Assembly: GCA_022827405.1 (NCBI GenBank)
Contig: JAJDTA010000196.1
Location: 1 to 64,000, forward strand
DNA length: 64,000 nt
Direction: 5' to 3'
From: Acidimicrobiia bacterium
Lineage (GTDB): Bacteria > Actinomycetota > Acidimicrobiia > Acidimicrobiales > Bin134
Below the pieces are notes generated by a model. The model worked only from the letters and a program-made list of their open reading frames with translations. It had not been told where the DNA came from and did no database searches. The translations under genes were made by a program, and so were the position numbers. This document shows positions 1 through 64,000 of the stretch, one piece after another (position 1 is the first letter of the stretch; the number at the start of each line of letters is the position of its first letter).

Positions 1-1
1 C

Positions 2-553
2 GGCGACAAGCAGATAGCGGTGTCGTGGTCGGCCTCGGCCACGACGCCCGCCGCGGGTTTCGGCTACCGGGTGCAGTGGAAGCCCGCCGCCGACGCGTGG
101 GGCGACGCCACCGCCAAGAGCACCGATTTGGCCCACGGCTCGAACCTGGCCACCTCCCACACCATCACCGCCCTTTCCAACGGGACGGCCTATGACGTGC
201 GCGTGGCCGCCTACAACGCCAACGGCCTCTCAACATGGATCGACGCCACCGCCACCCCCGCAAAGCCCAAGACGAAGCCCAAGCCCTCTTTGGCGTTCGA
301 CTCCGTATCGTGCGAGTCGTCGGGCTCGGGCTGGGTCATCACGGTCACTTGGAGCAAGACCCCCGAAACCCTCAAACCCGACATCTGGGCGAACGAGGCG
401 AAAAACTACGGCCACCGCGGCCGCCAAACCGCGGTCGCGGGCACCTCGACAACGTTCGACGTGCCAAACGCCGGTTGGTACCAAGTCGGAATGCAGGCCA
501 AGATCGCCGGAAACAAAAAAGTAGGCGACTACGAGGCGGTGCGCTGCCGATAA
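2..553 (+). CDS. Fibronectin type III domain protein, C-terminal part (5' end off window)
   Basis: Frame is open to the left edge (GDKQIAVSWSAS...). FnIII-like pattern YRVQWKPA...HTITALSNGTAYDVRVAAYNANGLSTW. Confidence 0.7.
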   Translation, partial: GDKQIAVSWSASATTPAAGFGYRVQWKPAADAWGDATAKSTDLAHGSNLATSHTITALSNGTAYDVRVAAYNANGLSTWIDATATPAKPKTKPKPSLAFDSVSCESSGSGWVITVTWSKTPETLKPDIWANEAKNYGHRGRQTAVAGTSTTFDVPNAGWYQVGMQAKIAGNKKVGDYEAVRCR

Positions 554-629
554 CACCGCGCCCGCCATCCCCGCGTACCGCGCCCCCCACAGGGGAGCCC
601 ACCGCCCACAAACAGCCCCGGCGGCACTC

Positions 630-778
630 GGGCCGCTGTAGCCCCGCTGGGGGCGCTCAGGGCGCTGCGGGGCCGCTGTAGCCGCCCTGGCGGCGCTCAG
701 GGCGTCGTGGGGCCGCTGTAGCCGCTCAGGGCGCTGTGGGGCCGCTGTGGCCGTCGTGGTGGCTCTCAGGCCTCGATC
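630..778. repeat. Imperfect 40-bp tandem repeat, about 4 units (630, 670, 710, 738)
   Basis: GGGCCGCTGTAGCC...GGCGCTCAGGGC recurs at 40, 40 and 28 bp spacing. Each full unit holds a short hairpin such as GCCGCCctGGCGGC. Confidence 0.85.
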
Positions 779-1173
779 CCCGGCGTCGAGCTCCCCGGAG
801 CTGTGGGGGCGTTGGCGGGTTTCTTTGCTCTCAGGTACCGCGTCGCCCCGAAACAGGCGAGCGCAGCGAGACAGCCCGCCGCCAGCAAGACGACTCTCCC
901 GACGGTCACACCCCTAAGCATGAAGCTGGCCACGCTCAGAAAAACAACGATGGAAACAAGCGACGCCGTGCGCTCGGATTGCAGGATTCCGAGCGCCCCG
1001 GTTTCCCGCTGTTGGGGGGCATCGCCCGCAGCCCCGGCCTCTACCGGCCCGGCGTCGCTTCTGGAAAAGAACGCCGGGGCCTCGGAGCGCCGCCGCTCGG
1101 ATTCCAGCCACTCCCGAGCCGCACCCCGCGAAGCACCATCGGGCCGCTGCGGCGGGGGGCTGTGAACACTCAC
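766..1173 (-). CDS. Hypothetical small membrane protein (about 2 TM helices)
   Basis: 135-aa ORF with two hydrophobic stretches (TASLVSIVVFLSVASFML, RVVLLAAGCLAALACFGA). No family recognised. Confidence 0.4.
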   Translation of the reverse strand: MSVHSPPPQRPDGASRGAAREWLESERRRSEAPAFFSRSDAGPVEAGAAGDAPQQRETGALGILQSERTASLVSIVVFLSVASFMLRGVTVGRVVLLAAGCLAALACFGATRYLRAKKPANAPTAPGSSTPGIEA

Positions 1174-1185
1174 ACCCCCACCATA

Positions 1186-1222
1186 GGCCCGCTGTGGCCG
1201 CCCCGGCGGCGCTCAGGCCCCA
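1186..1222. repeat. Dispersed copy of the 40-bp hairpin repeat
   Basis: GGCCCGCTGTGGCCGCCCCGGCGGCGCTCAGGCC matches the 630-778 unit and keeps the hairpin GCCGCCccGGCGGC. Confidence 0.75.
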
Positions 1223-1235
1223 ATCCCCCGGCGTC

Positions 1236-1264
1236 TTGACAAGCCATACGCGAATCTGTATTCT
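1236..1264 (+). promoter_or_regulatory. Sigma70-like promoter immediately upstream of the 1271 start codon (apparently leaderless)
   Basis: TTGACA (1236-1241), 17-bp spacer, TATTCT (1259-1264), then 6 nt to ATG at 1271. Confidence 0.75.
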
Positions 1265-1270
1265 AGGGTT

Positions 1271-1570
1271 ATGAAGCTGAGTATCGGGCGGAACCGCAAG
1301 AATCCGCTAATGCCATGGTATGACTACCTATGGACATTTGTCGCCGGGGCTGTGGCCCTCCAAATCATTGACTGGGTGAGCGGTGCGGGGATTTTGCTCA
1401 CGATGGCGGCTGCTATGGCTGGTGGCTTTACGGCGGGCTACTTGGCCCGCTATCTGGCTATCCGGCTGGGCAAGCGTTTCACCGCCCTCAAAAGCAAACA
1501 CGTTGGTTACTACCAAATGCCTATGGGCCCCTCTGAGGGATCGGCGGCCCCGGAAACCACCGACCGCTGA
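1271..1570 (+). CDS. Small membrane protein, cassette copy 1
   Basis: 99 aa, MPWYDYLW...AAAMAGGFTAGYLARYLAIRLGKRF..LKSKHVGYY. Paralogous to 4413..4670. Confidence 0.75.
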   Translation: MKLSIGRNRKNPLMPWYDYLWTFVAGAVALQIIDWVSGAGILLTMAAAMAGGFTAGYLARYLAIRLGKRFTALKSKHVGYYQMPMGPSEGSAAPETTDR

Positions 1571-1802
1571 TGGGCCGCTGAGCCCGGACCGGGCGGCAGC
1601 CGCCGCTGTCGCGAAGTGCGAGGAGCTAGCGGCTGTTGCCGACGAGCTGCGGGAGGCTCTAGCCGACTTGGTGGCGGCTGTGGGCTACCACCCCGCCGCC
1701 GCGCACACCGGGCTGGCCGTCGGCACCCTCCAGCTCTGGGTAACCAGAGTGCCACCCTCGAAAACGCTCGCCGCCGCCCGCCAGCGCCGCGGCGACCTTT
1801 AA
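1503..1802 (+). CDS. Small HTH-like protein overlapping the upstream gene, cassette copy 1
   Basis: VAKCEELAAVADELREALADLVAAVGYHPAAAHTGLAVGTLQLWV is conserved with 4651..4923. The TTG start at 1503 is inferred by alignment to copy 2. Confidence 0.55.
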   Translation: MVTTKCLWAPLRDRRPRKPPTADGPLSPDRAAAAAVAKCEELAAVADELREALADLVAAVGYHPAAAHTGLAVGTLQLWVTRVPPSKTLAAARQRRGDL

Positions 1803-1853
1803 CCCCTCCCCTTTTTTGCTCGCGCCTTTGGTGACGCCGTAACCTCCCCGGCA

Positions 1854-1979
1854 GTCACAGAGCCCGCATGGAGCCAACCGGCTCCCAGCGGTCAGACCAT
1901 TGGGCGGACTTGGCGATTTGCTTGGCCTCCCTTCGGGTCTGACCGCGGTGCTCTGTGACGGAACGCTTATAAGTCCGTC
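1854..1979 (+). other. Nested inverted-repeat element (possible structured RNA leader)
   Basis: GTCACAGAGC (1854-1863)/GCTCTGTGAC (1950-1959); GGAGCCaaccGGCTCC (1870-1885); CGGTCAGACC (1889-1898)/GGTCTGACCG (1936-1945); GACGGA (1957-1962)/TCCGTC (1974-1979). Confidence 0.7.
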
Positions 1980-2063
1980 CCGAGCGAAACCGCCAAGATT
2001 CCCGCTTCCGGGGGGCGGCGGGGTGTCTGGGGGCTCTTTGCTGTTGCCGCTGTTTTCGTTGTT

Positions 2064-2786
2064 TTGTTGAGCGCTGTTGCTGTGCCCGCCGCTTCGGCGC
2101 ATCCGCCGGAGGCCAAAACGGTCTGCCCCGACGGGTACACGCTGAGCGCCGATGAGACGGAGTGCTCAAAGACCACCGCCCAAGACCACGGCAAAGCGTC
2201 GTGTGACGCCGGTTACGACCTTGTTCCCAAGACCAGAGGCGCGGCGGTTTGCGAGAAAAATATTGGTTCGCCGGTGTGTCTGTCTGGTTTCATTCGGGGG
2301 AGCGAGTGCATAGGCGAGCTGTCCAACAAGCCGGTGTGTTCGTCGGGGACTCTCCAAGCCGGTGCTTGCGTCACCACCACTACCACCGCAGCGTCTTATC
2401 GCTGCGGCTCAGGCAGGCTGACGGCCGGGGCCTTCGGAATCCCTGTTTGCGAGCACTTCCGGGTGGCCCAGTGCCCGGCGGGGTACTCGGTTTTGTGGGG
2501 TGGCTGCGTCAAGGCGAACCCTCCCAGTACGGCCGACAAAATCTGCCCCAGCGGCTATAGCAAAAGGGGCGGCTTCTGCTATCGGTACACCGTCGCCACC
2601 CCCTACTGCACGTCGGGAACTCTCAGCGGCCACTCGTGCAAGCGGACCACCAAGGTTGGTGATCCGACGTGTTTGAATGGCTTCCGCCAGGGCAGCATTT
2701 GTGTGGGCAAGGTTGGTGATCCGACGTGTTTGAATGGCTTCCGCCAGGGCAGCATTTGTGTGGGTGAATCACGCCGGGTTTGGTAG
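2064..2786 (+). CDS. Secreted Cys-rich repeat protein; 3' end fused into IS sequence, start codon unresolved
   Basis: Signal-peptide-like core (GLFAVAAVFVVLLSAVAVPAASA) followed by repeated C-x-x-G-[YF]...C modules. The last residues come from the IS end. Confidence 0.6.
   Translation: MLSAVAVPAASAHPPEAKTVCPDGYTLSADETECSKTTAQDHGKASCDAGYDLVPKTRGAAVCEKNIGSPVCLSGFIRGSECIGELSNKPVCSSGTLQAGACVTTTTTAASYRCGSGRLTAGAFGIPVCEHFRVAQCPAGYSVLWGGCVKANPPSTADKICPSGYSKRGGFCYRYTVATPYCTSGTLSGHSCKRTTKVGDPTCLNGFRQGSICVGKVGDPTCLNGFRQGSICVGESRRVW
2652..2764. repeat. 57-bp tandem duplication within the Cys-rich ORF
   Basis: AAGGTTGGTGATCCGACGTGTTTGAATGGCTTCCGCCAGGGCAGCATTTGTGTGGG occurs at 2652 and 2709 without mismatch. 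Confidence 0.95.
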
Positions 2787-3809
2787 AGACTGTTTTTGTT
2801 GGGCCACGGCCGTGGCGGCTGTGGTGTTTTGATAGTAGGCGGTTTCACAGTCGGCGGGGGTGGTGTACGTGTATCGGCCGGGCAGGAGTTGGCTGTGGCT
2901 GCGCCTGTGGTTGTACCAGTCGACGTATTCGAGGGTGGCGAACTCGACGTCGCTTTGCCCTTGCCATGGGCCGCGGGGGTAGATGAGCTCCCATTTGAAC
3001 AGGCCGTTGAAGCTCTCGATCATGGCGTTGTCGTAGCTGTCGCCCTTTGAGCCGACCGAGGCGGCGATGTCGTTGTCGTGGAGGCGCTCGGTGTAGCGGA
3101 CGGACACGTATTGCGATCCGCGGTCGCTGTGATGGGTCACCCCGTCGGTGCTGTGGCCGCCGCGCCGGCGGGCGGCGATGGCCATGTCCAAAGCGTCGAG
3201 CGCGAGGTCGGTGCGCAATGAGCGCGAAGCCTGCCAGCCCAGCACCCGCCGGGAGTAGGCGTCGATGACGAACGCCATGTACACCCAGCCGGAGCGGGTC
3301 CGCACCCAGGTGAGATCCGCGAGCCACAGCCGGTCTGGTGCGTCGGCGCCGAAGTCCCGCCCCACCAGGTCCTCGGGCAGGCCGCCGGCGGCAGGGGTGG
3401 TCGTTCGGGGGCCGGCGGCCCCGCTGGACGCCGCGCAGGCCCATCTGGGCCATCAGCCGCTCGACGGTGCAGCGGGCCACCCGCACGCCCTGCACGCGGT
3501 TGAGGTGCGCCTCACACCTTCGCCGCCCCGTAGACGTCGTAGTTCGCCCTGTGCGCTTTGGCGATCATCGGTCTCAGCTCGGCGCCGCGCGCATCTCTCG
3601 CCGACGGCACCCGCCTTTTGGCGGCGTAATAGGCAAACGGGGCGATCCCGACGCCGTGCTCTTGGAGCACCGCGCAGATCGGCCCGGCCCCCGAACCTGT
3701 GCCGGTGGGCGTCGATGAACGCCACTACGGCCTCCACTGGCGGTCGAGCTCCGCCCCGACCAAAGCCGACGCCGCCTTCAATATCGCGTTCGCCCGGCGC
3801 AGCCCGCAC
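2769..3809 (-). pseudogene. IS3-family OrfB transposase, broken by frameshifts
   Basis: LADLTWVRTRSGWVYMAFVIDAYSRRVLGW...HHSDRGSQY...SYDNAMIESFNG..K.E is intact in one frame. Upstream conserved parts (VARCTVERLMAQMGLRGVQRG; VEAVVAFIDAHRHRFG) lie in other frames. Confidence 0.85.
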
Positions 3810-4045
3810 CTCTCCCGCTCGAGATCTTTGATCCGCTTGCGCTCGGCGGTGGTCACCCCCGGGCGGGCACCGCCGTCGATCTCCGCTCGGCGCACCTGAT
3901 TGCGCACCGACTCAGCCGACGGGCCAAGCTTCTCGGCAACCAAACAGATCGCCTCCCACCGCGAACCGTGAAGCCGCTCGCTGTCCAGCACCATCCTCAC
4001 CGCCCGCTCACGCAGCTCGACCGGATACCTCCCATAATTCGGCAT
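3725..4045 (-). CDS. IS3-family OrfA (HTH transposase subunit)
   Basis: MPNYGRYPVELRERAVRMVLDSERLHGSRWEAICLVAEKLGPSAESVRNQVRRAEID.. typical OrfA. Confidence 0.85.
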   Translation of the reverse strand: MPNYGRYPVELRERAVRMVLDSERLHGSRWEAICLVAEKLGPSAESVRNQVRRAEIDGGARPGVTTAERKRIKDLERERCGLRRANAILKAASALVGAELDRQWRP

Positions 4046-4290
4046 TGCTCCATCCTCTCAAGGAACAGAGCCTCCACCGAACCCGGAGTGATTCAAAACA
4101 GCTCTTGACACCCTTCTGGCTATTCGCCGCGGTGATTCTCGCTCAAAACCTTGTTCTGGCAAGGTTCATTGGCAGGGGGCCAGCGCTGCTCGTTGGCCTG
4201 TTAGTCTTTCTTATCGTTTTTCCATATGTGCGGCGGGCCTACAGGAACTACCGGCGGCGGCGACACGACAACCATGAGGGGATCGAATGA
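4045..4290 (+). CDS. Small two-TM protein; 5' end lies in the IS end
   Basis: PFWLFAAVILAQNLVLARFIGRGPALLVGLLVFLIVFPYVRRAYRNYRRRR. The native N-terminus is probably downstream of 4095 or lost. Confidence 0.4.
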   Translation: MLHPLKEQSLHRTRSDSKQLLTPFWLFAAVILAQNLVLARFIGRGPALLVGLLVFLIVFPYVRRAYRNYRRRRHDNHEGIE

Positions 4291-4412
4291 TGGCCGTTTC
4301 TGTCGACCCCGCCGAGGAAACCGGCCACAGCTAACGCACCATTCCCGGCGATGGCGTGGCCCATCTCGGCTCGATCTTGATGGGGAGATATTCAAACCAA
4401 TATCTTAGTGTT

Positions 4413-4670
4413 GTGTTGAAGATCTATAGCCCCAAACAGCGCCGCAGGAAAATGCCCTGGTATGACTTTTTGCTCATTCTTGTCGGAGGACCGATGTTCG
4501 GCTTTCTCCGCGGCTGGTTGTCCGATCTTGACCTCTCCTCCCTAACCGTGATCTTCGGGGCTATGGGCGGCGGCTTTGTCGCTGGCTACTTGGCTCTCCG
4601 TGTCGGGAAGTGGTTGAGCCTCCGCTTTCCCAGGCTCAAAAGCGAGCACGTTGGGTACTTCGACCGCTGA
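4413..4670 (+). CDS. Small membrane protein, cassette copy 2
   Basis: VLKIYSPKQRRRKMPWYDFLL...GAMGGGFVAGYLALRVGKWLSLRFPRLKSEHVGYFDR aligns with 1271..1570. The GTG start at 4413 matches the copy 1 start context. Confidence 0.7.
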   Translation: MLKIYSPKQRRRKMPWYDFLLILVGGPMFGFLRGWLSDLDLSSLTVIFGAMGGGFVAGYLALRVGKWLSLRFPRLKSEHVGYFDR

Positions 4671-4923
4671 TGAGCCACTGAGCCCGGCCCAGGCCCAAGC
4701 GGTGGCCGCCGCGGTGGCGAAGTGCGAAGAGCTGGCGGCCGTTGCCGATGGGGTGCGGCGGGCTCTGGCCGATTTGGTGGCGGCTGTCGGCTGCCAGCCC
4801 GCCGCCGCGCACACCGGGCTGAGCGTCGGGGTTCTTCAGCGCTGGGTTGTCGGGGTGCCGGTGTCGGCCACGCTCGACGCCGCCGGCCAGCGCCGAGAAC
4901 CCTCTCACCCGCCTGACCGCTAG
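4651..4923 (+). CDS. Small HTH-like protein, cassette copy 2
   Basis: VAKCEELAAVADGVRRALADLVAAVGCQPAAAHTGLSVGVLQRWV. Overlaps the end of the previous gene as in copy 1. Confidence 0.55.
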   Translation: MGTSTADEPLSPAQAQAVAAAVAKCEELAAVADGVRRALADLVAAVGCQPAAAHTGLSVGVLQRWVVGVPVSATLDAAGQRREPSHPPDR

Positions 4924-4950
4924 GTAGCGTCGCTGCGCTATAGTGGGCGT

Positions 4951-5018
4951 TGGAGCTGGGGGGACTCGAACCCCCAAGGAGTCAGCTTTGGAGGCCGTCC
5001 TTGCACCATGCCAGCCCC
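4951..5018 (-). tRNA. tRNA-like sequence with CCA in anticodon position and a very short D region
   Basis: Acceptor GGGGCTG/CAGCTCC, T-arm GGGGGTTCGAGTCCCCC, loop CTCCAAA. Only 68 nt and no clear D stem. Confidence 0.4.
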
Positions 5019-5046
5019 ACCAATGGAGATCCTATCGATCTCTTTG

Positions 5047-5080
5047 GAACAGCGTCGGATCATATGGTTCGGCGCTGTTC
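5047..5080. repeat. Inverted repeat between the tRNA-like sequence and the phosphatase gene
   Basis: GAACAGCG (5047-5054) / CGCTGTTC (5073-5080). Confidence 0.6.
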
Positions 5081-5113
5081 TACTTGTAAAGCACTGAAAC
5101 ATACTTAAAGCCG

Positions 5114-5710
5114 CTATTTCCAAGGGTCTCGGAGGAAAGCCCCCTCTAGGGGGTGGACCCGCTCGCCGGGAACAATCAGGCCATCGGTTATCGTCACCCA
5201 CCGGCCGCTCATGTTGGCGACCCGGTTGGGCGGGCAGCCCAGGTGGTGCTCCAGGGTGTGGATAACCCCGCCGTGGGTGACCACCAGCGCAGACTGGTGT
5301 CCGACGATGCTGGCCAATCGGTGGAGGCCGGCCAACACTCGGGCCAACAGGTCGTCGTCTTGCTCCCAGCCCGATGGGCGGCGGCCGTCTTCCAGGAACC
5401 CGGGGTACCGCTCCTCGATCTGCGCCCGGGTCAATCCGGAGAACTCTCTAACATCCCGCTCGATCAACTCGGGGACCGGGATCGGCGGGTCGCAGCCCAG
5501 CGCTTCGGCAATGATCTCCGCGCTCACCCGGGATCGTTGAAGGGTGGACATGGCCACCACGTCGACCGGCTCGAGCCGGGCCGCGGCTTCGGCCGCCTGC
5601 CGGCGTCCCAACTCCGATAACGGGGGGTCGGCCTGGCCTTGCCAGCGCCGAGCCGCGTTCCACTCCGACTGCCCGTGTCGGATCAGAAGGAGACGAGCCA
5701 CGGCTGTCAC
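5114..5710 (-). CDS. Histidine phosphatase / phosphoglycerate mutase family protein
   Basis: LLLIRHGQSEWNAARRWQGQADPPLSELGRRQA..., VVTHGGVIHTL. Confidence 0.9.
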   Translation of the reverse strand: MTAVARLLLIRHGQSEWNAARRWQGQADPPLSELGRRQAAEAAARLEPVDVVAMSTLQRSRVSAEIIAEALGCDPPIPVPELIERDVREFSGLTRAQIEERYPGFLEDGRRPSGWEQDDDLLARVLAGLHRLASIVGHQSALVVTHGGVIHTLEHHLGCPPNRVANMSGRWVTITDGLIVPGERVHPLEGAFLRDPWK

Positions 5711-5771
5711 AATAATGGGCGGGGCCTTTCAGACTGCGGCAGTGGCAGAGTATTCCCGTACAATTCTGCCC

Positions 5772-6008
5772 ATGGCCACGCTGCGCCTGTTCGCACACGT
5801 CAGGGAGGCGGCGGGCACCGGACGAGACGAAGTCCCCGGCGCCACTGTCGACCAAGTACTGGCCACTGCGGTGGATCGCTATGGCGCGGCCTTTGCCGAA
5901 CAGCTTCAGATTTGCCGGGTGTGGCTGAACGGCGAGCCGGTTACCGGATCTGAGCCGGTCGCCGATGGCGATGAGGTGGCTGTGCTGCCCCCAGTGTCCG
6001 GGGGGTAG
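5772..6008 (+). CDS. MoaD/ThiS family sulfur carrier protein
   Basis: MATLRLFAHVREAAG...DGDEVAVLPPVSGG, ending in Gly-Gly. Confidence 0.85.
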   Translation: MATLRLFAHVREAAGTGRDEVPGATVDQVLATAVDRYGAAFAEQLQICRVWLNGEPVTGSEPVADGDEVAVLPPVSGG

Positions 6009-6073
6009 CCTCAATTGGCCATGCCAGTTCTTTGTTCGCGGGGCAACCTCGTAGTGATTCGGGGGTTGGGGTC

Positions 6074-7288
6074 ATGACCCAGAACGTGGCGATCTTGTCG
6101 CTGCACACGTCGCCGCTGACCCAGCCCGGCGTGGGCGACAGCGGCGGTATGAACGTGTATGTGCGGGAGATGGCCGCGGCCTTGGCCCACTCGGGCAGCG
6201 AGTGCCGGGTGTATGTGCGGCGAGCCCAGGAAGGGCTGCCCGATGAGGTGGACATCGAACCGGGCGTGACTGTGGTCCACATCGACGCTGGGCCCGTCGA
6301 ATCGAGCAAGGATGACCTCCCCGGGGTAGTGGAAGAGTTCGCCGATGGTGTGCTGGCTGATTTCCGACGACACCGGCGCCCCGATGTGATTCACGCCAAT
6401 TACTGGCTTTCGGGGGTGGCCGGTCACCGGGTCAAGCACGCGGTGGAAGTACCGCTGGCCGTGACCTTCCACACGCTGGCCCGGGTAAAGGCGGCCACTG
6501 GCGATCCCGAGTCGGAGTTCCGGGCCCAGGCCGAGACCGAGGTGATCGGGTGTGCCGATGCGGTGATTGCCTCCTGTGAGCCAGAAGCCCAGCAACTTCG
6601 AGAGTTCTACGACGCCCCGCCCGAACGGATTGAGCTGGCTCCGCCGGGAGTGGAGCACGCGCTGTTCTCCCCCGGAGACCGCGATGGCGCCCGCACCGCC
6701 CTCGGATTGGGCCAAGGTCCGGTGCTGCTCCTTGTCGGCCGGATTCAGCCGTTGAAACGGCCTCTGGTTGCGGTGGAAACACTGGCGTGTCTGGGTCGTG
6801 AGGATGCCCGCCTGCTTGTGGTTGGAGGGCCGAGCGGCACCGAGGGCAAGACCGAGTATCGGCGCCTCCAAGACCGCATTCACGCCTTGGGCCTGGAGGA
6901 CCAGGTGACGCTGGTTCCCCCCCGCCCCCACCACTGGCTGTCCACCTACTACCGGGCCGCCGATGTTGTTCTGGTTCCCAGCCGCAGCGAGTCGTTCGGA
7001 CTGGTGGCCCTGGAGGCGGCGGCCAGCGGCACCCCGGTGGTGGCCGCTCCCGTGGGCGGGCTGCGCTCGATAGTGGACCACGGACGAACCGGGTTCCTGG
7101 TGGACGATGCCACCGCCGAGGCATTTGCTGCTCAGACGGCCGCTCTCATCGACAACCCGCTGCTGGCCGCCGAGACGGCCATGAATGCAGCAGAGCGGGC
7201 CCGTTCGTATTCGTGGGCGGCCATGGCCCGCTCGTTGCGAGCCACATATCGAAGGATCCAGTCCCGCGTGCCTGTCTATTGCACATGA
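6074..7288 (+). CDS. mshA: Glycosyltransferase, D-inositol-3-phosphate glycosyltransferase (MshA)-like
   Basis: LSLHTSPLTQPGVGDSGGMNVYVREMA..., GT4 C-terminal VLVPSRSESFGLVALEAAASGTPVVAAPVGGL. Confidence 0.8.
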   Translation: MTQNVAILSLHTSPLTQPGVGDSGGMNVYVREMAAALAHSGSECRVYVRRAQEGLPDEVDIEPGVTVVHIDAGPVESSKDDLPGVVEEFADGVLADFRRHRRPDVIHANYWLSGVAGHRVKHAVEVPLAVTFHTLARVKAATGDPESEFRAQAETEVIGCADAVIASCEPEAQQLREFYDAPPERIELAPPGVEHALFSPGDRDGARTALGLGQGPVLLLVGRIQPLKRPLVAVETLACLGREDARLLVVGGPSGTEGKTEYRRLQDRIHALGLEDQVTLVPPRPHHWLSTYYRAADVVLVPSRSESFGLVALEAAASGTPVVAAPVGGLRSIVDHGRTGFLVDDATAEAFAAQTAALIDNPLLAAETAMNAAERARSYSWAAMARSLRATYRRIQSRVPVYCT

Positions 7289-7363
7289 CGCCGCCGATGG
7301 CCTGCAATCCTGTCTATTGCCCATGACGCCGCCGATGGCCTGCAACCCTGTCTATTGCCCATG
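7271..7363 (+). repeat. 38-bp tandem repeat (about 2.4 copies) spanning a gene junction
   Basis: CCTGTCTATTGC[AC]CATGACGCCGCCGATGGCCTGCAA[TC] at 7271 and 7309, partial at 7347. Confidence 0.95.
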
Positions 7364-7816
7364 ATTCTGCGGCCCGACGAGCTAGCCGCTTTGGAGTCGG
7401 ACATCGATGCCTGGCTGGAAGATCAGCTCCAGACAAACCCAACCGTGCTGAACGTGGACCGGGGCGAACCCGGCCAGCGTCGCTGGTATGTGCGGATGGT
7501 GGGGGAGGAAAAGGCGGTGTCCACCGTCTGGTTCAATCTCAGCCAGCGTCTGTTGCACTGCGAGTGCCACTTCATGCCCGCACCCGAGGAGAACGAAGGC
7601 CGGCTGTACGAGTATCTGCTGCGCCGCAACCGCGAGCTGGCCGGTCTGCGGTTTGCCATCGGCGTGGAGGAGGCCGTCTTCTTGGTGTCCGAGCTGCCAG
7701 CCCACGCGGTCACCGAAGCGGAGATCGACCGGCTCTTGGGGTCGTTCTACGCCTACTCCGAGCGGTGGTTCCGGCCCTGCATGCGGATCGGCTACGAGAC
7801 CCGGTTCAAGGGCTAG
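7361..7816 (+). CDS. YbjN-domain protein
   Basis: WYVRMVGEEKAVSTVWFNLSQRLLHCECHFMPAPEENEGRLYEYLLRRNREL. Confidence 0.7.
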   Translation: MILRPDELAALESDIDAWLEDQLQTNPTVLNVDRGEPGQRRWYVRMVGEEKAVSTVWFNLSQRLLHCECHFMPAPEENEGRLYEYLLRRNRELAGLRFAIGVEEAVFLVSELPAHAVTEAEIDRLLGSFYAYSERWFRPCMRIGYETRFKG

Positions 7817-7875
7817 GGATATCACTGCATACTAGTTGATTTCAATGTAAATGAAGTGCAATTGTTTCGTATGAA

Positions 7876-7926
7876 ACTCCTGGTCGGTGGGCGGCATCGG
7901 GGAAGTCCACCCACCGACCGGAGTTT
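7876..7926 (+). terminator. Rho-independent terminator
   Basis: ACTCCtGGTCGGTGGG...CCCACCGACCgGAGT followed by TTTT. Confidence 0.85.
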
Positions 7927-7967
7927 TTGTCCGCCAATGAATGCCGTGGGCCTGCTATAGCAGTGAG

Positions 7968-8762
7968 GTGGCACTTCGACTGCAACTGATTGGCGGGGGC
8001 CGCATGGGCGAGGCTCTGCTCGGCGGTTTGCTGGCCGGTGGGTGGGCCCAGCCCGGCGAGTTGGCCGTTGTGGAGAAGATCTCTGAACGGCGAGGCGAGC
8101 TGGCCGACCGCTTCCCCGAAGTAGTAGTGGCCGAGCACCCCGTTGAGCGGGCTGATGCCGTGCTGGCGGTGAAACCCGACGACGCTGCGGCGGCGGGCGC
8201 CCGCCTCCGAGCGGCTGGCGTTGACCGCGTGCTCAGCATCGCGGCCGGCGTTACCACCGCGGCTCTCCAAGCTGTTCTCGACGACGGTGCCCGGGTCATC
8301 AGGGCCATGCCCAACACGCCGGCGCTGGTGGGCGCGGGCGCGGCCGCCATCGCGGCGGGCAGTCACGCCACCGAAGAGGATCTGGTTTGGGCTACCGGCA
8401 TTCTCGAGGCGGTCGGCACGGTGGTGGTGTGCGATGAGCCGATGCTGGATGCGGTCACGGGGCTGTCGGGCTCAGGACCGGCCTATGTGTTCTGGTTGGC
8501 GGAGAGCTTGATGGCCGCCGGAGCTGAGGTCGGTCTGCCTCCCGACATGGCCGACGCCCTCACCCGCCAGACCATTTTGGGGGCGGCCCGACTGTTGGTT
8601 GAGTCAGGCGAGCTCCCCGCCGATCTGCGGGCCGCAGTGACCTCCCCGGGCGGGACCACCGCCCGGGGTGTCGCGGAGTTGGAAGCCCGCGGGACCGCGG
8701 CTGCATTCGCCGCTGCGGTACGCGCCGCCACCGAACGGAGTCGTGAACTGGGGAAACCCTGA
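7968..8762 (+). CDS. proC: Pyrroline-5-carboxylate reductase
   Basis: LQLIGGGRMGEALLGGLL..., GLSGSGPAYVFWLAESLMAAGAEVGL, TSPGGTTARGV. Confidence 0.92.
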   Translation: MALRLQLIGGGRMGEALLGGLLAGGWAQPGELAVVEKISERRGELADRFPEVVVAEHPVERADAVLAVKPDDAAAAGARLRAAGVDRVLSIAAGVTTAALQAVLDDGARVIRAMPNTPALVGAGAAAIAAGSHATEEDLVWATGILEAVGTVVVCDEPMLDAVTGLSGSGPAYVFWLAESLMAAGAEVGLPPDMADALTRQTILGAARLLVESGELPADLRAAVTSPGGTTARGVAELEARGTAAAFAAAVRAATERSRELGKP

Positions 8763-8851
8763 GTTGATTCCCAGTTGCCGAGCGGGGTGGCACTCGACTG
8801 GCACCGCCGCATAAGGTGAGCCACGCACAGCGGAGTGAGGGGTGTGTTGGC

Positions 8852-9046
8852 ATGGCAAAGCCAGAAGGGCGGGAAAAACTCATGACCGTGGCGGAGGTTG
8901 CCGCCCTCATGAGAGTCTCAACGATGACGGTCTACCGACTGATTAAAGCCCGAGACCTACCGGCTGTGAGGATCGGCAAGTCGTACCGATTGCGCGAAGG
9001 CGACGTCGACCGCTACTTGGCCAGTCGCTACACCCAGGCAGGCTGA
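8852..9046 (+). CDS. Helix-turn-helix (BldC/excisionase-like) DNA-binding protein
   Basis: LMTVAEVAALMRVSTMTVYRLIKARDLPAVRIGKSYRLREGDVDRYL. Confidence 0.85.
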   Translation: MAKPEGREKLMTVAEVAALMRVSTMTVYRLIKARDLPAVRIGKSYRLREGDVDRYLASRYTQAG

Positions 9047-9083
9047 CCCTGCCGAAGGGTTTCTACGCAGCGCTTGGCAGTTA

Positions 9084-9947
9084 ATGACGCTGCGTTACGA
9101 CACCATCTCGTTCTTGTCTGACTACGGACTGGCCGATGAGTTTGTTGGGGTGGTGAAGTCGGTCATCCGCTCGGTGGCCCCCGAGGTAGTGGTGGTGGAT
9201 ATCACCCACGACATATCGCCCCACGATGTCCGAGCCGGAGGCCTGGCCTTGGCTCGCAGCGCCCAGTACCTGATGCCCGGAGTCGTGCTGGCCGTGGTCG
9301 ACCCCGGTGTGGGCAGCGACCGAAGAGCGGTGGCAGTTGAAGTGGGCGATGGCACCTCGGTGTTGGTCGGTCCCGACAACGGCTTGCTGGCCCCGGCTGT
9401 GGCCATGGTGGGCGGGGCGTCTCGAGCGGTGGAGCTCACCGCCGGGCAATACCACCTAGCTTCCCTCGGTCCCACGTTTGCGGGGCGCGATGTGTTTGCT
9501 CCGGTGGCCGCCCATCTGTGCCGGGGTGCTGACCTCGCCGATGTGGGGACGCCCATCCCAGTGCACTCCCTCACACCGGGTGTCGTGCCGGTCAGCCGGG
9601 TTGACGGCGAACGGGTGCTGGCCGAGGTGTTGTGGATTGACCGGTACGGCAACGTGCAGCTCAACCTCGATCCTGCTGACATCGAACCACTGGGCGACCA
9701 GTTGCGGCTCACGGCCGGCGATGTGGGACGCAACGCCCGTCGGGTCGGCAGTTACCGCGACGTGGGCAGTGGTGATCTCGGGGTACTGGTAGACTCGTAC
9801 GGCTTGGTAGCCGTTGCCGCCAACCGGGGTTCAGCCGCCATGGAGTTGAACTGTGTGGAGGGAGACTCCATCACCGTCGAGTCCGGCGGATCTGGATCGG
9901 CCACCCCGGTCCAGTTGCAACCCAGACCACCAGAGGTACTGGAATGA
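9084..9947 (+). CDS. SAM hydroxide adenosyltransferase / DUF62 family
   Basis: ISFLSDYGLADEFVGVVKSVI..VVDITHDISPHDV..., DPGVGSDRRAVAVE. Confidence 0.85.
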   Translation: MTLRYDTISFLSDYGLADEFVGVVKSVIRSVAPEVVVVDITHDISPHDVRAGGLALARSAQYLMPGVVLAVVDPGVGSDRRAVAVEVGDGTSVLVGPDNGLLAPAVAMVGGASRAVELTAGQYHLASLGPTFAGRDVFAPVAAHLCRGADLADVGTPIPVHSLTPGVVPVSRVDGERVLAEVLWIDRYGNVQLNLDPADIEPLGDQLRLTAGDVGRNARRVGSYRDVGSGDLGVLVDSYGLVAVAANRGSAAMELNCVEGDSITVESGGSGSATPVQLQPRPPEVLE

Positions 9948-10033
9948 GACCAGGAACCACCATCGCAATCTCCATCTTGTTGGCGGCGATCCTCATAGCC
10001 GCGGTCATTCAGCTATTCGTGCTGGCCCGCTGA
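9944..10033 (+). CDS. 29-aa single-TM mini-protein, start overlaps previous stop (ATGA)
   Basis: MRPGTTIAISILLAAILIAAVIQLFVLAR*, read by hand; absent from the ORF track because of length. Confidence 0.6.
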   Translation: MRPGTTIAISILLAAILIAAVIQLFVLAR

Positions 10034-10046
10034 GCTGCCACCGGCC

Positions 10047-10676
10047 ATGCCCATCGAGGAGACCCTCTACCCGGTGAACCTGCGGGTTGCCGGCCACCAC
10101 TGCTTGGTGGTGGGCGGAGGACAAGTGGCTCTGGCCAAGGTTGAAGGCCTATTGGAAGCCGGGGCGTTGGTAGATGTGATCGCTCCCGATGTGGTTTCCG
10201 AGCTGGACGCCCGCTCCGGTGTCACCGTGCAGCGCCGGCCCTACCGCTCCGGCGATGTGGCGGGCTATCGGTTGGTGATTGCGGCCACTGGCTGCCAAGA
10301 GGTCAACGCCGAGATATACCGCGACGGTGAGTCGGCTGGCGTGTGGGTGAACAGCGCGGATGACCCGGAGCGCTGTTCCTTCACCCTGCCTAGCAGACTG
10401 CGCCGGGGATCGCTGATGGTGACGTGCTCCACCGGTGGCCACAGTCCGGCCTTGTCACGCTGGTTGCGCCAGCGCCTGGAAGACGAGATCGGCCCCGAAT
10501 ACGAGACCCTGTTATGCCTGCTCAGCGAGGCGCGGCAGCGGATGCAAGCCATAGGGGTGCACACTGAGGACCGGGCTTGGCAAGATGTACTGGATTCGGG
10601 AATGCTGGAGTTGATCCGCTCCGGTGAAACCGGTCGGGCAAAAGAGATGATCGACCAACTGGTCGACAACCCCTGA
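10047..10676 (+). CDS. Precorrin-2 dehydrogenase / sirohydrochlorin ferrochelatase-like
   Basis: YPVNLRVAGHHCLVVGGGQVALAKVEGLLEAGA..., CSFTLPSRLRRGSLMVTCSTGGHSPALSRWLRQRLE. Confidence 0.85.
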   Translation: MPIEETLYPVNLRVAGHHCLVVGGGQVALAKVEGLLEAGALVDVIAPDVVSELDARSGVTVQRRPYRSGDVAGYRLVIAATGCQEVNAEIYRDGESAGVWVNSADDPERCSFTLPSRLRRGSLMVTCSTGGHSPALSRWLRQRLEDEIGPEYETLLCLLSEARQRMQAIGVHTEDRAWQDVLDSGMLELIRSGETGRAKEMIDQLVDNP

Positions 10677-10683
10677 TGAACCA

Positions 10684-11934
10684 ATGTCAGTACTCGCGAT
10701 AGGCATCAACCATCGATCGGCACCGCTCGGTCTTCTCGAGCAGATGACCATCGACGAGTCCAGCCTGCCCAAGGCGCTGGCCGACCTGTTTGGGCGTGAT
10801 CACGTTTCCGAGGCCGTGGTGCTGTCTACCTGCAACCGTATCGAGGTCTACGTCTTCGCCGAGACCTTCCACGGGGCCTTCCAGAACGTGCGGGACTTCT
10901 TGTCGGAGACCGCTCATGTTCCCCCGGAGAAGTTCAGCGATGCGCTCTATGCCCACTACGAGGCTGACGCGGTGTCGCATCTGTTCTCGGTGGCCTGCGG
11001 TTTGGATTCAGCCGTACTTGGGGAGAACGAGATCCAAGGGCAGGTGAAGGGCGCCTGGGAGACGGCTCGGCTGGAGGGCACCTGCGGCACGTCGTTGAAC
11101 TCCCTCTTCCGCCACGCGGCAGAGGTGGGCAAGCGGGCCCGCACCGAGACGGGGATTTCCCAGCACATCACTTCGGTGTCCCACGCCGCAGTGGCCCTGG
11201 CCGCCGAGCGGTTGGGCGGGTTGAACGGCCGCCGCATGATGGTGCTCGGAGCCGGCGATATGGGCGAGGGCATGGCGGCCAGCCTGGCCAAGAGCGGGGC
11301 GGCCGAAGTTGTGGTGGCCAATCGCACCACCGGTCGGGCCGAGGAATTGGCCCAGCGCATCGGTGGCCGGGCTGTGAGCCTCGACGAGATGTCGGCCGAT
11401 TTGGCGGTTGTGGACGTCCTATTGACTTCCACGGGGGCGTCTTCGCTCATCCTGGAGCACTGCGACGTGGCTGAGATCATGGCCCAGCGGGGTAATCGTC
11501 CGCTGCTGATCGTGGATGTCGCGGTGCCTCGCGACGTGGATCCCGCCGCCGGCGAGCTCGACGGGGTGACGCTGCTGGACATGGACGATCTGCGGGCCTT
11601 CGCCGATCGGGGTCTGCGCGAACGCCGGGCCGAGTTGGACCGGGTGCGCAGCATCATCGACGACGAGTTGAACCGCTACCTGGACTACAGCTCTGCTCGG
11701 GAGGCCGCCCCGCTGATCGCGGCGTTCCGGACTCGGGCCGAGGTTCTCCGCAAAGAGGAACTGGATCGCCACGCGGTCGGGTTGTCTCCGGCTGAGCGAG
11801 AGGCGGTGGAGGCAGCCACCAGAGGATTGATCGGCAAACTCCTCCATGAGCCCACCGTCAGGCTGAAGGACGCCGCCGGATCGCCCCGCGGCGATCGGTT
11901 GGCCGAGGCACTCCGGGACCTGTTCGATCTCTAG
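10684..11934 (+). CDS. hemA: Glutamyl-tRNA reductase
   Basis: LAIGINHRSAPLGLLEQ..., VLSTCNRIEVYV, VLGENEIQGQVK. Confidence 0.95.
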   Translation: MSVLAIGINHRSAPLGLLEQMTIDESSLPKALADLFGRDHVSEAVVLSTCNRIEVYVFAETFHGAFQNVRDFLSETAHVPPEKFSDALYAHYEADAVSHLFSVACGLDSAVLGENEIQGQVKGAWETARLEGTCGTSLNSLFRHAAEVGKRARTETGISQHITSVSHAAVALAAERLGGLNGRRMMVLGAGDMGEGMAASLAKSGAAEVVVANRTTGRAEELAQRIGGRAVSLDEMSADLAVVDVLLTSTGASSLILEHCDVAEIMAQRGNRPLLIVDVAVPRDVDPAAGELDGVTLLDMDDLRAFADRGLRERRAELDRVRSIIDDELNRYLDYSSAREAAPLIAAFRTRAEVLRKEELDRHAVGLSPAEREAVEAATRGLIGKLLHEPTVRLKDAAGSPRGDRLAEALRDLFDL

Positions 11935-11944
11935 AATCAGTCCC

Positions 11945-12805
11945 ATGCTGCGCGCCGCCACTCGGGGGAGCGTCTTGGCCCGGTGGCAAACCGCCCACAT
12001 CGCTGAACTATTGGGCCGCGCCGCCGATGTTGAGCCTCTGCTGGTGGCCACGTCGGGCGACCGATTGGCCGACGAGCCCATTTCGGCCATCGGCGGCAAG
12101 GGAGTCTTCGTCAAAGAAGTCCAAGCCGCAGTGCTGGACGGGCGAGCCGACATTGCCGTCCACTCGGCCAAGGATCTGCCAGCGGCCACCCCGGAGGGCC
12201 TAGTGCTGGCCGCGGTGCCCAACCGGGCCGATCCCCGAGACGTGCTGGTGGGCTGCCGTTTATCTGATCTTTCCCAGGGCGCATTGGTGGCCACCGGCTC
12301 AGCTCGCCGCCGAGTGCAGCTTCGCGAGTATCGCCCCGATCTTCGGTTCGCTGAGCTTCGTGGCAACATCGGCACTCGCCTGGCCAAGACGGCGGACTTT
12401 GACGGGATAGTCATGGCCAAGGCCGCCTTGGACCGCTTGGGCGAACACCCGGCGGTGGTGGATGTGCTGGGTTGCGAGGTCATGGTTCCTCAAGTGGGCC
12501 AGGGTGCCCTGGCGGTGGAGTGCCGAGAAGACGATCATCGGCTTCGCACATTGCTGGCCGCCATCGAAGACCCCATAACTCGCCGGGCGGTGGATGCTGA
12601 GCGGGCTTTTTTGACCACTTTGGGTGGCGACTGCACGCTGCCCGCCGGAGCCCACGCCCACGTTGAGGGCGACACGCTGGCTATGCGGGCTGTGCTGGCC
12701 GACGGGTCCGACGGCCGGTGCCACACCGTGGGGGGCGAAGGTGAAGACGGGGAGGCCCTGGGCCAGGAACTGGCCCGCCAGTTGCTGGATATGGTGGCCC
12801 GGTGA
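11945..12805 (+). CDS. hemC: Hydroxymethylbilane synthase
   Basis: LRAATRGSVLARWQT..., VHSAKDLPA, GGDCTLPAGAHA. Confidence 0.95.
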   Translation: MLRAATRGSVLARWQTAHIAELLGRAADVEPLLVATSGDRLADEPISAIGGKGVFVKEVQAAVLDGRADIAVHSAKDLPAATPEGLVLAAVPNRADPRDVLVGCRLSDLSQGALVATGSARRRVQLREYRPDLRFAELRGNIGTRLAKTADFDGIVMAKAALDRLGEHPAVVDVLGCEVMVPQVGQGALAVECREDDHRLRTLLAAIEDPITRRAVDAERAFLTTLGGDCTLPAGAHAHVEGDTLAMRAVLADGSDGRCHTVGGEGEDGEALGQELARQLLDMVAR

Positions 12806-14265
12806 CCGTCTATCTGGTTGGTGCCGGGCCGGGCGATCCCGCGCTTTTGACCCTGAGGGGGGCGGAGGTGCTGGCCAGCGCCGATGTGGTGGTGTACGAC
12901 CGGCTGTCGGTGACCTCGCTGCTCGATATGGCTCCGGCCGATGCCGAGCGCATCTCGGTGGGCAAACAGCCCGGCGGACCCCGTACCTCCCAAGCGGAGA
13001 TCAACTCCCTGCTGGTGGATCGGGGCCGGGCCGGACAGCTGGTGGTGCGCCTGAAGGGCGGAGACCCCTTTGTGTTCGCCCGAGGCGGTGAGGAGGCCGC
13101 TGCCCTGGCCGCGGCCGGCGTCGCCTTCGAAGTTGTCCCCGGCATCACCTCGGCGGTGGCGGTTCCCGCCTACGCCGGCATTCCCGTGACCATGCGCTAT
13201 TCCTCCACGTCGTTCACCGTGGTGACCGGCCACGAAGACCCGGCCAAGGGAGAAGGGTCGGTCAACTGGGAGGCGGTTGCCGCCCTCGGGGGCACGGTGG
13301 TGGTGCTCATGGGCGCGGCCCGCTGTCGCCCGATCTGCGACCGGCTGGTGGCTGCGGGTATGGCCCCCGACACGCCCGCAGCCGCGGTGCAGTGGGGGAC
13401 CCGCCCCAGCCAGCGCACGCTGCGGGCCACCCTGGCCACCTTGGCCGACATGGATCCCCAGCCGCCCGCCACCATCGTGGTCGGCGAAGTGGCCGCCGCC
13501 AATCTGGCCTGGTACGAGAACCGGCCCCTGTTCGGCCGCCGCATTGTGGTGACCCGGGCGCAGCCCCAGGCCGCGGGGCTGGCCGCTGAGCTTCACCGAA
13601 GGGGAGCGGAGGCCCTGGAGCTGCCGGTCATTGCCTTTGAGCCCCCTTACGACCTCGACCGCCTAGCCCAGGCCGCCGCCGAGGTTGGCAGCTATGACTG
13701 GTTGGTGCTCACCTCGCCCACCGGGGTGGTTCGATTCTTCGATCAGCTTCCCGACGCCCGCAGCCTCGGAGGCGTGAAGGTGGCCGCCATCGGGCCTGGT
13801 ACCGCGGCGGCGCTGGCCGAGCGCAACGTGGTGGCCGATCTGGTTCCCGAGCAGTACGTGGCCGAATCCCTGCTGGAAGCTCTGTCTGATGAGGTTGGTT
13901 CCGACTGGCCGGGACGGGTGCTCATCCCTCGGGCCGAAACCGCCCGCAACGTGCTGCCCGACGGACTCGCCGCCGCCGGATGGGACGTCGACGTGGTTCC
14001 CGCCTACCGAACCGTGGCACCCGCCCCCGACCCCGACGCGGCGGCCCTGGTGGCCGACGCCGAGGTCATAACCTTCACGTCGTCGTCCACCGTGACCAAC
14101 TTTGTGGACTCTTATGGCGCCGACATCGTGCCCGAGGTGGTGGCCACCATCGGCCCGATCACGTCCGAAACCGCTCGCAGTCTGGGCCTAGAGGTTGCGG
14201 TGGAGGCCTCCGAGCACACCGTCGACGGCCTGATCACCGCCTTGGAGGACTTCTTCACCCGCTGA
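12802..14265 (+). CDS. cobA-hemD: Uroporphyrinogen-III C-methyltransferase / uroporphyrinogen-III synthase fusion
   Basis: VYLVGAGPGDPALLTLRGAEVL..., LKGGDPFVFARGGEEA, then HemD-like C-terminal half. Confidence 0.93.
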   Translation: MTVYLVGAGPGDPALLTLRGAEVLASADVVVYDRLSVTSLLDMAPADAERISVGKQPGGPRTSQAEINSLLVDRGRAGQLVVRLKGGDPFVFARGGEEAAALAAAGVAFEVVPGITSAVAVPAYAGIPVTMRYSSTSFTVVTGHEDPAKGEGSVNWEAVAALGGTVVVLMGAARCRPICDRLVAAGMAPDTPAAAVQWGTRPSQRTLRATLATLADMDPQPPATIVVGEVAAANLAWYENRPLFGRRIVVTRAQPQAAGLAAELHRRGAEALELPVIAFEPPYDLDRLAQAAAEVGSYDWLVLTSPTGVVRFFDQLPDARSLGGVKVAAIGPGTAAALAERNVVADLVPEQYVAESLLEALSDEVGSDWPGRVLIPRAETARNVLPDGLAAAGWDVDVVPAYRTVAPAPDPDAAALVADAEVITFTSSSTVTNFVDSYGADIVPEVVATIGPITSETARSLGLEVAVEASEHTVDGLITALEDFFTR

Positions 14266-14427
14266 GCAGTCACAAGACATAGTCGCTTGCCTGATTCCGG
14301 ATGCTGATCGGTCGGCTTTTTCGCATGCAATCGGGCCTCGGAGATCTTCTTGCCATGTGACTTAGGGGTCAGTTGGCTCAACCGTGGGTGGGTACTCCAG
14401 TCCCTTAATTTCGCTTTGACGATACCG

Positions 14428-15369
14428 TCATCTGCGATTCCACTTATTTAGGACGTCAATTGTGCCTTCAAGCCACTGGCGTGCTCCTAATACAGTGCTG
14501 AACACCCTGCCGGTCTCGATTAGTACAGGGTCTGGATGCTTCCACCGAGGTTGGGTTCGGCAGTCGAGCAATGCCTCTATGGCTGATTCAATTTTTCGGC
14601 CGAGCGTCACGCCCTCGTCCAATAGGCCAATGATCTCCTGCCGGTTGGGTCTTTGGTTGATCCGTCGTGCCATTCGACGTGATGGCACGCTTCCGGTCCC
14701 TATCTCTGCGCAGGACTCCTCCACTCGGGCAATCGTTTCGGCGAAGTCGGTCATCCGGTTCATCAGCTTGCCAGCCGACATGCTGGTGCCGTCAAGTGTC
14801 TCTCCTTCAACTGTCCTTAGCGTCAACCACGCGGCACCCGTGAGAGGAGCCTTGAGGTACACGACAGGCATCCTCCGGTCAAACCAGACCTTCTCTAGAT
14901 CCGCGAGCCTCCCACCCATCTTCTCTCCGAGACCGAAGGCGGTTCTCCTTCTGAGCAAAGTCTGAACAGTGCCTGTCACGGTTCCAAATCCGTGTGATAT
15001 GCCGCGGCTATCCATTTCAGCGATCTCATCGACGGAGGGGAGGGGGACTTCCAAGAGGTCGTCAATGACTGGTGCAGAATTTGGATCAGGAAACAGGGGA
15101 ACCGGATCATACGAGACCGGTCCCAGTCCGCCCAGCCAGCCCAACAGCGCTTCGACGGTCGGTTCGATTGGCACTGTGTTCGTACCCAGCTCAGTGACGG
15201 GTCCAGATGCAACGTGTATCGAAAGGACCGGCAACTCCAGTTCTATACCCGGAAATGCATGGGCTCGCTCAAGGAGTGCGTATGTCATCGTGTGCCTTTC
15301 GTCAACCTGGCTGGCTAAGGGGACAACGTAACAGCTAGTAATACCCAGTGGGGGTTTGGCATATCCCAA
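14428..15369 (-). CDS. Hypothetical protein downstream of the KAP NTPase
   Basis: 313-aa ORF (internal MTYALLERAH... start possible near 15288). No family recognised. Confidence 0.6.
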   Translation of the reverse strand: MGYAKPPLGITSCYVVPLASQVDERHTMTYALLERAHAFPGIELELPVLSIHVASGPVTELGTNTVPIEPTVEALLGWLGGLGPVSYDPVPLFPDPNSAPVIDDLLEVPLPSVDEIAEMDSRGISHGFGTVTGTVQTLLRRRTAFGLGEKMGGRLADLEKVWFDRRMPVVYLKAPLTGAAWLTLRTVEGETLDGTSMSAGKLMNRMTDFAETIARVEESCAEIGTGSVPSRRMARRINQRPNRQEIIGLLDEGVTLGRKIESAIEALLDCRTQPRWKHPDPVLIETGRVFSTVLGARQWLEGTIDVLNKWNRR

Positions 15370-15419
15370 ACGCTGCTCAAATCAATTAAGAACCCTGATT
15401 CGATTAGGTGCAGGTCTGG

Positions 15420-16829
15420 CTAATGGGCAGTGAGATCGATTATCCCGAAGAGTTCGTCGAGTCTCAACGTTGACGTTGGCTGTTCTCCAAGCCGTGTGTC
15501 GGTTGCTGCGAGAATCTTGCTGGCACGGATGCCAGCGGCGTCGGTTGCGTCTGGTGTGTCTTCGAATGCTGCGGCAAAGGCACTTGCGTATTGCCGCTCG
15601 AAAACGGAGTGAGCGCTGTTACCTTCAAGAACTGACGTTGATGACATCAAGAGGACATCGAGCGATTCAGCGAGGAGGGAGGCCTCTATCTTTTCGTGGG
15701 CCTTGTCCCAGGTCGAGATGTCGGCGAGCGTTTGAGGATCGTCGGTGATAGCTCGGTTCATTGTTGCGACCGCGGTGAATGGGTCTCCCTTGTTGGCGAG
15801 GTGTTGATAGGACGTCATGTCGAGTGTCCTGAGGACGATCAAAGCTGCTGCCTTTTGCTTTGATGCCCAGCTGTCGCCAGCGGTGCCTTGGCGGATCTTG
15901 GCTGATTGCAAGGAGACGGCTGTGAGGTGGAGCGCTTGTTGTAGGTCCCTGAGGTTGTGTCTGCTGGCCGCGGCAATCGTTTGGAGCATCAAAGGGCTGT
16001 AGTCCGGCACGTCGCTTCCGCCGATCATGGTGACGAGCCGGGAATCCAGACCAAGGTTGGCTAGGAGTTCATTCGTGAAGGCCGCGAGGTGGTCTGTGGC
16101 AGGAAGGGATAGCGCGTAGGGCAGGTCAGTGAAGCGACGAAGGTATCGGTCGGCGTCGAATCGGGGACCGTAGAGGATCCGAATTGAGTGGCACAGTTCT
16201 TCTCGGTTTAGGGCGAGTAATACCACCACACCGTCGACAGCGAAGAGATGACGGTCAGTTTCGATGAGGGCAAGGGCGTAGTTGGGCCGGCATCGGTCTA
16301 GTTCGTCGATGAGCACTATGAGCCGCCCTGGCCCAGGACCGGGGGACTTTGTGGCAGCCTGGGCGAGGGCGTCTTTGAATTCTCCCACTTTGGTGCTGGC
16401 TTCGTGCCAAGGGTCGAAGGTCTCCCACCTCTTGCGCCTTATGGCGTCCCGGTCGATCACCCCGCGAGAGCCAATCTTGGCCAAGTGGAGGCTGATGTCG
16501 ATCAGGGTCTTCTTGAGTTTCTTGGATTTGTTGCCGCCCAGTTCTGAGGCGATAGCTGACACAAGATCTACCAGCGGGTTCTCGGTGTAGCTCTGCTGCC
16601 AGGCATTGAAATCGACTACGCGGGTGCCGCGGCGGCGGAGTTCAGCCGAGCACATTGCTACAAAAGCAGTCTTTCCTGACCCCCAAGGACCGTCGATTGA
16701 GACGACGGCATGACCAGCGGCGTTCTGCATGATGTCGCACAAGGCGTTGATCTGCGAGGCACGACCCAGCAGGTCGTGAACGTAGGGATCGTCGGGTGTT
16801 GCTGTGAACTCCTCGGGGTTTAAGCGCAT
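15420..16829 (-). CDS. KAP-family P-loop NTPase
   Basis: Walker A GPWGSGKTAF, VDFNAWQQ, Walker B LIVLIDELDRCRPNYALALIE, LALNREELCHSI. Confidence 0.9.
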   Translation of the reverse strand: MRLNPEEFTATPDDPYVHDLLGRASQINALCDIMQNAAGHAVVSIDGPWGSGKTAFVAMCSAELRRRGTRVVDFNAWQQSYTENPLVDLVSAIASELGGNKSKKLKKTLIDISLHLAKIGSRGVIDRDAIRRKRWETFDPWHEASTKVGEFKDALAQAATKSPGPGPGRLIVLIDELDRCRPNYALALIETDRHLFAVDGVVVLLALNREELCHSIRILYGPRFDADRYLRRFTDLPYALSLPATDHLAAFTNELLANLGLDSRLVTMIGGSDVPDYSPLMLQTIAAASRHNLRDLQQALHLTAVSLQSAKIRQGTAGDSWASKQKAAALIVLRTLDMTSYQHLANKGDPFTAVATMNRAITDDPQTLADISTWDKAHEKIEASLLAESLDVLLMSSTSVLEGNSAHSVFERQYASAFAAAFEDTPDATDAAGIRASKILAATDTRLGEQPTSTLRLDELFGIIDLTAH

Positions 16830-16993
16830 CGGATCAAGCTAGGAGACGTTGGAAATAGCAGCCCGCATTCAAGTCCGGGGGTGCGGGCCGCGAGGAGCGG
16901 CCAAATGATGAACAAATGGGTCTTCGCTTCTTTGGCCTGAGCGTTGCATTAGAGGATTTCCTTACCCACTGACGATCCCGTCGGTGCTTATAC

Positions 16994-17113
16994 GCGCTCT
17001 ATTCCTGTTCTATTCGAGGGGGGTGTATCAAAAAGCGGCGTGTGCTTGACCAGGGGTTTCGTGTTTTCGGCCCCCTGCTAACCCTCTATTCGCGCTCTAT
17101 TCGCGCTCTTTTA
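16994..17113. promoter_or_regulatory. Iteron element A, upstream of the KAP operon
   Basis: TCTATTC cores at 16998, 17009 and 17085, 17096, with degenerate 17107 (11-bp period). Hairpin CAGGGG/CCCCTG lies between the groups. Confidence 0.85.
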
Positions 17114-18509
17114 GGGAGTTGCTGAGGGTCCAGTATGCACCTCGGCCGTGGCCCTCGACGCGGACAAGACCGAGTTCGCGCAATCGCGCGAGCGCCCCTC
17201 GTGCCGCAGAATCGCTGATTCCTGCCTGGGCTGCGAGGTCTCCACGCCCCACAGGACCGTTCGCAAGTCGGGCCAGCATGGTGGCCTCTGGATCGCTAAT
17301 CACGAGAACTGATCCGTCGGGTGCCAGCCATTTACCCTGTCGCGGCACACTGCACGTCACCGATGCACCGGTTGTCGTGAATACCGGCCGACCCAATCCG
17401 GCTTCTGAACATATCCTCGCCATTCGAAGGGTTCCTGACCCGAGTTGCTCGACGATGCCGCGTCGGTACAGACAGCCCATCATGTTCGGATTCCACGGGT
17501 GCGAGCCGTGATTCACATATAGGTCGGAGGGCGTGAGCCCAAAAGGAAGTCCACCAGGAGACAGCACTTCCAGCCGGTCGGAGAACACCCGCACCTGAAC
17601 CAGTCCGGCTGTTGCGTAGTTGCGATGGCTGAAGGCGTTGGCCAGAGCTTCCCGTATAACCGCAGACGGGATCTCCAGACCTGCCCCGGCTTGGAGACCG
17701 CCATTAATGCGTACGGGGTGGTGCAGGTGATCTTCGCAGAATGACATTGCCCTTCTAAGTGAGGTGAAGACGTTGTCCACAATAAGAAGGTCGTCGCGGA
17801 ATTCCTCGCCGATTTGAGTGTCAGTCACCGCCACTAGCCGGCATCCCAGCGTTGGGAAGTGGCTCCCGAATGCCTCAGGGCGACCAAACAGGGCAACAGC
17901 AGCCCGATTCGGGTTGTTGTCACGATCAAGCAGGTTCATGGCTCGAAGAACATCGACAACCGAGGCATTGGTATCAAAATTGCCACGCCCAGCGGTGATG
18001 GCTTCGTCTCGAAAGGCGCGGACCTCGACCTCGTCAATGGCATCGAAACCGCGTTGGGAATCTGCGGTCTCCCACCGGTCCCACCCGTGGGCTCGCTCGA
18101 GAACGAGCGAAAGTTGTATTTCGTCGGGCATTTCAACCGTTGACGCCCCTGATCGCTGGTAGTAGCGGCCCTTGTAGGAATAAGGCTTGCTCGCGCCGAC
18201 GCCGACGGTGACGACGAGAACCTCATGGTCCTCTCTATCGGGCACGGATATGCGCTCGATTGACGGTGGGTACCGGGGGTGGATTTCCTCGCATGCCTGG
18301 GTGATGTTCTCTAGTGTCCTGTCTGCCACGTTCTGACCAGTGACACGTCCGTCGGGATGCACTCCGAAGAGCACGCTGCCCCCTTGTCCATTGAGCATCG
18401 CCGACAAGGCTTTTGCAGCTGATTTTCGCTCACCTGTCGTCTTCTTGAACTCGACGGTCTCAGACTCGCCACCCTCAGCGAGGTCACAGATTTCGCCGAC
18501 GGTGGTCAC
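17097..18509 (-). CDS. Schlafen/AlbA_2-type DNA-binding domain with GHKL-type ATPase and wHTH
   Basis: EGGESETVEFKKT...SAMLNGQGGSVLFGVHPDGRVTGQ..., IREALANAFSHRNYATAGLVQVRVFSDRLEVLSPGGLP, C-terminal winged-helix-like segment. Confidence 0.88.
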   Translation of the reverse strand: MTTVGEICDLAEGGESETVEFKKTTGERKSAAKALSAMLNGQGGSVLFGVHPDGRVTGQNVADRTLENITQACEEIHPRYPPSIERISVPDREDHEVLVVTVGVGASKPYSYKGRYYQRSGASTVEMPDEIQLSLVLERAHGWDRWETADSQRGFDAIDEVEVRAFRDEAITAGRGNFDTNASVVDVLRAMNLLDRDNNPNRAAVALFGRPEAFGSHFPTLGCRLVAVTDTQIGEEFRDDLLIVDNVFTSLRRAMSFCEDHLHHPVRINGGLQAGAGLEIPSAVIREALANAFSHRNYATAGLVQVRVFSDRLEVLSPGGLPFGLTPSDLYVNHGSHPWNPNMMGCLYRRGIVEQLGSGTLRMARICSEAGLGRPVFTTTGASVTCSVPRQGKWLAPDGSVLVISDPEATMLARLANGPVGRGDLAAQAGISDSAARGALARLRELGLVRVEGHGRGAYWTLSNSLKERE

Positions 18510-18517
18510 GGCTTCAG

Positions 18518-18636
18518 TCTATTCCTGCTCTATTGGAGGGGATGTCTCAGCAAGCTGCATTCGGCTGACCTGGGACTTCGCGAGATAGCGAATTTTGGGT
18601 CCCGCTATTCGCGCTCTATTCTCGCTCTAATCGGGG
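18518..18636. promoter_or_regulatory. Iteron element B, upstream of the Schlafen-type gene
   Basis: TCTATTC-type cores at 18518, 18529 and 18604, 18615, 18626 (11-bp period). Inverted repeat GGGAC/GTCCC with inner TTCGC/GCGAA. Confidence 0.85.
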
Positions 18637-18663
18637 GCGGGTGGGATAGTTAGGATCGCAGGC

Positions 18664-19917
18664 ATGGTCACGAACCGGGGTTTGTTCGAGCGGGCGAAGC
18701 GGGTCATCCCCGGCGGGGTCAACTCACCGGTGCGCTCGTTTCGGTCGGTGGGAGGCACCCCGTACTTCGTGGCTCGGGCCGAGGGGCCCTACGTGTGGGA
18801 CGTGGAGGGGCGCCGCTACATCGACTACGTGCAGAGCTACGGCCCCGGCATCTTGGGCCATGCCCATCCGGCGGTGACCGAGGCAGTGGCCAAGGCCGCG
18901 GCCGACGGGACCAGCTACGGGGCGCCCACCGAGCGCGAGGTGCTGCTGGCCGAGCTGCTGTGCGACCGGGTGCCGGGCATGGACTGGACCCGGCTCACCT
19001 CTAGCGGCACCGAGGCGGCCATGGCCGCCATACGCCTGGCTCGGGGGGCCACTGGCCGCACAAAGATCATCAAGTTCGCCGGCTGTTACCACGGCCACAG
19101 CGACGCGCTGTTGGCCGCGGGAGGAAGCGGGGTGGCCAACCAGGGGCTGGCCGACTCGGCAGGGGTTACTCCCGGAGCGGTGGCCGACACCGTGGTGGCG
19201 CCCTACAACCAGATCCCCGCGGTGGACGAAGACGTGGCCGCGGTGGTGGTAGAGCCGGTGGCGGCCAACATGGGGGTGGTGGCCCCGGTACCTGGTTTTC
19301 TGGAGGGGCTGCGGGCGGCCTGCGACCAGGCAGGTGCCCTGCTGGTGTTCGACGAGGTCATCACCGGCTTCCGCTTGGCTCCCGGCGGGGCCACCGAGTG
19401 GTTCGGCGTGACCCCCGACATTTGGTGCTTCGGCAAGGTGGTGGGTGGCGGTCTGCCCATCGGGGTATTCGGCGGGGGAACCGATCTCATGGAGCATCTG
19501 GCTCCGCTGGGCGGCGTGTACCAGGCCGGCACCCTGTCGGGTAACCCGCTGGCCACCGCGGCCGGCTTGGCCACCCTGGAACAGCTCACCCCTGACGCCT
19601 ACCGCACGCTGGCCGACACGGCGACCCGACTGGCCGACGGCATGGCCGCGGCCGCCACCGCCGCGGGGGCGGTCTGCACCGTGCCCCGGGTGGGGTCACT
19701 GTTAGGGGTGTTCTTCTGCGACGAAGCTCCCACCGACTTCGACCAAGCCAAGGCCGCGGCTGAAAACGGCGTCTACCCCCGGGTGTTCCACGCCCTCCTC
19801 GAATCCGGCGTGGCCTTCGCCCCCGGCCCCTACGAGGCTCTGTTCCCCAGCTTGGCCCACACCGACGACCACGTCGACACCACGGTGGACGCCTTCGCCG
19901 CTGCTGTGGAGCAGTAG
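18664..19917 (+). CDS. hemL: Glutamate-1-semialdehyde 2,1-aminomutase
   Basis: RAKRVIPGGVNSPVRSFRSVGGTPYFV..., LLVFDEVITGFRLAPGGATEWFGVTPDIWCFGKVVGGGLPIG. Confidence 0.96.
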   Translation: MVTNRGLFERAKRVIPGGVNSPVRSFRSVGGTPYFVARAEGPYVWDVEGRRYIDYVQSYGPGILGHAHPAVTEAVAKAAADGTSYGAPTEREVLLAELLCDRVPGMDWTRLTSSGTEAAMAAIRLARGATGRTKIIKFAGCYHGHSDALLAAGGSGVANQGLADSAGVTPGAVADTVVAPYNQIPAVDEDVAAVVVEPVAANMGVVAPVPGFLEGLRAACDQAGALLVFDEVITGFRLAPGGATEWFGVTPDIWCFGKVVGGGLPIGVFGGGTDLMEHLAPLGGVYQAGTLSGNPLATAAGLATLEQLTPDAYRTLADTATRLADGMAAAATAAGAVCTVPRVGSLLGVFFCDEAPTDFDQAKAAAENGVYPRVFHALLESGVAFAPGPYEALFPSLAHTDDHVDTTVDAFAAAVEQ

Positions 19918-19987
19918 GAGGACGGCTCAGTCGCAAGGGCGACGCTGTCATTCACCCCTTCGCCGCCGCGTTACGGGAGTAGTCGGC

Positions 19988-21232
19988 CTACGGCGACGCC
20001 GCCATCGAGGCCCTCGCCGCCGCCTTGTAGATGTACTCGGCGGGACCGGGATCGTCGGGGTCCATGAGGTTGGCCATGATCCGCAGCGCCCACTCCATGG
20101 CCGGGCGCGACTGCATCCCGACCCGGGTGAGCTCCCGCAACAGCGCCGGTTTGCCGATCAATCGGGCGAACAGCCGGGCCACCCGAAAGTACGTCCCGTA
20201 GTTCTCCTCCAACAGCTCCGGGTACCGCCAGATGGCCCCTCCGTCGCCGGTGGCGATGGCCTCGGCCACCAAATCGGCAGCCATCTTCCCGGTCTCATAG
20301 GCGTAGTCGATGCCCTCGCCGTTGAACGGATTTACCGACCCGGCGGCATCTCCCACCACTAGGTAGTTCGGCCCCACTTTGGGGTTTACCGAGCCGGCCA
20401 TGGGTAGGCGCCCTCCCACCGGCTCCATGATCGGACGGTCGGGGTCGATTTCCCAGTAGGACGGCAGGGTGGCCGCGAACTCCCGCATCAAATGGGAGGT
20501 GTTCACCGAGGTGTAGTCGCGGAACGTGGATAACAGCCCCACGCCCACGTTCACGCATCCGTCGCCCAGCGGGAAGATCCAGCCGTAGCCGGGCAGCGAG
20601 TTGCCGTTGCGGTCCCGCATGTCCAGGGCGCTCTCGATCCAGGGAGTGTTGTGCAGCGGACTCTCGAAGTAGGTGCGAATGGCCATGCCCTGGGGGTAGG
20701 CCCGGTCGCGGGCGGTTCCCAGCGCTCGACCGAACCGGGAGTTGGCGCCGTCGGCCACCGCCACATAGCGGGCCCGGATCTGACCGGTGCTGCCGGTGGC
20801 CTTGTTAGCCACCTCTGCGCCGTCCAACAGCCCGTTGACCAGGATCGGTCGGGTTGCTTCGGTACCGAGGAGCAATTCAGCGCCGGCCGCCACTGCATGG
20901 TTGGCGACCATCTGGTCGAGCTCTCGTCGTCGCACCACATAGCCGTAGTCAGGGAACACCGGATGCTGCGGCCAGTCCAACTCCATCGTTCGCCGGTGGG
21001 CCACCGCCCGGAGGCCCCCGTAGCGGTGAAAGCGGGTGAGCTCTTCGCCCAGCCCCATGTCGTTGAGCGATTTGACCGCCCGGGGGGTCAGCCCGTCTCC
21101 GCAGGTCTTGTCGCGGGGGAACTGCTTGCGCTCCACCACCACCACGTCGAGGCCGTGTCGGGCCGCCCAGTAGGCGGTGGCTGCTCCCGCAGGACCGCCG
21201 CCCACCACCAGCAGGTCGCGACGAGGCGTCAT
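19988..21232 (-). CDS. Geranylgeranyl reductase family FAD-dependent oxidoreductase
   Basis: DLLVVGGGPAGAATAYWAARHGLDVVVVERKQFPRDKTCGDGLTPRAV. Confidence 0.9.
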   Translation of the reverse strand: MTPRRDLLVVGGGPAGAATAYWAARHGLDVVVVERKQFPRDKTCGDGLTPRAVKSLNDMGLGEELTRFHRYGGLRAVAHRRTMELDWPQHPVFPDYGYVVRRRELDQMVANHAVAAGAELLLGTEATRPILVNGLLDGAEVANKATGSTGQIRARYVAVADGANSRFGRALGTARDRAYPQGMAIRTYFESPLHNTPWIESALDMRDRNGNSLPGYGWIFPLGDGCVNVGVGLLSTFRDYTSVNTSHLMREFAATLPSYWEIDPDRPIMEPVGGRLPMAGSVNPKVGPNYLVVGDAAGSVNPFNGEGIDYAYETGKMAADLVAEAIATGDGGAIWRYPELLEENYGTYFRVARLFARLIGKPALLRELTRVGMQSRPAMEWALRIMANLMDPDDPGPAEYIYKAAARASMAASP

Positions 21233-21280
21233 CGAAAAGACTTGTGGCTACTCACGCCACCATTTTGCCCTGGGAGTGGA

Positions 21281-22105
21281 TCAGCCTGCTCCGATACCGG
21301 CGCTGGCCATCAGCCCGTTCAACGTTCCTGGGAAGGTCTGCCCGATGTCGAATTGATTGGGCAACACCCCCTCGGCCTCAAACAGCTCTTCGAGATCGTG
21401 CAGATCGACCTCGGCGGCCCCGCCCAGCTCGACTCGCTCGAAGTAGGTCACGGCCAGGATCTCCCGGGCGCTCAGATCTTCACCAAAGGCGGGCATCCCA
21501 TTGGCCGCGCCCAGTGACTCTTTATTGTTGTCGCCATACAGGGTGCCAGGCTGGGCGGGCGAGCCGTTGACAATCCAAATGACATGGTCTCGCCAGTCGC
21601 CGAACGTGTCCATGACCTCGCCACCGATCAAAGCCGGGCCGACACCGCCGCCCCCTTCGGCGCCGTGGCAGCCGGCGCACCCGCCGCTGCCCTCGTACAC
21701 CTCTCGGCCCAGAGCGATGATCTCGGTGTCCCGCTCGGGCGATTCCAGGGTTCCGGCGAAGATGATGGCCCAGAACGGCAAGAAGATCAGCACCGGCACG
21801 GCCCAGACGGGGATCTTCTTGCGGGTCAGTGCAGCCTGAATCCACGGCTTGACCGGCTCGGGCTGGGGTTCGGGCTCGGGATCTGGCTCGAGGTCGGGAA
21901 GCTCGGGCAGTGATGGTTCCGCGGCGGCCGCCGGGGCCTGGGTTTGGGCCACCGCAGGAGCAGCCGCAGTCTCCGATGGAGGAACCTCTGCCGCGGGCTC
22001 GTCGCCGGTGGTCGCGCCGAGGTCCTTGCGACGATCTCGCGATCGTTGCAGCAGATGCTCGGGTACTTCTACCAACGCTCCTCCGGTATGACTCCTAGCT
22101 GGCAC
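21281..22105 (-). CDS. Membrane-anchored c-type cytochrome
   Basis: GCAGCHGAEGGGG (CxxCH), one TM helix, Pro/Glu-rich linker, N-terminal VPEHLLQRSRDRR motif. Confidence 0.85.
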   Translation of the reverse strand: MPARSHTGGALVEVPEHLLQRSRDRRKDLGATTGDEPAAEVPPSETAAAPAVAQTQAPAAAAEPSLPELPDLEPDPEPEPQPEPVKPWIQAALTRKKIPVWAVPVLIFLPFWAIIFAGTLESPERDTEIIALGREVYEGSGGCAGCHGAEGGGGVGPALIGGEVMDTFGDWRDHVIWIVNGSPAQPGTLYGDNNKESLGAANGMPAFGEDLSAREILAVTYFERVELGGAAEVDLHDLEELFEAEGVLPNQFDIGQTFPGTLNGLMASAGIGAG

Positions 22106-22228
22106 CGCAGCCAGCCCCGTGCCACATTAGGCCCGCCCAACGCTAACGGCCTAACCAGCGCGAACAGTGAATTTGGGCCAATGCGACTGGGCATGAGTAG
22201 CAGCCAGTTTGATGTGTAGGAATACGGG

Positions 22229-22861
22229 GTGGGGCTACTACTATCAATCGCGAACCGCACCCACGAGGGGAGGATCGTGGCCGCTCAGAGGCCCATAGAC
22301 ATCGCCGTCACCAAGTTCTACATGGCCCTCGGAGGATGCTTCGTCCTCTATCTGGCGCTGTGGGCTTTCATCGCCGTCCACCAGTACGACGAGGGATTGG
22401 GTGCGCCGTACTTCAACGTGGCCCTCACCGCCTCCCTGGTGGTCTCCGTTCTGGGCATCGTGGGCTTCTTGGAATATGCCCGTCGCCGTCCGGTGGGCAA
22501 GTACCACACCTGGGGCGAGGCCATGTTCGCCGCCGCGGCTGTCTTCTTCCTTTTGTTCTGGATCTACGGCGTAGTGCCCCATCAGTGGCTGGTGTACGCC
22601 GACAGCGAGCTCGGCTGGCGAAAAGACCGACTGGTCGAGGGCTACTACGTGGGCAATCAGGGCATCATCTCCTGGGCCCTGCCGTTTGACCTTCCCTATC
22701 TGGTATTGCGCGATGTGATTGCGGTGGTGATCTACGGTTTGGCTTTGGCCGGAAACATTGCCGGCTGGATGGTGTGGCAGAACCGCGGCAAGACCGCTCC
22801 AGTTGAGGTGGAGAAGTCTGAATATGGACGACCGATTGTGAGAGAGGGGGCGAGTGTCTGA
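22229..22861 (+). CDS. Membrane protein of the quinol oxidoreductase cluster (function unknown)
   Basis: Several TM helices; directly followed by ferredoxin and cytochrome b genes. Confidence 0.7.
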   Translation: MGLLLSIANRTHEGRIVAAQRPIDIAVTKFYMALGGCFVLYLALWAFIAVHQYDEGLGAPYFNVALTASLVVSVLGIVGFLEYARRRPVGKYHTWGEAMFAAAAVFFLLFWIYGVVPHQWLVYADSELGWRKDRLVEGYYVGNQGIISWALPFDLPYLVLRDVIAVVIYGLALAGNIAGWMVWQNRGKTAPVEVEKSEYGRPIVREGASV

Positions 22862-23277
22862 TGGCTAGCAGTGATGCCAATCCCCCCATGCCGGAGTTCC
22901 GCGACGATTACGTGCTGGTCGAGGTGGACAACGACTACCTCCAGAGCAAGGTGAAGCCCAAGCAGTTCATCCACATCGATCAGTCTGAGTGCATCATGTG
23001 CGAGGGCTGCGTGGACATCTGCCCGTGGAAGTGCATCCACATGGTGGCGCCCGACGCGGTCGACCTGGCGGTAGGTGCCGAACAACCCGGCGTCGACCCC
23101 AGCGACCACGTGATCTTCACCATCGACGAGGACGCCTGCACCCGGTGCGCTTTGTGTGTGGACCGGTGTCCCACCGGGGTGATCACCTTGGGCCGGCTGG
23201 GCGATCCGGGAGGCGATGGCGACCCGCATCAGCGAATGACCAGCTACGGCTACGGCTACGGCATGCGGTTGGCCTAG
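22861..23277 (+). CDS. 2x[4Fe-4S] ferredoxin
   Basis: CIMCEGCVDICPWKC and CTRCALCVDRCP. Confidence 0.92.
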   Translation: MASSDANPPMPEFRDDYVLVEVDNDYLQSKVKPKQFIHIDQSECIMCEGCVDICPWKCIHMVAPDAVDLAVGAEQPGVDPSDHVIFTIDEDACTRCALCVDRCPTGVITLGRLGDPGGDGDPHQRMTSYGYGYGMRLA

Positions 23278-23319
23278 AACTAGTGCCCGGAACGGACTGA
23301 AAAGGACTCAGGGAGAAAA

Positions 23320-24105
23320 GTGGCAAAGCAGCCCAGACCACCGGCGAGCGAGCGGGCCAAGCAGTCCGCGAGCCAAATGATGAGCGATGTCCAGGGGTCG
23401 CAGGCCTGGTCATCGATCTTCCGTCCGGGGTCCATTTTCCGCAAGGGCTACAGCGACAGCCCCCGGAATCGCAGCTACGTGATCATGAACAGCGTTCTGT
23501 ACCACCTTCACCCGGTGAAGGTGAAGCGCCACGCCGTGAAGGTCAGCTACACCCTGTGCTTGGGCGGTCTCAGCTTCTTCTTGTTCATCCTGCTCACCGT
23601 GACCGGCATCTTCTTGATGTTCTTCTACCGACCCACCGCGGCCCAGGCCTGGGATGACATCTACATCCTCCAGACGTCGGTCGCCTTCGGGCTGTTGGTG
23701 CGCAACATGCATAGATGGGCCGCGCACCTCATGGTCATCACTGTTTTCTTGCACATGGCCCGGGTCTTCTATCACGGGGCCTACAAGCCGCCCCGAGAGT
23801 TCAACTGGGTCATCGGCGTCATCTTGTTGACCCTCACCCTGCTGCTGTCGTTCACCGGCTATCTGCTCCCCTGGGACCAGTTGGCCCTGTGGGCGGTGAC
23901 GGTGGGAACCAACATGATGGGCTTCACTCCGGTATTCGGCGATCAAGTGCGCTTTGTGCTGCTGGGCGGGGTGGAGATCGGCACCGACACGCTGTTGCGC
24001 TGGTACGTGCTCCATGTGCTGATGCTGCCCTTCGTGATCGTCATATTCATGGCTATCCACTTCTGGCGAGTGAGAAAGGACGGAGGTATTTCCGGGCCGC
24101 TCTAG
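23320..24105 (+). CDS. Cytochrome b, N-terminal (b6-like) subunit
   Basis: NMHRWAAHLMVITVFLHMARVFYHGAYKPPREFNW..., LSFTGYLLPWDQLALWAVTVG. Confidence 0.92.
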   Translation: MAKQPRPPASERAKQSASQMMSDVQGSQAWSSIFRPGSIFRKGYSDSPRNRSYVIMNSVLYHLHPVKVKRHAVKVSYTLCLGGLSFFLFILLTVTGIFLMFFYRPTAAQAWDDIYILQTSVAFGLLVRNMHRWAAHLMVITVFLHMARVFYHGAYKPPREFNWVIGVILLTLTLLLSFTGYLLPWDQLALWAVTVGTNMMGFTPVFGDQVRFVLLGGVEIGTDTLLRWYVLHVLMLPFVIVIFMAIHFWRVRKDGGISGPL

Positions 24106-24147
24106 AGGCGACGTCGCAACGACGCCTCTGGCCCGATCTGAAAGCCC

Positions 24148-24933
24148 ATGGCTGAAGTCCCCGAACACCTCCTGAAGCGAGCCCAAGAGGCCCGCGAGCG
24201 CGCCGAAGCCCAACAGGGCGGCGGCGGTGCCGCCGCGCCCGAATCCTCGGCTGATGCTGCTGGCGATGCCCCCGCTGAAGAGTCTGCGGGCGGTCCCAAG
24301 ATCCCCGATCACCTGCTCGACCGGTCTAAGTCGGCCCGCGATCAAGCCGCGGCCGGTGGCGGGGCCCAAGCGGCCGCCGCGGTGGCCACTGCTCCGATGC
24401 CCGCTGGTCCGGCCCAGCCCGAGCCCACCGGTCCGGGAGGCGGTACCCAGCGGCTGCTCACCGTGGTCAAGTCGGGCTCCATCCAAGATGTCAAGGCCAC
24501 CCCCACCGACAAGGTCCACGTGTGGCCCCACTTGCTGGTGGTGGAGTTCGTGGCCGCGCTCATCTTCACCGCCTTCACCCTGATCTTCTCGATCTTCGTG
24601 AACGCCCCGCTGTTGGAGCTGGCCAACTTCAACGAAACGCCCAATCCGTCCAAAGCCCCGTGGTACTTCCTCGGCCTCCAAGAGCTGCTCACCATGTTCC
24701 ACCCGATGGTGGCCGGGGTGACCATTCCCGGCATCGCTCTGTTCTTGCTGATACTTGCTCCCTACGTTGACCGCAATCCCAGCAAGAAGCCCGAAGATCG
24801 CAAATTCGCCATCTCGCTCATGACCATCCACCTGATGTTCTGGGCGATCCTGGTTCTTATCGGCTCATTCTTCCGAGGCCCCGGCTTCAACTTCGTCTTC
24901 CCGTGGGAAGTCGGCCTCTTCTTCGACTTGTAG
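24148..24933 (+). CDS. Cytochrome b, C-terminal (subunit IV-like) subunit
   Basis: DKVHVWPHLLVVEF..., NPSKAPWYFLGLQELLTMFHPMVAGV; two (V/I)P(E/D)HLL motifs in the N-terminus. Confidence 0.88.
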   Translation: MAEVPEHLLKRAQEARERAEAQQGGGGAAAPESSADAAGDAPAEESAGGPKIPDHLLDRSKSARDQAAAGGGAQAAAAVATAPMPAGPAQPEPTGPGGGTQRLLTVVKSGSIQDVKATPTDKVHVWPHLLVVEFVAALIFTAFTLIFSIFVNAPLLELANFNETPNPSKAPWYFLGLQELLTMFHPMVAGVTIPGIALFLLILAPYVDRNPSKKPEDRKFAISLMTIHLMFWAILVLIGSFFRGPGFNFVFPWEVGLFFDL

Positions 24934-24942
24934 GCACTGACT

Positions 24943-25806
24943 ATGGGCGTAGCACTCTCCATTGCCATACCTATCATCGTGGTTGCCGCGGTGATCGTGT
25001 TGGTGGGCGCGGCCCGGCGTCGGGAGTCCATGGCGGCCGAAGGTCGCTTGACTCGGGAGACCCGCCGACGGGACCGGGGACGGGTGGACATCGAAGATGC
25101 CCCCGACGCCCCCACGGGCCGGGACGTGGAGCGGGCCGCAGTGGTAGCTCGCCGGAGCGCGGGAACCGAGCTGGTGGAAGCAGCCGACGCGTCGGTGGAG
25201 GAGTGGACTCCCCCCGATCCCGATGCCATTGGGGTGAACCGCCGCCAATTCCTGAACCGCAGCACGGTGGCCATGATGGGCTTGGGCCTCAGCGGCTTCG
25301 GCGCGGCCTGCGTGGCGTTTCTATGGCCGCCGTTCGTCACCGGCTTCGGCGCCGATGTGAATGCCGGGCCGGTCGACAACGTCAAGCAGAAGATTCGGGA
25401 CGAGAACGGCTTTCTCTACCTGCCTGAGGGCCGCGCCTGGGTAACAGAGTACCCAGCGGCGGCTCTGCAAAAGGCCCAGGCCACCTACAGCGCCCCGGAG
25501 CTGGTCGGGATGGAAGCTGGTCTCGTTGCACTGTTCCAAAAGTGTCCTCATTTGGGGTGTCGGGTGCCGAATTGTTTGACCTCGCAGTGGTTCGAATGCC
25601 CCTGCCACGGGTCTCGGTACAACCAGGTGGGCGAGAAGCGAGGCGGGCCCGCGCCTCGGGGCATGGACCGATTCGCCATGTCGGTGAACGCCAAGGGGGA
25701 ATTCATCATTCGCACCGGCACCGTTATCCAGGGGCCGGCTATCGGGGTGAACACCACCGGCCAGGAGCCTGAAGGGCCGAGCTGTCTTGGGGGGGCATCG
25801 CACTGA
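24943..25806 (+). CDS. Rieske [2Fe-2S] protein
   Basis: CPHLGCRVP...CPCHGSRYNQVGEKRGGPAPRGMDRF. Confidence 0.93.
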   Translation: MGVALSIAIPIIVVAAVIVLVGAARRRESMAAEGRLTRETRRRDRGRVDIEDAPDAPTGRDVERAAVVARRSAGTELVEAADASVEEWTPPDPDAIGVNRRQFLNRSTVAMMGLGLSGFGAACVAFLWPPFVTGFGADVNAGPVDNVKQKIRDENGFLYLPEGRAWVTEYPAAALQKAQATYSAPELVGMEAGLVALFQKCPHLGCRVPNCLTSQWFECPCHGSRYNQVGEKRGGPAPRGMDRFAMSVNAKGEFIIRTGTVIQGPAIGVNTTGQEPEGPSCLGGASH

Positions 25807-27137
25807 TGCACCTGCTCGCCGCCTCAACCCAGCGCAACCTGGGCATGGCCATCGCGGTCGTCGCCATCGTGGGTTTTGCCATCTACCTGATCTACAACGT
25901 GATGTGGGCGGGGCGCGGGGAAAAGGGCTCAGAGCTGGAGCTGGCCCCCAACCGCAAGCCCTATTTGAGCGATGAGGAGTTGGAGACCTCCAAGCTCGAC
26001 CTCGCTTTGGTGAGCGGGCTGGTCACCTTGGTCATCATCGGTGTGGCCTTGCCCCTCTACTGGCTGGGCGAGCCGGGTCGCCAGCAAGGCTATTTGGACG
26101 ACTCTCGGAGGCAGTTCACCAGTCGGGGCTTTGAGCAATACGAAGAACGGTGTGCCAGTTGCCACGGCGGCGGCGGTCTTGGCGGCACCACCTCCACGTC
26201 GATAACCGACGACGCCGGGAACTTCATTGCTGCCATCGAGTGGGAGGTGCCCGCGCTCACCACCGCGCTGTATCGATTCTCCGAAGACGAGGTGCGTCAC
26301 ATCCTCAACTATGGGCGGCCTCCTACCCCCATGCAGGCGTGGGGCGCCCCCGGCGGCGGACCCCTCACCACCCAGCAGGTGGACGAGCTCATCCAGTACA
26401 TCCAGAGCATCCAGCTCACCCCCGAGGAGCTACAGGGTGAAGTGCTCGACGGCCTCGTCCTTCAGGTGCGCGACGACGTGCTGGCCGCCAACTCTGATTT
26501 GAGCGACCGACTATCGGCGGCCAACGAAGCGGTGGCGGCTGCGGGGGCTGACGAAGCCGCCGCCGAAGCGGCCGCCCGACAGGTGGCCGCCATGGAATCG
26601 GAACTCCGGGAGACCAGTGAGCAGTACATCCGGGCTTTGGCATCGCCTGAACGGGGTGAGCTGCTGTTCAACAACGGGGTGTACGGCTGCGCCCGCTGCC
26701 ACACCCCGCGGGACTCTTGGCGCTTTACCGGACCGGAAGCAATCCCCGGCGCCGGACCGGTGGTGTTGGCTCGGGGATCTGCCGGAGAGGCTGAGGTGGT
26801 CGCCCGTCTCGGGAGCTTGATTCCCGCCTACATTCCGGGTGGCGGGGCGTTTGGTCCCAACCTCACCAATGGAGCCACCCTGCGGCAATTCGACACCGCT
26901 GAGGGTCACGCGGGCTTCGTCACCATCGGCTCGCAAGAAGGCGTGGGCTACGGCAACTTCGGCCAGGGCGACGGCGGGGGCCAGATGCCGGCCTTCGGGG
27001 AGTGTGTGGGCGATCGGGACTCCAATGAGCAAAGCCCGTTCTACGGATTCTGCACGCTGGAAGACGGCAGCACCCGGCCGGGCATGCTGACCGCTGACCA
27101 GATTGCCGACATCGTGGCCTACGAGCGGGGGTTGTGA
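25806..27137 (+). CDS. Di-haem c-type cytochrome
   Basis: Two CxxCH motifs: CASCHGGGG and CARCHTPRD; N-terminal TM helices. Confidence 0.9.
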   Translation: MHLLAASTQRNLGMAIAVVAIVGFAIYLIYNVMWAGRGEKGSELELAPNRKPYLSDEELETSKLDLALVSGLVTLVIIGVALPLYWLGEPGRQQGYLDDSRRQFTSRGFEQYEERCASCHGGGGLGGTTSTSITDDAGNFIAAIEWEVPALTTALYRFSEDEVRHILNYGRPPTPMQAWGAPGGGPLTTQQVDELIQYIQSIQLTPEELQGEVLDGLVLQVRDDVLAANSDLSDRLSAANEAVAAAGADEAAAEAAARQVAAMESELRETSEQYIRALASPERGELLFNNGVYGCARCHTPRDSWRFTGPEAIPGAGPVVLARGSAGEAEVVARLGSLIPAYIPGGGAFGPNLTNGATLRQFDTAEGHAGFVTIGSQEGVGYGNFGQGDGGGQMPAFGECVGDRDSNEQSPFYGFCTLEDGSTRPGMLTADQIADIVAYERGL

Positions 27138-28276
27138 GCATGGGCTCGGTTATCTCCGCAGTGGGCGCGCTGGCCGCCATCTCGTTCGACAACGAGGTCC
27201 GCGGCCTGCTGACCGTGCTTTTGGGCTCGGCCATCCTCATGGGATCGGTGTGGCTCATCATCTCCACCAACACCGGCTTCCGCCTGGGAAGCCTCATCGC
27301 CATCTCAGCCATCTTCGGTTGGACGGCGATGATGGCCCTGCTGTGGGCCCTGTACGGCATCGGGCTCCAAGGGGCCCGCCCCACTTGGGAGGTCCAGGCC
27401 ATCCACATCGGCAACCCCTCGGTGACCGACAACGAGGCCAATCCCCCTCCCGGCATACTCGACGATCTACCCAACCCGCTGACGTGCTCCACGTTGGGGG
27501 CCCAAGACTGCCTCCCCAAGGCCATCCAAGTGGTCCGGGTGCTGGGCGACAGCGCTCAGCGGGCCGAGCTCGACTCCATCAACGCCGGTGCCATCCGCGA
27601 CGAGGTCAATGCCTTCCACAGCGCCTTGGCCGACGGCGACCCCCGCAAGCTCACCGGCGATGACCTCGAGGCCGAGGTGCAGCGTCTGGCCGACGAACAG
27701 CGCATCCGCAACGAGGATCTGACCCTGAGCGAGTTGAAGGGCGTCGCCCCCGACCTCACCGAGGAGGCCGAGCGCCGGGGCTGGCTAGTGTTGGGCGACT
27801 GGAACCTCCAAACCACCCAGGCCGCCGGTGAGGCCATAACCGCGGCCAGCGACTATCTGATCCAAGCCGATCTGGGTTTCGGGGCGACCGACGAGCAGAG
27901 CAACACCTTCGTGGTACTGGATGCCTACCAGCAGGGGGGCAAACCGAAGAGGCTCAACAACGGGGTCTGGGAGCGGGTAAGTAACAAAGTCATCACCAGC
28001 ACCATGCCCCGCCATCCCACCAACTACACGGTGGTACAGGTGCAGCGGTCGATCTACAAGGAGCCGGTAGCCGGCCAAGCCCCACCACCGGCTGAGATCG
28101 ACCCCGATGAGCCGGTCATCTCGGTGCTCTTGCGCCGTAACCTGGGCCGGTTCCGCCTGCCCGGTATTCTGGTGGCCATCGGCTCCGGCTTGTTGTTCTT
28201 GGTGTCCTTGCTGATGCTCCACACCCGTGATTTGGAAGTCCGCCGTCGCCTGGAGGGCGAGGGCGCGGCGCCATGA
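27134..28276 (+). CDS. Membrane protein of the quinol oxidoreductase cluster (function unknown)
   Basis: N-terminal TM helices, soluble middle, C-terminal TM (GILVAIGSGLLFLVSLLML). ATG overlaps the previous stop region. Confidence 0.7.
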   Translation: MSMGSVISAVGALAAISFDNEVRGLLTVLLGSAILMGSVWLIISTNTGFRLGSLIAISAIFGWTAMMALLWALYGIGLQGARPTWEVQAIHIGNPSVTDNEANPPPGILDDLPNPLTCSTLGAQDCLPKAIQVVRVLGDSAQRAELDSINAGAIRDEVNAFHSALADGDPRKLTGDDLEAEVQRLADEQRIRNEDLTLSELKGVAPDLTEEAERRGWLVLGDWNLQTTQAAGEAITAASDYLIQADLGFGATDEQSNTFVVLDAYQQGGKPKRLNNGVWERVSNKVITSTMPRHPTNYTVVQVQRSIYKEPVAGQAPPPAEIDPDEPVISVLLRRNLGRFRLPGILVAIGSGLLFLVSLLMLHTRDLEVRRRLEGEGAAP

Positions 28277-28296
28277 TCACATCGGGGTAGACCGCG

Positions 28297-28764
28297 ATGA
28301 CCGGCCAATACCTGCCGATCTTCGTTCTCGGAGTCTTGGCCGTGCTGTTCGCCGCTCTGAGCTTTGGCGCTTCCCGGCTGCTGGCCCCCCGGCGCCAGAC
28401 CAAAGCCAAGCTGGCCCCCTACGAGTGCGGGGTGGAGGAGAGCACCGACGCTCCGGAGCGGTTCGGGGTGAGATTCTTCCTCATCGCCATGATTTTCATC
28501 GTCTTCGACATCGAGATCGTCTTCTTGTATCCCTGGGCGGTGTCCTACCGAGGCCTGGGACTGTTCGGCTTGGTGGCCATGGGTATCTTCGCTCTGGCCG
28601 TGTTCGAGTCGTTTGTGTACCTCATCGGCAACGGCGCCCTCGACTGGGGGCCGTCTCGCCCGATGTGGCGGCGTGACCCCCAGGTTTCGGCTCGCCGCAC
28701 CAGCGACACCACCATCCGCCGAGTGGGCTTGGACGGACGAGGCGTCCCGGAGGAAGCGGCATGA
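28297..28764 (+). CDS. nuoA: NADH-quinone oxidoreductase subunit A
   Basis: [45 protein letters not shown]. Confidence 0.95.
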
Positions 28765-28801
28765 AGAGTCGGTGGTGCCAGGAGCGACTTGGGGGCGACA
28801 A

Positions 28802-29398
28802 ATGAAGCTGCCATTGCTTGGTGATCCCAAGGTCGTTCTCGATCAAGGGTTGGAAGGTGTCGACCACAATTTCGTGACCGGCAAGCTCGAAGAGCTGGTC
28901 AAGTGGTCCCGGGCTCGGAGCTGCTGGCCAGCCACCTTCGGCCTGGCCTGCTGTGCCATCGAGATGATGGCCACCGGCGGGGCCCACTACGACCTGGCCC
29001 GCTACGGGATGGAAGTGTTCCGGGCCTCTCCCCGCCAGGCCGATCTGATGATCGTGGCTGGCCGGGTCTCGCAGAAGATGGCCCCCATCCTGCGCCGCAT
29101 CTACGACCAGATGATGGAGCCCAAGTGGGTGATCTCGATGGGGGTGTGCGCCTCCAGCGGCGGCATGTTCAACAACTACGCCATCGTGCAGGGAGTCGAC
29201 CAGATTGTGCCGGTCGACGTATACGCCCCCGGCTGCCCACCCGGCCCCGAAACCCTCATGCACGCCATCTTGACCCTCCATGACCAGATCACCAGCGGGG
29301 AGATCACCCGCCGACGGGACGAGACCGGAGCGGGGGCCAACCTCACCGTTGACCAACGCGACGGCCAAAGCTCTACGGGCGTGGTAATTCGTACATGA
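28802..29398 (+). CDS. nuoB: NADH-quinone oxidoreductase subunit B
   Basis: [21 protein letters not shown]...[15 protein letters not shown]. Confidence 0.96.
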
Positions 29399-29829
29399 AC
29401 GACTCGGTACTGCATGTGCCTCGCGACCAGCTCGTCGAGACGGTGTCCGGTTTGCGCGACGAGGGCTACGTGTCGGCCCTCGACGTGACCGCGGTGGACT
29501 ACCTAGAGCACCCCGGTCGCACCGACCTGCCTCCCGAGGTGACGCCCGAGCGCTTCGAGCTGGTGGTCACCCTCATCTCCCACGCCTCGCCGGGTCGCGT
29601 CAGGCTGAGGGTGCAGGTTCCGGCTGACGATCCCACCGTGCCCACCCTGTTCGACCTGTACCCGGGCACCGAGGCCTTGGAGCGGGAAGTGGCCGACATG
29701 TTCGGCATCGTCTTCGAGGGCCACCCCGACCCCACCCGCATCCTCATGCCCCCTGATTGGGAAGGGCACCCGCTGCGCAAGGACTTCGCGGTGGGCCGCA
29801 TCCCCGTCCAGTTCAAGGCCACCCGATGA
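29395..29829 (+). CDS. nuoC: NADH-quinone oxidoreductase subunit C
   Basis: [47 protein letters not shown]. Confidence 0.95.
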
Positions 29830-31127
29830 GCGCTCCGGAAACCACGGTGGAGGCCACGGTGGAAACCGCTGGTGACGAGGCCGTTCGCCGCCGGGAGAAC
29901 AGCGCCGTGCTTCGCATCGGCGAGGACGACGGCGAGCGCTTGGAGGCCGAAGCCGGCACCAGCGACACCAGCATGGTCATGAACATGGGGCCCCAGCACC
30001 CCAGCACCCACGGTGTGCTGCGGCTCATGTTGGAGATGGAGGGGGAGACCGTGATGCGGTCCAAGCCGGTCATCGGCTACCTCCATACCGGCATGGAGAA
30101 GACCGCTGAAACCCTCACCTACCTCCAAGGTCCCACCAACGTCACCCGCATGGACTACGCCTCCCCGCTGTTCAGCGAGCTGGCGTTCTCGATGGCCACC
30201 GAGGCGCTGCTGGGCTTGGAGCTTCCCCCTCGGGCCACCTGGATCAGGATGCTGATGTGCGAGCTGAACCGCATCAGTTCCCATCTTTTGTTCCAGGCCA
30301 CCAACGGTATGGACATCGGCGCGGTGTCAATGATGCTGTACGGCTGGCGGGAGCGAGAAGAGGCCCTTCGGCTGTTGGAGACCATTACCGGACTGCGGAT
30401 GAACCATAACTACATCCGGCCCGGCGGGGTGGCCGCCGATCTGCCCGACGGCTGGCGCGATGAGGTGCTCACCCTTATCGACACGCTGCCGGCCCGCCTC
30501 AACGAGTTCGACACCCTGCTTACCGGCCAGCCCATCTACCGGGAGCGGCTCCAGGGAGTGGGGGTCATCAATACCGCCGAGTGCCTGGCCCTGGGGGTGA
30601 CCGGGCCCATTCTGCGCTCTACCGGCTACGTCTGGGACCTTCGCCGGGATATGCCCTATTTGGCCTACGACGAGGTGGACTTCGACGTGGTGGTGGGCAC
30701 CTACGGCGACTGCTTCGACCGCTACGCCATTCGTCTGAACGAAATCCGAGAGTCCATCCGCATCGTGGCCCAGATCCTCGACCAGATGCCCTCGGGCGAC
30801 TACCGAGTGCAGGACAAAAAGGTCACCCCGCCGCCTCGGGCTCGCATCGACGAGTCGATGGAAGCCCTCATCCACCACTTCAAGATCTTCACCGAGGGAT
30901 TCAAGGTTCCCGCTGGCGAGGTGTACGCCGCAGTGGAGTCTCCCCGGGGCGAGCTGGGCTGCTACATGGTGTCGGACGGCTCGGCGGTGCCCTATCGCAT
31001 GCACATCCGCGGTCCCAGCTTTGTGAACCTGCAAACCCTGCCCCATCTGATGCGGGGAGGCATGGTGGCCGACGCGGTGGCCATCATCTCATCGGTCGAT
31101 CCCATCATGGGGGAGGTGGACCGCTAA
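29826..31127 (+). CDS. nuoD: NADH-quinone oxidoreductase subunit D
   Basis: MNMGPQHPSTHGVLRLMLEMEGE..., GELGCYMVSDGSAVPYRMHIRGPSFVNLQ. Confidence 0.96.
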   Translation: MSAPETTVEATVETAGDEAVRRRENSAVLRIGEDDGERLEAEAGTSDTSMVMNMGPQHPSTHGVLRLMLEMEGETVMRSKPVIGYLHTGMEKTAETLTYLQGPTNVTRMDYASPLFSELAFSMATEALLGLELPPRATWIRMLMCELNRISSHLLFQATNGMDIGAVSMMLYGWREREEALRLLETITGLRMNHNYIRPGGVAADLPDGWRDEVLTLIDTLPARLNEFDTLLTGQPIYRERLQGVGVINTAECLALGVTGPILRSTGYVWDLRRDMPYLAYDEVDFDVVVGTYGDCFDRYAIRLNEIRESIRIVAQILDQMPSGDYRVQDKKVTPPPRARIDESMEALIHHFKIFTEGFKVPAGEVYAAVESPRGELGCYMVSDGSAVPYRMHIRGPSFVNLQTLPHLMRGGMVADAVAIISSVDPIMGEVDR

Positions 31128-31129
31128 CC

Positions 31130-31753
31130 ATGGCCCGCCTCAACCCTGCCAGCCTCACGGTTGCCCAAGAGATCATCGGCCGATACCCGGTTCCCCGGTC
31201 CGCGCTCATCCCCTTGCTGCACTTGGCCCAAGAACAAGACGGCTATGTCACCGAGGAAGCCATGGCCCACATCGCCGAGTTGGTGGGCGTTACCCCCGCC
31301 GAGGTGATGGGCACGTGCAGCTTCTATGAGATGCTCAAGCGGGAGCCAGTGGGCGACTACATGGTCAACATCTGCAACGGCATCTCCTGTCACCTTTTGG
31401 GGGCGTCCGAGCTGATCCATCACGCCGAGGACACCTTGGGGGTGAGGCCCGGCGGGACCACCGACGACGGCAAGATCACCCTCGAAGCGGTGGAGTGCAT
31501 CGCGGCCTGCACCGAGGCCCCCTGTCTCCAAGTCAACTATCGCTACCGCAACCGGGTGAGCACCCAGGACTTTGACGAGATCGTGGGCCAACTGCGGGCC
31601 GGTACCGCCGGGATCGCTCCTCACGGCCAGCTGGCCAAGGTGCGCCAGCACGTTGGCGAGGACCGCTGGGCCGGGGTGTCGCCCCCTGAAGGCCAGGGCG
31701 AGCCCGACTGGATGGCCCGCAACCCCTCCAACAACGGTGGTTCAGGGTCATGA
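31130..31753 (+). CDS. nuoE: NADH-quinone oxidoreductase subunit E
   Basis: ALIPLLHLAQEQDGYVTEEAMAHIAELVGV..., CNGISCHLLGA, CIAACTEAPCLQVN. Confidence 0.94.
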   Translation: MARLNPASLTVAQEIIGRYPVPRSALIPLLHLAQEQDGYVTEEAMAHIAELVGVTPAEVMGTCSFYEMLKREPVGDYMVNICNGISCHLLGASELIHHAEDTLGVRPGGTTDDGKITLEAVECIAACTEAPCLQVNYRYRNRVSTQDFDEIVGQLRAGTAGIAPHGQLAKVRQHVGEDRWAGVSPPEGQGEPDWMARNPSNNGGSGS

Positions 31754-31805
31754 TCGCTCTGGCCCACGGCTTTCCAATCGTCTTGCTCAACGAAAGCAAC
31801 GGCTC

Positions 31806-33158
31806 ATGAACGCGCCCGCGGCCCAAGACCTGCGGATCATCACCGCCCGCTTCGACGTTGAGGATGGCCATACCCTGGCCGGTTACGAGCGAACCGGCGG
31901 CTATGCCGGCCTAAGGCGGGCGCTGGAGATGGCCCCCGCCGAGGTCCACGGCGAGGTTCGCACCGCCAGCCTGCTCGGCCGAGGCGGCGCTGGGTTCCCC
32001 GCCGGGGTCAAGTGGGGGTTCTGCCCGCCGGGAGTGTGGCCCCGCTATCTGGTGGTGAACGGTGATGAGTCGGAACCCGGCACCTACAAGGACCGCCTGC
32101 TCATGGAGCGCGACCCCCACCAGCTCATCGAGGGCTGTCTGATCGCCTGCTATGCCCTAGGTCTCTCCCAGTGCTTCTTGTATGTGCGGGGCGAGATGGC
32201 CCACGCCCAAGAACGCCTGGCCGCCGCCCTCAACGAGGCTTACCAGGCCGGTTTTGTGGGCCGCAATGTGCTCGGCGCCGATGACTTCTCGGTGGACATC
32301 ACCCTTCACTGGGGCGCGGGGGCCTACATCGTGGGCGAGGAGACCGCGCTCATCGAGAGCCTGGAAGGCAATCGGGGGATGCCCCGGCTGAAGCCGCCAT
32401 ATTTCCCGGCGTCCATCGGCCTCTACGGAAAGCCCACCATCGTCAACAACGTGGAAACTCTGGCCAATCTGCCGTGGATCGTGTCCAACGGCGGAGCCGC
32501 CTTTGCGGCCATGGGGGCCGATAATTCCACGGGCACCCGGGTGTTCGCGGTGTCGGGCCATGTGGCCACCCCCGGCGTGTTTGAGGTGCCCTTCGGCACC
32601 ACCACGTTCCGCGACATCATCTTCGACCCCCGCTACGCCGGAGGCCTTCACCCCGGCCGCACCCTCAAGACGTTCATCCCCGGAGGGGCATCGGCCCCCT
32701 GGTTCTTCGAGGAGCACCTCGACATTCCCCTAGAGAAGGCCACCGTGGACCAAGCCGGCTCCATGCTCGGCTCGGGGGCCATCGTGGTGATGGACGACAC
32801 CACCGACGTGGTCAAGGCCTGCCACAACGTGGTGCGGTTCTTCGCCCGGGAGTCCTGCGGCAAGTGCACCCCGTGCCGGGAGGGCACCTCGTGGCTGGAG
32901 AAGATCCTTAGCCGCATCCTGGCCGGCCAGGGCCGCCCCCAAGACCTTGATCTCTTGATGGACGTCTGCGACAACATCAGCCCCGGCATCCATTGGCCGC
33001 CCCGCCAGACCACCATCTGCCCGCTGGGACCCTCGGCCGTGTCGCCCATCGCCTCGGCCTTGGAGCGGTTCCGCGGTGAATTCGAGGCCTACCTGCCCGC
33101 CACCGCAGTCACTGTGGCCCCGAGTTCAGGCACCATCAATGCAGGGGTCGCAACGTGA
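31806..33158 (+). CDS. nuoF: NADH-quinone oxidoreductase subunit F
   Basis: GRGGAGFPAGVKWGF..NGDESEPGTYKDRLLMERDPHQLIEG, ESCGKCTPCREGT. Confidence 0.96.
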   Translation: MNAPAAQDLRIITARFDVEDGHTLAGYERTGGYAGLRRALEMAPAEVHGEVRTASLLGRGGAGFPAGVKWGFCPPGVWPRYLVVNGDESEPGTYKDRLLMERDPHQLIEGCLIACYALGLSQCFLYVRGEMAHAQERLAAALNEAYQAGFVGRNVLGADDFSVDITLHWGAGAYIVGEETALIESLEGNRGMPRLKPPYFPASIGLYGKPTIVNNVETLANLPWIVSNGGAAFAAMGADNSTGTRVFAVSGHVATPGVFEVPFGTTTFRDIIFDPRYAGGLHPGRTLKTFIPGGASAPWFFEEHLDIPLEKATVDQAGSMLGSGAIVVMDDTTDVVKACHNVVRFFARESCGKCTPCREGTSWLEKILSRILAGQGRPQDLDLLMDVCDNISPGIHWPPRQTTICPLGPSAVSPIASALERFRGEFEAYLPATAVTVAPSSGTINAGVAT

Positions 33159-35698
33159 GCGAGACCGAAACCGTGGTCAACATCACCGTCAACGGCCAAC
33201 CGGTGGAGGCCGCCCCCGGCGAGTGGGTCATTGCCGCCGCCGAGCGGGCCGGAGTGTACATTCCCCACTTCTGTTACCACCCCCGCATGAACTCGGTGGG
33301 CATGTGTCGCATGTGCATCGTGGACATCGACACCGGGCGGGGTCCGGCCTTGCAACCCTCCTGCATGGTCGAGGTCACCGAGGGGATGGTGGTGGACACC
33401 ACCTCCGATCAAACCCGCAAAGCCCAAGACGGGGTGCTGGAGTTTCTCCTGCTCAACCACCCGCTCGACTGCCCGGTGTGCGACAAGGGCGGCGAATGCC
33501 CCCTCCAAGACCAGACCATGGCCTACGGCCCGGGTGAGAGCCGGTTCATCGAGGAGAAGCGCCACTTCGAAAAGCCCATTCCCGTGAACGATCTGGTGTA
33601 CCTGGATCGGGAGCGCTGCATCCTGTGCGACCGCTGCACTCGATTCGCCGACGAGGTGGCCGGTGATCCGCTCATCACCTTCCAAGACCGGGGCGACCAA
33701 TCCCAGGTGAACACCTTCCCCGATCTGCCCTTCTCCTCGTACTTCAGCGGCAACACCGTGCAAATCTGCCCGGTGGGGGCGCTCACCGCGGTGCCCTACC
33801 GGTTCAAGGCCCGCCCGTGGGATCTCACCGAAGTGGAGTCGACCTATCCCAACCCCATGGGTGACCGGGTGGTGGTGCAAGCCTCCCGCGATCAGGTGCT
33901 GCGCTATCAGGGCGTGGACAGCGACGCGGTCAACTGGGGATGGCTCACCGACAAAGACCGCTTCTCGTTTGAGGCCACCGCCAGCGAGCTGCGGTTGCGG
34001 TCCCCGCTGGTGCGGGGAACCCCGTTGGGCCAGCCCGATCCCGGCGGCTCCGAGCTGGTTGAAACCTCCTGGCACCACGCCTTGGCCATGGCGGCCGACG
34101 CCATCCTGGCGGCGGTCGAGAACAAGGGGCCCCAGTCGGTGGCCATTTTGGGCGGAGCCCGCCTGACCAACGAAGACCAGTACGCCTGGGCTCGGTTGGC
34201 CAAAGGCGTCATCGGCACCGACCACGTCGACGCCCAGCTCGACGACGGTCTGCCCGCAGACGCGGTACTCGGCCTGCCCCGGGCCACCATCAATCGGGCC
34301 TGCGCCCCGGGCGGCACCGTCATCTTGATGGCTGCTGATCCCAAAGAGGAGCAGGGCACCCTGTATCTGAGGCTTCGCCACGCCGTGGTCAACGACGGCG
34401 TGCAACTCATCGAGCTCACCCCCCGGGCAACTGGGCTGAGCCAGTTGGCCGCCCACCGTCTGCACCACCGTCCGGGTGAAGCCGCCGCGGTTGCGGCCGC
34501 CCTGGTTGGCGGCGACATCGACGCGGGACCCGACGGCGAGATCGGCGGGGTTTCAGCCGAGGCCCTGGCCGAAGCGGCGGCCGCGTTGGCCGACCGAGCC
34601 GACCAGCCGATCACCGTGATCTTGGGCCGTCCATCGGTGGCCGAAGCGGCCGGCCCCACGGTGGAGGCCGCGGCCGAGCTGATGAAGCTGGCCAAGCTGC
34701 TGACCGCAGGTGGGCGACCGGGCATTGCCTTTTTGCCCGCGCTGCACCGGGGCAATGTGCTCGGTGCGTTGGACATGGGCATGGCGCCTGGCCTGTTGCC
34801 CGGTCGGGTGACCCTGGCCGACGGCGGGGCTGCGCTGGCCGAAGCATGGGGCTCGGTACCCGCATCGCCTGGTGCCGACGCCCGAGGCATCCTGAAAGCG
34901 GCCGCCGGCGGAGACATCGACGTGTTGATCCTGCTGGGCGCCGACCCTCTGGGCGACTTCCCCCACCGCGAAGTGGCCGAGTCGGCCTTGAGCCGCGCCG
35001 GCACGGTTATCGCCTCCGACCTGTTCTTGAATCCGTCCGCGGCTCAAGCCGACATCGTGTTCCCCGCGGCTGGCTTCGGTGAGCGCCGAGGTACCCACAC
35101 CAACATGGAGGGCCGGATCACCCGGGAGCGCCAAGTGGTCACCTCACCGGGTACGGCCCGAGCCGACTGGGCCATCGCAGCTGAGCTGGCCCGACTGCTC
35201 GACGCCGATTTTGGCTTCGGCAGCCCCGAAGAGGTGTGGGACGAGATCGTCCGGGTGGCGCCATCGCACCGGAGCCTCTCCTTGGCGGCCATCGACGCCG
35301 AGACGGACGGTGAGGTGGCAGCGGACAGCTCCATCGAGTTCACCCCGCCGGAAAGCGCCATCGAGGTGCCCCACGTGGACGCTTACAGCCTGCGGCTGGT
35401 GTCGTCTCGGCGCATGTACGACCGGGGCACTTTGGTGCAACACACCCCCTCGCTGGCTGGCCTGGCCAATACCGCGGCCCTCGCGGTCAACCCCTATGAC
35501 TTTGACCGAGTCGGCGTCGATCCCGGCACCGAGGTGCAGGTGATCTCCCACGTCGGCGAGAAGAGCATGCCGGTGGTGGCCGACCCCGGCGTGCCCCGAG
35601 GCACTGCGGTCTTCGGGTACAACCACCCCGACCTCGACGTGCGAGACCTTATCGATGCCGATGCGGTGGTCACCGACGTGAGGATCCAGACTCGATGA
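33155..35698 (+). CDS. nuoG: NADH-quinone oxidoreductase subunit G
   Basis: VYIPHFCYHPRMNSVGMCRMCIVD..., CPVCDKGGECPLQDQTMAYGPGESRF. Confidence 0.94.
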   Translation: MSETETVVNITVNGQPVEAAPGEWVIAAAERAGVYIPHFCYHPRMNSVGMCRMCIVDIDTGRGPALQPSCMVEVTEGMVVDTTSDQTRKAQDGVLEFLLLNHPLDCPVCDKGGECPLQDQTMAYGPGESRFIEEKRHFEKPIPVNDLVYLDRERCILCDRCTRFADEVAGDPLITFQDRGDQSQVNTFPDLPFSSYFSGNTVQICPVGALTAVPYRFKARPWDLTEVESTYPNPMGDRVVVQASRDQVLRYQGVDSDAVNWGWLTDKDRFSFEATASELRLRSPLVRGTPLGQPDPGGSELVETSWHHALAMAADAILAAVENKGPQSVAILGGARLTNEDQYAWARLAKGVIGTDHVDAQLDDGLPADAVLGLPRATINRACAPGGTVILMAADPKEEQGTLYLRLRHAVVNDGVQLIELTPRATGLSQLAAHRLHHRPGEAAAVAAALVGGDIDAGPDGEIGGVSAEALAEAAAALADRADQPITVILGRPSVAEAAGPTVEAAAELMKLAKLLTAGGRPGIAFLPALHRGNVLGALDMGMAPGLLPGRVTLADGGAALAEAWGSVPASPGADARGILKAAAGGDIDVLILLGADPLGDFPHREVAESALSRAGTVIASDLFLNPSAAQADIVFPAAGFGERRGTHTNMEGRITRERQVVTSPGTARADWAIAAELARLLDADFGFGSPEEVWDEIVRVAPSHRSLSLAAIDAETDGEVAADSSIEFTPPESAIEVPHVDAYSLRLVSSRRMYDRGTLVQHTPSLAGLANTAALAVNPYDFDRVGVDPGTEVQVISHVGEKSMPVVADPGVPRGTAVFGYNHPDLDVRDLIDADAVVTDVRIQTR

Positions 35699-35732
35699 CC
35701 GCGGGTCGGCCGCTCCAGGGGGTTCAGGTCTG

Positions 35733-36950
35733 ATGACCGCGGTGCTCGGTCCGACCGTGTTTGGCCTCGATCCCCTGTATATCGGCGGAGTGGGCCTGGC
35801 TGAGGTGCTCATCACCTTGCTCAAGGTGGGGGTGGCCTTCGCGATCTTGCTGGTGGCCGTCATGTTGATGATTTGGTTCGAGCGCAAGGTCATCAGCGAC
35901 ATGCAGAACCGCATCGGTCCCAATCTGGCCGGGCCGTTCGGCATCTTTCAGACGCTGGCCGACGGCATCAAGCTGTTCTTCAAAGAAGACCTGATCCCCG
36001 AGCAGTCCGATCGGCTGGTGTTCAAACTGGCCCCCTACCTGTCGCTGGTGCCCGCTTTCTTGGTGTTCGCCGTGGTCCCGGTAGGAGGCGATTTCAGCGG
36101 CGGCAACGGCCGGATCACCTTGTTCGGCCACGAGACCCTTCTCCAGGTGTCCGACCCGCCGGTGGGGATCCTGCTGGTGTTGGCCATGTCGTCGGTGGCC
36201 GTGTACGGGGTAATGCTGGCCGGTTGGTCGTCGGGCTCCAAGTATCCGCTGTTGGCGTCGGTGCGGGCCTCGGCCCAGATGGTGTCGTACGAGGCCGCCC
36301 TGGGGCTGTCGCTGGCTGCGGTGCTGTTGAAGTCGGGCAGCTTGTCTACCAATCAGATCGTGGCCGAGCAGTCGGTATGGAACTGGAACCTGTGGGTCAC
36401 CTGGGTGGTGCCCATGGTCATCTTCTTGATTGCGGCCACCGCCGAGCTGAACCGGCCCCCTTTCGATTTGGTGGAGGCCGAACAGGAGCTGGTGGGCGGT
36501 TTCCACACCGAGTACAGCTCCATCCGCTTCGCCCTGTTCTATTTGGCCGAGTTCATGAACACCATCACCATGTCGGCCATCATCGTGACGCTGTTCTTGG
36601 GCGGCCCCAACGGCCCCGACTTCACTTCGATCGGCTGGCTGTCGGGTTTGCTGTGGTTCTTCATCAAGCTGATGCTGTTCTTGTTCTCCTTCGTGTGGCT
36701 GCGGGCCACCCTGCCCCGCTTCCGCTACGACCAGCTCATGGACCTGGGCTGGAAGCTGCTCATCCCCCTGTCGCTGGGCTGGCTGCTGGTGCTGGCCTCC
36801 TATGACGTGGCTGGCGACCGGGGCTGGAACCGAGCTGCCGCCGTGATCGTGATGGTGGCCATCATGGCCGCCCTGGCCGGGTTGCTGGCCCTGGCCCTGC
36901 GAACCGCCCGCCAACGCCGAGAGCTCGACCCGCAAGGAGGTTTTGCCTGA
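35733..36950 (+). CDS. nuoH: NADH-quinone oxidoreductase subunit H
   Basis: FERKVISDMQNRIGPNLAGPFGIFQTLADGIKLFFKED. Confidence 0.96.
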   Translation: MTAVLGPTVFGLDPLYIGGVGLAEVLITLLKVGVAFAILLVAVMLMIWFERKVISDMQNRIGPNLAGPFGIFQTLADGIKLFFKEDLIPEQSDRLVFKLAPYLSLVPAFLVFAVVPVGGDFSGGNGRITLFGHETLLQVSDPPVGILLVLAMSSVAVYGVMLAGWSSGSKYPLLASVRASAQMVSYEAALGLSLAAVLLKSGSLSTNQIVAEQSVWNWNLWVTWVVPMVIFLIAATAELNRPPFDLVEAEQELVGGFHTEYSSIRFALFYLAEFMNTITMSAIIVTLFLGGPNGPDFTSIGWLSGLLWFFIKLMLFLFSFVWLRATLPRFRYDQLMDLGWKLLIPLSLGWLLVLASYDVAGDRGWNRAAAVIVMVAIMAALAGLLALALRTARQRRELDPQGGFA

Positions 36951-37621
36951 TGGGATACCTCCAAGGATTCGCCGTTACCCTGCGCAAGCTGCTCAAGGGC
37001 ACCGAGACCGGCCGGGTGGTCACCACTCAGTATCCCGATGAGAAGCGCCCCAAGCCCGAGCGCTTCCACGGCCGCCATGTGCTCAACCGCTACGAGGACG
37101 GTATGGAGAAGTGCATCGGGTGTGAGCTGTGCGCTGGCGTATGCCCGGCCCGCTGCATCTATGTGCGGGGGGCCGACAACCCGCCCGACGATCCGGTGTC
37201 GCCCGGCGAGCGCTTCGGCTACGTGTACGAGATCAACTACCTGCGGTGCATCCACTGCGATCTGTGCGTGGAGGCCTGTCCCACCGAGGCCATCACCGAG
37301 TCGAAGCTGTTCGAGTTCTCGTTCACCAACCGGTCCGACGCCATCTACACCAAAGACGAACTGGTGGTGGGCGACGACGGTCGGCCCCAGCAGCTTCCCT
37401 GGGAACACTGGGAGCCCGGCGACGACGAGCACACCTCGGCGTGGGTGCGGGCCACCTCGCCATCGGGCCAAGCGGCCTACGAGGGCCAGGTGGCGTGGTC
37501 GGGCGAGCTGGGCTACGGCATCCGCTCGCCGGAGCGGGGCCAGTCGGCTGAAGATGAGGCCGACGAGGCCGCCGAGGACCACAGCCAGCATCACCACGAC
37601 GACCACGGAGGCCACCACTAA
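36950..37621 (+). CDS. nuoI: NADH-quinone oxidoreductase subunit I
   Basis: CIGCELCAGVCPARCIYV..CIHCDLCVEACPTEAITE; His-rich C-terminus. Confidence 0.95.
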   Translation: MGYLQGFAVTLRKLLKGTETGRVVTTQYPDEKRPKPERFHGRHVLNRYEDGMEKCIGCELCAGVCPARCIYVRGADNPPDDPVSPGERFGYVYEINYLRCIHCDLCVEACPTEAITESKLFEFSFTNRSDAIYTKDELVVGDDGRPQQLPWEHWEPGDDEHTSAWVRATSPSGQAAYEGQVAWSGELGYGIRSPERGQSAEDEADEAAEDHSQHHHDDHGGHH

Positions 37622-38172
37622 TGGAGACCGCGGTCTTCATCGTTTGCGCGGTCATCGTGCTGGCCGGAGCGCTGGGCGTGGTGCTGGCTCGCAACCCGGT
37701 TCATGCTGCGTTGAGCCTGGTGGGAACCCTGTTCGGCATGGCCGTGCTATTCCTCAACCTGGAGGCCCACTTCCTGGCCGCGGTGCAGATCATCGTTTAC
37801 GCCGGCGCCATCGTGGTGCTCTTCTTGTTCGTGATCATGCTGCTGGGGGTCGACCGGCTCGAAGACCTGTCGGTTGAGCCCATCACCGGCCAGCGAGTTT
37901 TGGCCGCCATCGTCGGCTTGGGCACCTTCGGACTGGCGGTGGCCTTCTTGGCGACCAGCGATATCGGCTTGCCGGGCCGCGAGGCCATGACGGGGCAAAT
38001 CACCGACCAGTACTCCAACCTGCACCAGATCGCCGACGTGCTGTTCACCGACTACGTGTATGCCTTTGAAGCCACCGCCGCCCTGCTCACCATCTCGGTG
38101 GTGGGCGCGGTGGTCATGTCCCGTCGCATGGCCCGTAGCGACGAGGCCCAAGAAGCCCCGGGGGACGACTGA
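37621..38172 (+). CDS. nuoJ: NADH-quinone oxidoreductase subunit J
   Basis: [52 protein letters not shown]. Confidence 0.95.
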
Positions 38173-38474
38173 TGGTCACCGCCTCCTGGTACCTGATCCT
38201 GGCCGCCGCGCTGTTCACCATCGGCGCGGTGGGCCTGCTGGTGCGGCGCAACCCGCTGATCATGTTCATGTGCGTGGAGCTGATGCTCAACGCCGTCAAC
38301 CTCACCTTCATCACCTTCGGACGGGAGCTGGGCGACATCGGCGGGCAGGTATCAGTGTTCTTCGTGCTGGTGGTGGCGGCCGCCGAGGTGGTGGTGGGCC
38401 TGGCCATCGTGGTGGCCATCAACCGCCGTCGCCCCCAAGCCACCGCCGACGACCTATCGGCGCTGAGGGGGTAG
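38172..38474 (+). CDS. nuoK: NADH-quinone oxidoreductase subunit K
   Basis: [29 protein letters not shown]. Confidence 0.95.
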
Positions 38475-38481
38475 TGCCGTC

Positions 38482-40404
38482 ATGAGCACACTCGTTGACC
38501 TCGTCTGGTTGATCCCCGCATTCCCCCTGGCCGGGGTGCTGATTCTGATGGCCATGGGCCGTCGTCTGGGCGAGCCCCGGGCCGGTTGGCTGGCCACCGC
38601 CATGATGGGCGGCTCGTTCATCGCCTCGTTGCTGGTGTTCGTCGGACTCATCGGCCACGAGGGCGACGAGCGCGAGACGGTGGTCACCCTGTTCGAGTGG
38701 GTGCCGGCCGGGAAGCTGGCCGTGGACATCGGCTTTCTGGCCGACCCGCTGTCCATCACCATGGCCCTGTTCGTGACCGGGGTGGGGGCCCTCATCCATC
38801 TCTACTCCATCGGCTACATGCACGGCGACGAGGGCTTCTCCAAGTTCTTCATCTACCTCAACCTGTTCGCCTTCTCCATGCTCATGCTGGTGCTGGGCGA
38901 CAACTTGCTGCTCACCTTCCTGGGCTGGGAGGGCGTGGGGGCGTGCTCCTATCTGCTGATCTCGTTCTGGTTCACCGACGAGGCCAACGCCTCTGCCGGA
39001 AAAAAGGCGTTCGTCACCAATCGGGTGGGCGACTGGGGCTTCTTGGTGGCCATGTTCCTGGCGTTTTTGACCTTCGGGTCGCTCCAGTACGGGGAGATCT
39101 TCTACGACCTGGAGTCCAACGGCGTGGCTGCGGGCACGGCGTCAGCCATCGTGGTGCTGCTATTGGTGGGCGCAGCCGGTAAGTCGGCCCAGTTCCCGCT
39201 GCACATCTGGTTGCCCGACGCCATGGCTGGCCCCACACCGGTATCGGCGCTCATCCACGCCGCCACCATGGTGACCGCCGGGGTGTACCTGCTCACCCGG
39301 ATGAGCCCCATCATCGCCGAGGCCCACAGCTGGGTGCCCGACCTCATCATGTGGGTGGGCCTGGGCACCGCCCTAATGGCCGCCACCGTCGCGGTAGCCC
39401 AAAACGACATCAAGAAGGTGCTGGCCTACTCCACCGTCAGCCAGCTCGGGTTCATGTTCGTGGCCGTGGGTTCGGGGGCCTACGTGGCCGCCATCTTCCA
39501 CATGGTCACCCATGCCTTCTTCAAGGCGCTGTTGTTCCTGGGGGCCGGGTCGGTGATCCACGGCATGGACGGCGACCAAGACATCCGCCGCTACGGCGGG
39601 CTGGCCCGGCTGCTGCCCATCACCTCGATGACCTTTGTGGCCGGCTGGCTGGCCATCGCCGGGGTGCCGCCGTTCTCGGGCTTCTGGTCGAAAGACGAGA
39701 TCCTGGCCTACGCCTATGGTGAGAACAAGGTGCTATGGGTGCTGCTGTTGGCCACCGCCATCCTCACCGCCTTCTACATGACTCGGCTGGTGCTCATGAC
39801 GTTCTTCGGCCCGCCCCGCTGGGCTGACTCTGAAGCCGAAGCCACCGAGGACAAGCCCCACCGCCATCCCCACGAATCGCCCTGGACCATGACCGTTCCG
39901 CTGGTGCTGCTGGCGGGGTTGGCCATGGTGGCCGGGGTGTTCAATCTGCCGTTCACCTCCGATGTCCATTTCTTGGGCAACTGGCTCAAGCCGTCGCTGT
40001 TCGGCAACGCCGGCCATCTTCCCTTCGGCGGCGGCACCCAGTGGGTGCTGGCCATCGTGGCCATCGTCGGCAGCCTGGGCGGGGTGTCGGCCGGGGCTGC
40101 GGTGTACATCCGCCGTCGGATCGATCCGGCCCGCATCGAACACCCCTTCTTGGCCCGGGCGTGGCGCATCGACGAGACCATCACCAACTTCATGGGCGGT
40201 CCCGGACGCCGGGCGTTCGAGCGCACCACCCAGTTCGATGAGCAGGTGGTGGACGGCGCGGTCAACGCCACCGGCACCCTGATCCGCCGGGCCGGGACCA
40301 AGCTGCGGGTGTCGCAGTCCGGCCTGGTGCGCAGCTACGCCCTGGGCATCGCCATCGGCGCGGTGGGGCTATTGGCCTGGTTCATCTCGAGGGCAGGGTT
40401 CTGA
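38482..40404 (+). CDS. nuoL: NADH-quinone oxidoreductase subunit L
   Basis: NLLLTFLGWEGVGACSYLLISFW..., LHIWLPDAMAGPTPVSALIHAATMVTAGVYLL. Confidence 0.96.
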   Translation: MSTLVDLVWLIPAFPLAGVLILMAMGRRLGEPRAGWLATAMMGGSFIASLLVFVGLIGHEGDERETVVTLFEWVPAGKLAVDIGFLADPLSITMALFVTGVGALIHLYSIGYMHGDEGFSKFFIYLNLFAFSMLMLVLGDNLLLTFLGWEGVGACSYLLISFWFTDEANASAGKKAFVTNRVGDWGFLVAMFLAFLTFGSLQYGEIFYDLESNGVAAGTASAIVVLLLVGAAGKSAQFPLHIWLPDAMAGPTPVSALIHAATMVTAGVYLLTRMSPIIAEAHSWVPDLIMWVGLGTALMAATVAVAQNDIKKVLAYSTVSQLGFMFVAVGSGAYVAAIFHMVTHAFFKALLFLGAGSVIHGMDGDQDIRRYGGLARLLPITSMTFVAGWLAIAGVPPFSGFWSKDEILAYAYGENKVLWVLLLATAILTAFYMTRLVLMTFFGPPRWADSEAEATEDKPHRHPHESPWTMTVPLVLLAGLAMVAGVFNLPFTSDVHFLGNWLKPSLFGNAGHLPFGGGTQWVLAIVAIVGSLGGVSAGAAVYIRRRIDPARIEHPFLARAWRIDETITNFMGGPGRRAFERTTQFDEQVVDGAVNATGTLIRRAGTKLRVSQSGLVRSYALGIAIGAVGLLAWFISRAGF

Positions 40405-41990
40405 TGGACGGCTCGATGGTGCTTCCGGTCATCATCTTCCTGCCCCTGGTGGGCGCGGCGGCCATCGCGCTGATCGCCCCCTCCCGCTCGGAGGTGCTCA
40501 AGCCGGTGGCGGTGGCTACCTCGGCGGCCACCGGGGCGCTCACCCTGTGGCTCATGGCGGCATTCGAGGCCGGCGACGGCGGTTTCCAGTTCACCCAGCT
40601 CGCCGAATGGATCGGCTCAGCCGGCATCTCCTGGCACGTCGGGGTGGACGGCATCTCACTGTTCCTGGTGGTGCTCACCGGTTTCCTTTTCCCAATCGCC
40701 ATTGTGGCCTGCGACCCGCCCCACGACGCCAAGGCCTACTACATCTGGATGCTGGTGCTGGAAACCGGCTGCCTGGGGGTGTTCCTGGCGCTGGATCTGG
40801 TGTTGTTCTTCCTGTTCTTCGAGGTCGTGCTGATTCCCATGTACTTCCTCATCGGCAAGTGGGGCCACGAGAATCGCAAGTACGCGGCCACCAAATTCTT
40901 CCTGTTCACCATGCTGGGCTCGGCCCTCATGCTGGTGGGGATGCTGGCCCTGGCGCTGCTCACCGCCCGGGAGACCGGTGGTGCGGTCACGTTCAATGTT
41001 CTCGAACTCGCCAACAGCGCGGGCGAACTGCCCACCATCACCGCCCGCTGGATCTTCCTTTCGTTCGCGCTGGCCTTCGCGGTGAAGGTGCCCATATTCC
41101 CGGTCCACACCTGGCTGCCCGACGCCCACACCGAGGCCCCCACCGCCGGGTCGGTGATCCTGGCCGGGGTGCTGCTCAAGCTGGGCACCTACGGCCTGGT
41201 CCGCTTCGGCCTGTACCTGTTCCCCGAAGCGTCCCGCTACTTCGCCCCGCTGCTGTTCACCCTGGGGGTGATCGGCATTTTGTACGGCGCGGTGGTGGCC
41301 ACCATGCAGCGCGACCTGAAGCGCCTGGTGGCGTACTCCTCGGTGGCCCACCTCGGGTTCATCGTGTTGGGCATCTTCTCCATCAACACCGAGGGCATCG
41401 AGGGCGGGCTGCTCCAGATGGTGAACCACGGCCTGTCCACCGGGGCGCTGTTCTTGCTGGTGGGGTTCATATACGAGCGCCGCCACACCCGCCAGATCTC
41501 CGAGATGATCGGACTCCAGAAGGCCGCCCCGGTGCTGGCCGCGGTGTTCACCGTGGTGATGCTGTCGTCGGTGGGCCTGCCCGGCCTCAACGGCTTCGTG
41601 GGCGAGTTCTTGATCTTGGCCGGGGCGTTCATAGCCCACCGTTGGTGGGCGGTGGTGGCCGCCGCCGGGGTCATCCTGGCCGCGCTGTATCTGCTGTGGG
41701 CCTACCAGCGGGTGTTCCACGGCACCCCCAACGACGCCAACCGGTCAATGCCCGACCTCAACTGGCAGGAAAAGCTGGTCATGGTGCCGCTGGTGGGGCT
41801 CATCGTCTTCTTGGGGGTGTACCCCAAGCCGGTGATCGAGCGCATGGAGCCCTCCGTCAACGCGTTGATCGAGCACATGGACAAAGTCGAGGGAATCGAA
41901 TCGCCCACCGTGGGTGATCGGCCCGAGGGCAGCTTTGAAGAACTCCGCAAGCTCAAGGCCGACTACGGCGACGAGGGGGAGGGCCACTGA
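40404..41990 (+). CDS. nuoM: NADH-quinone oxidoreductase subunit M
   Basis: FPVHTWLPDAHTEAPTAGSVILAGVLLKLGTYGLVRF. Confidence 0.96.
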   Translation: MDGSMVLPVIIFLPLVGAAAIALIAPSRSEVLKPVAVATSAATGALTLWLMAAFEAGDGGFQFTQLAEWIGSAGISWHVGVDGISLFLVVLTGFLFPIAIVACDPPHDAKAYYIWMLVLETGCLGVFLALDLVLFFLFFEVVLIPMYFLIGKWGHENRKYAATKFFLFTMLGSALMLVGMLALALLTARETGGAVTFNVLELANSAGELPTITARWIFLSFALAFAVKVPIFPVHTWLPDAHTEAPTAGSVILAGVLLKLGTYGLVRFGLYLFPEASRYFAPLLFTLGVIGILYGAVVATMQRDLKRLVAYSSVAHLGFIVLGIFSINTEGIEGGLLQMVNHGLSTGALFLLVGFIYERRHTRQISEMIGLQKAAPVLAAVFTVVMLSSVGLPGLNGFVGEFLILAGAFIAHRWWAVVAAAGVILAALYLLWAYQRVFHGTPNDANRSMPDLNWQEKLVMVPLVGLIVFLGVYPKPVIERMEPSVNALIEHMDKVEGIESPTVGDRPEGSFEELRKLKADYGDEGEGH

Positions 41991-43579
41991 TGCTCCCCGT
42001 CCTCGCTGAAGCCAATTCGCTCGCCCAAGCGAACATCCCCGACATCCAGTGGCTGCCGCTCATCCCCCACATAGTGATGGCGGGGGCCGCGGTGGTGCTG
42101 TTGACCATCGTGTCGGTGGCCGGTCGCTGGCTGCCTGGGTGGTTCGCATCGGCCTGGACAGCGGCCGCCGGGTTCGCAGTGCTGGCCACCGCCATTCCGG
42201 TGTGGATACGGGTTGACCAAGAGGGAGAATCCTCGACCATCGCCGGGTCGATCGGCGTGGACCAGTTCTCGGTGTTCATCATCGTGCTGCTGGCCTGCTC
42301 GGTGGTACTGACCGCGTTGGTGGCCGATGGCTTCTTGCACCGGGAGAGCCTCGACGGCCCCGCCTTCTACGTCTTGTTGATGCTGTCGGCCGCCGGTGGC
42401 ATCACCATGGCCTCGGCCAACAACCTCATCGTGCTGTTCCTGGGCCTGGAGATTCTGTCGCTGGCGGTGTACGTGCTGGTGGCCATGCACCTGCGGAGGG
42501 CCGAATCGCAGGAAGCGGGAATCAAATACTTCGTGCTGGGGGCGTTCGCCTCGGCGTTCCTGCTCTACGGCATTGCTCTGGTTTACGGGGCGACTGGGTC
42601 TTTGAATTTGGCGGACATCCGGTTGCGACAAGGCGGATGGTTTGCCTATGCAGGATCGGAGTCGTTGTCGACAGATGCGGGGATGCAAGGCGTGCCTGAA
42701 GGCGTTGCCATGCTGTCTGCCGACAACGGCCTGTTGTTGGCGGGGATGGCCATGCTCCTGGTGGGGTTCGGCTTCAAGGTGGCCGCGGTGCCATTCCATG
42801 CCTGGACCCCCGACGTGTACCAGGGGGCGCCTTCACCGGTGGTGTCGTACATGGCCGCCGGGGTGAAGGCCGCCGGGTTCGCCGCCCTGCTCCGGGTGTT
42901 CTTCGGTGGGTTCTTGGGCCTAGCCGACGACTGGCAGCCGGTGGTGTTCGGCTTGGCCATCGCCAGCTTGGCGGTGGGGTCGATGCTGGCCATCGTCCAG
43001 ACCGACGTAAAGCGCATTCTGGCCTACTCCTCGATCAGCCACGCCGGGTTCATTCTCGTCGGCGTGCAGGCCGCCACCGATGATGGCGTGGCCAGCGTGC
43101 TGTTCTACCTGGCCGCCTACGCGGCCATGGCCATCGGCAGCTTTGCGGTGATCACCGTGGTGAGCAGTCCGGGTGACGAGGGCACCGGCCTCGACAGCCT
43201 GCGGGGTCTGGCCGCCCGCCGTCCGTTGTTGGCCGCCGCTTTCACCGTGTTGTTGTTGTCGCAGGCCGGCATCCCGTTCACTGCGGGTTTCTGGGCCAAG
43301 TTCGAGGTGATCACCGCCGCGGTGGACGCCCGCTCGTTCTGGCTGGCGGTGATCGCCATGCTGGCCGCAGTGGTGGCCGCCTTCTTGTACCTTCGGATTG
43401 TGGTGGCCATGTTCCTGGAGGCCCCCGAGTCCGACGCCCCCCGCCTCAACATTCCCCGCGGCCCGGCGGTGGCTGTTGCCATCGTGGTGCTGTTCACCCT
43501 GGCATTCGGTATCTACCCCGAGCCCCTCCTCAACCTCGCCGACGACGCCTGGCTAAATCTCCGCCTTCACGCCCACTAA
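41990..43579 (+). CDS. nuoN: NADH-quinone oxidoreductase subunit N
   Basis: VPFHAWTPDVYQGAPSPVVSYMAAGVKAAGFAALLRV. Confidence 0.95.
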   Translation: MLPVLAEANSLAQANIPDIQWLPLIPHIVMAGAAVVLLTIVSVAGRWLPGWFASAWTAAAGFAVLATAIPVWIRVDQEGESSTIAGSIGVDQFSVFIIVLLACSVVLTALVADGFLHRESLDGPAFYVLLMLSAAGGITMASANNLIVLFLGLEILSLAVYVLVAMHLRRAESQEAGIKYFVLGAFASAFLLYGIALVYGATGSLNLADIRLRQGGWFAYAGSESLSTDAGMQGVPEGVAMLSADNGLLLAGMAMLLVGFGFKVAAVPFHAWTPDVYQGAPSPVVSYMAAGVKAAGFAALLRVFFGGFLGLADDWQPVVFGLAIASLAVGSMLAIVQTDVKRILAYSSISHAGFILVGVQAATDDGVASVLFYLAAYAAMAIGSFAVITVVSSPGDEGTGLDSLRGLAARRPLLAAAFTVLLLSQAGIPFTAGFWAKFEVITAAVDARSFWLAVIAMLAAVVAAFLYLRIVVAMFLEAPESDAPRLNIPRGPAVAVAIVVLFTLAFGIYPEPLLNLADDAWLNLRLHAH

Positions 43580-43645
43580 CCCTTCCAGCGTTGGTGCTGA
43601 GAACCTCACTGGTAGCCTGAATCAGCCATTTTGGAAAGGAAGAAC

Positions 43646-44579
43646 ATGACCAAGCGCATTAGCGACAGCTACGGACGCGTGAGCCTCACTGTGCTGGCGC
43701 TGTTGCTGGTTTTCGGTCTGGTGGCTGCGGCGTGTGGCAACGATGACGATGATGGGGTGACAGGGCCGCCACCCAAGACCGAGCGGGACGCGTACACCAA
43801 GTGGTATGTGCAGCAGGCTGTAGATCGATACGAAGAGACTGGCCGACAGGCCACCATCGACTACTTCAATAACGAAGCCGGCACCGACGACCAGTGGTAC
43901 ATCTTCATCGCCGACGTCAACACGGGCATCACCGTGGCCCACGCCACCATTCCCTCGCGAGTGGGCGCAAACTCAAGCCAGCGAGTGGACATCACCGGTC
44001 ACGCTTACGGTCCGTTGCTGTTTGCAGCGCCCGAGTCGGGGCACTGGGTGGACTACGTGTTCTACAACCCCCAAACCGACACCGGCGGTACCAAGCACAC
44101 CTGGGCCATCCGACAGGACGACCTGATCTTCGCTTCCGGCTGGTACGAAGACTCCCATCCCGTTCCTCCCCCCACCAAAGCCGAGCCCGGCTCTTATACC
44201 AGAGCCTTCGTCGAAGACGCCATTTGGTTTTATGAGTCCAACGGACGCAGCGCCCTGATCGAGCACTTGCATTCTCCCGACAGCACCGACCCCCCCCAGC
44301 GTGGACGGTCAATGGTACGGGTTCGCCTTTGACCTCGACGGCGTGGTGCTGGCCCACCCCACGGTTCCCGACAACGTGGGCCAGACCCTCCACGAGATTC
44401 TCGGTGGCACCCCCGAGGGCCTGGCTGCCGCTGATGAGATGGTGACCGCCACCGAGACCGGCAAGTGGGTGGACTACACCTATCTCAACCCCCAAAGCGG
44501 TCGGCAGGAGACCAAGCACACTTGGATAGTCAAACGAGACGACATCCTCATTGCCTCCGGGTGGTACGAAACCGGCTAG
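43646..44579 (+). pseudogene. Cache-like two-domain lipoprotein, interrupted by a C8-tract frameshift
   Basis: Lipobox LVAAACG. Repeat 1 (YTKWYVQQAVDRYEETG...TWAIRQDDLIFASGWYE) and repeat 2 (YTRAFVEDAIWFYESNG...TWIVKRDDILIASGWYE). Repeat 2 changes frame at C8 (44290-44297). Confidence 0.8.
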
Positions 44580-44606
44580 ACGCCTGTGTTGCCCTTGTCC
44601 TGTGCT

Positions 44607-45335
44607 TCAGCCGTCTCGGGAGAGCGCTTGCAAGCGTTTGTGCAAATCCGGGACGGGTGCTAGGGCGTTGCGTCTTCCGAAAGGAGTGAGCGCGCAGTCG
44701 TAATCGTCTCTGGCACGTCGAAGGTGTCGAACGATGTCCTGGTATTGCTGGTTGTTTTCAACCGGGATTCTGAAAGCCAGGTCATCGAATGTCCGACCGT
44801 ATGTGCGAGCGTGCGACCCCCCTCTAGTAGGGCTTGATAGCTTGCTGCATGCATAGCAATAGTGGTCACCGACAGGCGTAACAGCGCACGAGCCGCTGAA
44901 CGGGATGCCCAAGTTGGGTGCGACAGGGCACACAAGGGGCCACTTCTCGCCACACAGAACGCACCGCACACGCCTATGAACCCTCTTGCGGCGTTGATTG
45001 TCCCTTTGCCTGTGAATTCGGTGTGCCCTCCTAATCGCGTACCCAATCACCGAGTCGTCTTTAAATCGATTGTACTCGATGTCGTTTAGAGGCAGCCCCT
45101 CGAAAATGTGGACGGCCACTTGATCGAAGCCATCAATCCTCAACACTAAGCGGGCTGCGCGAAGGCGTAAGTTCTTGAATCTGGGGACTCCGAGCATCTT
45201 CAACATCTCGTCGCTACCTGCCCAACACACCCAGAATCGCGTCAAATTCTGGATATTTCGCCACCAATGGGGTGCTGCCACTCCCAAGATGGCTCCGAGA
45301 AGAGTGAAAAGTGCCGCACTGGGCCATTCGACCAT
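44607..45335 (-). CDS. Membrane-anchored protein with CxxC...CxxC motif, coupled to the methyltransferase
   Basis: N-terminal TM (SAALFTLLGAILGVAA); RCVLCGEKW...YCYACSKL; start overlaps the MTase stop (TAATG). Confidence 0.65.
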   Translation of the reverse strand: MVEWPSAALFTLLGAILGVAAPHWWRNIQNLTRFWVCWAGSDEMLKMLGVPRFKNLRLRAARLVLRIDGFDQVAVHIFEGLPLNDIEYNRFKDDSVIGYAIRRAHRIHRQRDNQRRKRVHRRVRCVLCGEKWPLVCPVAPNLGIPFSGSCAVTPVGDHYCYACSKLSSPTRGGSHARTYGRTFDDLAFRIPVENNQQYQDIVRHLRRARDDYDCALTPFGRRNALAPVPDLHKRLQALSRDG

Positions 45336-46516
45336 TACTGAACCCTGTGAGATAGCATATCAATCACGGATTCGGCAATCGCTTGCCCGAGGAGTGGCGG
45401 GACAGCATTTCCAATTTGCTTTGAAATTTGTGTTCTGGACCCCGCGAAATGAAAGTCGTCGTCAAAGGATTGGAGCCGGGCGCCTTCTCGAAGTGTCAAT
45501 GCTCGATCTTGGTACGGGTGTATGCACTTGTTGGATGCTGGATGTACGAAGTTGACCGTTAGCGTTACCGCTGGGCAATCAGGGTCGAGACGCGAGTAGC
45601 TTGAAGAAAACCCTGAAGAGATCATGTGTTGTGGAATCGCCGTGATATTTGAACCGGCATGACGGATGATGTCCAACATGCGTTTGGTGTGCCCCGTTGC
45701 TACATGCCAATCGAGGCGAGTTGCATTCCTTCGACGTGCTGCCTGGTAGTCGTTCTGAGGTGGAAGGTCGTAGTCGGAGATGCACTCTCCTGCGGCTACG
45801 GGCGGTAAATCACCGATAGCTTCCATAACGGTGAGTGCTTCTGGAAGTTTTGATTCTTCACTTGTGAACAACGAAGGCGCGTCTGAGATGAGCGGTGGTA
45901 ATAGTAGACGCGAACGGTCTTTTGTCCCAATAGTTTTGAATTCGCCAGCGTGAGTTGGCGAAGGGAATAGGATGTTTATGCCAGATTGTGCACCGATCAT
46001 CACGAGTCTCTCACGCTTTTGTGGAACGCCAAAATGTGCGGCATTCACGATACGCCAGTCCGACACATATCCCAGAGAGTCAAAACACTCCTGTATCTGC
46101 TCAATAGTGGAGCCCTTCTTATGCGTAGCTAAGCCGACCACGTTCTCCATCACAAAGACAGGAGGTCGAAAGTAGTTCACATAGCTAGCAAACTCTTCGA
46201 AGAGAGAATTGCGAGGATCGTCTTCGTATGTAGAACGAAACGGCCGAATGGATGAAAATCCTTGGCATGGGGGCCCGCCCACGATTACGGAGGGCCCTCC
46301 AGGTGAAAGGCCCGTTCGGTCGGCGACGGTGGATAGTCGGATTTCGCGGATATCGGCTGCGAGCGCGACTGCTTGGGGATGGCTCATCTGGAAGGTTTCC
46401 ACCGCTACCGGAAGGAGGTCGACGCCATAATCCACTCTGAAGGCACCGGAGTTCTCGAACCCCTTTGAGAATCCCCCTGTTCCGCAGAACAGGTCCATTA
46501 CCTTCAGCTTGGCCAC
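45335..46516 (-). CDS. DNA (cytosine-5-)-methyltransferase
   Basis: DLFCGTGGFSKGF, GGPPCQGFSSI, FVMENVVGL, VPQKRERLVMIG, KQIGNAVPPLLGQAI. Confidence 0.95.
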   Translation of the reverse strand: MAKLKVMDLFCGTGGFSKGFENSGAFRVDYGVDLLPVAVETFQMSHPQAVALAADIREIRLSTVADRTGLSPGGPSVIVGGPPCQGFSSIRPFRSTYEDDPRNSLFEEFASYVNYFRPPVFVMENVVGLATHKKGSTIEQIQECFDSLGYVSDWRIVNAAHFGVPQKRERLVMIGAQSGINILFPSPTHAGEFKTIGTKDRSRLLLPPLISDAPSLFTSEESKLPEALTVMEAIGDLPPVAAGECISDYDLPPQNDYQAARRRNATRLDWHVATGHTKRMLDIIRHAGSNITAIPQHMISSGFSSSYSRLDPDCPAVTLTVNFVHPASNKCIHPYQDRALTLREGARLQSFDDDFHFAGSRTQISKQIGNAVPPLLGQAIAESVIDMLSHRVQ

Positions 46517-46543
46517 TTGAGGTTCCTCCTCTCCTAGGATTGC

Positions 46544-46565
46544 TTAGGAGACTATAGTCTCCTAA
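46544..46565. promoter_or_regulatory. Perfect 22-bp palindrome in the divergent MTase/HTH intergenic region
   Basis: TTAGGAGACTATAGTCTCCTAA. Confidence 0.9.
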
Positions 46566-46598
46566 CGGCATGTAGCGGGTTTCATACGATGATATGCC

Positions 46599-47504
46599 GT
46601 GGCAGTGACAACGAATGGCGATCCAGCCGAGGAAGCTGCAAAGGCTGTTGCCCGTTCGTTGGGCAGGCTCATAGCCGAGCTTCGGCGTCAACGAGGGTGG
46701 TCACTCGAGGACCTCGCTGATGAGGCAGGTCGGCACCGTACCCATTTTGGGTTGGTCGAACGCGGTGAGCGGTATCTAAGTGTCGCTTCGGCCTATCGCG
46801 CCGCGGAGGCGCTCGGGGTCTCGCTCTCTGACTTGATTCATATGGCAGAGGCAGAGAGCCCTGTTGCCAATCGTAGTGTCCACTTTGAGCCTAGGGCAGT
46901 TCCTCCCGGTGCGGCCCGTGGAGTAGATGCTGTCCGAGAGTTTACTGGTCTGGGAGAGACATGGGTGCCAAAGGCCGTAGAAGCGACTTACCGAACTTTG
47001 GATCGAATCGACGAGCAGTTGATGAACACGGGGTCACTGCCTCTCGCTGAAGTGGTCGAACTAGCAAATCTCTCGGCGATCATCGGAAATCTGTTGCGGG
47101 CAGCCTTGGCAAGGGGCTCAAACGGTCGATTCGAGAGCAACGAGCCGCACACCTACCCTGACCTCATATCGCCTTCAGGTGACGCTGGAGGTCTTGAAAT
47201 CAAGGTTGCTCTGGAGACAAACAAGCCGAAGGGCCACCTCCCAAAACCCGGCCCACACCTCGCTTGTCGATATGTCCTAGCTGACCGCGCAGGGAACTAC
47301 ACCAGGAAAGAGCGGGGCAACGTAGTTTGGGTCTGGGAGGTTCGGCTGGGGGAGTTGTCAGCAGAGGATTTCAGTCTTTCCAATACTCCCGGTGATTCAG
47401 GAAAGACGGCAGTCATCAAGACAAGCTCATTGGACCGGCTTGCGTGCGTTTACTATGACAGCCGGTTTCTCCCATACGCCAAGCCCCGTCCAGGCCACAA
47501 CTAG
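46599..47504 (+). CDS. XRE-type HTH fused to a putative PD-(D/E)XK endonuclease domain
   Basis: LGRLIAELRRQRGWSLEDLADEAGRHRTHFGLVERGERYLSVASAYRAAEALGVSLSDLI, then YPDLISPSGDAGGLEIKVAL. Confidence 0.75.
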   Translation: MAVTTNGDPAEEAAKAVARSLGRLIAELRRQRGWSLEDLADEAGRHRTHFGLVERGERYLSVASAYRAAEALGVSLSDLIHMAEAESPVANRSVHFEPRAVPPGAARGVDAVREFTGLGETWVPKAVEATYRTLDRIDEQLMNTGSLPLAEVVELANLSAIIGNLLRAALARGSNGRFESNEPHTYPDLISPSGDAGGLEIKVALETNKPKGHLPKPGPHLACRYVLADRAGNYTRKERGNVVWVWEVRLGELSAEDFSLSNTPGDSGKTAVIKTSSLDRLACVYYDSRFLPYAKPRPGHN

Positions 47505-49186
47505 AACGCGATCAGCCCCTCCTGCGGATGGGCCCACGGAAGCCGGGCAACGTGCTCGATCTGTTTGGGCCGAGCCAGCGGTATGTGGCCGATAGGGACA
47601 TCGATGACTGCTGGTGCCTGCTGTTCGAGCGCGGCCGGGATCATCGCTTCGAGATCCATGGGATCGTCGGCCCTCATTCCGATGGCGCCGAACGATTCAG
47701 CGAGTTTCACGAAATCAGGGTTGGCGAGGTCGGTTCCGTAGGTGCCGTCGAAGAAATCGTCTAGGTCGCGGGCAACGTTGCCGTAAGCGTCGTCTCTGAA
47801 GATGACGGTGGTGACATTGATACCGTACTTGATCGCGGTCGACAACTCAGATGAGCTGAACGAGAAGCCTCCGTCCCCGGTGACGCACACCACGGGGCGA
47901 TCCGGTTGGGCCAGCTTTGCTCCCAGCGCAGTTGGGAACGCGTATCCCAGGTTGAAGGAGTACCCGGAGTCGATGAAAGTACTCGGCTGGTTCACCTGCC
48001 AGTGGGTGCGAGCGTAGAAGCCGAATTGCGTGACATCCCAGACAGTTAGGGCATTTTCAGGTGTGCCCTTTTGCAGCGCCTCCAAAATGGGGTACTGCGG
48101 TTCTCTGGATCGGATGTCGTAGTAGGCGATGAGTTGGCGGGCGGCGGTCACTGCCTCAGCAGGCGACGGGCGCTCGTGGCATCCAGTATCAATGAGAAGT
48201 GGCAAGAGCGCATCAATGGTTGCTTGGGCGTCGCCGTGCAGGGGAATTGTGTTTGCTTGAATCCGGGTGAGGTCGAAGTCGTCAATGTTGATGTTCACCA
48301 GCGTCGACGACTCCCCGGCAGGGTTGCCCAACGAAAAGCGTGTTCCAATGCCGATGACCACATCGGCGGACTTCATCACGTCTAGCAGCTGGTTCAGTTC
48401 ATGCCGCTCTCCACCGGGGCCGACGCAGGAGCCGTAGCACAGCGGGTGACTATCCGGGATAGCCCCCTTTCCGCCTCCCGACGTGATTACTGGGATGTTT
48501 GTGGTTTCGACGAGGTCGAGAAGAGCCTGCTCTGCGCCCGACAGAGCTACTCCGCCTCCGGCGACGATCAGGGGTAGACGAGAGTGTGCGATGGCCGAAG
48601 CCGCTTCTTGCAGTTGTTCACGGCTGGGAATGATTCGCGAGATGGGGGTGGGATCCATCAGTTCGACTTCATCTCGCTCCACCAGGGCATCCGGGGGGCA
48701 CTCGATGTAGGTCGGACGGGGGCGGCCGGTGCGCATTTGTCGAAATGCCTCGGATACGGCCGCGGGAATTTCCACTGGCGCAAGGGCCTGCTGGCGCCAT
48801 TTGGTGATGGGTCGCACAATGTCGATTTGGTCGTCGACCTCATGGACGGCGCCGAGATTCTTGCCCATCTGACCCCGGGGGATTTGCCCGGCAATGAGCA
48901 AGACAGGACAAGAGCGGGCGTAGGCGGTGGCCAATCCCGCAGCTGCGTTGTATACGCCGACACCGGGAACAACTAGGGCCACCCCCGGCTTGCCTGACGC
49001 TCGGGCGTATCCGTAGGCCATGTAGGTGGCGGCTTGCTCGTGGCGGGTGACGACCAACTGAATGCCGGGCTCGTCGCGCAGCGCAGCCACAATCCCGTAT
49101 ATCTGGATGCCGGGAATTCCGAAGACGATCTCGACTCCCTCTCGGGCCAACGACTTAACCAGCGCCTCTCCGCCGCTCATATTCAC
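47501..49186 (-). CDS. Thiamine-pyrophosphate-dependent enzyme (acetolactate synthase-like)
   Basis: MSGGEALVKSLAREGVEIVFGIPGIQIYGIVAAL...HEQAATYMAYGYARASGKPGV; C-terminal GDGGFSFSSSELSTAIKYGINVTTVIFRDDAYGNV. Confidence 0.88.
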   Translation of the reverse strand: MNMSGGEALVKSLAREGVEIVFGIPGIQIYGIVAALRDEPGIQLVVTRHEQAATYMAYGYARASGKPGVALVVPGVGVYNAAAGLATAYARSCPVLLIAGQIPRGQMGKNLGAVHEVDDQIDIVRPITKWRQQALAPVEIPAAVSEAFRQMRTGRPRPTYIECPPDALVERDEVELMDPTPISRIIPSREQLQEAASAIAHSRLPLIVAGGGVALSGAEQALLDLVETTNIPVITSGGGKGAIPDSHPLCYGSCVGPGGERHELNQLLDVMKSADVVIGIGTRFSLGNPAGESSTLVNINIDDFDLTRIQANTIPLHGDAQATIDALLPLLIDTGCHERPSPAEAVTAARQLIAYYDIRSREPQYPILEALQKGTPENALTVWDVTQFGFYARTHWQVNQPSTFIDSGYSFNLGYAFPTALGAKLAQPDRPVVCVTGDGGFSFSSSELSTAIKYGINVTTVIFRDDAYGNVARDLDDFFDGTYGTDLANPDFVKLAESFGAIGMRADDPMDLEAMIPAALEQQAPAVIDVPIGHIPLARPKQIEHVARLPWAHPQEGLIAF

Positions 49187-49234
49187 AATGCTGATCTTGT
49201 CAGAGCGGGAAGATGTCAGGTCGGCTGGAACCGG

Positions 49235-50578
49235 CTATCCCTCCGGCTCCAGCCGGTACACGGTGTCGTCGAAGCTCAGCACATACAGCTCGCCGGCCGC
49301 GTCCTCGCCGAAGGAGACCATGGTGACCGGGTCGACGGAAAGGCCGAGCTCTTTTCTGGTGTCCACTCCTTGGGCATCAACGGTGAGACCCCACAGGCGG
49401 CCTTGGCAGAAATCGCCGAATACGTAGGTGCCCACCAGGCTGGGTATGGCCGAACCCCGGTACACGTGGCCGCCGGTTATGGAGCAACCGGTGTCGTGGC
49501 CGTATACGTGAATGGGGAAGTCCAAATTTTCGGGAGTTTCGGCGCCGGAGAACCGCACGTGGCCCTCAAACAGCGGCCATCCCAGGTTGGCCCCTGGCTT
49601 CCAGCCGTCGGCGGCCCGCAGCACGTGGATTTCTTCCCACTCGTTTTGTCCCACATCTGCGATCCACAGATCGTCGGTGGCTCGGTCGAAGGAGAACCGC
49701 CACGGATTGCGAGCTCCGTAGTGCCAGATTTCCGCTCGCCCCCCGCCATCGGCAAACGGGTTGTCGGTAGGAATGGAGTAAGCCGCGTTGCCGTCGGCCT
49801 CGGGGTCGATGCGGACCATGGCGGCTAGCAGGGTGTCCAGATTCTGGCCCTGGTTGAACATGTCATCTCGGCCGCCGCCGTCGCCAAACCCGATCCACAG
49901 GTAGCCGTCGGGCCCGAAGGCGATATGGCCACCATTGTGGTTGCAGGCTGGCTGGTCGGCGTCCAGCACCGTCCGGCCCTGGTCGCCCTGAACCCACTGC
50001 CCGCTCATGGGGTACTCCACAATCAAGCTGTCGCCTCTCAAGTCGGTGGAGCTCACGTAGAGCTTCGATCCGTCGGGGGAGAAGGCGATGCCCAACAGCC
50101 TTTCTTCGCACTCTGGATTGGTTTGGTCGCTGATATCCAGCACCATCTCGGGAGGTTCATCCCCGTCAGCGCCTATCAGCCACACCTGGCCCTCCCGGGT
50201 GGCCACGTAGAGGTCTCCGCTGGTGCCGCCGGTGCCCGGTCGGGCGACGAGCGCCATCGGGTCGGTGAGCGATGCCACCGGGGTCAACACCAGGTTCGCC
50301 TCTTCAGGCTGGACGGCCACCGTGCCTTGCTCGTCCTCGCCTGGGTCGGGGGCCGGGTCGGTCGCAGGGGAGTCAGCCGGCTGACCTCCAGCAACGGTTG
50401 GGGCGTCCGGTCCCGAATCGGGAGCAGGGCCTGTCGGCGCTGCTGCACCAGCGGTAGCCGCTACCGTGGCCGCGACTTGTGGCTCCGCGTTGCGCCGGTT
50501 GTCCTCGCTGTCGCCGCAAGCGCCAACTAGCAGGCAAATCCCGGCGACTGCCACCACCATTTGCCGGCCGCGGCTCAT
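49235..50578 (-). CDS. PQQ-dependent sugar dehydrogenase-like lipoprotein
   Basis: Lipobox LLVGACG; GIAFSPDGSKLYVSST..., HNGGHIAFGPDGYLWIGFGDGGGRDD, HYGARNPWRFSFD. Confidence 0.85.
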   Translation of the reverse strand: MSRGRQMVVAVAGICLLVGACGDSEDNRRNAEPQVAATVAATAGAAAPTGPAPDSGPDAPTVAGGQPADSPATDPAPDPGEDEQGTVAVQPEEANLVLTPVASLTDPMALVARPGTGGTSGDLYVATREGQVWLIGADGDEPPEMVLDISDQTNPECEERLLGIAFSPDGSKLYVSSTDLRGDSLIVEYPMSGQWVQGDQGRTVLDADQPACNHNGGHIAFGPDGYLWIGFGDGGGRDDMFNQGQNLDTLLAAMVRIDPEADGNAAYSIPTDNPFADGGGRAEIWHYGARNPWRFSFDRATDDLWIADVGQNEWEEIHVLRAADGWKPGANLGWPLFEGHVRFSGAETPENLDFPIHVYGHDTGCSITGGHVYRGSAIPSLVGTYVFGDFCQGRLWGLTVDAQGVDTRKELGLSVDPVTMVSFGEDAAGELYVLSFDDTVYRLEPEG

Positions 50579-51420
50579 GGCTGCTTCCGCAGGGGCCGGA
50601 TCAAGCCCTCTTGCACCACTGAGGCCACCAGTTCGCCGGTGCGGTTCCACGCCGTGCCCCACGCCAGGCCCCGGGCATTGGAGGCCGAGTTGGACACCTG
50701 GTCCAAGAAGATCCAGTCATCCATTCGCAGCGGCCTATGGAACCACATGGCGTGGTCGAGGCTGGCCGCTTGGATGTCGATCTCGTTGCCCCGCACCGGC
50801 AGCGCCTTGGTGGCGGTGTCCAGCACGGTCATGTCGCTGGCGTAGGTGAACATGCAGGTGTGCAGTACAGGGTTCTCGGGCAGCGTGCCGGTGGCCCGTA
50901 GCCACACCTGCAAGCGGGGCTCTCGGTTCTGGCCCCGTTCTGCGGGCGAGCCGGTCACATAGCGCAGCTCGATGGGGCGGATCATCCGGCCTTGGTCGTC
51001 TACCGGGAAACCGTCCCATACGAACGGCTCCAGCTCCTCGGGGTCGGGGATGCCCGCGGGAAGGTCGGTCTGGTGCTCGAAGCCCTCCTCTTCTTTGTGG
51101 AAGGAGGCCGACATGGCGAAGATGGGCTGGCCGTGCTGGATGGCGGTCACCCGGCGGGTGGTGAACGAGCGGCCGTCGCGTACCCGCTCCACCAGATACA
51201 CCAGGGGTGCTTCTACGTCGCCGGGGCGGATGAAGTAGGCCTGGAGGCTGTGGACCGAGCGTCCCTCCACTGTGCGGGTGGCCGCTACGAGGGCTTGGCC
51301 GGCCACCTGGCCGCCGAATACCCGCTGGCGGTCTTCTTGGGGGCTGACTCCCCTGAAGATGTCCTCCTCGATGGGCTCCAGATCCAGCAGTTCGATGAGC
51401 GCATCTACCTCTGCTTGCAT
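50575..51420 (-). CDS. tesB: Acyl-CoA thioesterase II
   Basis: RVFGGQVAGQALVAATRTVEGRSVHSLQAYFIRPGD, SLDHAMWFHRPLRMDDWIF. Confidence 0.93.
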   Translation of the reverse strand: MQAEVDALIELLDLEPIEEDIFRGVSPQEDRQRVFGGQVAGQALVAATRTVEGRSVHSLQAYFIRPGDVEAPLVYLVERVRDGRSFTTRRVTAIQHGQPIFAMSASFHKEEEGFEHQTDLPAGIPDPEELEPFVWDGFPVDDQGRMIRPIELRYVTGSPAERGQNREPRLQVWLRATGTLPENPVLHTCMFTYASDMTVLDTATKALPVRGNEIDIQAASLDHAMWFHRPLRMDDWIFLDQVSNSASNARGLAWGTAWNRTGELVASVVQEGLIRPLRKQP

Positions 51421-51508
51421 GACCGACTGATCCTACCGCCAGAGTTAGGCAAACCTTATGGCCTAGTGGTCGGATTTGAGAGGCGCTGGGGTACGCTTAT
51501 TGCCCCCC

Positions 51509-52006
51509 ATGTCGCTTCTAATCTCTGCCCGCGCTCATGTCTTGGACAACTGGCACCGCCTGCTGCGCTATTGCGGCACATCGGCGGTGGGGGTGGTGCT
51601 GGGTCAGACCATTCTGCGGGTGTGCTACGACCTATTCGGCTGGTCGGGGCTGGTGTCCAATCTGGTGGCCTTCGTGATCGCCAACATCCCGGTCTACTTC
51701 CTGTACCAGGGGTGGGTGTGGGACAGCAGCGGACCCACTCAGTGGGGTCGAGTGGTGCTGCCCTTCTGGTTGGTCTCGCTGGCTGGGCTGGCTCTGTCGT
51801 CGCTGGCGGTGGGCTTGGTTGACGCCGCCACCGACAACGGCTGGTTCATTACCGCGGCGTCGGTAGGCGCCTTCGGCACGGTGTGGCTGGTGAAGTACGC
51901 GGTGTGCGATCGCTACCTGTTCGGCACCCTGGCAGAAGGCGAAGGACCCTCGATGGCACCTCTGGAGACTTCAGGCGATGGACCCCAGTCGGCGGGCGTT
52001 CGCTGA
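51509..52006 (+). CDS. GtrA-family membrane protein
   Basis: LLRYCGTSAVGVVLGQTILRVCYDLFGWSGLVSNLVAFVIANIPVYFLYQGWVW. Confidence 0.8.
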   Translation: MSLLISARAHVLDNWHRLLRYCGTSAVGVVLGQTILRVCYDLFGWSGLVSNLVAFVIANIPVYFLYQGWVWDSSGPTQWGRVVLPFWLVSLAGLALSSLAVGLVDAATDNGWFITAASVGAFGTVWLVKYAVCDRYLFGTLAEGEGPSMAPLETSGDGPQSAGVR

Positions 52007-52607
52007 GGCTGCCCGGGGGTTCATGCCCCCCGATGAGGGGCTGGCTCTCCATCAAGCAGCGTGCGATTTGGAGGTTGCCGGGCCGCTGCTCGAGGTGGGC
52101 AGCTACTGCGGCAAGTCGTCGGTGTATCTGGGCGACGCCGCCCGATCCCAGCGCAGGGTGCTGTTCGCGTTGGATCACCACCGGGGATCAGAGGAGAACC
52201 AGCCGGGCTGGGAGTGGCACGAGCCTGATTTGGTGGATTCCGCCGTCGGCCTTATTGACACCCTGCCCCATTTCCGCCGAACCGTGTATGAGGCCGGATT
52301 GGAGGCCAGCGTGGTGGCTTTAGTGGGCGACTCAGTGGCCATCGCCCGAAACTGGTCCACCCCGCTGGCCTTCTTGTTCATCGACGGCGGTCACGGCACC
52401 GAACCGGCCCACGCCGACTACGAGAACTGGGTGCCCCACGTGGCCGTCGGCGGTCGCTTGGCCATCCACGACGTGTTTCCCAACCCTGCCGACGGCGGCC
52501 GCCCCCCCTACGAGATCTACTGCCGGGCCATGGAATCCGGCGCCTTCACCGAACTCCCCGCTACCGGCTCCCTCCGGGTGCTCACCCGCGTCGCCCCTGG
52601 CATCTGA
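51978..52607 (+). CDS. Class I SAM-dependent methyltransferase (Methyltransf_24-like)
   Basis: PLLEVGSYCGKSSVYLGDAA..., FLFIDGGHGTEPAHADYENWVPHVAVGGRLAIHDV. Confidence 0.85.
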   Translation: MDPSRRAFAEAARGFMPPDEGLALHQAACDLEVAGPLLEVGSYCGKSSVYLGDAARSQRRVLFALDHHRGSEENQPGWEWHEPDLVDSAVGLIDTLPHFRRTVYEAGLEASVVALVGDSVAIARNWSTPLAFLFIDGGHGTEPAHADYENWVPHVAVGGRLAIHDVFPNPADGGRPPYEIYCRAMESGAFTELPATGSLRVLTRVAPGI

Positions 52608-52647
52608 TCTGCCCCGCCAATCCTCAGGGCCAGCGCCAACTAGCTTC

Positions 52648-53835
52648 ATGGCCGTGGACAATGAACAGGAACTGGCATCAGGGGAAGCGTGGCAGGAGTT
52701 CTGCGACCGGCTGAGGGCCGCGGGCGACCGGCTGTTGGAAGACGATTTTCCGGCGGGGGCGGCTGATCGGGCTGAGGGCTATCGGCATTTGGGCCGGCTA
52801 CTGATGCAGGGGTGGATTGAGCAGGTGGAGTTTGCCGATCGGGACTTTCCCGTTATGTACCGCCACAACGACGACGTGATGCGCTGGGGCGGACCCAACG
52901 TGGACAACACCTACTGGCGGGCCCACGTAAGCGCCGAGCACTCCTACCGAGTCACTGGGTGGCTGCCGCCGGGGGCGATGTTTGTGATCCAAAGCGCCCA
53001 CGGCGAGATGCACCAGAACCGTCTTGGGATCACCGCGGAGCGCTCCAGTGACGACTTCGCCGTCGGTTCCGACGGCGGTTTTTCCTTTGTAGCCAGCGCC
53101 ACTCCCCACGACGGCAACTGGCTGCCCATCGACGAGCACACCGACCACATCTCGGTGCGGGAGTACAACGTGGACTGGGGAGTGGACGAGCCCGGGCGGT
53201 TCCTCATCGAGCGGGTGGGTAGCGAGGGCGAGCGCCCTGGGCCGCTTGATCCCGCTGGATTCGCCGATGGTTTGGACCGGGCCATGGCCTGGGCCGAGGA
53301 CGCCTTGGTGTTTTGGAACCAATGGATGGAGCGCAGCCGTCGGGCCGCGCCGCCCAACGTTTTCTACGGCCCCCGCTCGGTGCCTGGCGGGGCCGACGCC
53401 ATCGGCTACGGCGGCTGCTCCTACGACCTGGGGCTCGATGAGGCCCTCGTGGTGACCTGCGATGTGCCCGAAGCCCAGTACTGGTCGTTCATGCTCTACA
53501 GCTATGCCTGGTTCGAGTCACTGGACTTCCCCAACCGCACCGTGAGCCTCAACCACGCCCAGATCGCGGTGGACCCCGACGGCCGCTTCCGCATCGTGGT
53601 GGCCCACCACGACCCCGGCGTGCAGAACTGGCTCGACACCGAGGGCCGCCCCGAAGCCCTCATCACCTTCCGCTGGGTCCTCAGCTCAACGATGCCCACT
53701 CCCGAGGGCGTGGTAGTTCCCTTTGCTGAGATCCAAGACCACCTCCCCGACTTCGTGACCCGCTTCACCCCCGACCAACGCGCCGCCCAAATCGCCACCC
53801 GCCGCCAGTCCCGCGCCCACCGCTTCCGCTGCTGA
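52648..53835 (+). CDS. DUF1214-like domain protein
   Basis: PEAQYWSFMLYSYAWFESLDFPNRTVSLNHAQIAVDPDGRFRIVVAHHDPGVQNWLDT. Confidence 0.6.
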   Translation: MAVDNEQELASGEAWQEFCDRLRAAGDRLLEDDFPAGAADRAEGYRHLGRLLMQGWIEQVEFADRDFPVMYRHNDDVMRWGGPNVDNTYWRAHVSAEHSYRVTGWLPPGAMFVIQSAHGEMHQNRLGITAERSSDDFAVGSDGGFSFVASATPHDGNWLPIDEHTDHISVREYNVDWGVDEPGRFLIERVGSEGERPGPLDPAGFADGLDRAMAWAEDALVFWNQWMERSRRAAPPNVFYGPRSVPGGADAIGYGGCSYDLGLDEALVVTCDVPEAQYWSFMLYSYAWFESLDFPNRTVSLNHAQIAVDPDGRFRIVVAHHDPGVQNWLDTEGRPEALITFRWVLSSTMPTPEGVVVPFAEIQDHLPDFVTRFTPDQRAAQIATRRQSRAHRFRC

Positions 53836-53882
53836 ACTTCATTGGCGCGGTTAAGCCTGTAGCGCGATATAGCCTCGCTCCC

Positions 53883-54455
53883 ATGATTTCCTGGAGCATT
53901 TGGAGAATCCCTGCTCTTGTTGCCTGCTTCCTTTTGATGGCCGCGGCCTGCGGGAGCGACGACAACGGGCAGGCTTACGAGGCTGACCGGGTTGGTGCCA
54001 CAGCCTCGGCCAGCATTGTCAACCCCGATGGCGATGTTGTGGGCAGCGCCGAGTTTGAGCAGGGGCCGACAGGGGTGCTGATCACGATGTCGATGAGTGG
54101 CCTCACCCCCGGCGCGCACGGCATCCACCTGCACGAAGTTGGTGCCTGCACTCCTGACTTCAAGGCGGCCGGCGGTCACCTCACGGCCACCGATGAAGCC
54201 CAGCACGGCCTGAAGAACCCTCAGCGCACGGTGGACAACCACGACAACGGCGACCTGCCCAACCTGTACGCGGCGGCCGACGGCATTGCCCAAGCCGAGT
54301 TCTTCACCTCGCTGGTGACCATTTCTGGCGGGTCAATGCCCTCGTTGCTCGATGCCGACGGCTCCACGTTGGTCATCCACGAGAACCCCGACGATCACCT
54401 CACCCAGCCCATCGGCGGCGCCGGCGGCCGCGTAGGCTGCGGCATCATCCGCTAA
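53883..54455 (+). CDS. sodC: Cu/Zn superoxide dismutase-like lipoprotein
   Basis: Lipobox MAAACG; GAHGIHLHEVGACTPDFKAAGGHL, VIHENPDDHLTQPIGGAGGRVGCGII. Confidence 0.88.
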   Translation: MISWSIWRIPALVACFLLMAAACGSDDNGQAYEADRVGATASASIVNPDGDVVGSAEFEQGPTGVLITMSMSGLTPGAHGIHLHEVGACTPDFKAAGGHLTATDEAQHGLKNPQRTVDNHDNGDLPNLYAAADGIAQAEFFTSLVTISGGSMPSLLDADGSTLVIHENPDDHLTQPIGGAGGRVGCGIIR

Positions 54456-54469
54456 CCAGCGAGCAGTTC

Positions 54470-54913
54470 TCAGCGATTCCCCAGCCGCAAGGCAGCGCGT
54501 ACTGATCGCTCCACAGCTTCGGCAACAGCTTCCGGGTTTTCGTGTTCCCAGAAGCGGAGGACGGTCCAGCCGGCTTCTTGAAGGTGGGCGTCGGTGTCCT
54601 GATCGCGGGCGATATTGACGGTGATCTTGTCGGACCAGTATTCGGGGTTGGTGGCCGGCTGAGTGTGGTGCTCCGGACAGCCGTGCCAATAGCAACCGTC
54701 CACGAACACCGCAATCTTGGCCTTGCGAAATACCAGATCGGCCGTCCGGCGCAACTCCGGTAGCGGCCGAGCTGCAACCCGGTAGCGCAACCCTCGCCGA
54801 TGCACCGCGGAGCGAACCGCCAACTCCGGCTTGGTATCCCGGCTGCGATTCCCCTGCATCGACTTACGGGTCGCCTCCGAAGAAGCCCAAGACCCCTCCG
54901 GCAGCCCGCTCAT
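54470..54913 (-). CDS. vsr: Very short patch repair endonuclease
   Basis: TRKSMQGNRSRDTKPELAVRSAVHRRGLRYRV...DLVFRKAKIAVFVDGCYWHGCPEH. Confidence 0.95.
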   Translation of the reverse strand: MSGLPEGSWASSEATRKSMQGNRSRDTKPELAVRSAVHRRGLRYRVAARPLPELRRTADLVFRKAKIAVFVDGCYWHGCPEHHTQPATNPEYWSDKITVNIARDQDTDAHLQEAGWTVLRFWEHENPEAVAEAVERSVRAALRLGNR

Positions 54914-55009
54914 AGGCCGATGGTAGCGACGAGATCAGTGGGGTGTCGTGAGTTGGCGTTGTCCCTACTGCTACCGGTGCCCACGCAGCGGCAAATTGGT
55001 CAGTCGGTT

Positions 55010-55543
55010 CTACTCAAGATGTTGCCACTGCTCGTCTTCGATTCTTTTGGAGCGGAGCACAGTCAAATCGCCGGGGCGGGTGTGACGCAAAAAGACAGCA
55101 AGCACTTCACCGCTGTCTGCGGCAGAGGGGGCGAGAACACCCTTAAGGCCCAGCGTGGCTGCTGCGTCCCCGACAAGTTGACACGGTTCGAATGGCCCGG
55201 CGAGGGCTTCGGTCAAAAGTCCTAAGGCGGCCATTGCGCCCTCAACCGTGAGGTCGGCCACCGTGAGGTCTGTGATGGCGACGGTGTGGACCATTCGGGG
55301 CAGGAACGACTTTGGTCCCGAACCCTGGCCCGCCGCCATGCGGTGGAACTCAGCCCGGCAGGTCGCCAGGGGTCTCGCCAAGTAAACGGTTTCGGTTCCC
55401 TGCGGGTTCCATCGACCCCCCATCAGGCTGGCGCCGAAACCGGAAAGCGGGTCTCGATCGGGTCCGGTGTGCCGAAAGAAGATGCCATTGATCTGCGATG
55501 GTTCGAGTTCATCCAGGATTCTGTATAGATCGCGAGAAGCCAT
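55010..55543 (-). CDS. RES-domain toxin
   Basis: LYRILDELEP...DPLSGFGASLMGGRWNPQGTETVYLARPLATCRAEFHR. Confidence 0.88.
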   Translation of the reverse strand: MASRDLYRILDELEPSQINGIFFRHTGPDRDPLSGFGASLMGGRWNPQGTETVYLARPLATCRAEFHRMAAGQGSGPKSFLPRMVHTVAITDLTVADLTVEGAMAALGLLTEALAGPFEPCQLVGDAAATLGLKGVLAPSAADSGEVLAVFLRHTRPGDLTVLRSKRIEDEQWQHLE

Positions 55544-55560
55544 GATCTGGACGTATGTGT

Positions 55561-55899
55561 CTAAACGACGACACCGTCTGCCAGAGCTTCGATAACCGCC
55601 ACGACGGACTTGAATTCGCCGTTGTGGATCCTCTCCGCTGGTGTGTCGCCATTGAGGAGGCGGTTAGGCGACAGTATCCAGAGATTCGAATACTCAGAGT
55701 CCAGCACCGCCTCAAGCTCCTTTGCGACGTAGGCGAGCTCCAAGAGACGTTGGCGAGAGAGACGCTGTGGTTCGGTAACCCCTCTGGACCAGCGGCCCAC
55801 CGATCGCCCACTCGCATCCACGATCTGCCCGATGTCGTCGTGCGTGAGCCGGGTCGAATCAGCAATAGATGTCAACTTGTTCACGAGGGCGCTGCTCAT
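55561..55899 (-). CDS. Xre/MbcA/ParS-type antitoxin
   Basis: Immediately upstream of the RES gene. VDASGRSVGRWSRGVTEPQRLSRQRLLELAYVAKEL...SPNRLLNGDTPAERIHNGEFKSVVAVIEALADG. Confidence 0.88.
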   Translation of the reverse strand: MSSALVNKLTSIADSTRLTHDDIGQIVDASGRSVGRWSRGVTEPQRLSRQRLLELAYVAKELEAVLDSEYSNLWILSPNRLLNGDTPAERIHNGEFKSVVAVIEALADGVVV

Positions 55900-56009
55900 C
55901 TGTCTACCTTTTCATCCTTATGTTTGACTATAAGAATGTACTATACTATGTCGTCTAGTCTGACGCAGAAACTCTCGTTTGCCAAAACCCCTCTCTTCCG
56001 GGGTGGTGC

Positions 56010-56123
56010 TAACCGCATCTCCGGTTTGATGCCGCCGCTCCGGTTGCCCTGCATCGTTTTCCGGGTCGCTTCCGACGACGCCAATGACTCCTCCTCTAGC
56101 CCGGTCATAGGCCAACGGTAGCT
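56010..56123 (-). pseudogene. Truncated duplicate of the vsr 5' end
   Basis: SLASSEATRKTMQGNRSGGIKPEMRL versus SWASSEATRKSMQGNRSRDTKPELAV in vsr. Nucleotide similarity continues upstream of the start (CATAGGCCNANGGTAGC). Confidence 0.85.
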
Positions 56124-56137
56124 ATGGAGCATTCGGC

Positions 56138-56842
56138 ATGCTGATGCGCGTAAGTGTCAGTGGGCACGGCTATGGTCATTTGAATTGTCAATGTCTGGCC
56201 CGAGGCGCTGGACCTACAGATCAGGTCACCGATGCCGTGAAGAGCAACACCAACGGGTGCAATGACGAACCAAGTGGTCGCCAGCGCCTCTGTCTAGAGA
56301 TCGACTTAGGCAGGCGCACCGGCTACATGATCGACCAACTGCTTGCTTCGGCTAGCGAGAGGGGCATGGACTCAACCGGTGTAGTAGCGCATCATCTCAT
56401 TGGAGCGATGCTGGAGGTCATGTATCCCGATCTCGATATTGGAACCCAGAGCCTCACAACCACCGATCAGCAGGGAGGCCACACATGCGACTTCGTGATC
56501 AATGACGCCATGATTCATGTGGCCGTAGATCCGACCGAGGCGCTGCTGGCGAATTGCCAAGCCAATATTGAATTGGGTTTCCGACCCAGGATCCTGACGG
56601 CTGAAGCCAGAATAGGAACGGCCCGAACTCTCGCCGAGTACATTGGCATCGAAGCCCTTGTCTCGGTCAGTGGCATTGAAGATTTCCTTTCGAGAAACAT
56701 CGATGCGATGGCCAGCTATTCGAAAGCAGATATCCGCCGGGTGTTTCGCCAGCTCTTCGATACCTACAACTCACGTGTGGCAGCTGTGGAACCAGATCCC
56801 TCGCTGCTGATGGAAATCCCCGAGAATTTGATTCAGACCTGA
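56138..56842 (+). CDS. Hypothetical protein resembling restriction-associated DUF4928 proteins, possibly N-terminally degraded
   Basis: GVVAHHLIGAMLEVMYPDLDIGTQSLTTTDQQGGHTCDFVINDAMIHVAVDPTEALLANCQANIELGFRPRIL...DPSLLMEIP. Family recalled, not verified. Confidence 0.5.
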   Translation: MLMRVSVSGHGYGHLNCQCLARGAGPTDQVTDAVKSNTNGCNDEPSGRQRLCLEIDLGRRTGYMIDQLLASASERGMDSTGVVAHHLIGAMLEVMYPDLDIGTQSLTTTDQQGGHTCDFVINDAMIHVAVDPTEALLANCQANIELGFRPRILTAEARIGTARTLAEYIGIEALVSVSGIEDFLSRNIDAMASYSKADIRRVFRQLFDTYNSRVAAVEPDPSLLMEIPENLIQT

Positions 56843-56952
56843 CGGTCGGAGACTCGGCCCATAGCCTAGACCAATTTCCATACCGCTATTCGGGCCAATG
56901 AGATTAGCAGGGAGAGTTCCTTGAGTTCTTCTAACCGGTCAGGTGGTTTGGT

Positions 56953-57303
56953 TTACTTGTCCGACCAAACTGCTATTTCGTTACCGACTGGATCATGAAA
57001 GTGGAATCGCTTTCCACCCGGAAACTCGTAAGTTTCTACAGCTATTTCGCCTCCTGCATCAACAATAGTCTTCATGGATGCATCAAGATTATTGCTGTAG
57101 ATGACGACTAGAGTTTTGTTTGATTGCTTGGGCTCTACGTCTATCCCACTCGTGAGGCCACTGTCGTGCGTGTCGCTATATAGCTCACCCCAGTCGGTGT
57201 ATTTCCAGCCGAATGACTTGGCATAGAATTCTGTTAATCTGTCTCGTTCTTCTGGGGATGAAGCTCTAAGCTCAACTAGGTCGATTTGGTTATGCTCGCT
57301 CAT
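56953..57303 (-). CDS. VOC/glyoxalase-fold protein
   Basis: LTEFYAKSFGWKYTDWG...SMKTIVDAGGEIAVETYEFPGGKRFHFHDPVGNEIAVW. Confidence 0.75.
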   Translation of the reverse strand: MSEHNQIDLVELRASSPEERDRLTEFYAKSFGWKYTDWGELYSDTHDSGLTSGIDVEPKQSNKTLVVIYSNNLDASMKTIVDAGGEIAVETYEFPGGKRFHFHDPVGNEIAVWSDK

Positions 57304-57323
57304 GCAATGTCCGCCTGGATGCG

Positions 57324-58442
57324 TTAGCCGATGGTGATTAGTTCGGGGAGGGTGCGGTGGTTGGAGAACAGGGTGGAGGCGGGGGAGGCGCTGGAGAGGG
57401 CGTCGGCGGCCAGGATGACGGCGGCGGCGGTGTAGCTGGTGCGTTCGTCGGCGGGGAAGTGAATCCGTTCGGGGTGGACCATGCCGGTGAAATAGGAGCC
57501 GTCGTCGGCCCGCAGGTTTTGCACCCACTCAAACATTTCGGCGGCGATGTCTCGTCGGCCCACGCCCAGGTGGGCGATGACGCTTTCGCAGGTCTCCGCG
57601 GCGGTGACCCAGGGCCTGTCCGACACGCAGCGCACCCCGAGACCGTCCATCACAAAGGTGTCGAAGCGAGAGGCCAGCCTGGTGCGGCCCTCCTGGCCTG
57701 TGACCGCGCCAGCCAGGACGGGGTAGTACCAGTCCATAGCCCAGCGGTCCTTGGGGGCGAAGGCATCGGGCTGGGTGCGGATCACATCGGCCAGCCGGGC
57801 GGCGCTCAGCTCCCAGTCGGGCCGCTCGTGGCCCAACTCCTCGCCGGTGGCGATAGCGGCCCGCAGACTGTGGCAGATGCTGGACGAACCGGTCAGCAGG
57901 GCGAACGACCACGGCGTGCCGTCGGCGTGGCGGGCCCAGCGGATCTCGCCTCGGGGGAGCTGCAAATCGAGCACGAAGTCCACCGCTCGCTCCACCACCG
58001 GCCACATCGAATCCAGAAAGCTCCGGTCGCCGGTACTCAGGAAGTGGTGCCACACGCCGGAGGCCACGTAGGCCACGCAGTTGGCATCGAGCTTGTCCTG
58101 CTCCACGCCGTCGGCCACGTAGTACTGGTGCCAAGCGCCATCGGGGCGCTGATGGTCTACCAACCACTGATAGGCCCGCTCGGCTTCGGCACGGCGGCCC
58201 ATGACAGTGAGGGCCATGGCCGCCTCCACATGGTTCCACGGGTCGGCATGGCCGCCGGGGAACCAGGGGATCATCCCGTTGGGCAATTGCCAATCGGCGA
58301 TGCTGTCGGCGGTTTGCGCCAGCTCGGCTGCCGACAAGACGCCGGCCACGCAAGGCCCGTCGGAATCGCTGCCTCCAAGGGCAGGGGAGTCAGCATCGGC
58401 AAGGTCGGTCTCGCTGTGGTTGTGGGGCTCAGACGGCGACAA
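57324..58442 (-). CDS. Prenyltransferase/terpene-cyclase or six-hairpin glycosidase-fold protein
   Basis: LPNGMIPWFPGGHADPWNHVEAAMAL..., RAYQWLVDHQRPDGAWHQYYV. Confidence 0.65.
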   Translation of the reverse strand: MSPSEPHNHSETDLADADSPALGGSDSDGPCVAGVLSAAELAQTADSIADWQLPNGMIPWFPGGHADPWNHVEAAMALTVMGRRAEAERAYQWLVDHQRPDGAWHQYYVADGVEQDKLDANCVAYVASGVWHHFLSTGDRSFLDSMWPVVERAVDFVLDLQLPRGEIRWARHADGTPWSFALLTGSSSICHSLRAAIATGEELGHERPDWELSAARLADVIRTQPDAFAPKDRWAMDWYYPVLAGAVTGQEGRTRLASRFDTFVMDGLGVRCVSDRPWVTAAETCESVIAHLGVGRRDIAAEMFEWVQNLRADDGSYFTGMVHPERIHFPADERTSYTAAAVILAADALSSASPASTLFSNHRTLPELITIG

Positions 58443-59181
58443 GCTCGGTCTCCCTTGAACTCTGTGATCCTGGCTTCCGGCTATAAAGAACCAGGCTCTT
58501 GCCCAGCACTGGACTCAGGACCCGTTCGGCTATTCGGGTGATTCTCGGTTGGCGAACAATATCCCATTCCAAGAGCCGGCGATAAGCCGCCACCAGCCGG
58601 TGGTCGTCTCGATTGGGACCGACAGCGCACCGCAGCCACCAATACGGGCTGTGCAGCGCGTGGGCGTGATGGCCCGAGTAGGGAGCCAGGCCTGCCCGTC
58701 GGAGCCGACGCCGGAGATCGCTGCGGCGGTAGATGCGCACGTGGCCGCCCACCGCCTTGGGGGCGTGGTATTCATCCGACAGCGCCCAGCACACCTTTTC
58801 GGGGAACCAGGTGGGCACGGTTACTGCCAGCACCCCGCCGGGGCGAAGGATCCGGGTGAGCTCAGCCAGCGCCTGATCGTCGGAGTCCACGTGCTCCAGC
58901 ACCTCAGAGGCAATGATCCGGTCGAACGACTGGTCGGGGAATGGCAGGCGGGTGGCATCGCCCTGGGTGGCCTGGCACGTTCCCTGGTACTGCTCGCCGG
59001 CATTCGACATGGCCGCGAACGTGGCCCGGACCTCGGCCAGTTCGGCCGACGCCAAGTCGCAGGCCACCACATGGGCGCCCCGCCGGGCGGCCTCATAGGC
59101 ATGGCGTCCGAACCCGCACCCCAAATCGAGCAGCCGCTCGCCTGGCTTCAGGCCCAAGCGGTTGTAGTCAACGGTCAGCAT
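58429..59181 (-). CDS. Class I SAM-dependent methyltransferase
   Basis: LKPGERLLDLGCGFGRHAYEAARRGAHVVACDLA...FDRIIASEVLEHVDSDDQALAELTRILRPGGVLAVTVPT. Confidence 0.9.
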   Translation of the reverse strand: MLTVDYNRLGLKPGERLLDLGCGFGRHAYEAARRGAHVVACDLASAELAEVRATFAAMSNAGEQYQGTCQATQGDATRLPFPDQSFDRIIASEVLEHVDSDDQALAELTRILRPGGVLAVTVPTWFPEKVCWALSDEYHAPKAVGGHVRIYRRSDLRRRLRRAGLAPYSGHHAHALHSPYWWLRCAVGPNRDDHRLVAAYRRLLEWDIVRQPRITRIAERVLSPVLGKSLVLYSRKPGSQSSRETELVAV

Positions 59182-59221
59182 GATCGGACTGGTCTCAAGA
59201 GGCTGCCGAGAGTGCTCCGGC

Positions 59222-60487
59222 CTATCGGTTGGGCTGCCACTCGTCGAGCAGCGTCCGGTAGTGCTCCACCGTCTGCTCGGCGGTGTGACGCCAGCTCCAC
59301 CGGCTGATCACCCGCTCCCGCCCCGCCGCTCCTATGCGGGCGGCCATTTCGGGATTATCCAGCACCCTGCTCAGTGCCGCGGCCAGTGCCTCGCTGTCGC
59401 CGGGTGGAACCGACACGCAGGTTTCACCGTCGGTGCCGGCCACCTCGGGCAGCGCCCCACCGGTGGTGGCCACTAGTGGCGTACCGCTGCACATGGCTTC
59501 GATGGCCGGCAGGGAGAACCCCTCGTACAGTGACGGCACCACCGCCACCGAGCTGGTGGCGTACAGCTCCACGATGCGCTCGTCGGGCACCCCGGAGATG
59601 AACTCCACCACCTGGCTCAGGCCCAGGCTGTGGATGGCTTCGGCCGAAGTGCCCCCTTCGCGGGGCTTGCCGATCACGATCAGGCGCACGTCCCGCTCGG
59701 TGCGCAGTTTGGCCACTGTTTCCAACAGGTAGCGGAGACCCTTCATGGGCACATCCGCGCTGGCGGTGGTGATGATCTGCTGTGGATTGCGGTCTACGCC
59801 GGGCAGCGGGCGGAACTGCTCGGGGTCCACCCCCACCGGAACCACGTGCATCAGGTGGCGGGGCACCTTTTGGTCTCGGGCGATGTCGTCGCGCGACGAC
59901 TCCGACACGGTGATGATGCGCTGGAGGCGTCGGGCCACCCTGGCCTGCATCCGGGTGAAGGAATACCACCGCCGCTTGCCCAGACGCTCGACCGGGCTCC
60001 GGGCATGTTCGAGCTCCAATTGGCGGTCGACGGTGATGGGGTGGTGGATGGTGCCCAATACGGGCAGTCCGTCGCGTTCGATGCCCAAAAGTCCGTAGCC
60101 CAGCGACTGGTTGTCGTGAACCAGGTCGAAATCCCCAATCCGGGTGCGCAACATCTGCCAGGCCCGGATGGAAAAGGCCAAGGGTTCCGAAAATGCCCCG
60201 GTCATGAACGAGCCCACCTCAGCGGCGTCGGCCCAGGTCTTGATCTCCCAGAATCCGGGCATCCGTCCGGGGTGGGCGTCGTTGAAGATGTCGAGGCTGG
60301 GGAGCTGGTGCAGCGGGACTCGGTCGTCAAGCACCGGATAGGGCTGCCCGCTCAGCACCTCCACATGGTGGCCGAGGTCGGTCAGCGCCCGGCTGAGATG
60401 GTGGACGTACACCCCCTGCCCACCGCAGTGGGGCTTGCCCCGGTACGACAAAAGGGCGATTTTGAGCGGGCGATCCGCCGAGACCAT
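59222..60487 (-). CDS. Glycosyltransferase family 4 protein
   Basis: LSYRGKPHCGGQGVYVHHLSRALTDLGHHVEVLSG..., VAVVPSLYEGFSLPAIEAMCSGTPLVATTGGALPEV. Confidence 0.9.
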   Translation of the reverse strand: MVSADRPLKIALLSYRGKPHCGGQGVYVHHLSRALTDLGHHVEVLSGQPYPVLDDRVPLHQLPSLDIFNDAHPGRMPGFWEIKTWADAAEVGSFMTGAFSEPLAFSIRAWQMLRTRIGDFDLVHDNQSLGYGLLGIERDGLPVLGTIHHPITVDRQLELEHARSPVERLGKRRWYSFTRMQARVARRLQRIITVSESSRDDIARDQKVPRHLMHVVPVGVDPEQFRPLPGVDRNPQQIITTASADVPMKGLRYLLETVAKLRTERDVRLIVIGKPREGGTSAEAIHSLGLSQVVEFISGVPDERIVELYATSSVAVVPSLYEGFSLPAIEAMCSGTPLVATTGGALPEVAGTDGETCVSVPPGDSEALAAALSRVLDNPEMAARIGAAGRERVISRWSWRHTAEQTVEHYRTLLDEWQPNR

Positions 60488-60562
60488 AGCCCCACAAGGC
60501 TTTCGGAATTCGGCGGGTTTGGCAAATGCACAGCTACCGAAACAGGCCGCTATCTTGGCGCC

Positions 60563-61000
60563 GTGCGAGCGTTAGTGCAGCGGGCCGCCGAGGCCCGGGT
60601 TCGAGTAGACGGCGAGGTGATCGGAGAGATCGGGCCCGGCCTGTGCTGCTTGATCGGCGTGACCCATGACGACGACGTCGACACGGTGAAAAAAATGGCT
60701 GGCAAGCTCTGGAACCTGCGCATCTTCACCGACGAAAACGGCCACATGAACCTCTCGGCGGCCGACACCAGCGGCGAACTGCTGGTAGTGAGCCAGTTCA
60801 CCCTCTACGGCGACACCAGCCGAGGCCGCCGCCCCTCGTTCCTGGCCGCCGCGGCCCCCGACCAAGCCGCCGGATTGATAGAGGAACTTGTCGCCGAACT
60901 CCGCACCCTCGGCGCCACCGTAGCCACCGGCTCCTTCGGTGCCATGATGGCCGTAGAACTAACCAACGACGGCCCCGTCACCTTGATGGTGGAGGTCTAG
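60563..61000 (+). CDS. dtd: D-aminoacyl-tRNA deacylase
   Basis: MRALVQRAAEARVRVDGEVIGEIGPGLCCLIGVTHDD..., LLVVSQFTLYGDTSRGRRPSF. Confidence 0.94.
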   Translation: MRALVQRAAEARVRVDGEVIGEIGPGLCCLIGVTHDDDVDTVKKMAGKLWNLRIFTDENGHMNLSAADTSGELLVVSQFTLYGDTSRGRRPSFLAAAAPDQAAGLIEELVAELRTLGATVATGSFGAMMAVELTNDGPVTLMVEV

Positions 61001-62482
61001 TCAGCGGGATTGGCGGCGGGTAGGGGTGGGCTCCCTTGAGTGGGCCATCCAGGCAGCGGCGAGGGCCACCAGTGCTATGGCGATCATGGGCCAGGGGCCG
61101 GCGCGGGTGGCGAGGGTTTGGCCGGTGCGGAGCTCGATTTCGGCTTGGATGACCTTGCGCTCGGAGACGGCGGTGCGCTGGTAGACATTGCCGTCGGGGT
61201 CGACGAAGGCGCTGAACCCGGTGGGGGCGGATTGCGCCACCCAGCGCCCTGTTTCCAAGGCCCTCAGCCGGGAGCTGGCGATCTGCTGGGTTTGCACGAT
61301 GGTGAGCCAATAGCTGGCTCCGTTGGTGGGGTTCAACAGCACCTCGCCGCCGTTGCCGATGGCGTCTCTAGCCCGATCTTCGAAGAAGATCTCCCAGCTT
61401 ATGGACACGCCAAGGCGGCCCACCGGGGTTTCCACCACCGCGGGGGACTCGCCCCGGCGCATGTCTCGGGCCGGCAGATAGTCGGGGGCCAGCGGCTCGA
61501 TAAACGACCGCAGCGGCACGTATTCCCCGAACGGCACCAGCCTCACCTTGTCGTAGCGGTCTAAAAGCGATCCGTCGGGACTGAACACCGCGGCGAAATT
61601 GGCCGCCTCGGAGGCTGACACGTCCTCAACCACACCGGCTACCACCGTGGCGTTGAGCTCTTGGGCCAGTTCGGCCAGCCGGAGTCGCTCCTCGCTGTTG
61701 ACGAACAAGCCATGCACGTCCACCACGTCTTCGGGCCACACCACCAGATCCACCGGCGGCTGTACCAGTTGGCTGGCTTCCAAGTGCCGTTCGAACACCA
61801 CGCCTGGCTCGGTGTTGGCCGCCCGGGTCCGCTGCGGACCGCCCCCCTGAACTACGGCCACGTCGATGGTGCCGGTGGCTGATCCCCGGGGGGCCAGCGC
61901 CGCCCAGCCCCAGAACCCTAGTACCAATGCCGCCAAAGTCAGCGCCGCCTGCCAGCGGCGATCGAGTGCAGCGGCCAACACCATGGCGATGGCCGTACAC
62001 ACCCCCACCAACAGCAACGGCCCGAGCACTCGCACGGTGGTGGCCCATGGGGTGTCAACCTGGCTCATGGGCAGGGTGGCCAGTGGTACTCCGCCAAATG
62101 GCCACCGCCACCGGATGGCCCCGGCCAGTACCAGCAGGCCGGGCAGCGCCACCCAACGACTCGGTCCCGGAGGACAAGCAGCCCCCGCCAGGCCGTACAG
62201 CACGGAGAACACCACGCACACCGCCAGGTAACCGGGCAGGGTGAAGTCGACCATCCAGAACGTGGCCGGGAACAGCCAGCCCGCTCCGAACCCGAACCCC
62301 CGCCACGCCCGGGCCCATACCGGCTGGTCGGCCAACAGGCGTTCAAACGCCACCAGCCCGATCAGGGCCAGCGGCCACCAGCCCCACGGGGGCATTGAGA
62401 GGGCAACCAGCCCGCCCGCGGCCAAAGAGCCGGCCGCCGTCCACCCGCTGGTGCGGGCCCACACCGCCAGCCTTGGACTCAT
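61001..62482 (-). CDS. lnt: Apolipoprotein N-acyltransferase
   Basis: VWPEDVVDV..., DRYDKVRLVPFGEYVPLRSF, ISWEIFFEDRARDAIGNGGEVLLNPTNGASY. Confidence 0.88.
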   Translation of the reverse strand: MSPRLAVWARTSGWTAAGSLAAGGLVALSMPPWGWWPLALIGLVAFERLLADQPVWARAWRGFGFGAGWLFPATFWMVDFTLPGYLAVCVVFSVLYGLAGAACPPGPSRWVALPGLLVLAGAIRWRWPFGGVPLATLPMSQVDTPWATTVRVLGPLLLVGVCTAIAMVLAAALDRRWQAALTLAALVLGFWGWAALAPRGSATGTIDVAVVQGGGPQRTRAANTEPGVVFERHLEASQLVQPPVDLVVWPEDVVDVHGLFVNSEERLRLAELAQELNATVVAGVVEDVSASEAANFAAVFSPDGSLLDRYDKVRLVPFGEYVPLRSFIEPLAPDYLPARDMRRGESPAVVETPVGRLGVSISWEIFFEDRARDAIGNGGEVLLNPTNGASYWLTIVQTQQIASSRLRALETGRWVAQSAPTGFSAFVDPDGNVYQRTAVSERKVIQAEIELRTGQTLATRAGPWPMIAIALVALAAAWMAHSREPTPTRRQSR

Positions 62483-62489
62483 CGGCTAC

Positions 62490-63824
62490 TCATCGGGCGA
62501 CCGCCCCGTCGGACACACTGGCCCGGGCCGCCTGCCGCCCTTGGTTGATGCAGGCCGGAATCCCCAAGCCCCGAGCCCACGCCCCGGTCACCCGCAACCA
62601 GGGGACTTCCCGGGCCAGCGTCCGCTCGATGTCGGCCACCAATTCAAGATGGCCGGGTCGGAACTGGGGCAGCGACCGCTCCCAACGGCTGATTCTCACC
62701 GTGTGGGGCTCGGCATCCAGCCCCATGGTGACGGACAGGTCGTCTCTTACTGCCTCCAGCAAGGCCTTGTCGCCGAGGGCCAGTGCCCGGTCGTCGCCAT
62801 ACCGGCCAGCCGACACCCGCAACACCACCGTGTCCGAGGAGCCCACATGGGACCATTTGCTCGAGGCCCACGAGCAGGCGGTGATGGTCCGGCCCTCAAC
62901 CGCGGGCACCAGATAGCCCGAGCCCGCCATGGGGTGATCGACATCGGCGGCATTGAACGCCAGTGATACCAGCACCACCGAGGCATAGTCGATGCTGGCC
63001 AGCAACTCGGCCGCGGTCGGAGACATTGGGGCCACCAGCGCGCTGGCCGCAGCCGCGGGGAGGGTCACGATCACTTTGTCGTCGTCCAGCTCGCCCAGGT
63101 CGACCACCGGGGACGACAGCCGCAGCCGGGGGCCTAGGCGGTCGGCCAACTCATCGGTCAACCGCCCCACACCTTCGGGCAGGGAGTAAAACACCGGTGC
63201 GTCGGGGTCGGCAGTGGAAGACTCGGCCAGACGGCCCAACTCTTGCACCAAGCTGGGGCCCCGAGCGGCGGCTTCGGCAAGTTGGGGCACAGCAGCTCGC
63301 ACGCTCAGGTCGTCGATGGAAGAAGCGTTGATGCCCCCGATCAGCGGGTCTACCAACCGGTCGGCCACTTCATCTCCAAGCCGGCGCCGCACCAGCCCGC
63401 CGACCGACTCGTCTTCTACCAATGGCGTCCCGGCCAAGCCGGGCTCTTGGCGGGCCCGGTCCACGCCATCGGCCGACACGATCCCGGAGGCGGCCAAGGC
63501 GTCGAAGTCCAGCGGCACCCCCAACACGTTGGGCCGGGGCACCGCCCGCAGCGTTCCTCGGGAGTACACGAATGCCGCCCGTTGGGCCGGCGACACCAGA
63601 TCGGCAGCCAAGCCCAGTTCTTGGCAGAGCTCCACCGCCCACGGCACCCGGGCCAAGAACGCATCCGCTCCTTCATCTACCGGCTGGCCAGCCAGCTCAG
63701 AGGTGAAAGTCCGTCCTCCGGGCCGCTCGGCGGCCTCATACACCACCACCTCGGCACCAGCATTGGCCGCCTCATAGCCCGCGGCGAGACCGGTAATTCC
63801 CGCTCCAACGATTGCGACCTTCAC
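62490..63824 (-). CDS. hemY: Protoporphyrinogen/coproporphyrinogen oxidase
   Basis: [57 protein letters not shown]. Confidence 0.9.
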
Positions 63825-64000
63825 TGGGTGGCCCTGTACCCGTGTACCAACTCGACGATCTGCTCCAATACCTCAGGATCGGTCTCGGGCAGCACGCCGT
63901 GACCCAGGTTGAACACATGCCCCGGCTGTCCGGCGTTGCGATCCAGCACGTCGGTGGCCCGCTCGGCCACCACCGGCCACGGGGCCAGCACCGCGGCCGG
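63821..64000 (-). CDS. hemE: Uroporphyrinogen decarboxylase, C-terminal part (5' end off window)
   Basis: Translation off the right edge: ...[33 protein letters not shown]. Confidence 0.88.

Follow-up and report, generated by a model that had tools for sequence, protein, structure and literature searches.

Paired iteron elements around a Schlafen-type gene of an Acidimicrobiia bacterium, possible boundaries of exchangeable defence genes

The DNA analysed here, a stretch of 64,000 nucleotides hereafter called the window, comes from a sponge-associated actinobacterium. In this stretch, a minus-strand group of genes comprising an orphan of 313 amino acids, a KAP NTPase, and a Schlafen-type gene encoding 470 amino acids lies between hemL and a gene that is presumably of the cobA/hemD type (Table 1). 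The orphan is a possible partner of the KAP protein. The Schlafen-type protein displays the AlbA_2, HATPase_c_4, and winged-helix combination of the prokaryotic Schlafen effectors; the Pfam matches are PF04326 (3e-21) and PF13749 (9e-17), and the winged-helix match, to MarR_2 (4e-5), is below the Pfam cut-off. The same domain order is found in described Schlafen RNases (PMC12839542). That the gene came from a plasmid or a phage was considered and rejected, as both collections gave distant homologues only (26-33% identity).

Table 1. Genes and sequence features at the hemD-hemL locus of the window.
Feature	Position	Strand	Remarks
cobA/hemD-type gene (presumed)	12802..14265	+	Left chromosomal neighbour
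Uncharacterised ORF	14428..15369	-	313 aa; follows KAP; matches nothing in Pfam or PADLOC
KAP NTPase	15420..16829	-	PADLOC PDC-S20; neighbour; not present at the corresponding locus in G009 and G004
Element A	16998..17117	+	Iterons 16998, 17009 / 17085, 17096, 17107; core TGACCAGGGGTTTCG at about 17047-17061
Schlafen-type gene	17097..18509	-	Bracketed cargo; 470 aa; SLFN_AlbA_2, HATPase_c_4, MarR-like winged helix
-10-like TAGACT, GAAGCC, GTG start	18510..18524	-	Possible leaderless promoter of the Schlafen gene, sharing bases with iteron 1 of B, as judged from the sequence
Element B	18518..18637	+	Iterons 18518, 18529 / 18604, 18615, 18626; core TGACCTGGGACTTCG at about 18566-18580
hemL	18664..19917	+	Right chromosomal neighbour; aminotransferase class III (Pfam 2e-75)

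The Schlafen-type gene is bracketed by two elements, A and B, which are direct repeats of about 120 bp, each composed of two 11-bp iterons, a core-bearing gap, and three further iterons. These repeats and their shared architecture had been described in an earlier note, and a re-check of the sequence found all ten iterons at the positions given there. The likeness of the two copies was confirmed by sequence comparison (70% identity over 112 bp, E 6e-6), and the distance of 75-76 bp claimed between the arrays was borne out (76 bp in A, 75 bp in B), as was the overlap of A with the end of the Schlafen-type gene. Four iterons are degenerate (17107 TCTTTTA, 18529 TCTATTG, 18604 GCTATTC, and 18626 TCTAATC), and the gap of both elements contains the core TGACC(T/A)GGG..TTCG. 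CTATT pairs 11 bp apart occur four times in the window; in 200 dinucleotide shuffles they averaged 0.01 and never exceeded one, and chance does not account for the iteron architecture. When two mismatches are allowed, the single iteron pattern is no more frequent than expected by chance; the significance resides in the overall architecture and not in the lone iteron. Searches of the host genome found A and B and no third copy. The element is real and conserved, and the spacing of one helical turn pointed out in the note is supported. The inverted repeats listed there (CAGGGG/CCCCTG in A, and GGGAC/GTCCC with an inner TTCGC/GCGAA in B) are present, but weak and not conserved in related elements.

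The comparison used one representative genome per species (genomes are denoted G, loci L). Other Acidimicrobiia have orthologs of the Schlafen-type gene, with 55-65% identity, elsewhere in the genome, and most of these are accompanied by the element; the absence of arrays from homologous loci, which the note had named as evidence against its reading, was thus not observed. The gene lies between two copies of the site in the window and at seven other loci (G009, G004, G262, G149, L046, L039, and L058), and the bracketed ortholog occupies different chromosomal sites: hemD-hemL, CMD-PRT, and a position beside an N6 methylase. Every element at a Schlafen gene has one orientation, antisense to the gene. 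Relative to the stop codon, A starts at -21 to +13 bp (seven loci measured), while B is 8, 8, 19, 75, 78, or 112 bp from the start of the gene (six loci measured), the distances of 75-112 bp being those of G262, G149, and L058. Inspection by eye indicated a C-run and iteron-like repeats close after the stop codon at L041, L045, L046, L039, L044, and L047, weakly so at L047, and an ambiguous pattern at L042. B is missing or decayed at L041, L042, L043, L045, and L047. At L058, a phosphoribosyltransferase gene (3176-3682) precedes B, and an internally deleted remnant of this gene, about 190 bp long, follows A at about 5550-5800.

According to the earlier note, A and B look like operators that join the Schlafen and KAP genes in one regulon. 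In the sister species G009 and G004 the Schlafen gene is found at the same site with both elements present, and the KAP operon is absent; A is here situated between the convergent 3' ends of the hemD-type and Schlafen genes. This rules A out as an ancestral KAP operator, and a regulon shared with the KAP genes is not supported. What stands of the operator reading is that the element is conserved and that B probably is the promoter region of the Schlafen gene in this genus; a scan for consensus sigma-70 promoters gave no match in A or B. The stretch behind the hemD stop codon is common to the window and G009, and the KAP genes of the window thus lie between that stretch and A. In 17 other members of the genus hemD is found beside hemL with a gap of 40-114 bp, and no solo element was found at the empty sites of these 17 relatives. 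A different insert separates hemD and hemL in G011 (L123). In G007 (L129), no hemD lies in the 1.5 kb around hemL. The sequences between the two genes in L123 and upstream of hemL in L129 are other ones, and the gap may be an insertion hotspot.

Comparison of 26 elements showed sequence conservation in the iterons and in the core TGACC(T)GSGGTTT(C/T)G. The left gap and the spacer vary in sequence but hardly in length. The left gap is 0.82 identical within a locus versus 0.38 between loci, and the corresponding values for the spacer are 0.70 and 0.28. In the tree, A is the sister of B in each of G004, G009, G149, and G262. Exceptions to this within-locus likeness are the window's own pair, which is 0.66 identical overall with spacers that are 30% identical, and the close relatives L046/L039, where A groups with A and B with B. 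The A and B spacers of G009 are 57% identical. Since the spacers differ in this manner at several loci, ordinary exchange by a tyrosine recombinase would be blocked. A conserved inverted repeat as the core was tried and rejected; inverted repeats in the spacer give a weak combined signal above shuffles and are absent at many loci.

The element is also found beside other genes. The order was searched with a sequence-only model in a genome draw of the same size, using a threshold of E 1e-40 for Schlafen orthologs. Six genomes had the element and no such ortholog; it is substantial in G118, G224, G244, and G329, and a weak partial one in G130 and G280. G244 has two direct copies at a distance of 6.6 kb, located around DndB (PF14072, 2e-90) and a UG23-like reverse transcriptase. 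Two tandem copies in G118 adjoin a DUF4411 gene and one similar to IrrE/RmrA (PIN/IrrE). One copy in G329 adjoins an MNT gene (PDC-S09) in a region with SspC- and SspE-like genes. As unrelated defence genes adjoin the element in these genomes, which gave no Schlafen ortholog, the Schlafen-type protein of the window is unnecessary for the presence of the element. One copy each, beside an AAA ATPase and HmaA, was also obtained from G601 and G664, which belong to a different order within the class. In a control for proximity to defence genes, three of ten control proteins matched PADLOC, the control set being small, biased, and made up of weak element matches. By eye, the tandem elements of G118 seem to split an alpha/beta-hydrolase gene (L180:384-938) that in G224 is located behind the element.

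The CMD-PRT locus of one genus, which adjoins an Ssp system, exists in several states. It is empty in G120 and G177, holds the element and an MNT gene in G329, is occupied by element-Schlafen-element in G690/G402, and has tandem elements followed by the Schlafen gene in G689 and G691/G401. Together with G244, G118, and the hemD-hemL gaps, these states show that the cargo beside the element varies and that the location can be empty in related genomes. At the G329 locus (L179, G329:C94), SspC-/SspE-like genes are found on both sides of CMD-element-MNT-PRT, and a cysteine desulfurase gene is nearby.

The reading we prefer, and to which we give an even chance, is that A and B are cassette boundaries, sites of a recombination type that mark exchangeable defence genes. 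Two copies of a conserved site for nucleoprotein assembly would mark the edges of the cassette. The mobile unit would be one gene, here the Schlafen-type effector, with the element just behind its stop codon, and its insertion beside a second copy would place the gene between two directly oriented elements. With both iteron arrays occupied on one face of the DNA, the bound proteins could bring the core into a complex, which would permit recombination between copies and exchange of one gene together with its 3' site. The bracket, its conservation, the varied chromosomal sites and genes, the empty sites, and the likeness of the copies at most loci are observed; that a recombinase acts on the element, and that genes are gained, lost, or swapped by recombination there, we infer. 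Several findings count against a cassette. No recombinase gene is encoded within it, the copy number is low (1-4 per genome), and both copies have both arms, unlike attL and attR in integration of the lambda type. The differing spacers of A and B, the lack of a solo element at the empty hemD-hemL sites, and the single copies of G601 and G664 point in the same direction. The solo element at CMD-PRT in G329 could be the result of old decay.

The main rival is a pair of operators, where a regulator, possibly the Schlafen protein acting through its C-terminal winged helix, would bind the iterons cooperatively, B serving self-repression and A loop formation or control of a neighbour. The 11-bp spacing on one DNA face and the winged-helix similarity of the Schlafen protein fit such a role, and iteron 1 of B coincides with a -10-like box 6 nt before the GTG in three species of the genus (TAGACT in the window and G009, TACACT in G004). 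Co-evolution with a single binder would likewise keep A and B alike. Even so, we find this explanation rather unlikely. The constant spacing to a promoter that an autoregulated operator should have is seen in the window's genus only, the distance from B to the gene start being 8-112 bp across loci. Operators are also hard to reconcile with the location of A between converging 3' ends in the two sister species, with the distance of B from the gene in G262, G149, and L058, and with elements in genomes that gave no Schlafen ortholog. In G009 and G004, moreover, the identity of the DNA outside the motifs is close to perfect, which is more than an operator requires. A promoter role is at the same time compatible with a cassette site, because res/irs sites of the Tn3 family also hold promoters (PMC7157771).

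Functionless repeats, generated as duplications by homologous or illegitimate recombination and kept alike through gene conversion, would also give a bracketed gene. Conversion is feasible for repeats 1.4 kb apart, and distant homologues have other long direct repeats (duplicated hsdR 5' ends in L051-L053, 63 bp in L079). What makes such an origin improbable is a pattern unexpected for passive repeats: across families, conservation is seen in iterons and core and not in gap and spacer, and the lengths stay near constant. It is even harder to believe in an element that works at the RNA level, be it a 3'-UTR signal, a terminator, or an RNA similar to type III antitoxins. The fixed place just behind the stop codon and the hairpins found now and then in the spacer would agree with an RNA, but the iterons are spaced by the turn of DNA, no Rfam family scored above the cut-off, and most of the eight elements folded did not do so clearly better than shuffles, the exceptions being G262_B (z -3.0) and the window's own B (z -1.9).

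In integrons, a cassette is a single gene with attC at its 3' end, and a second site is found on the other side once it is inserted. The attC site is a folded palindrome used by IntI. The cassettes proposed here are similar in that a single gene with a 3' site is flanked by a second site; the element differs in being non-palindromic, its inverted repeats being weak and unconserved, and in not being arrayed behind an integrase. Tentatively, the element may represent a previously undescribed family of recombination sites (11-bp iterons, a TGACCTGSGG core, and 11-bp iterons) that builds single-gene defence cassettes in Acidimicrobiia in an integron-like manner with a putative recombinase. Acinetobacter dif (pdif) modules also contain one or a few genes, often encoding toxin-antitoxin systems, bracketed by short XerC/XerD sites and shuffled among replicons (PMC13141974). 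However, pdif sites are 28 bp long and inversely oriented with a 6-bp spacer, while the elements described here are about 120 bp, direct, iteron-based, and chromosomal. The irs of Tn4430 and Tn5401 and other Tn3-family res sites share the combination of a core and accessory direct repeats, and toxin-antitoxin genes cluster beside res (PMC7157771). In contrast to these, the present locus has no transposase, resolvase, or terminal inverted repeats, and both copies flank the cargo.

Grouped direct repeats of about 11 bp are also known from parC, the ParR-bound centromere of plasmid R1, where ParR needs at least two 11-bp repeats and, going by a title cited in the source, ten repeats flank the promoter (PMC9426499). 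The elements differ by their 2+3 repeats, chromosomal location, and conserved core in the gap, and no ParR or ParM genes were found among the scanned genes adjoining them. The bracketed gene itself is akin in domain order to the Schlafen-mHK-wHTH RNases found in BREX and further defence loci; the available part of that work mentions no flanking iteron element (PMC12839542), and no BREX core gene was recognised alongside the gene in the window.

For the question of how bacterial chromosomes collect and exchange defence genes, a conserved site around a Schlafen-type gene and, in related genomes, beside MNT, reverse transcriptase, and Hma genes would offer a direct handle, and would serve as a sequence tag for more defence genes in little-known sponge-associated bacteria. 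If the elements are operators instead, they would constitute an unusual paired operator extending to the stop codon of the gene.

The core is also encountered without iterons. In G130 (L149/L189) it lies just 3' of a tRNA-Val gene and next to a tyrosine integrase, and a lead from such sequence contexts is that it may be used by the machinery of mobile elements. The motif CRAAACCSCAGGTCAG without iterons was noted near a tRNA-Leu in G405 (L178) and beside genes that by eye were named transposase-like. In G402 (L188/L195), CRAAACCSCAGGTCAG is found inside an inverted-repeat element of about 100 bp with CAGGCTGCTGAAAAAGT ends, and further lone cores are present at L190, L193, and L174. As for distant Schlafen homologues, those of L051, L052, and L053, from three other phyla, lie between direct repeats of 118-204 bp, which in L051 and L053 resemble copies of the hsdR 5' end (HSDR_N was confirmed in L053), and in Rhodoferax (L079:3932-5512) the direct repeats of 63 bp are found immediately around the gene.
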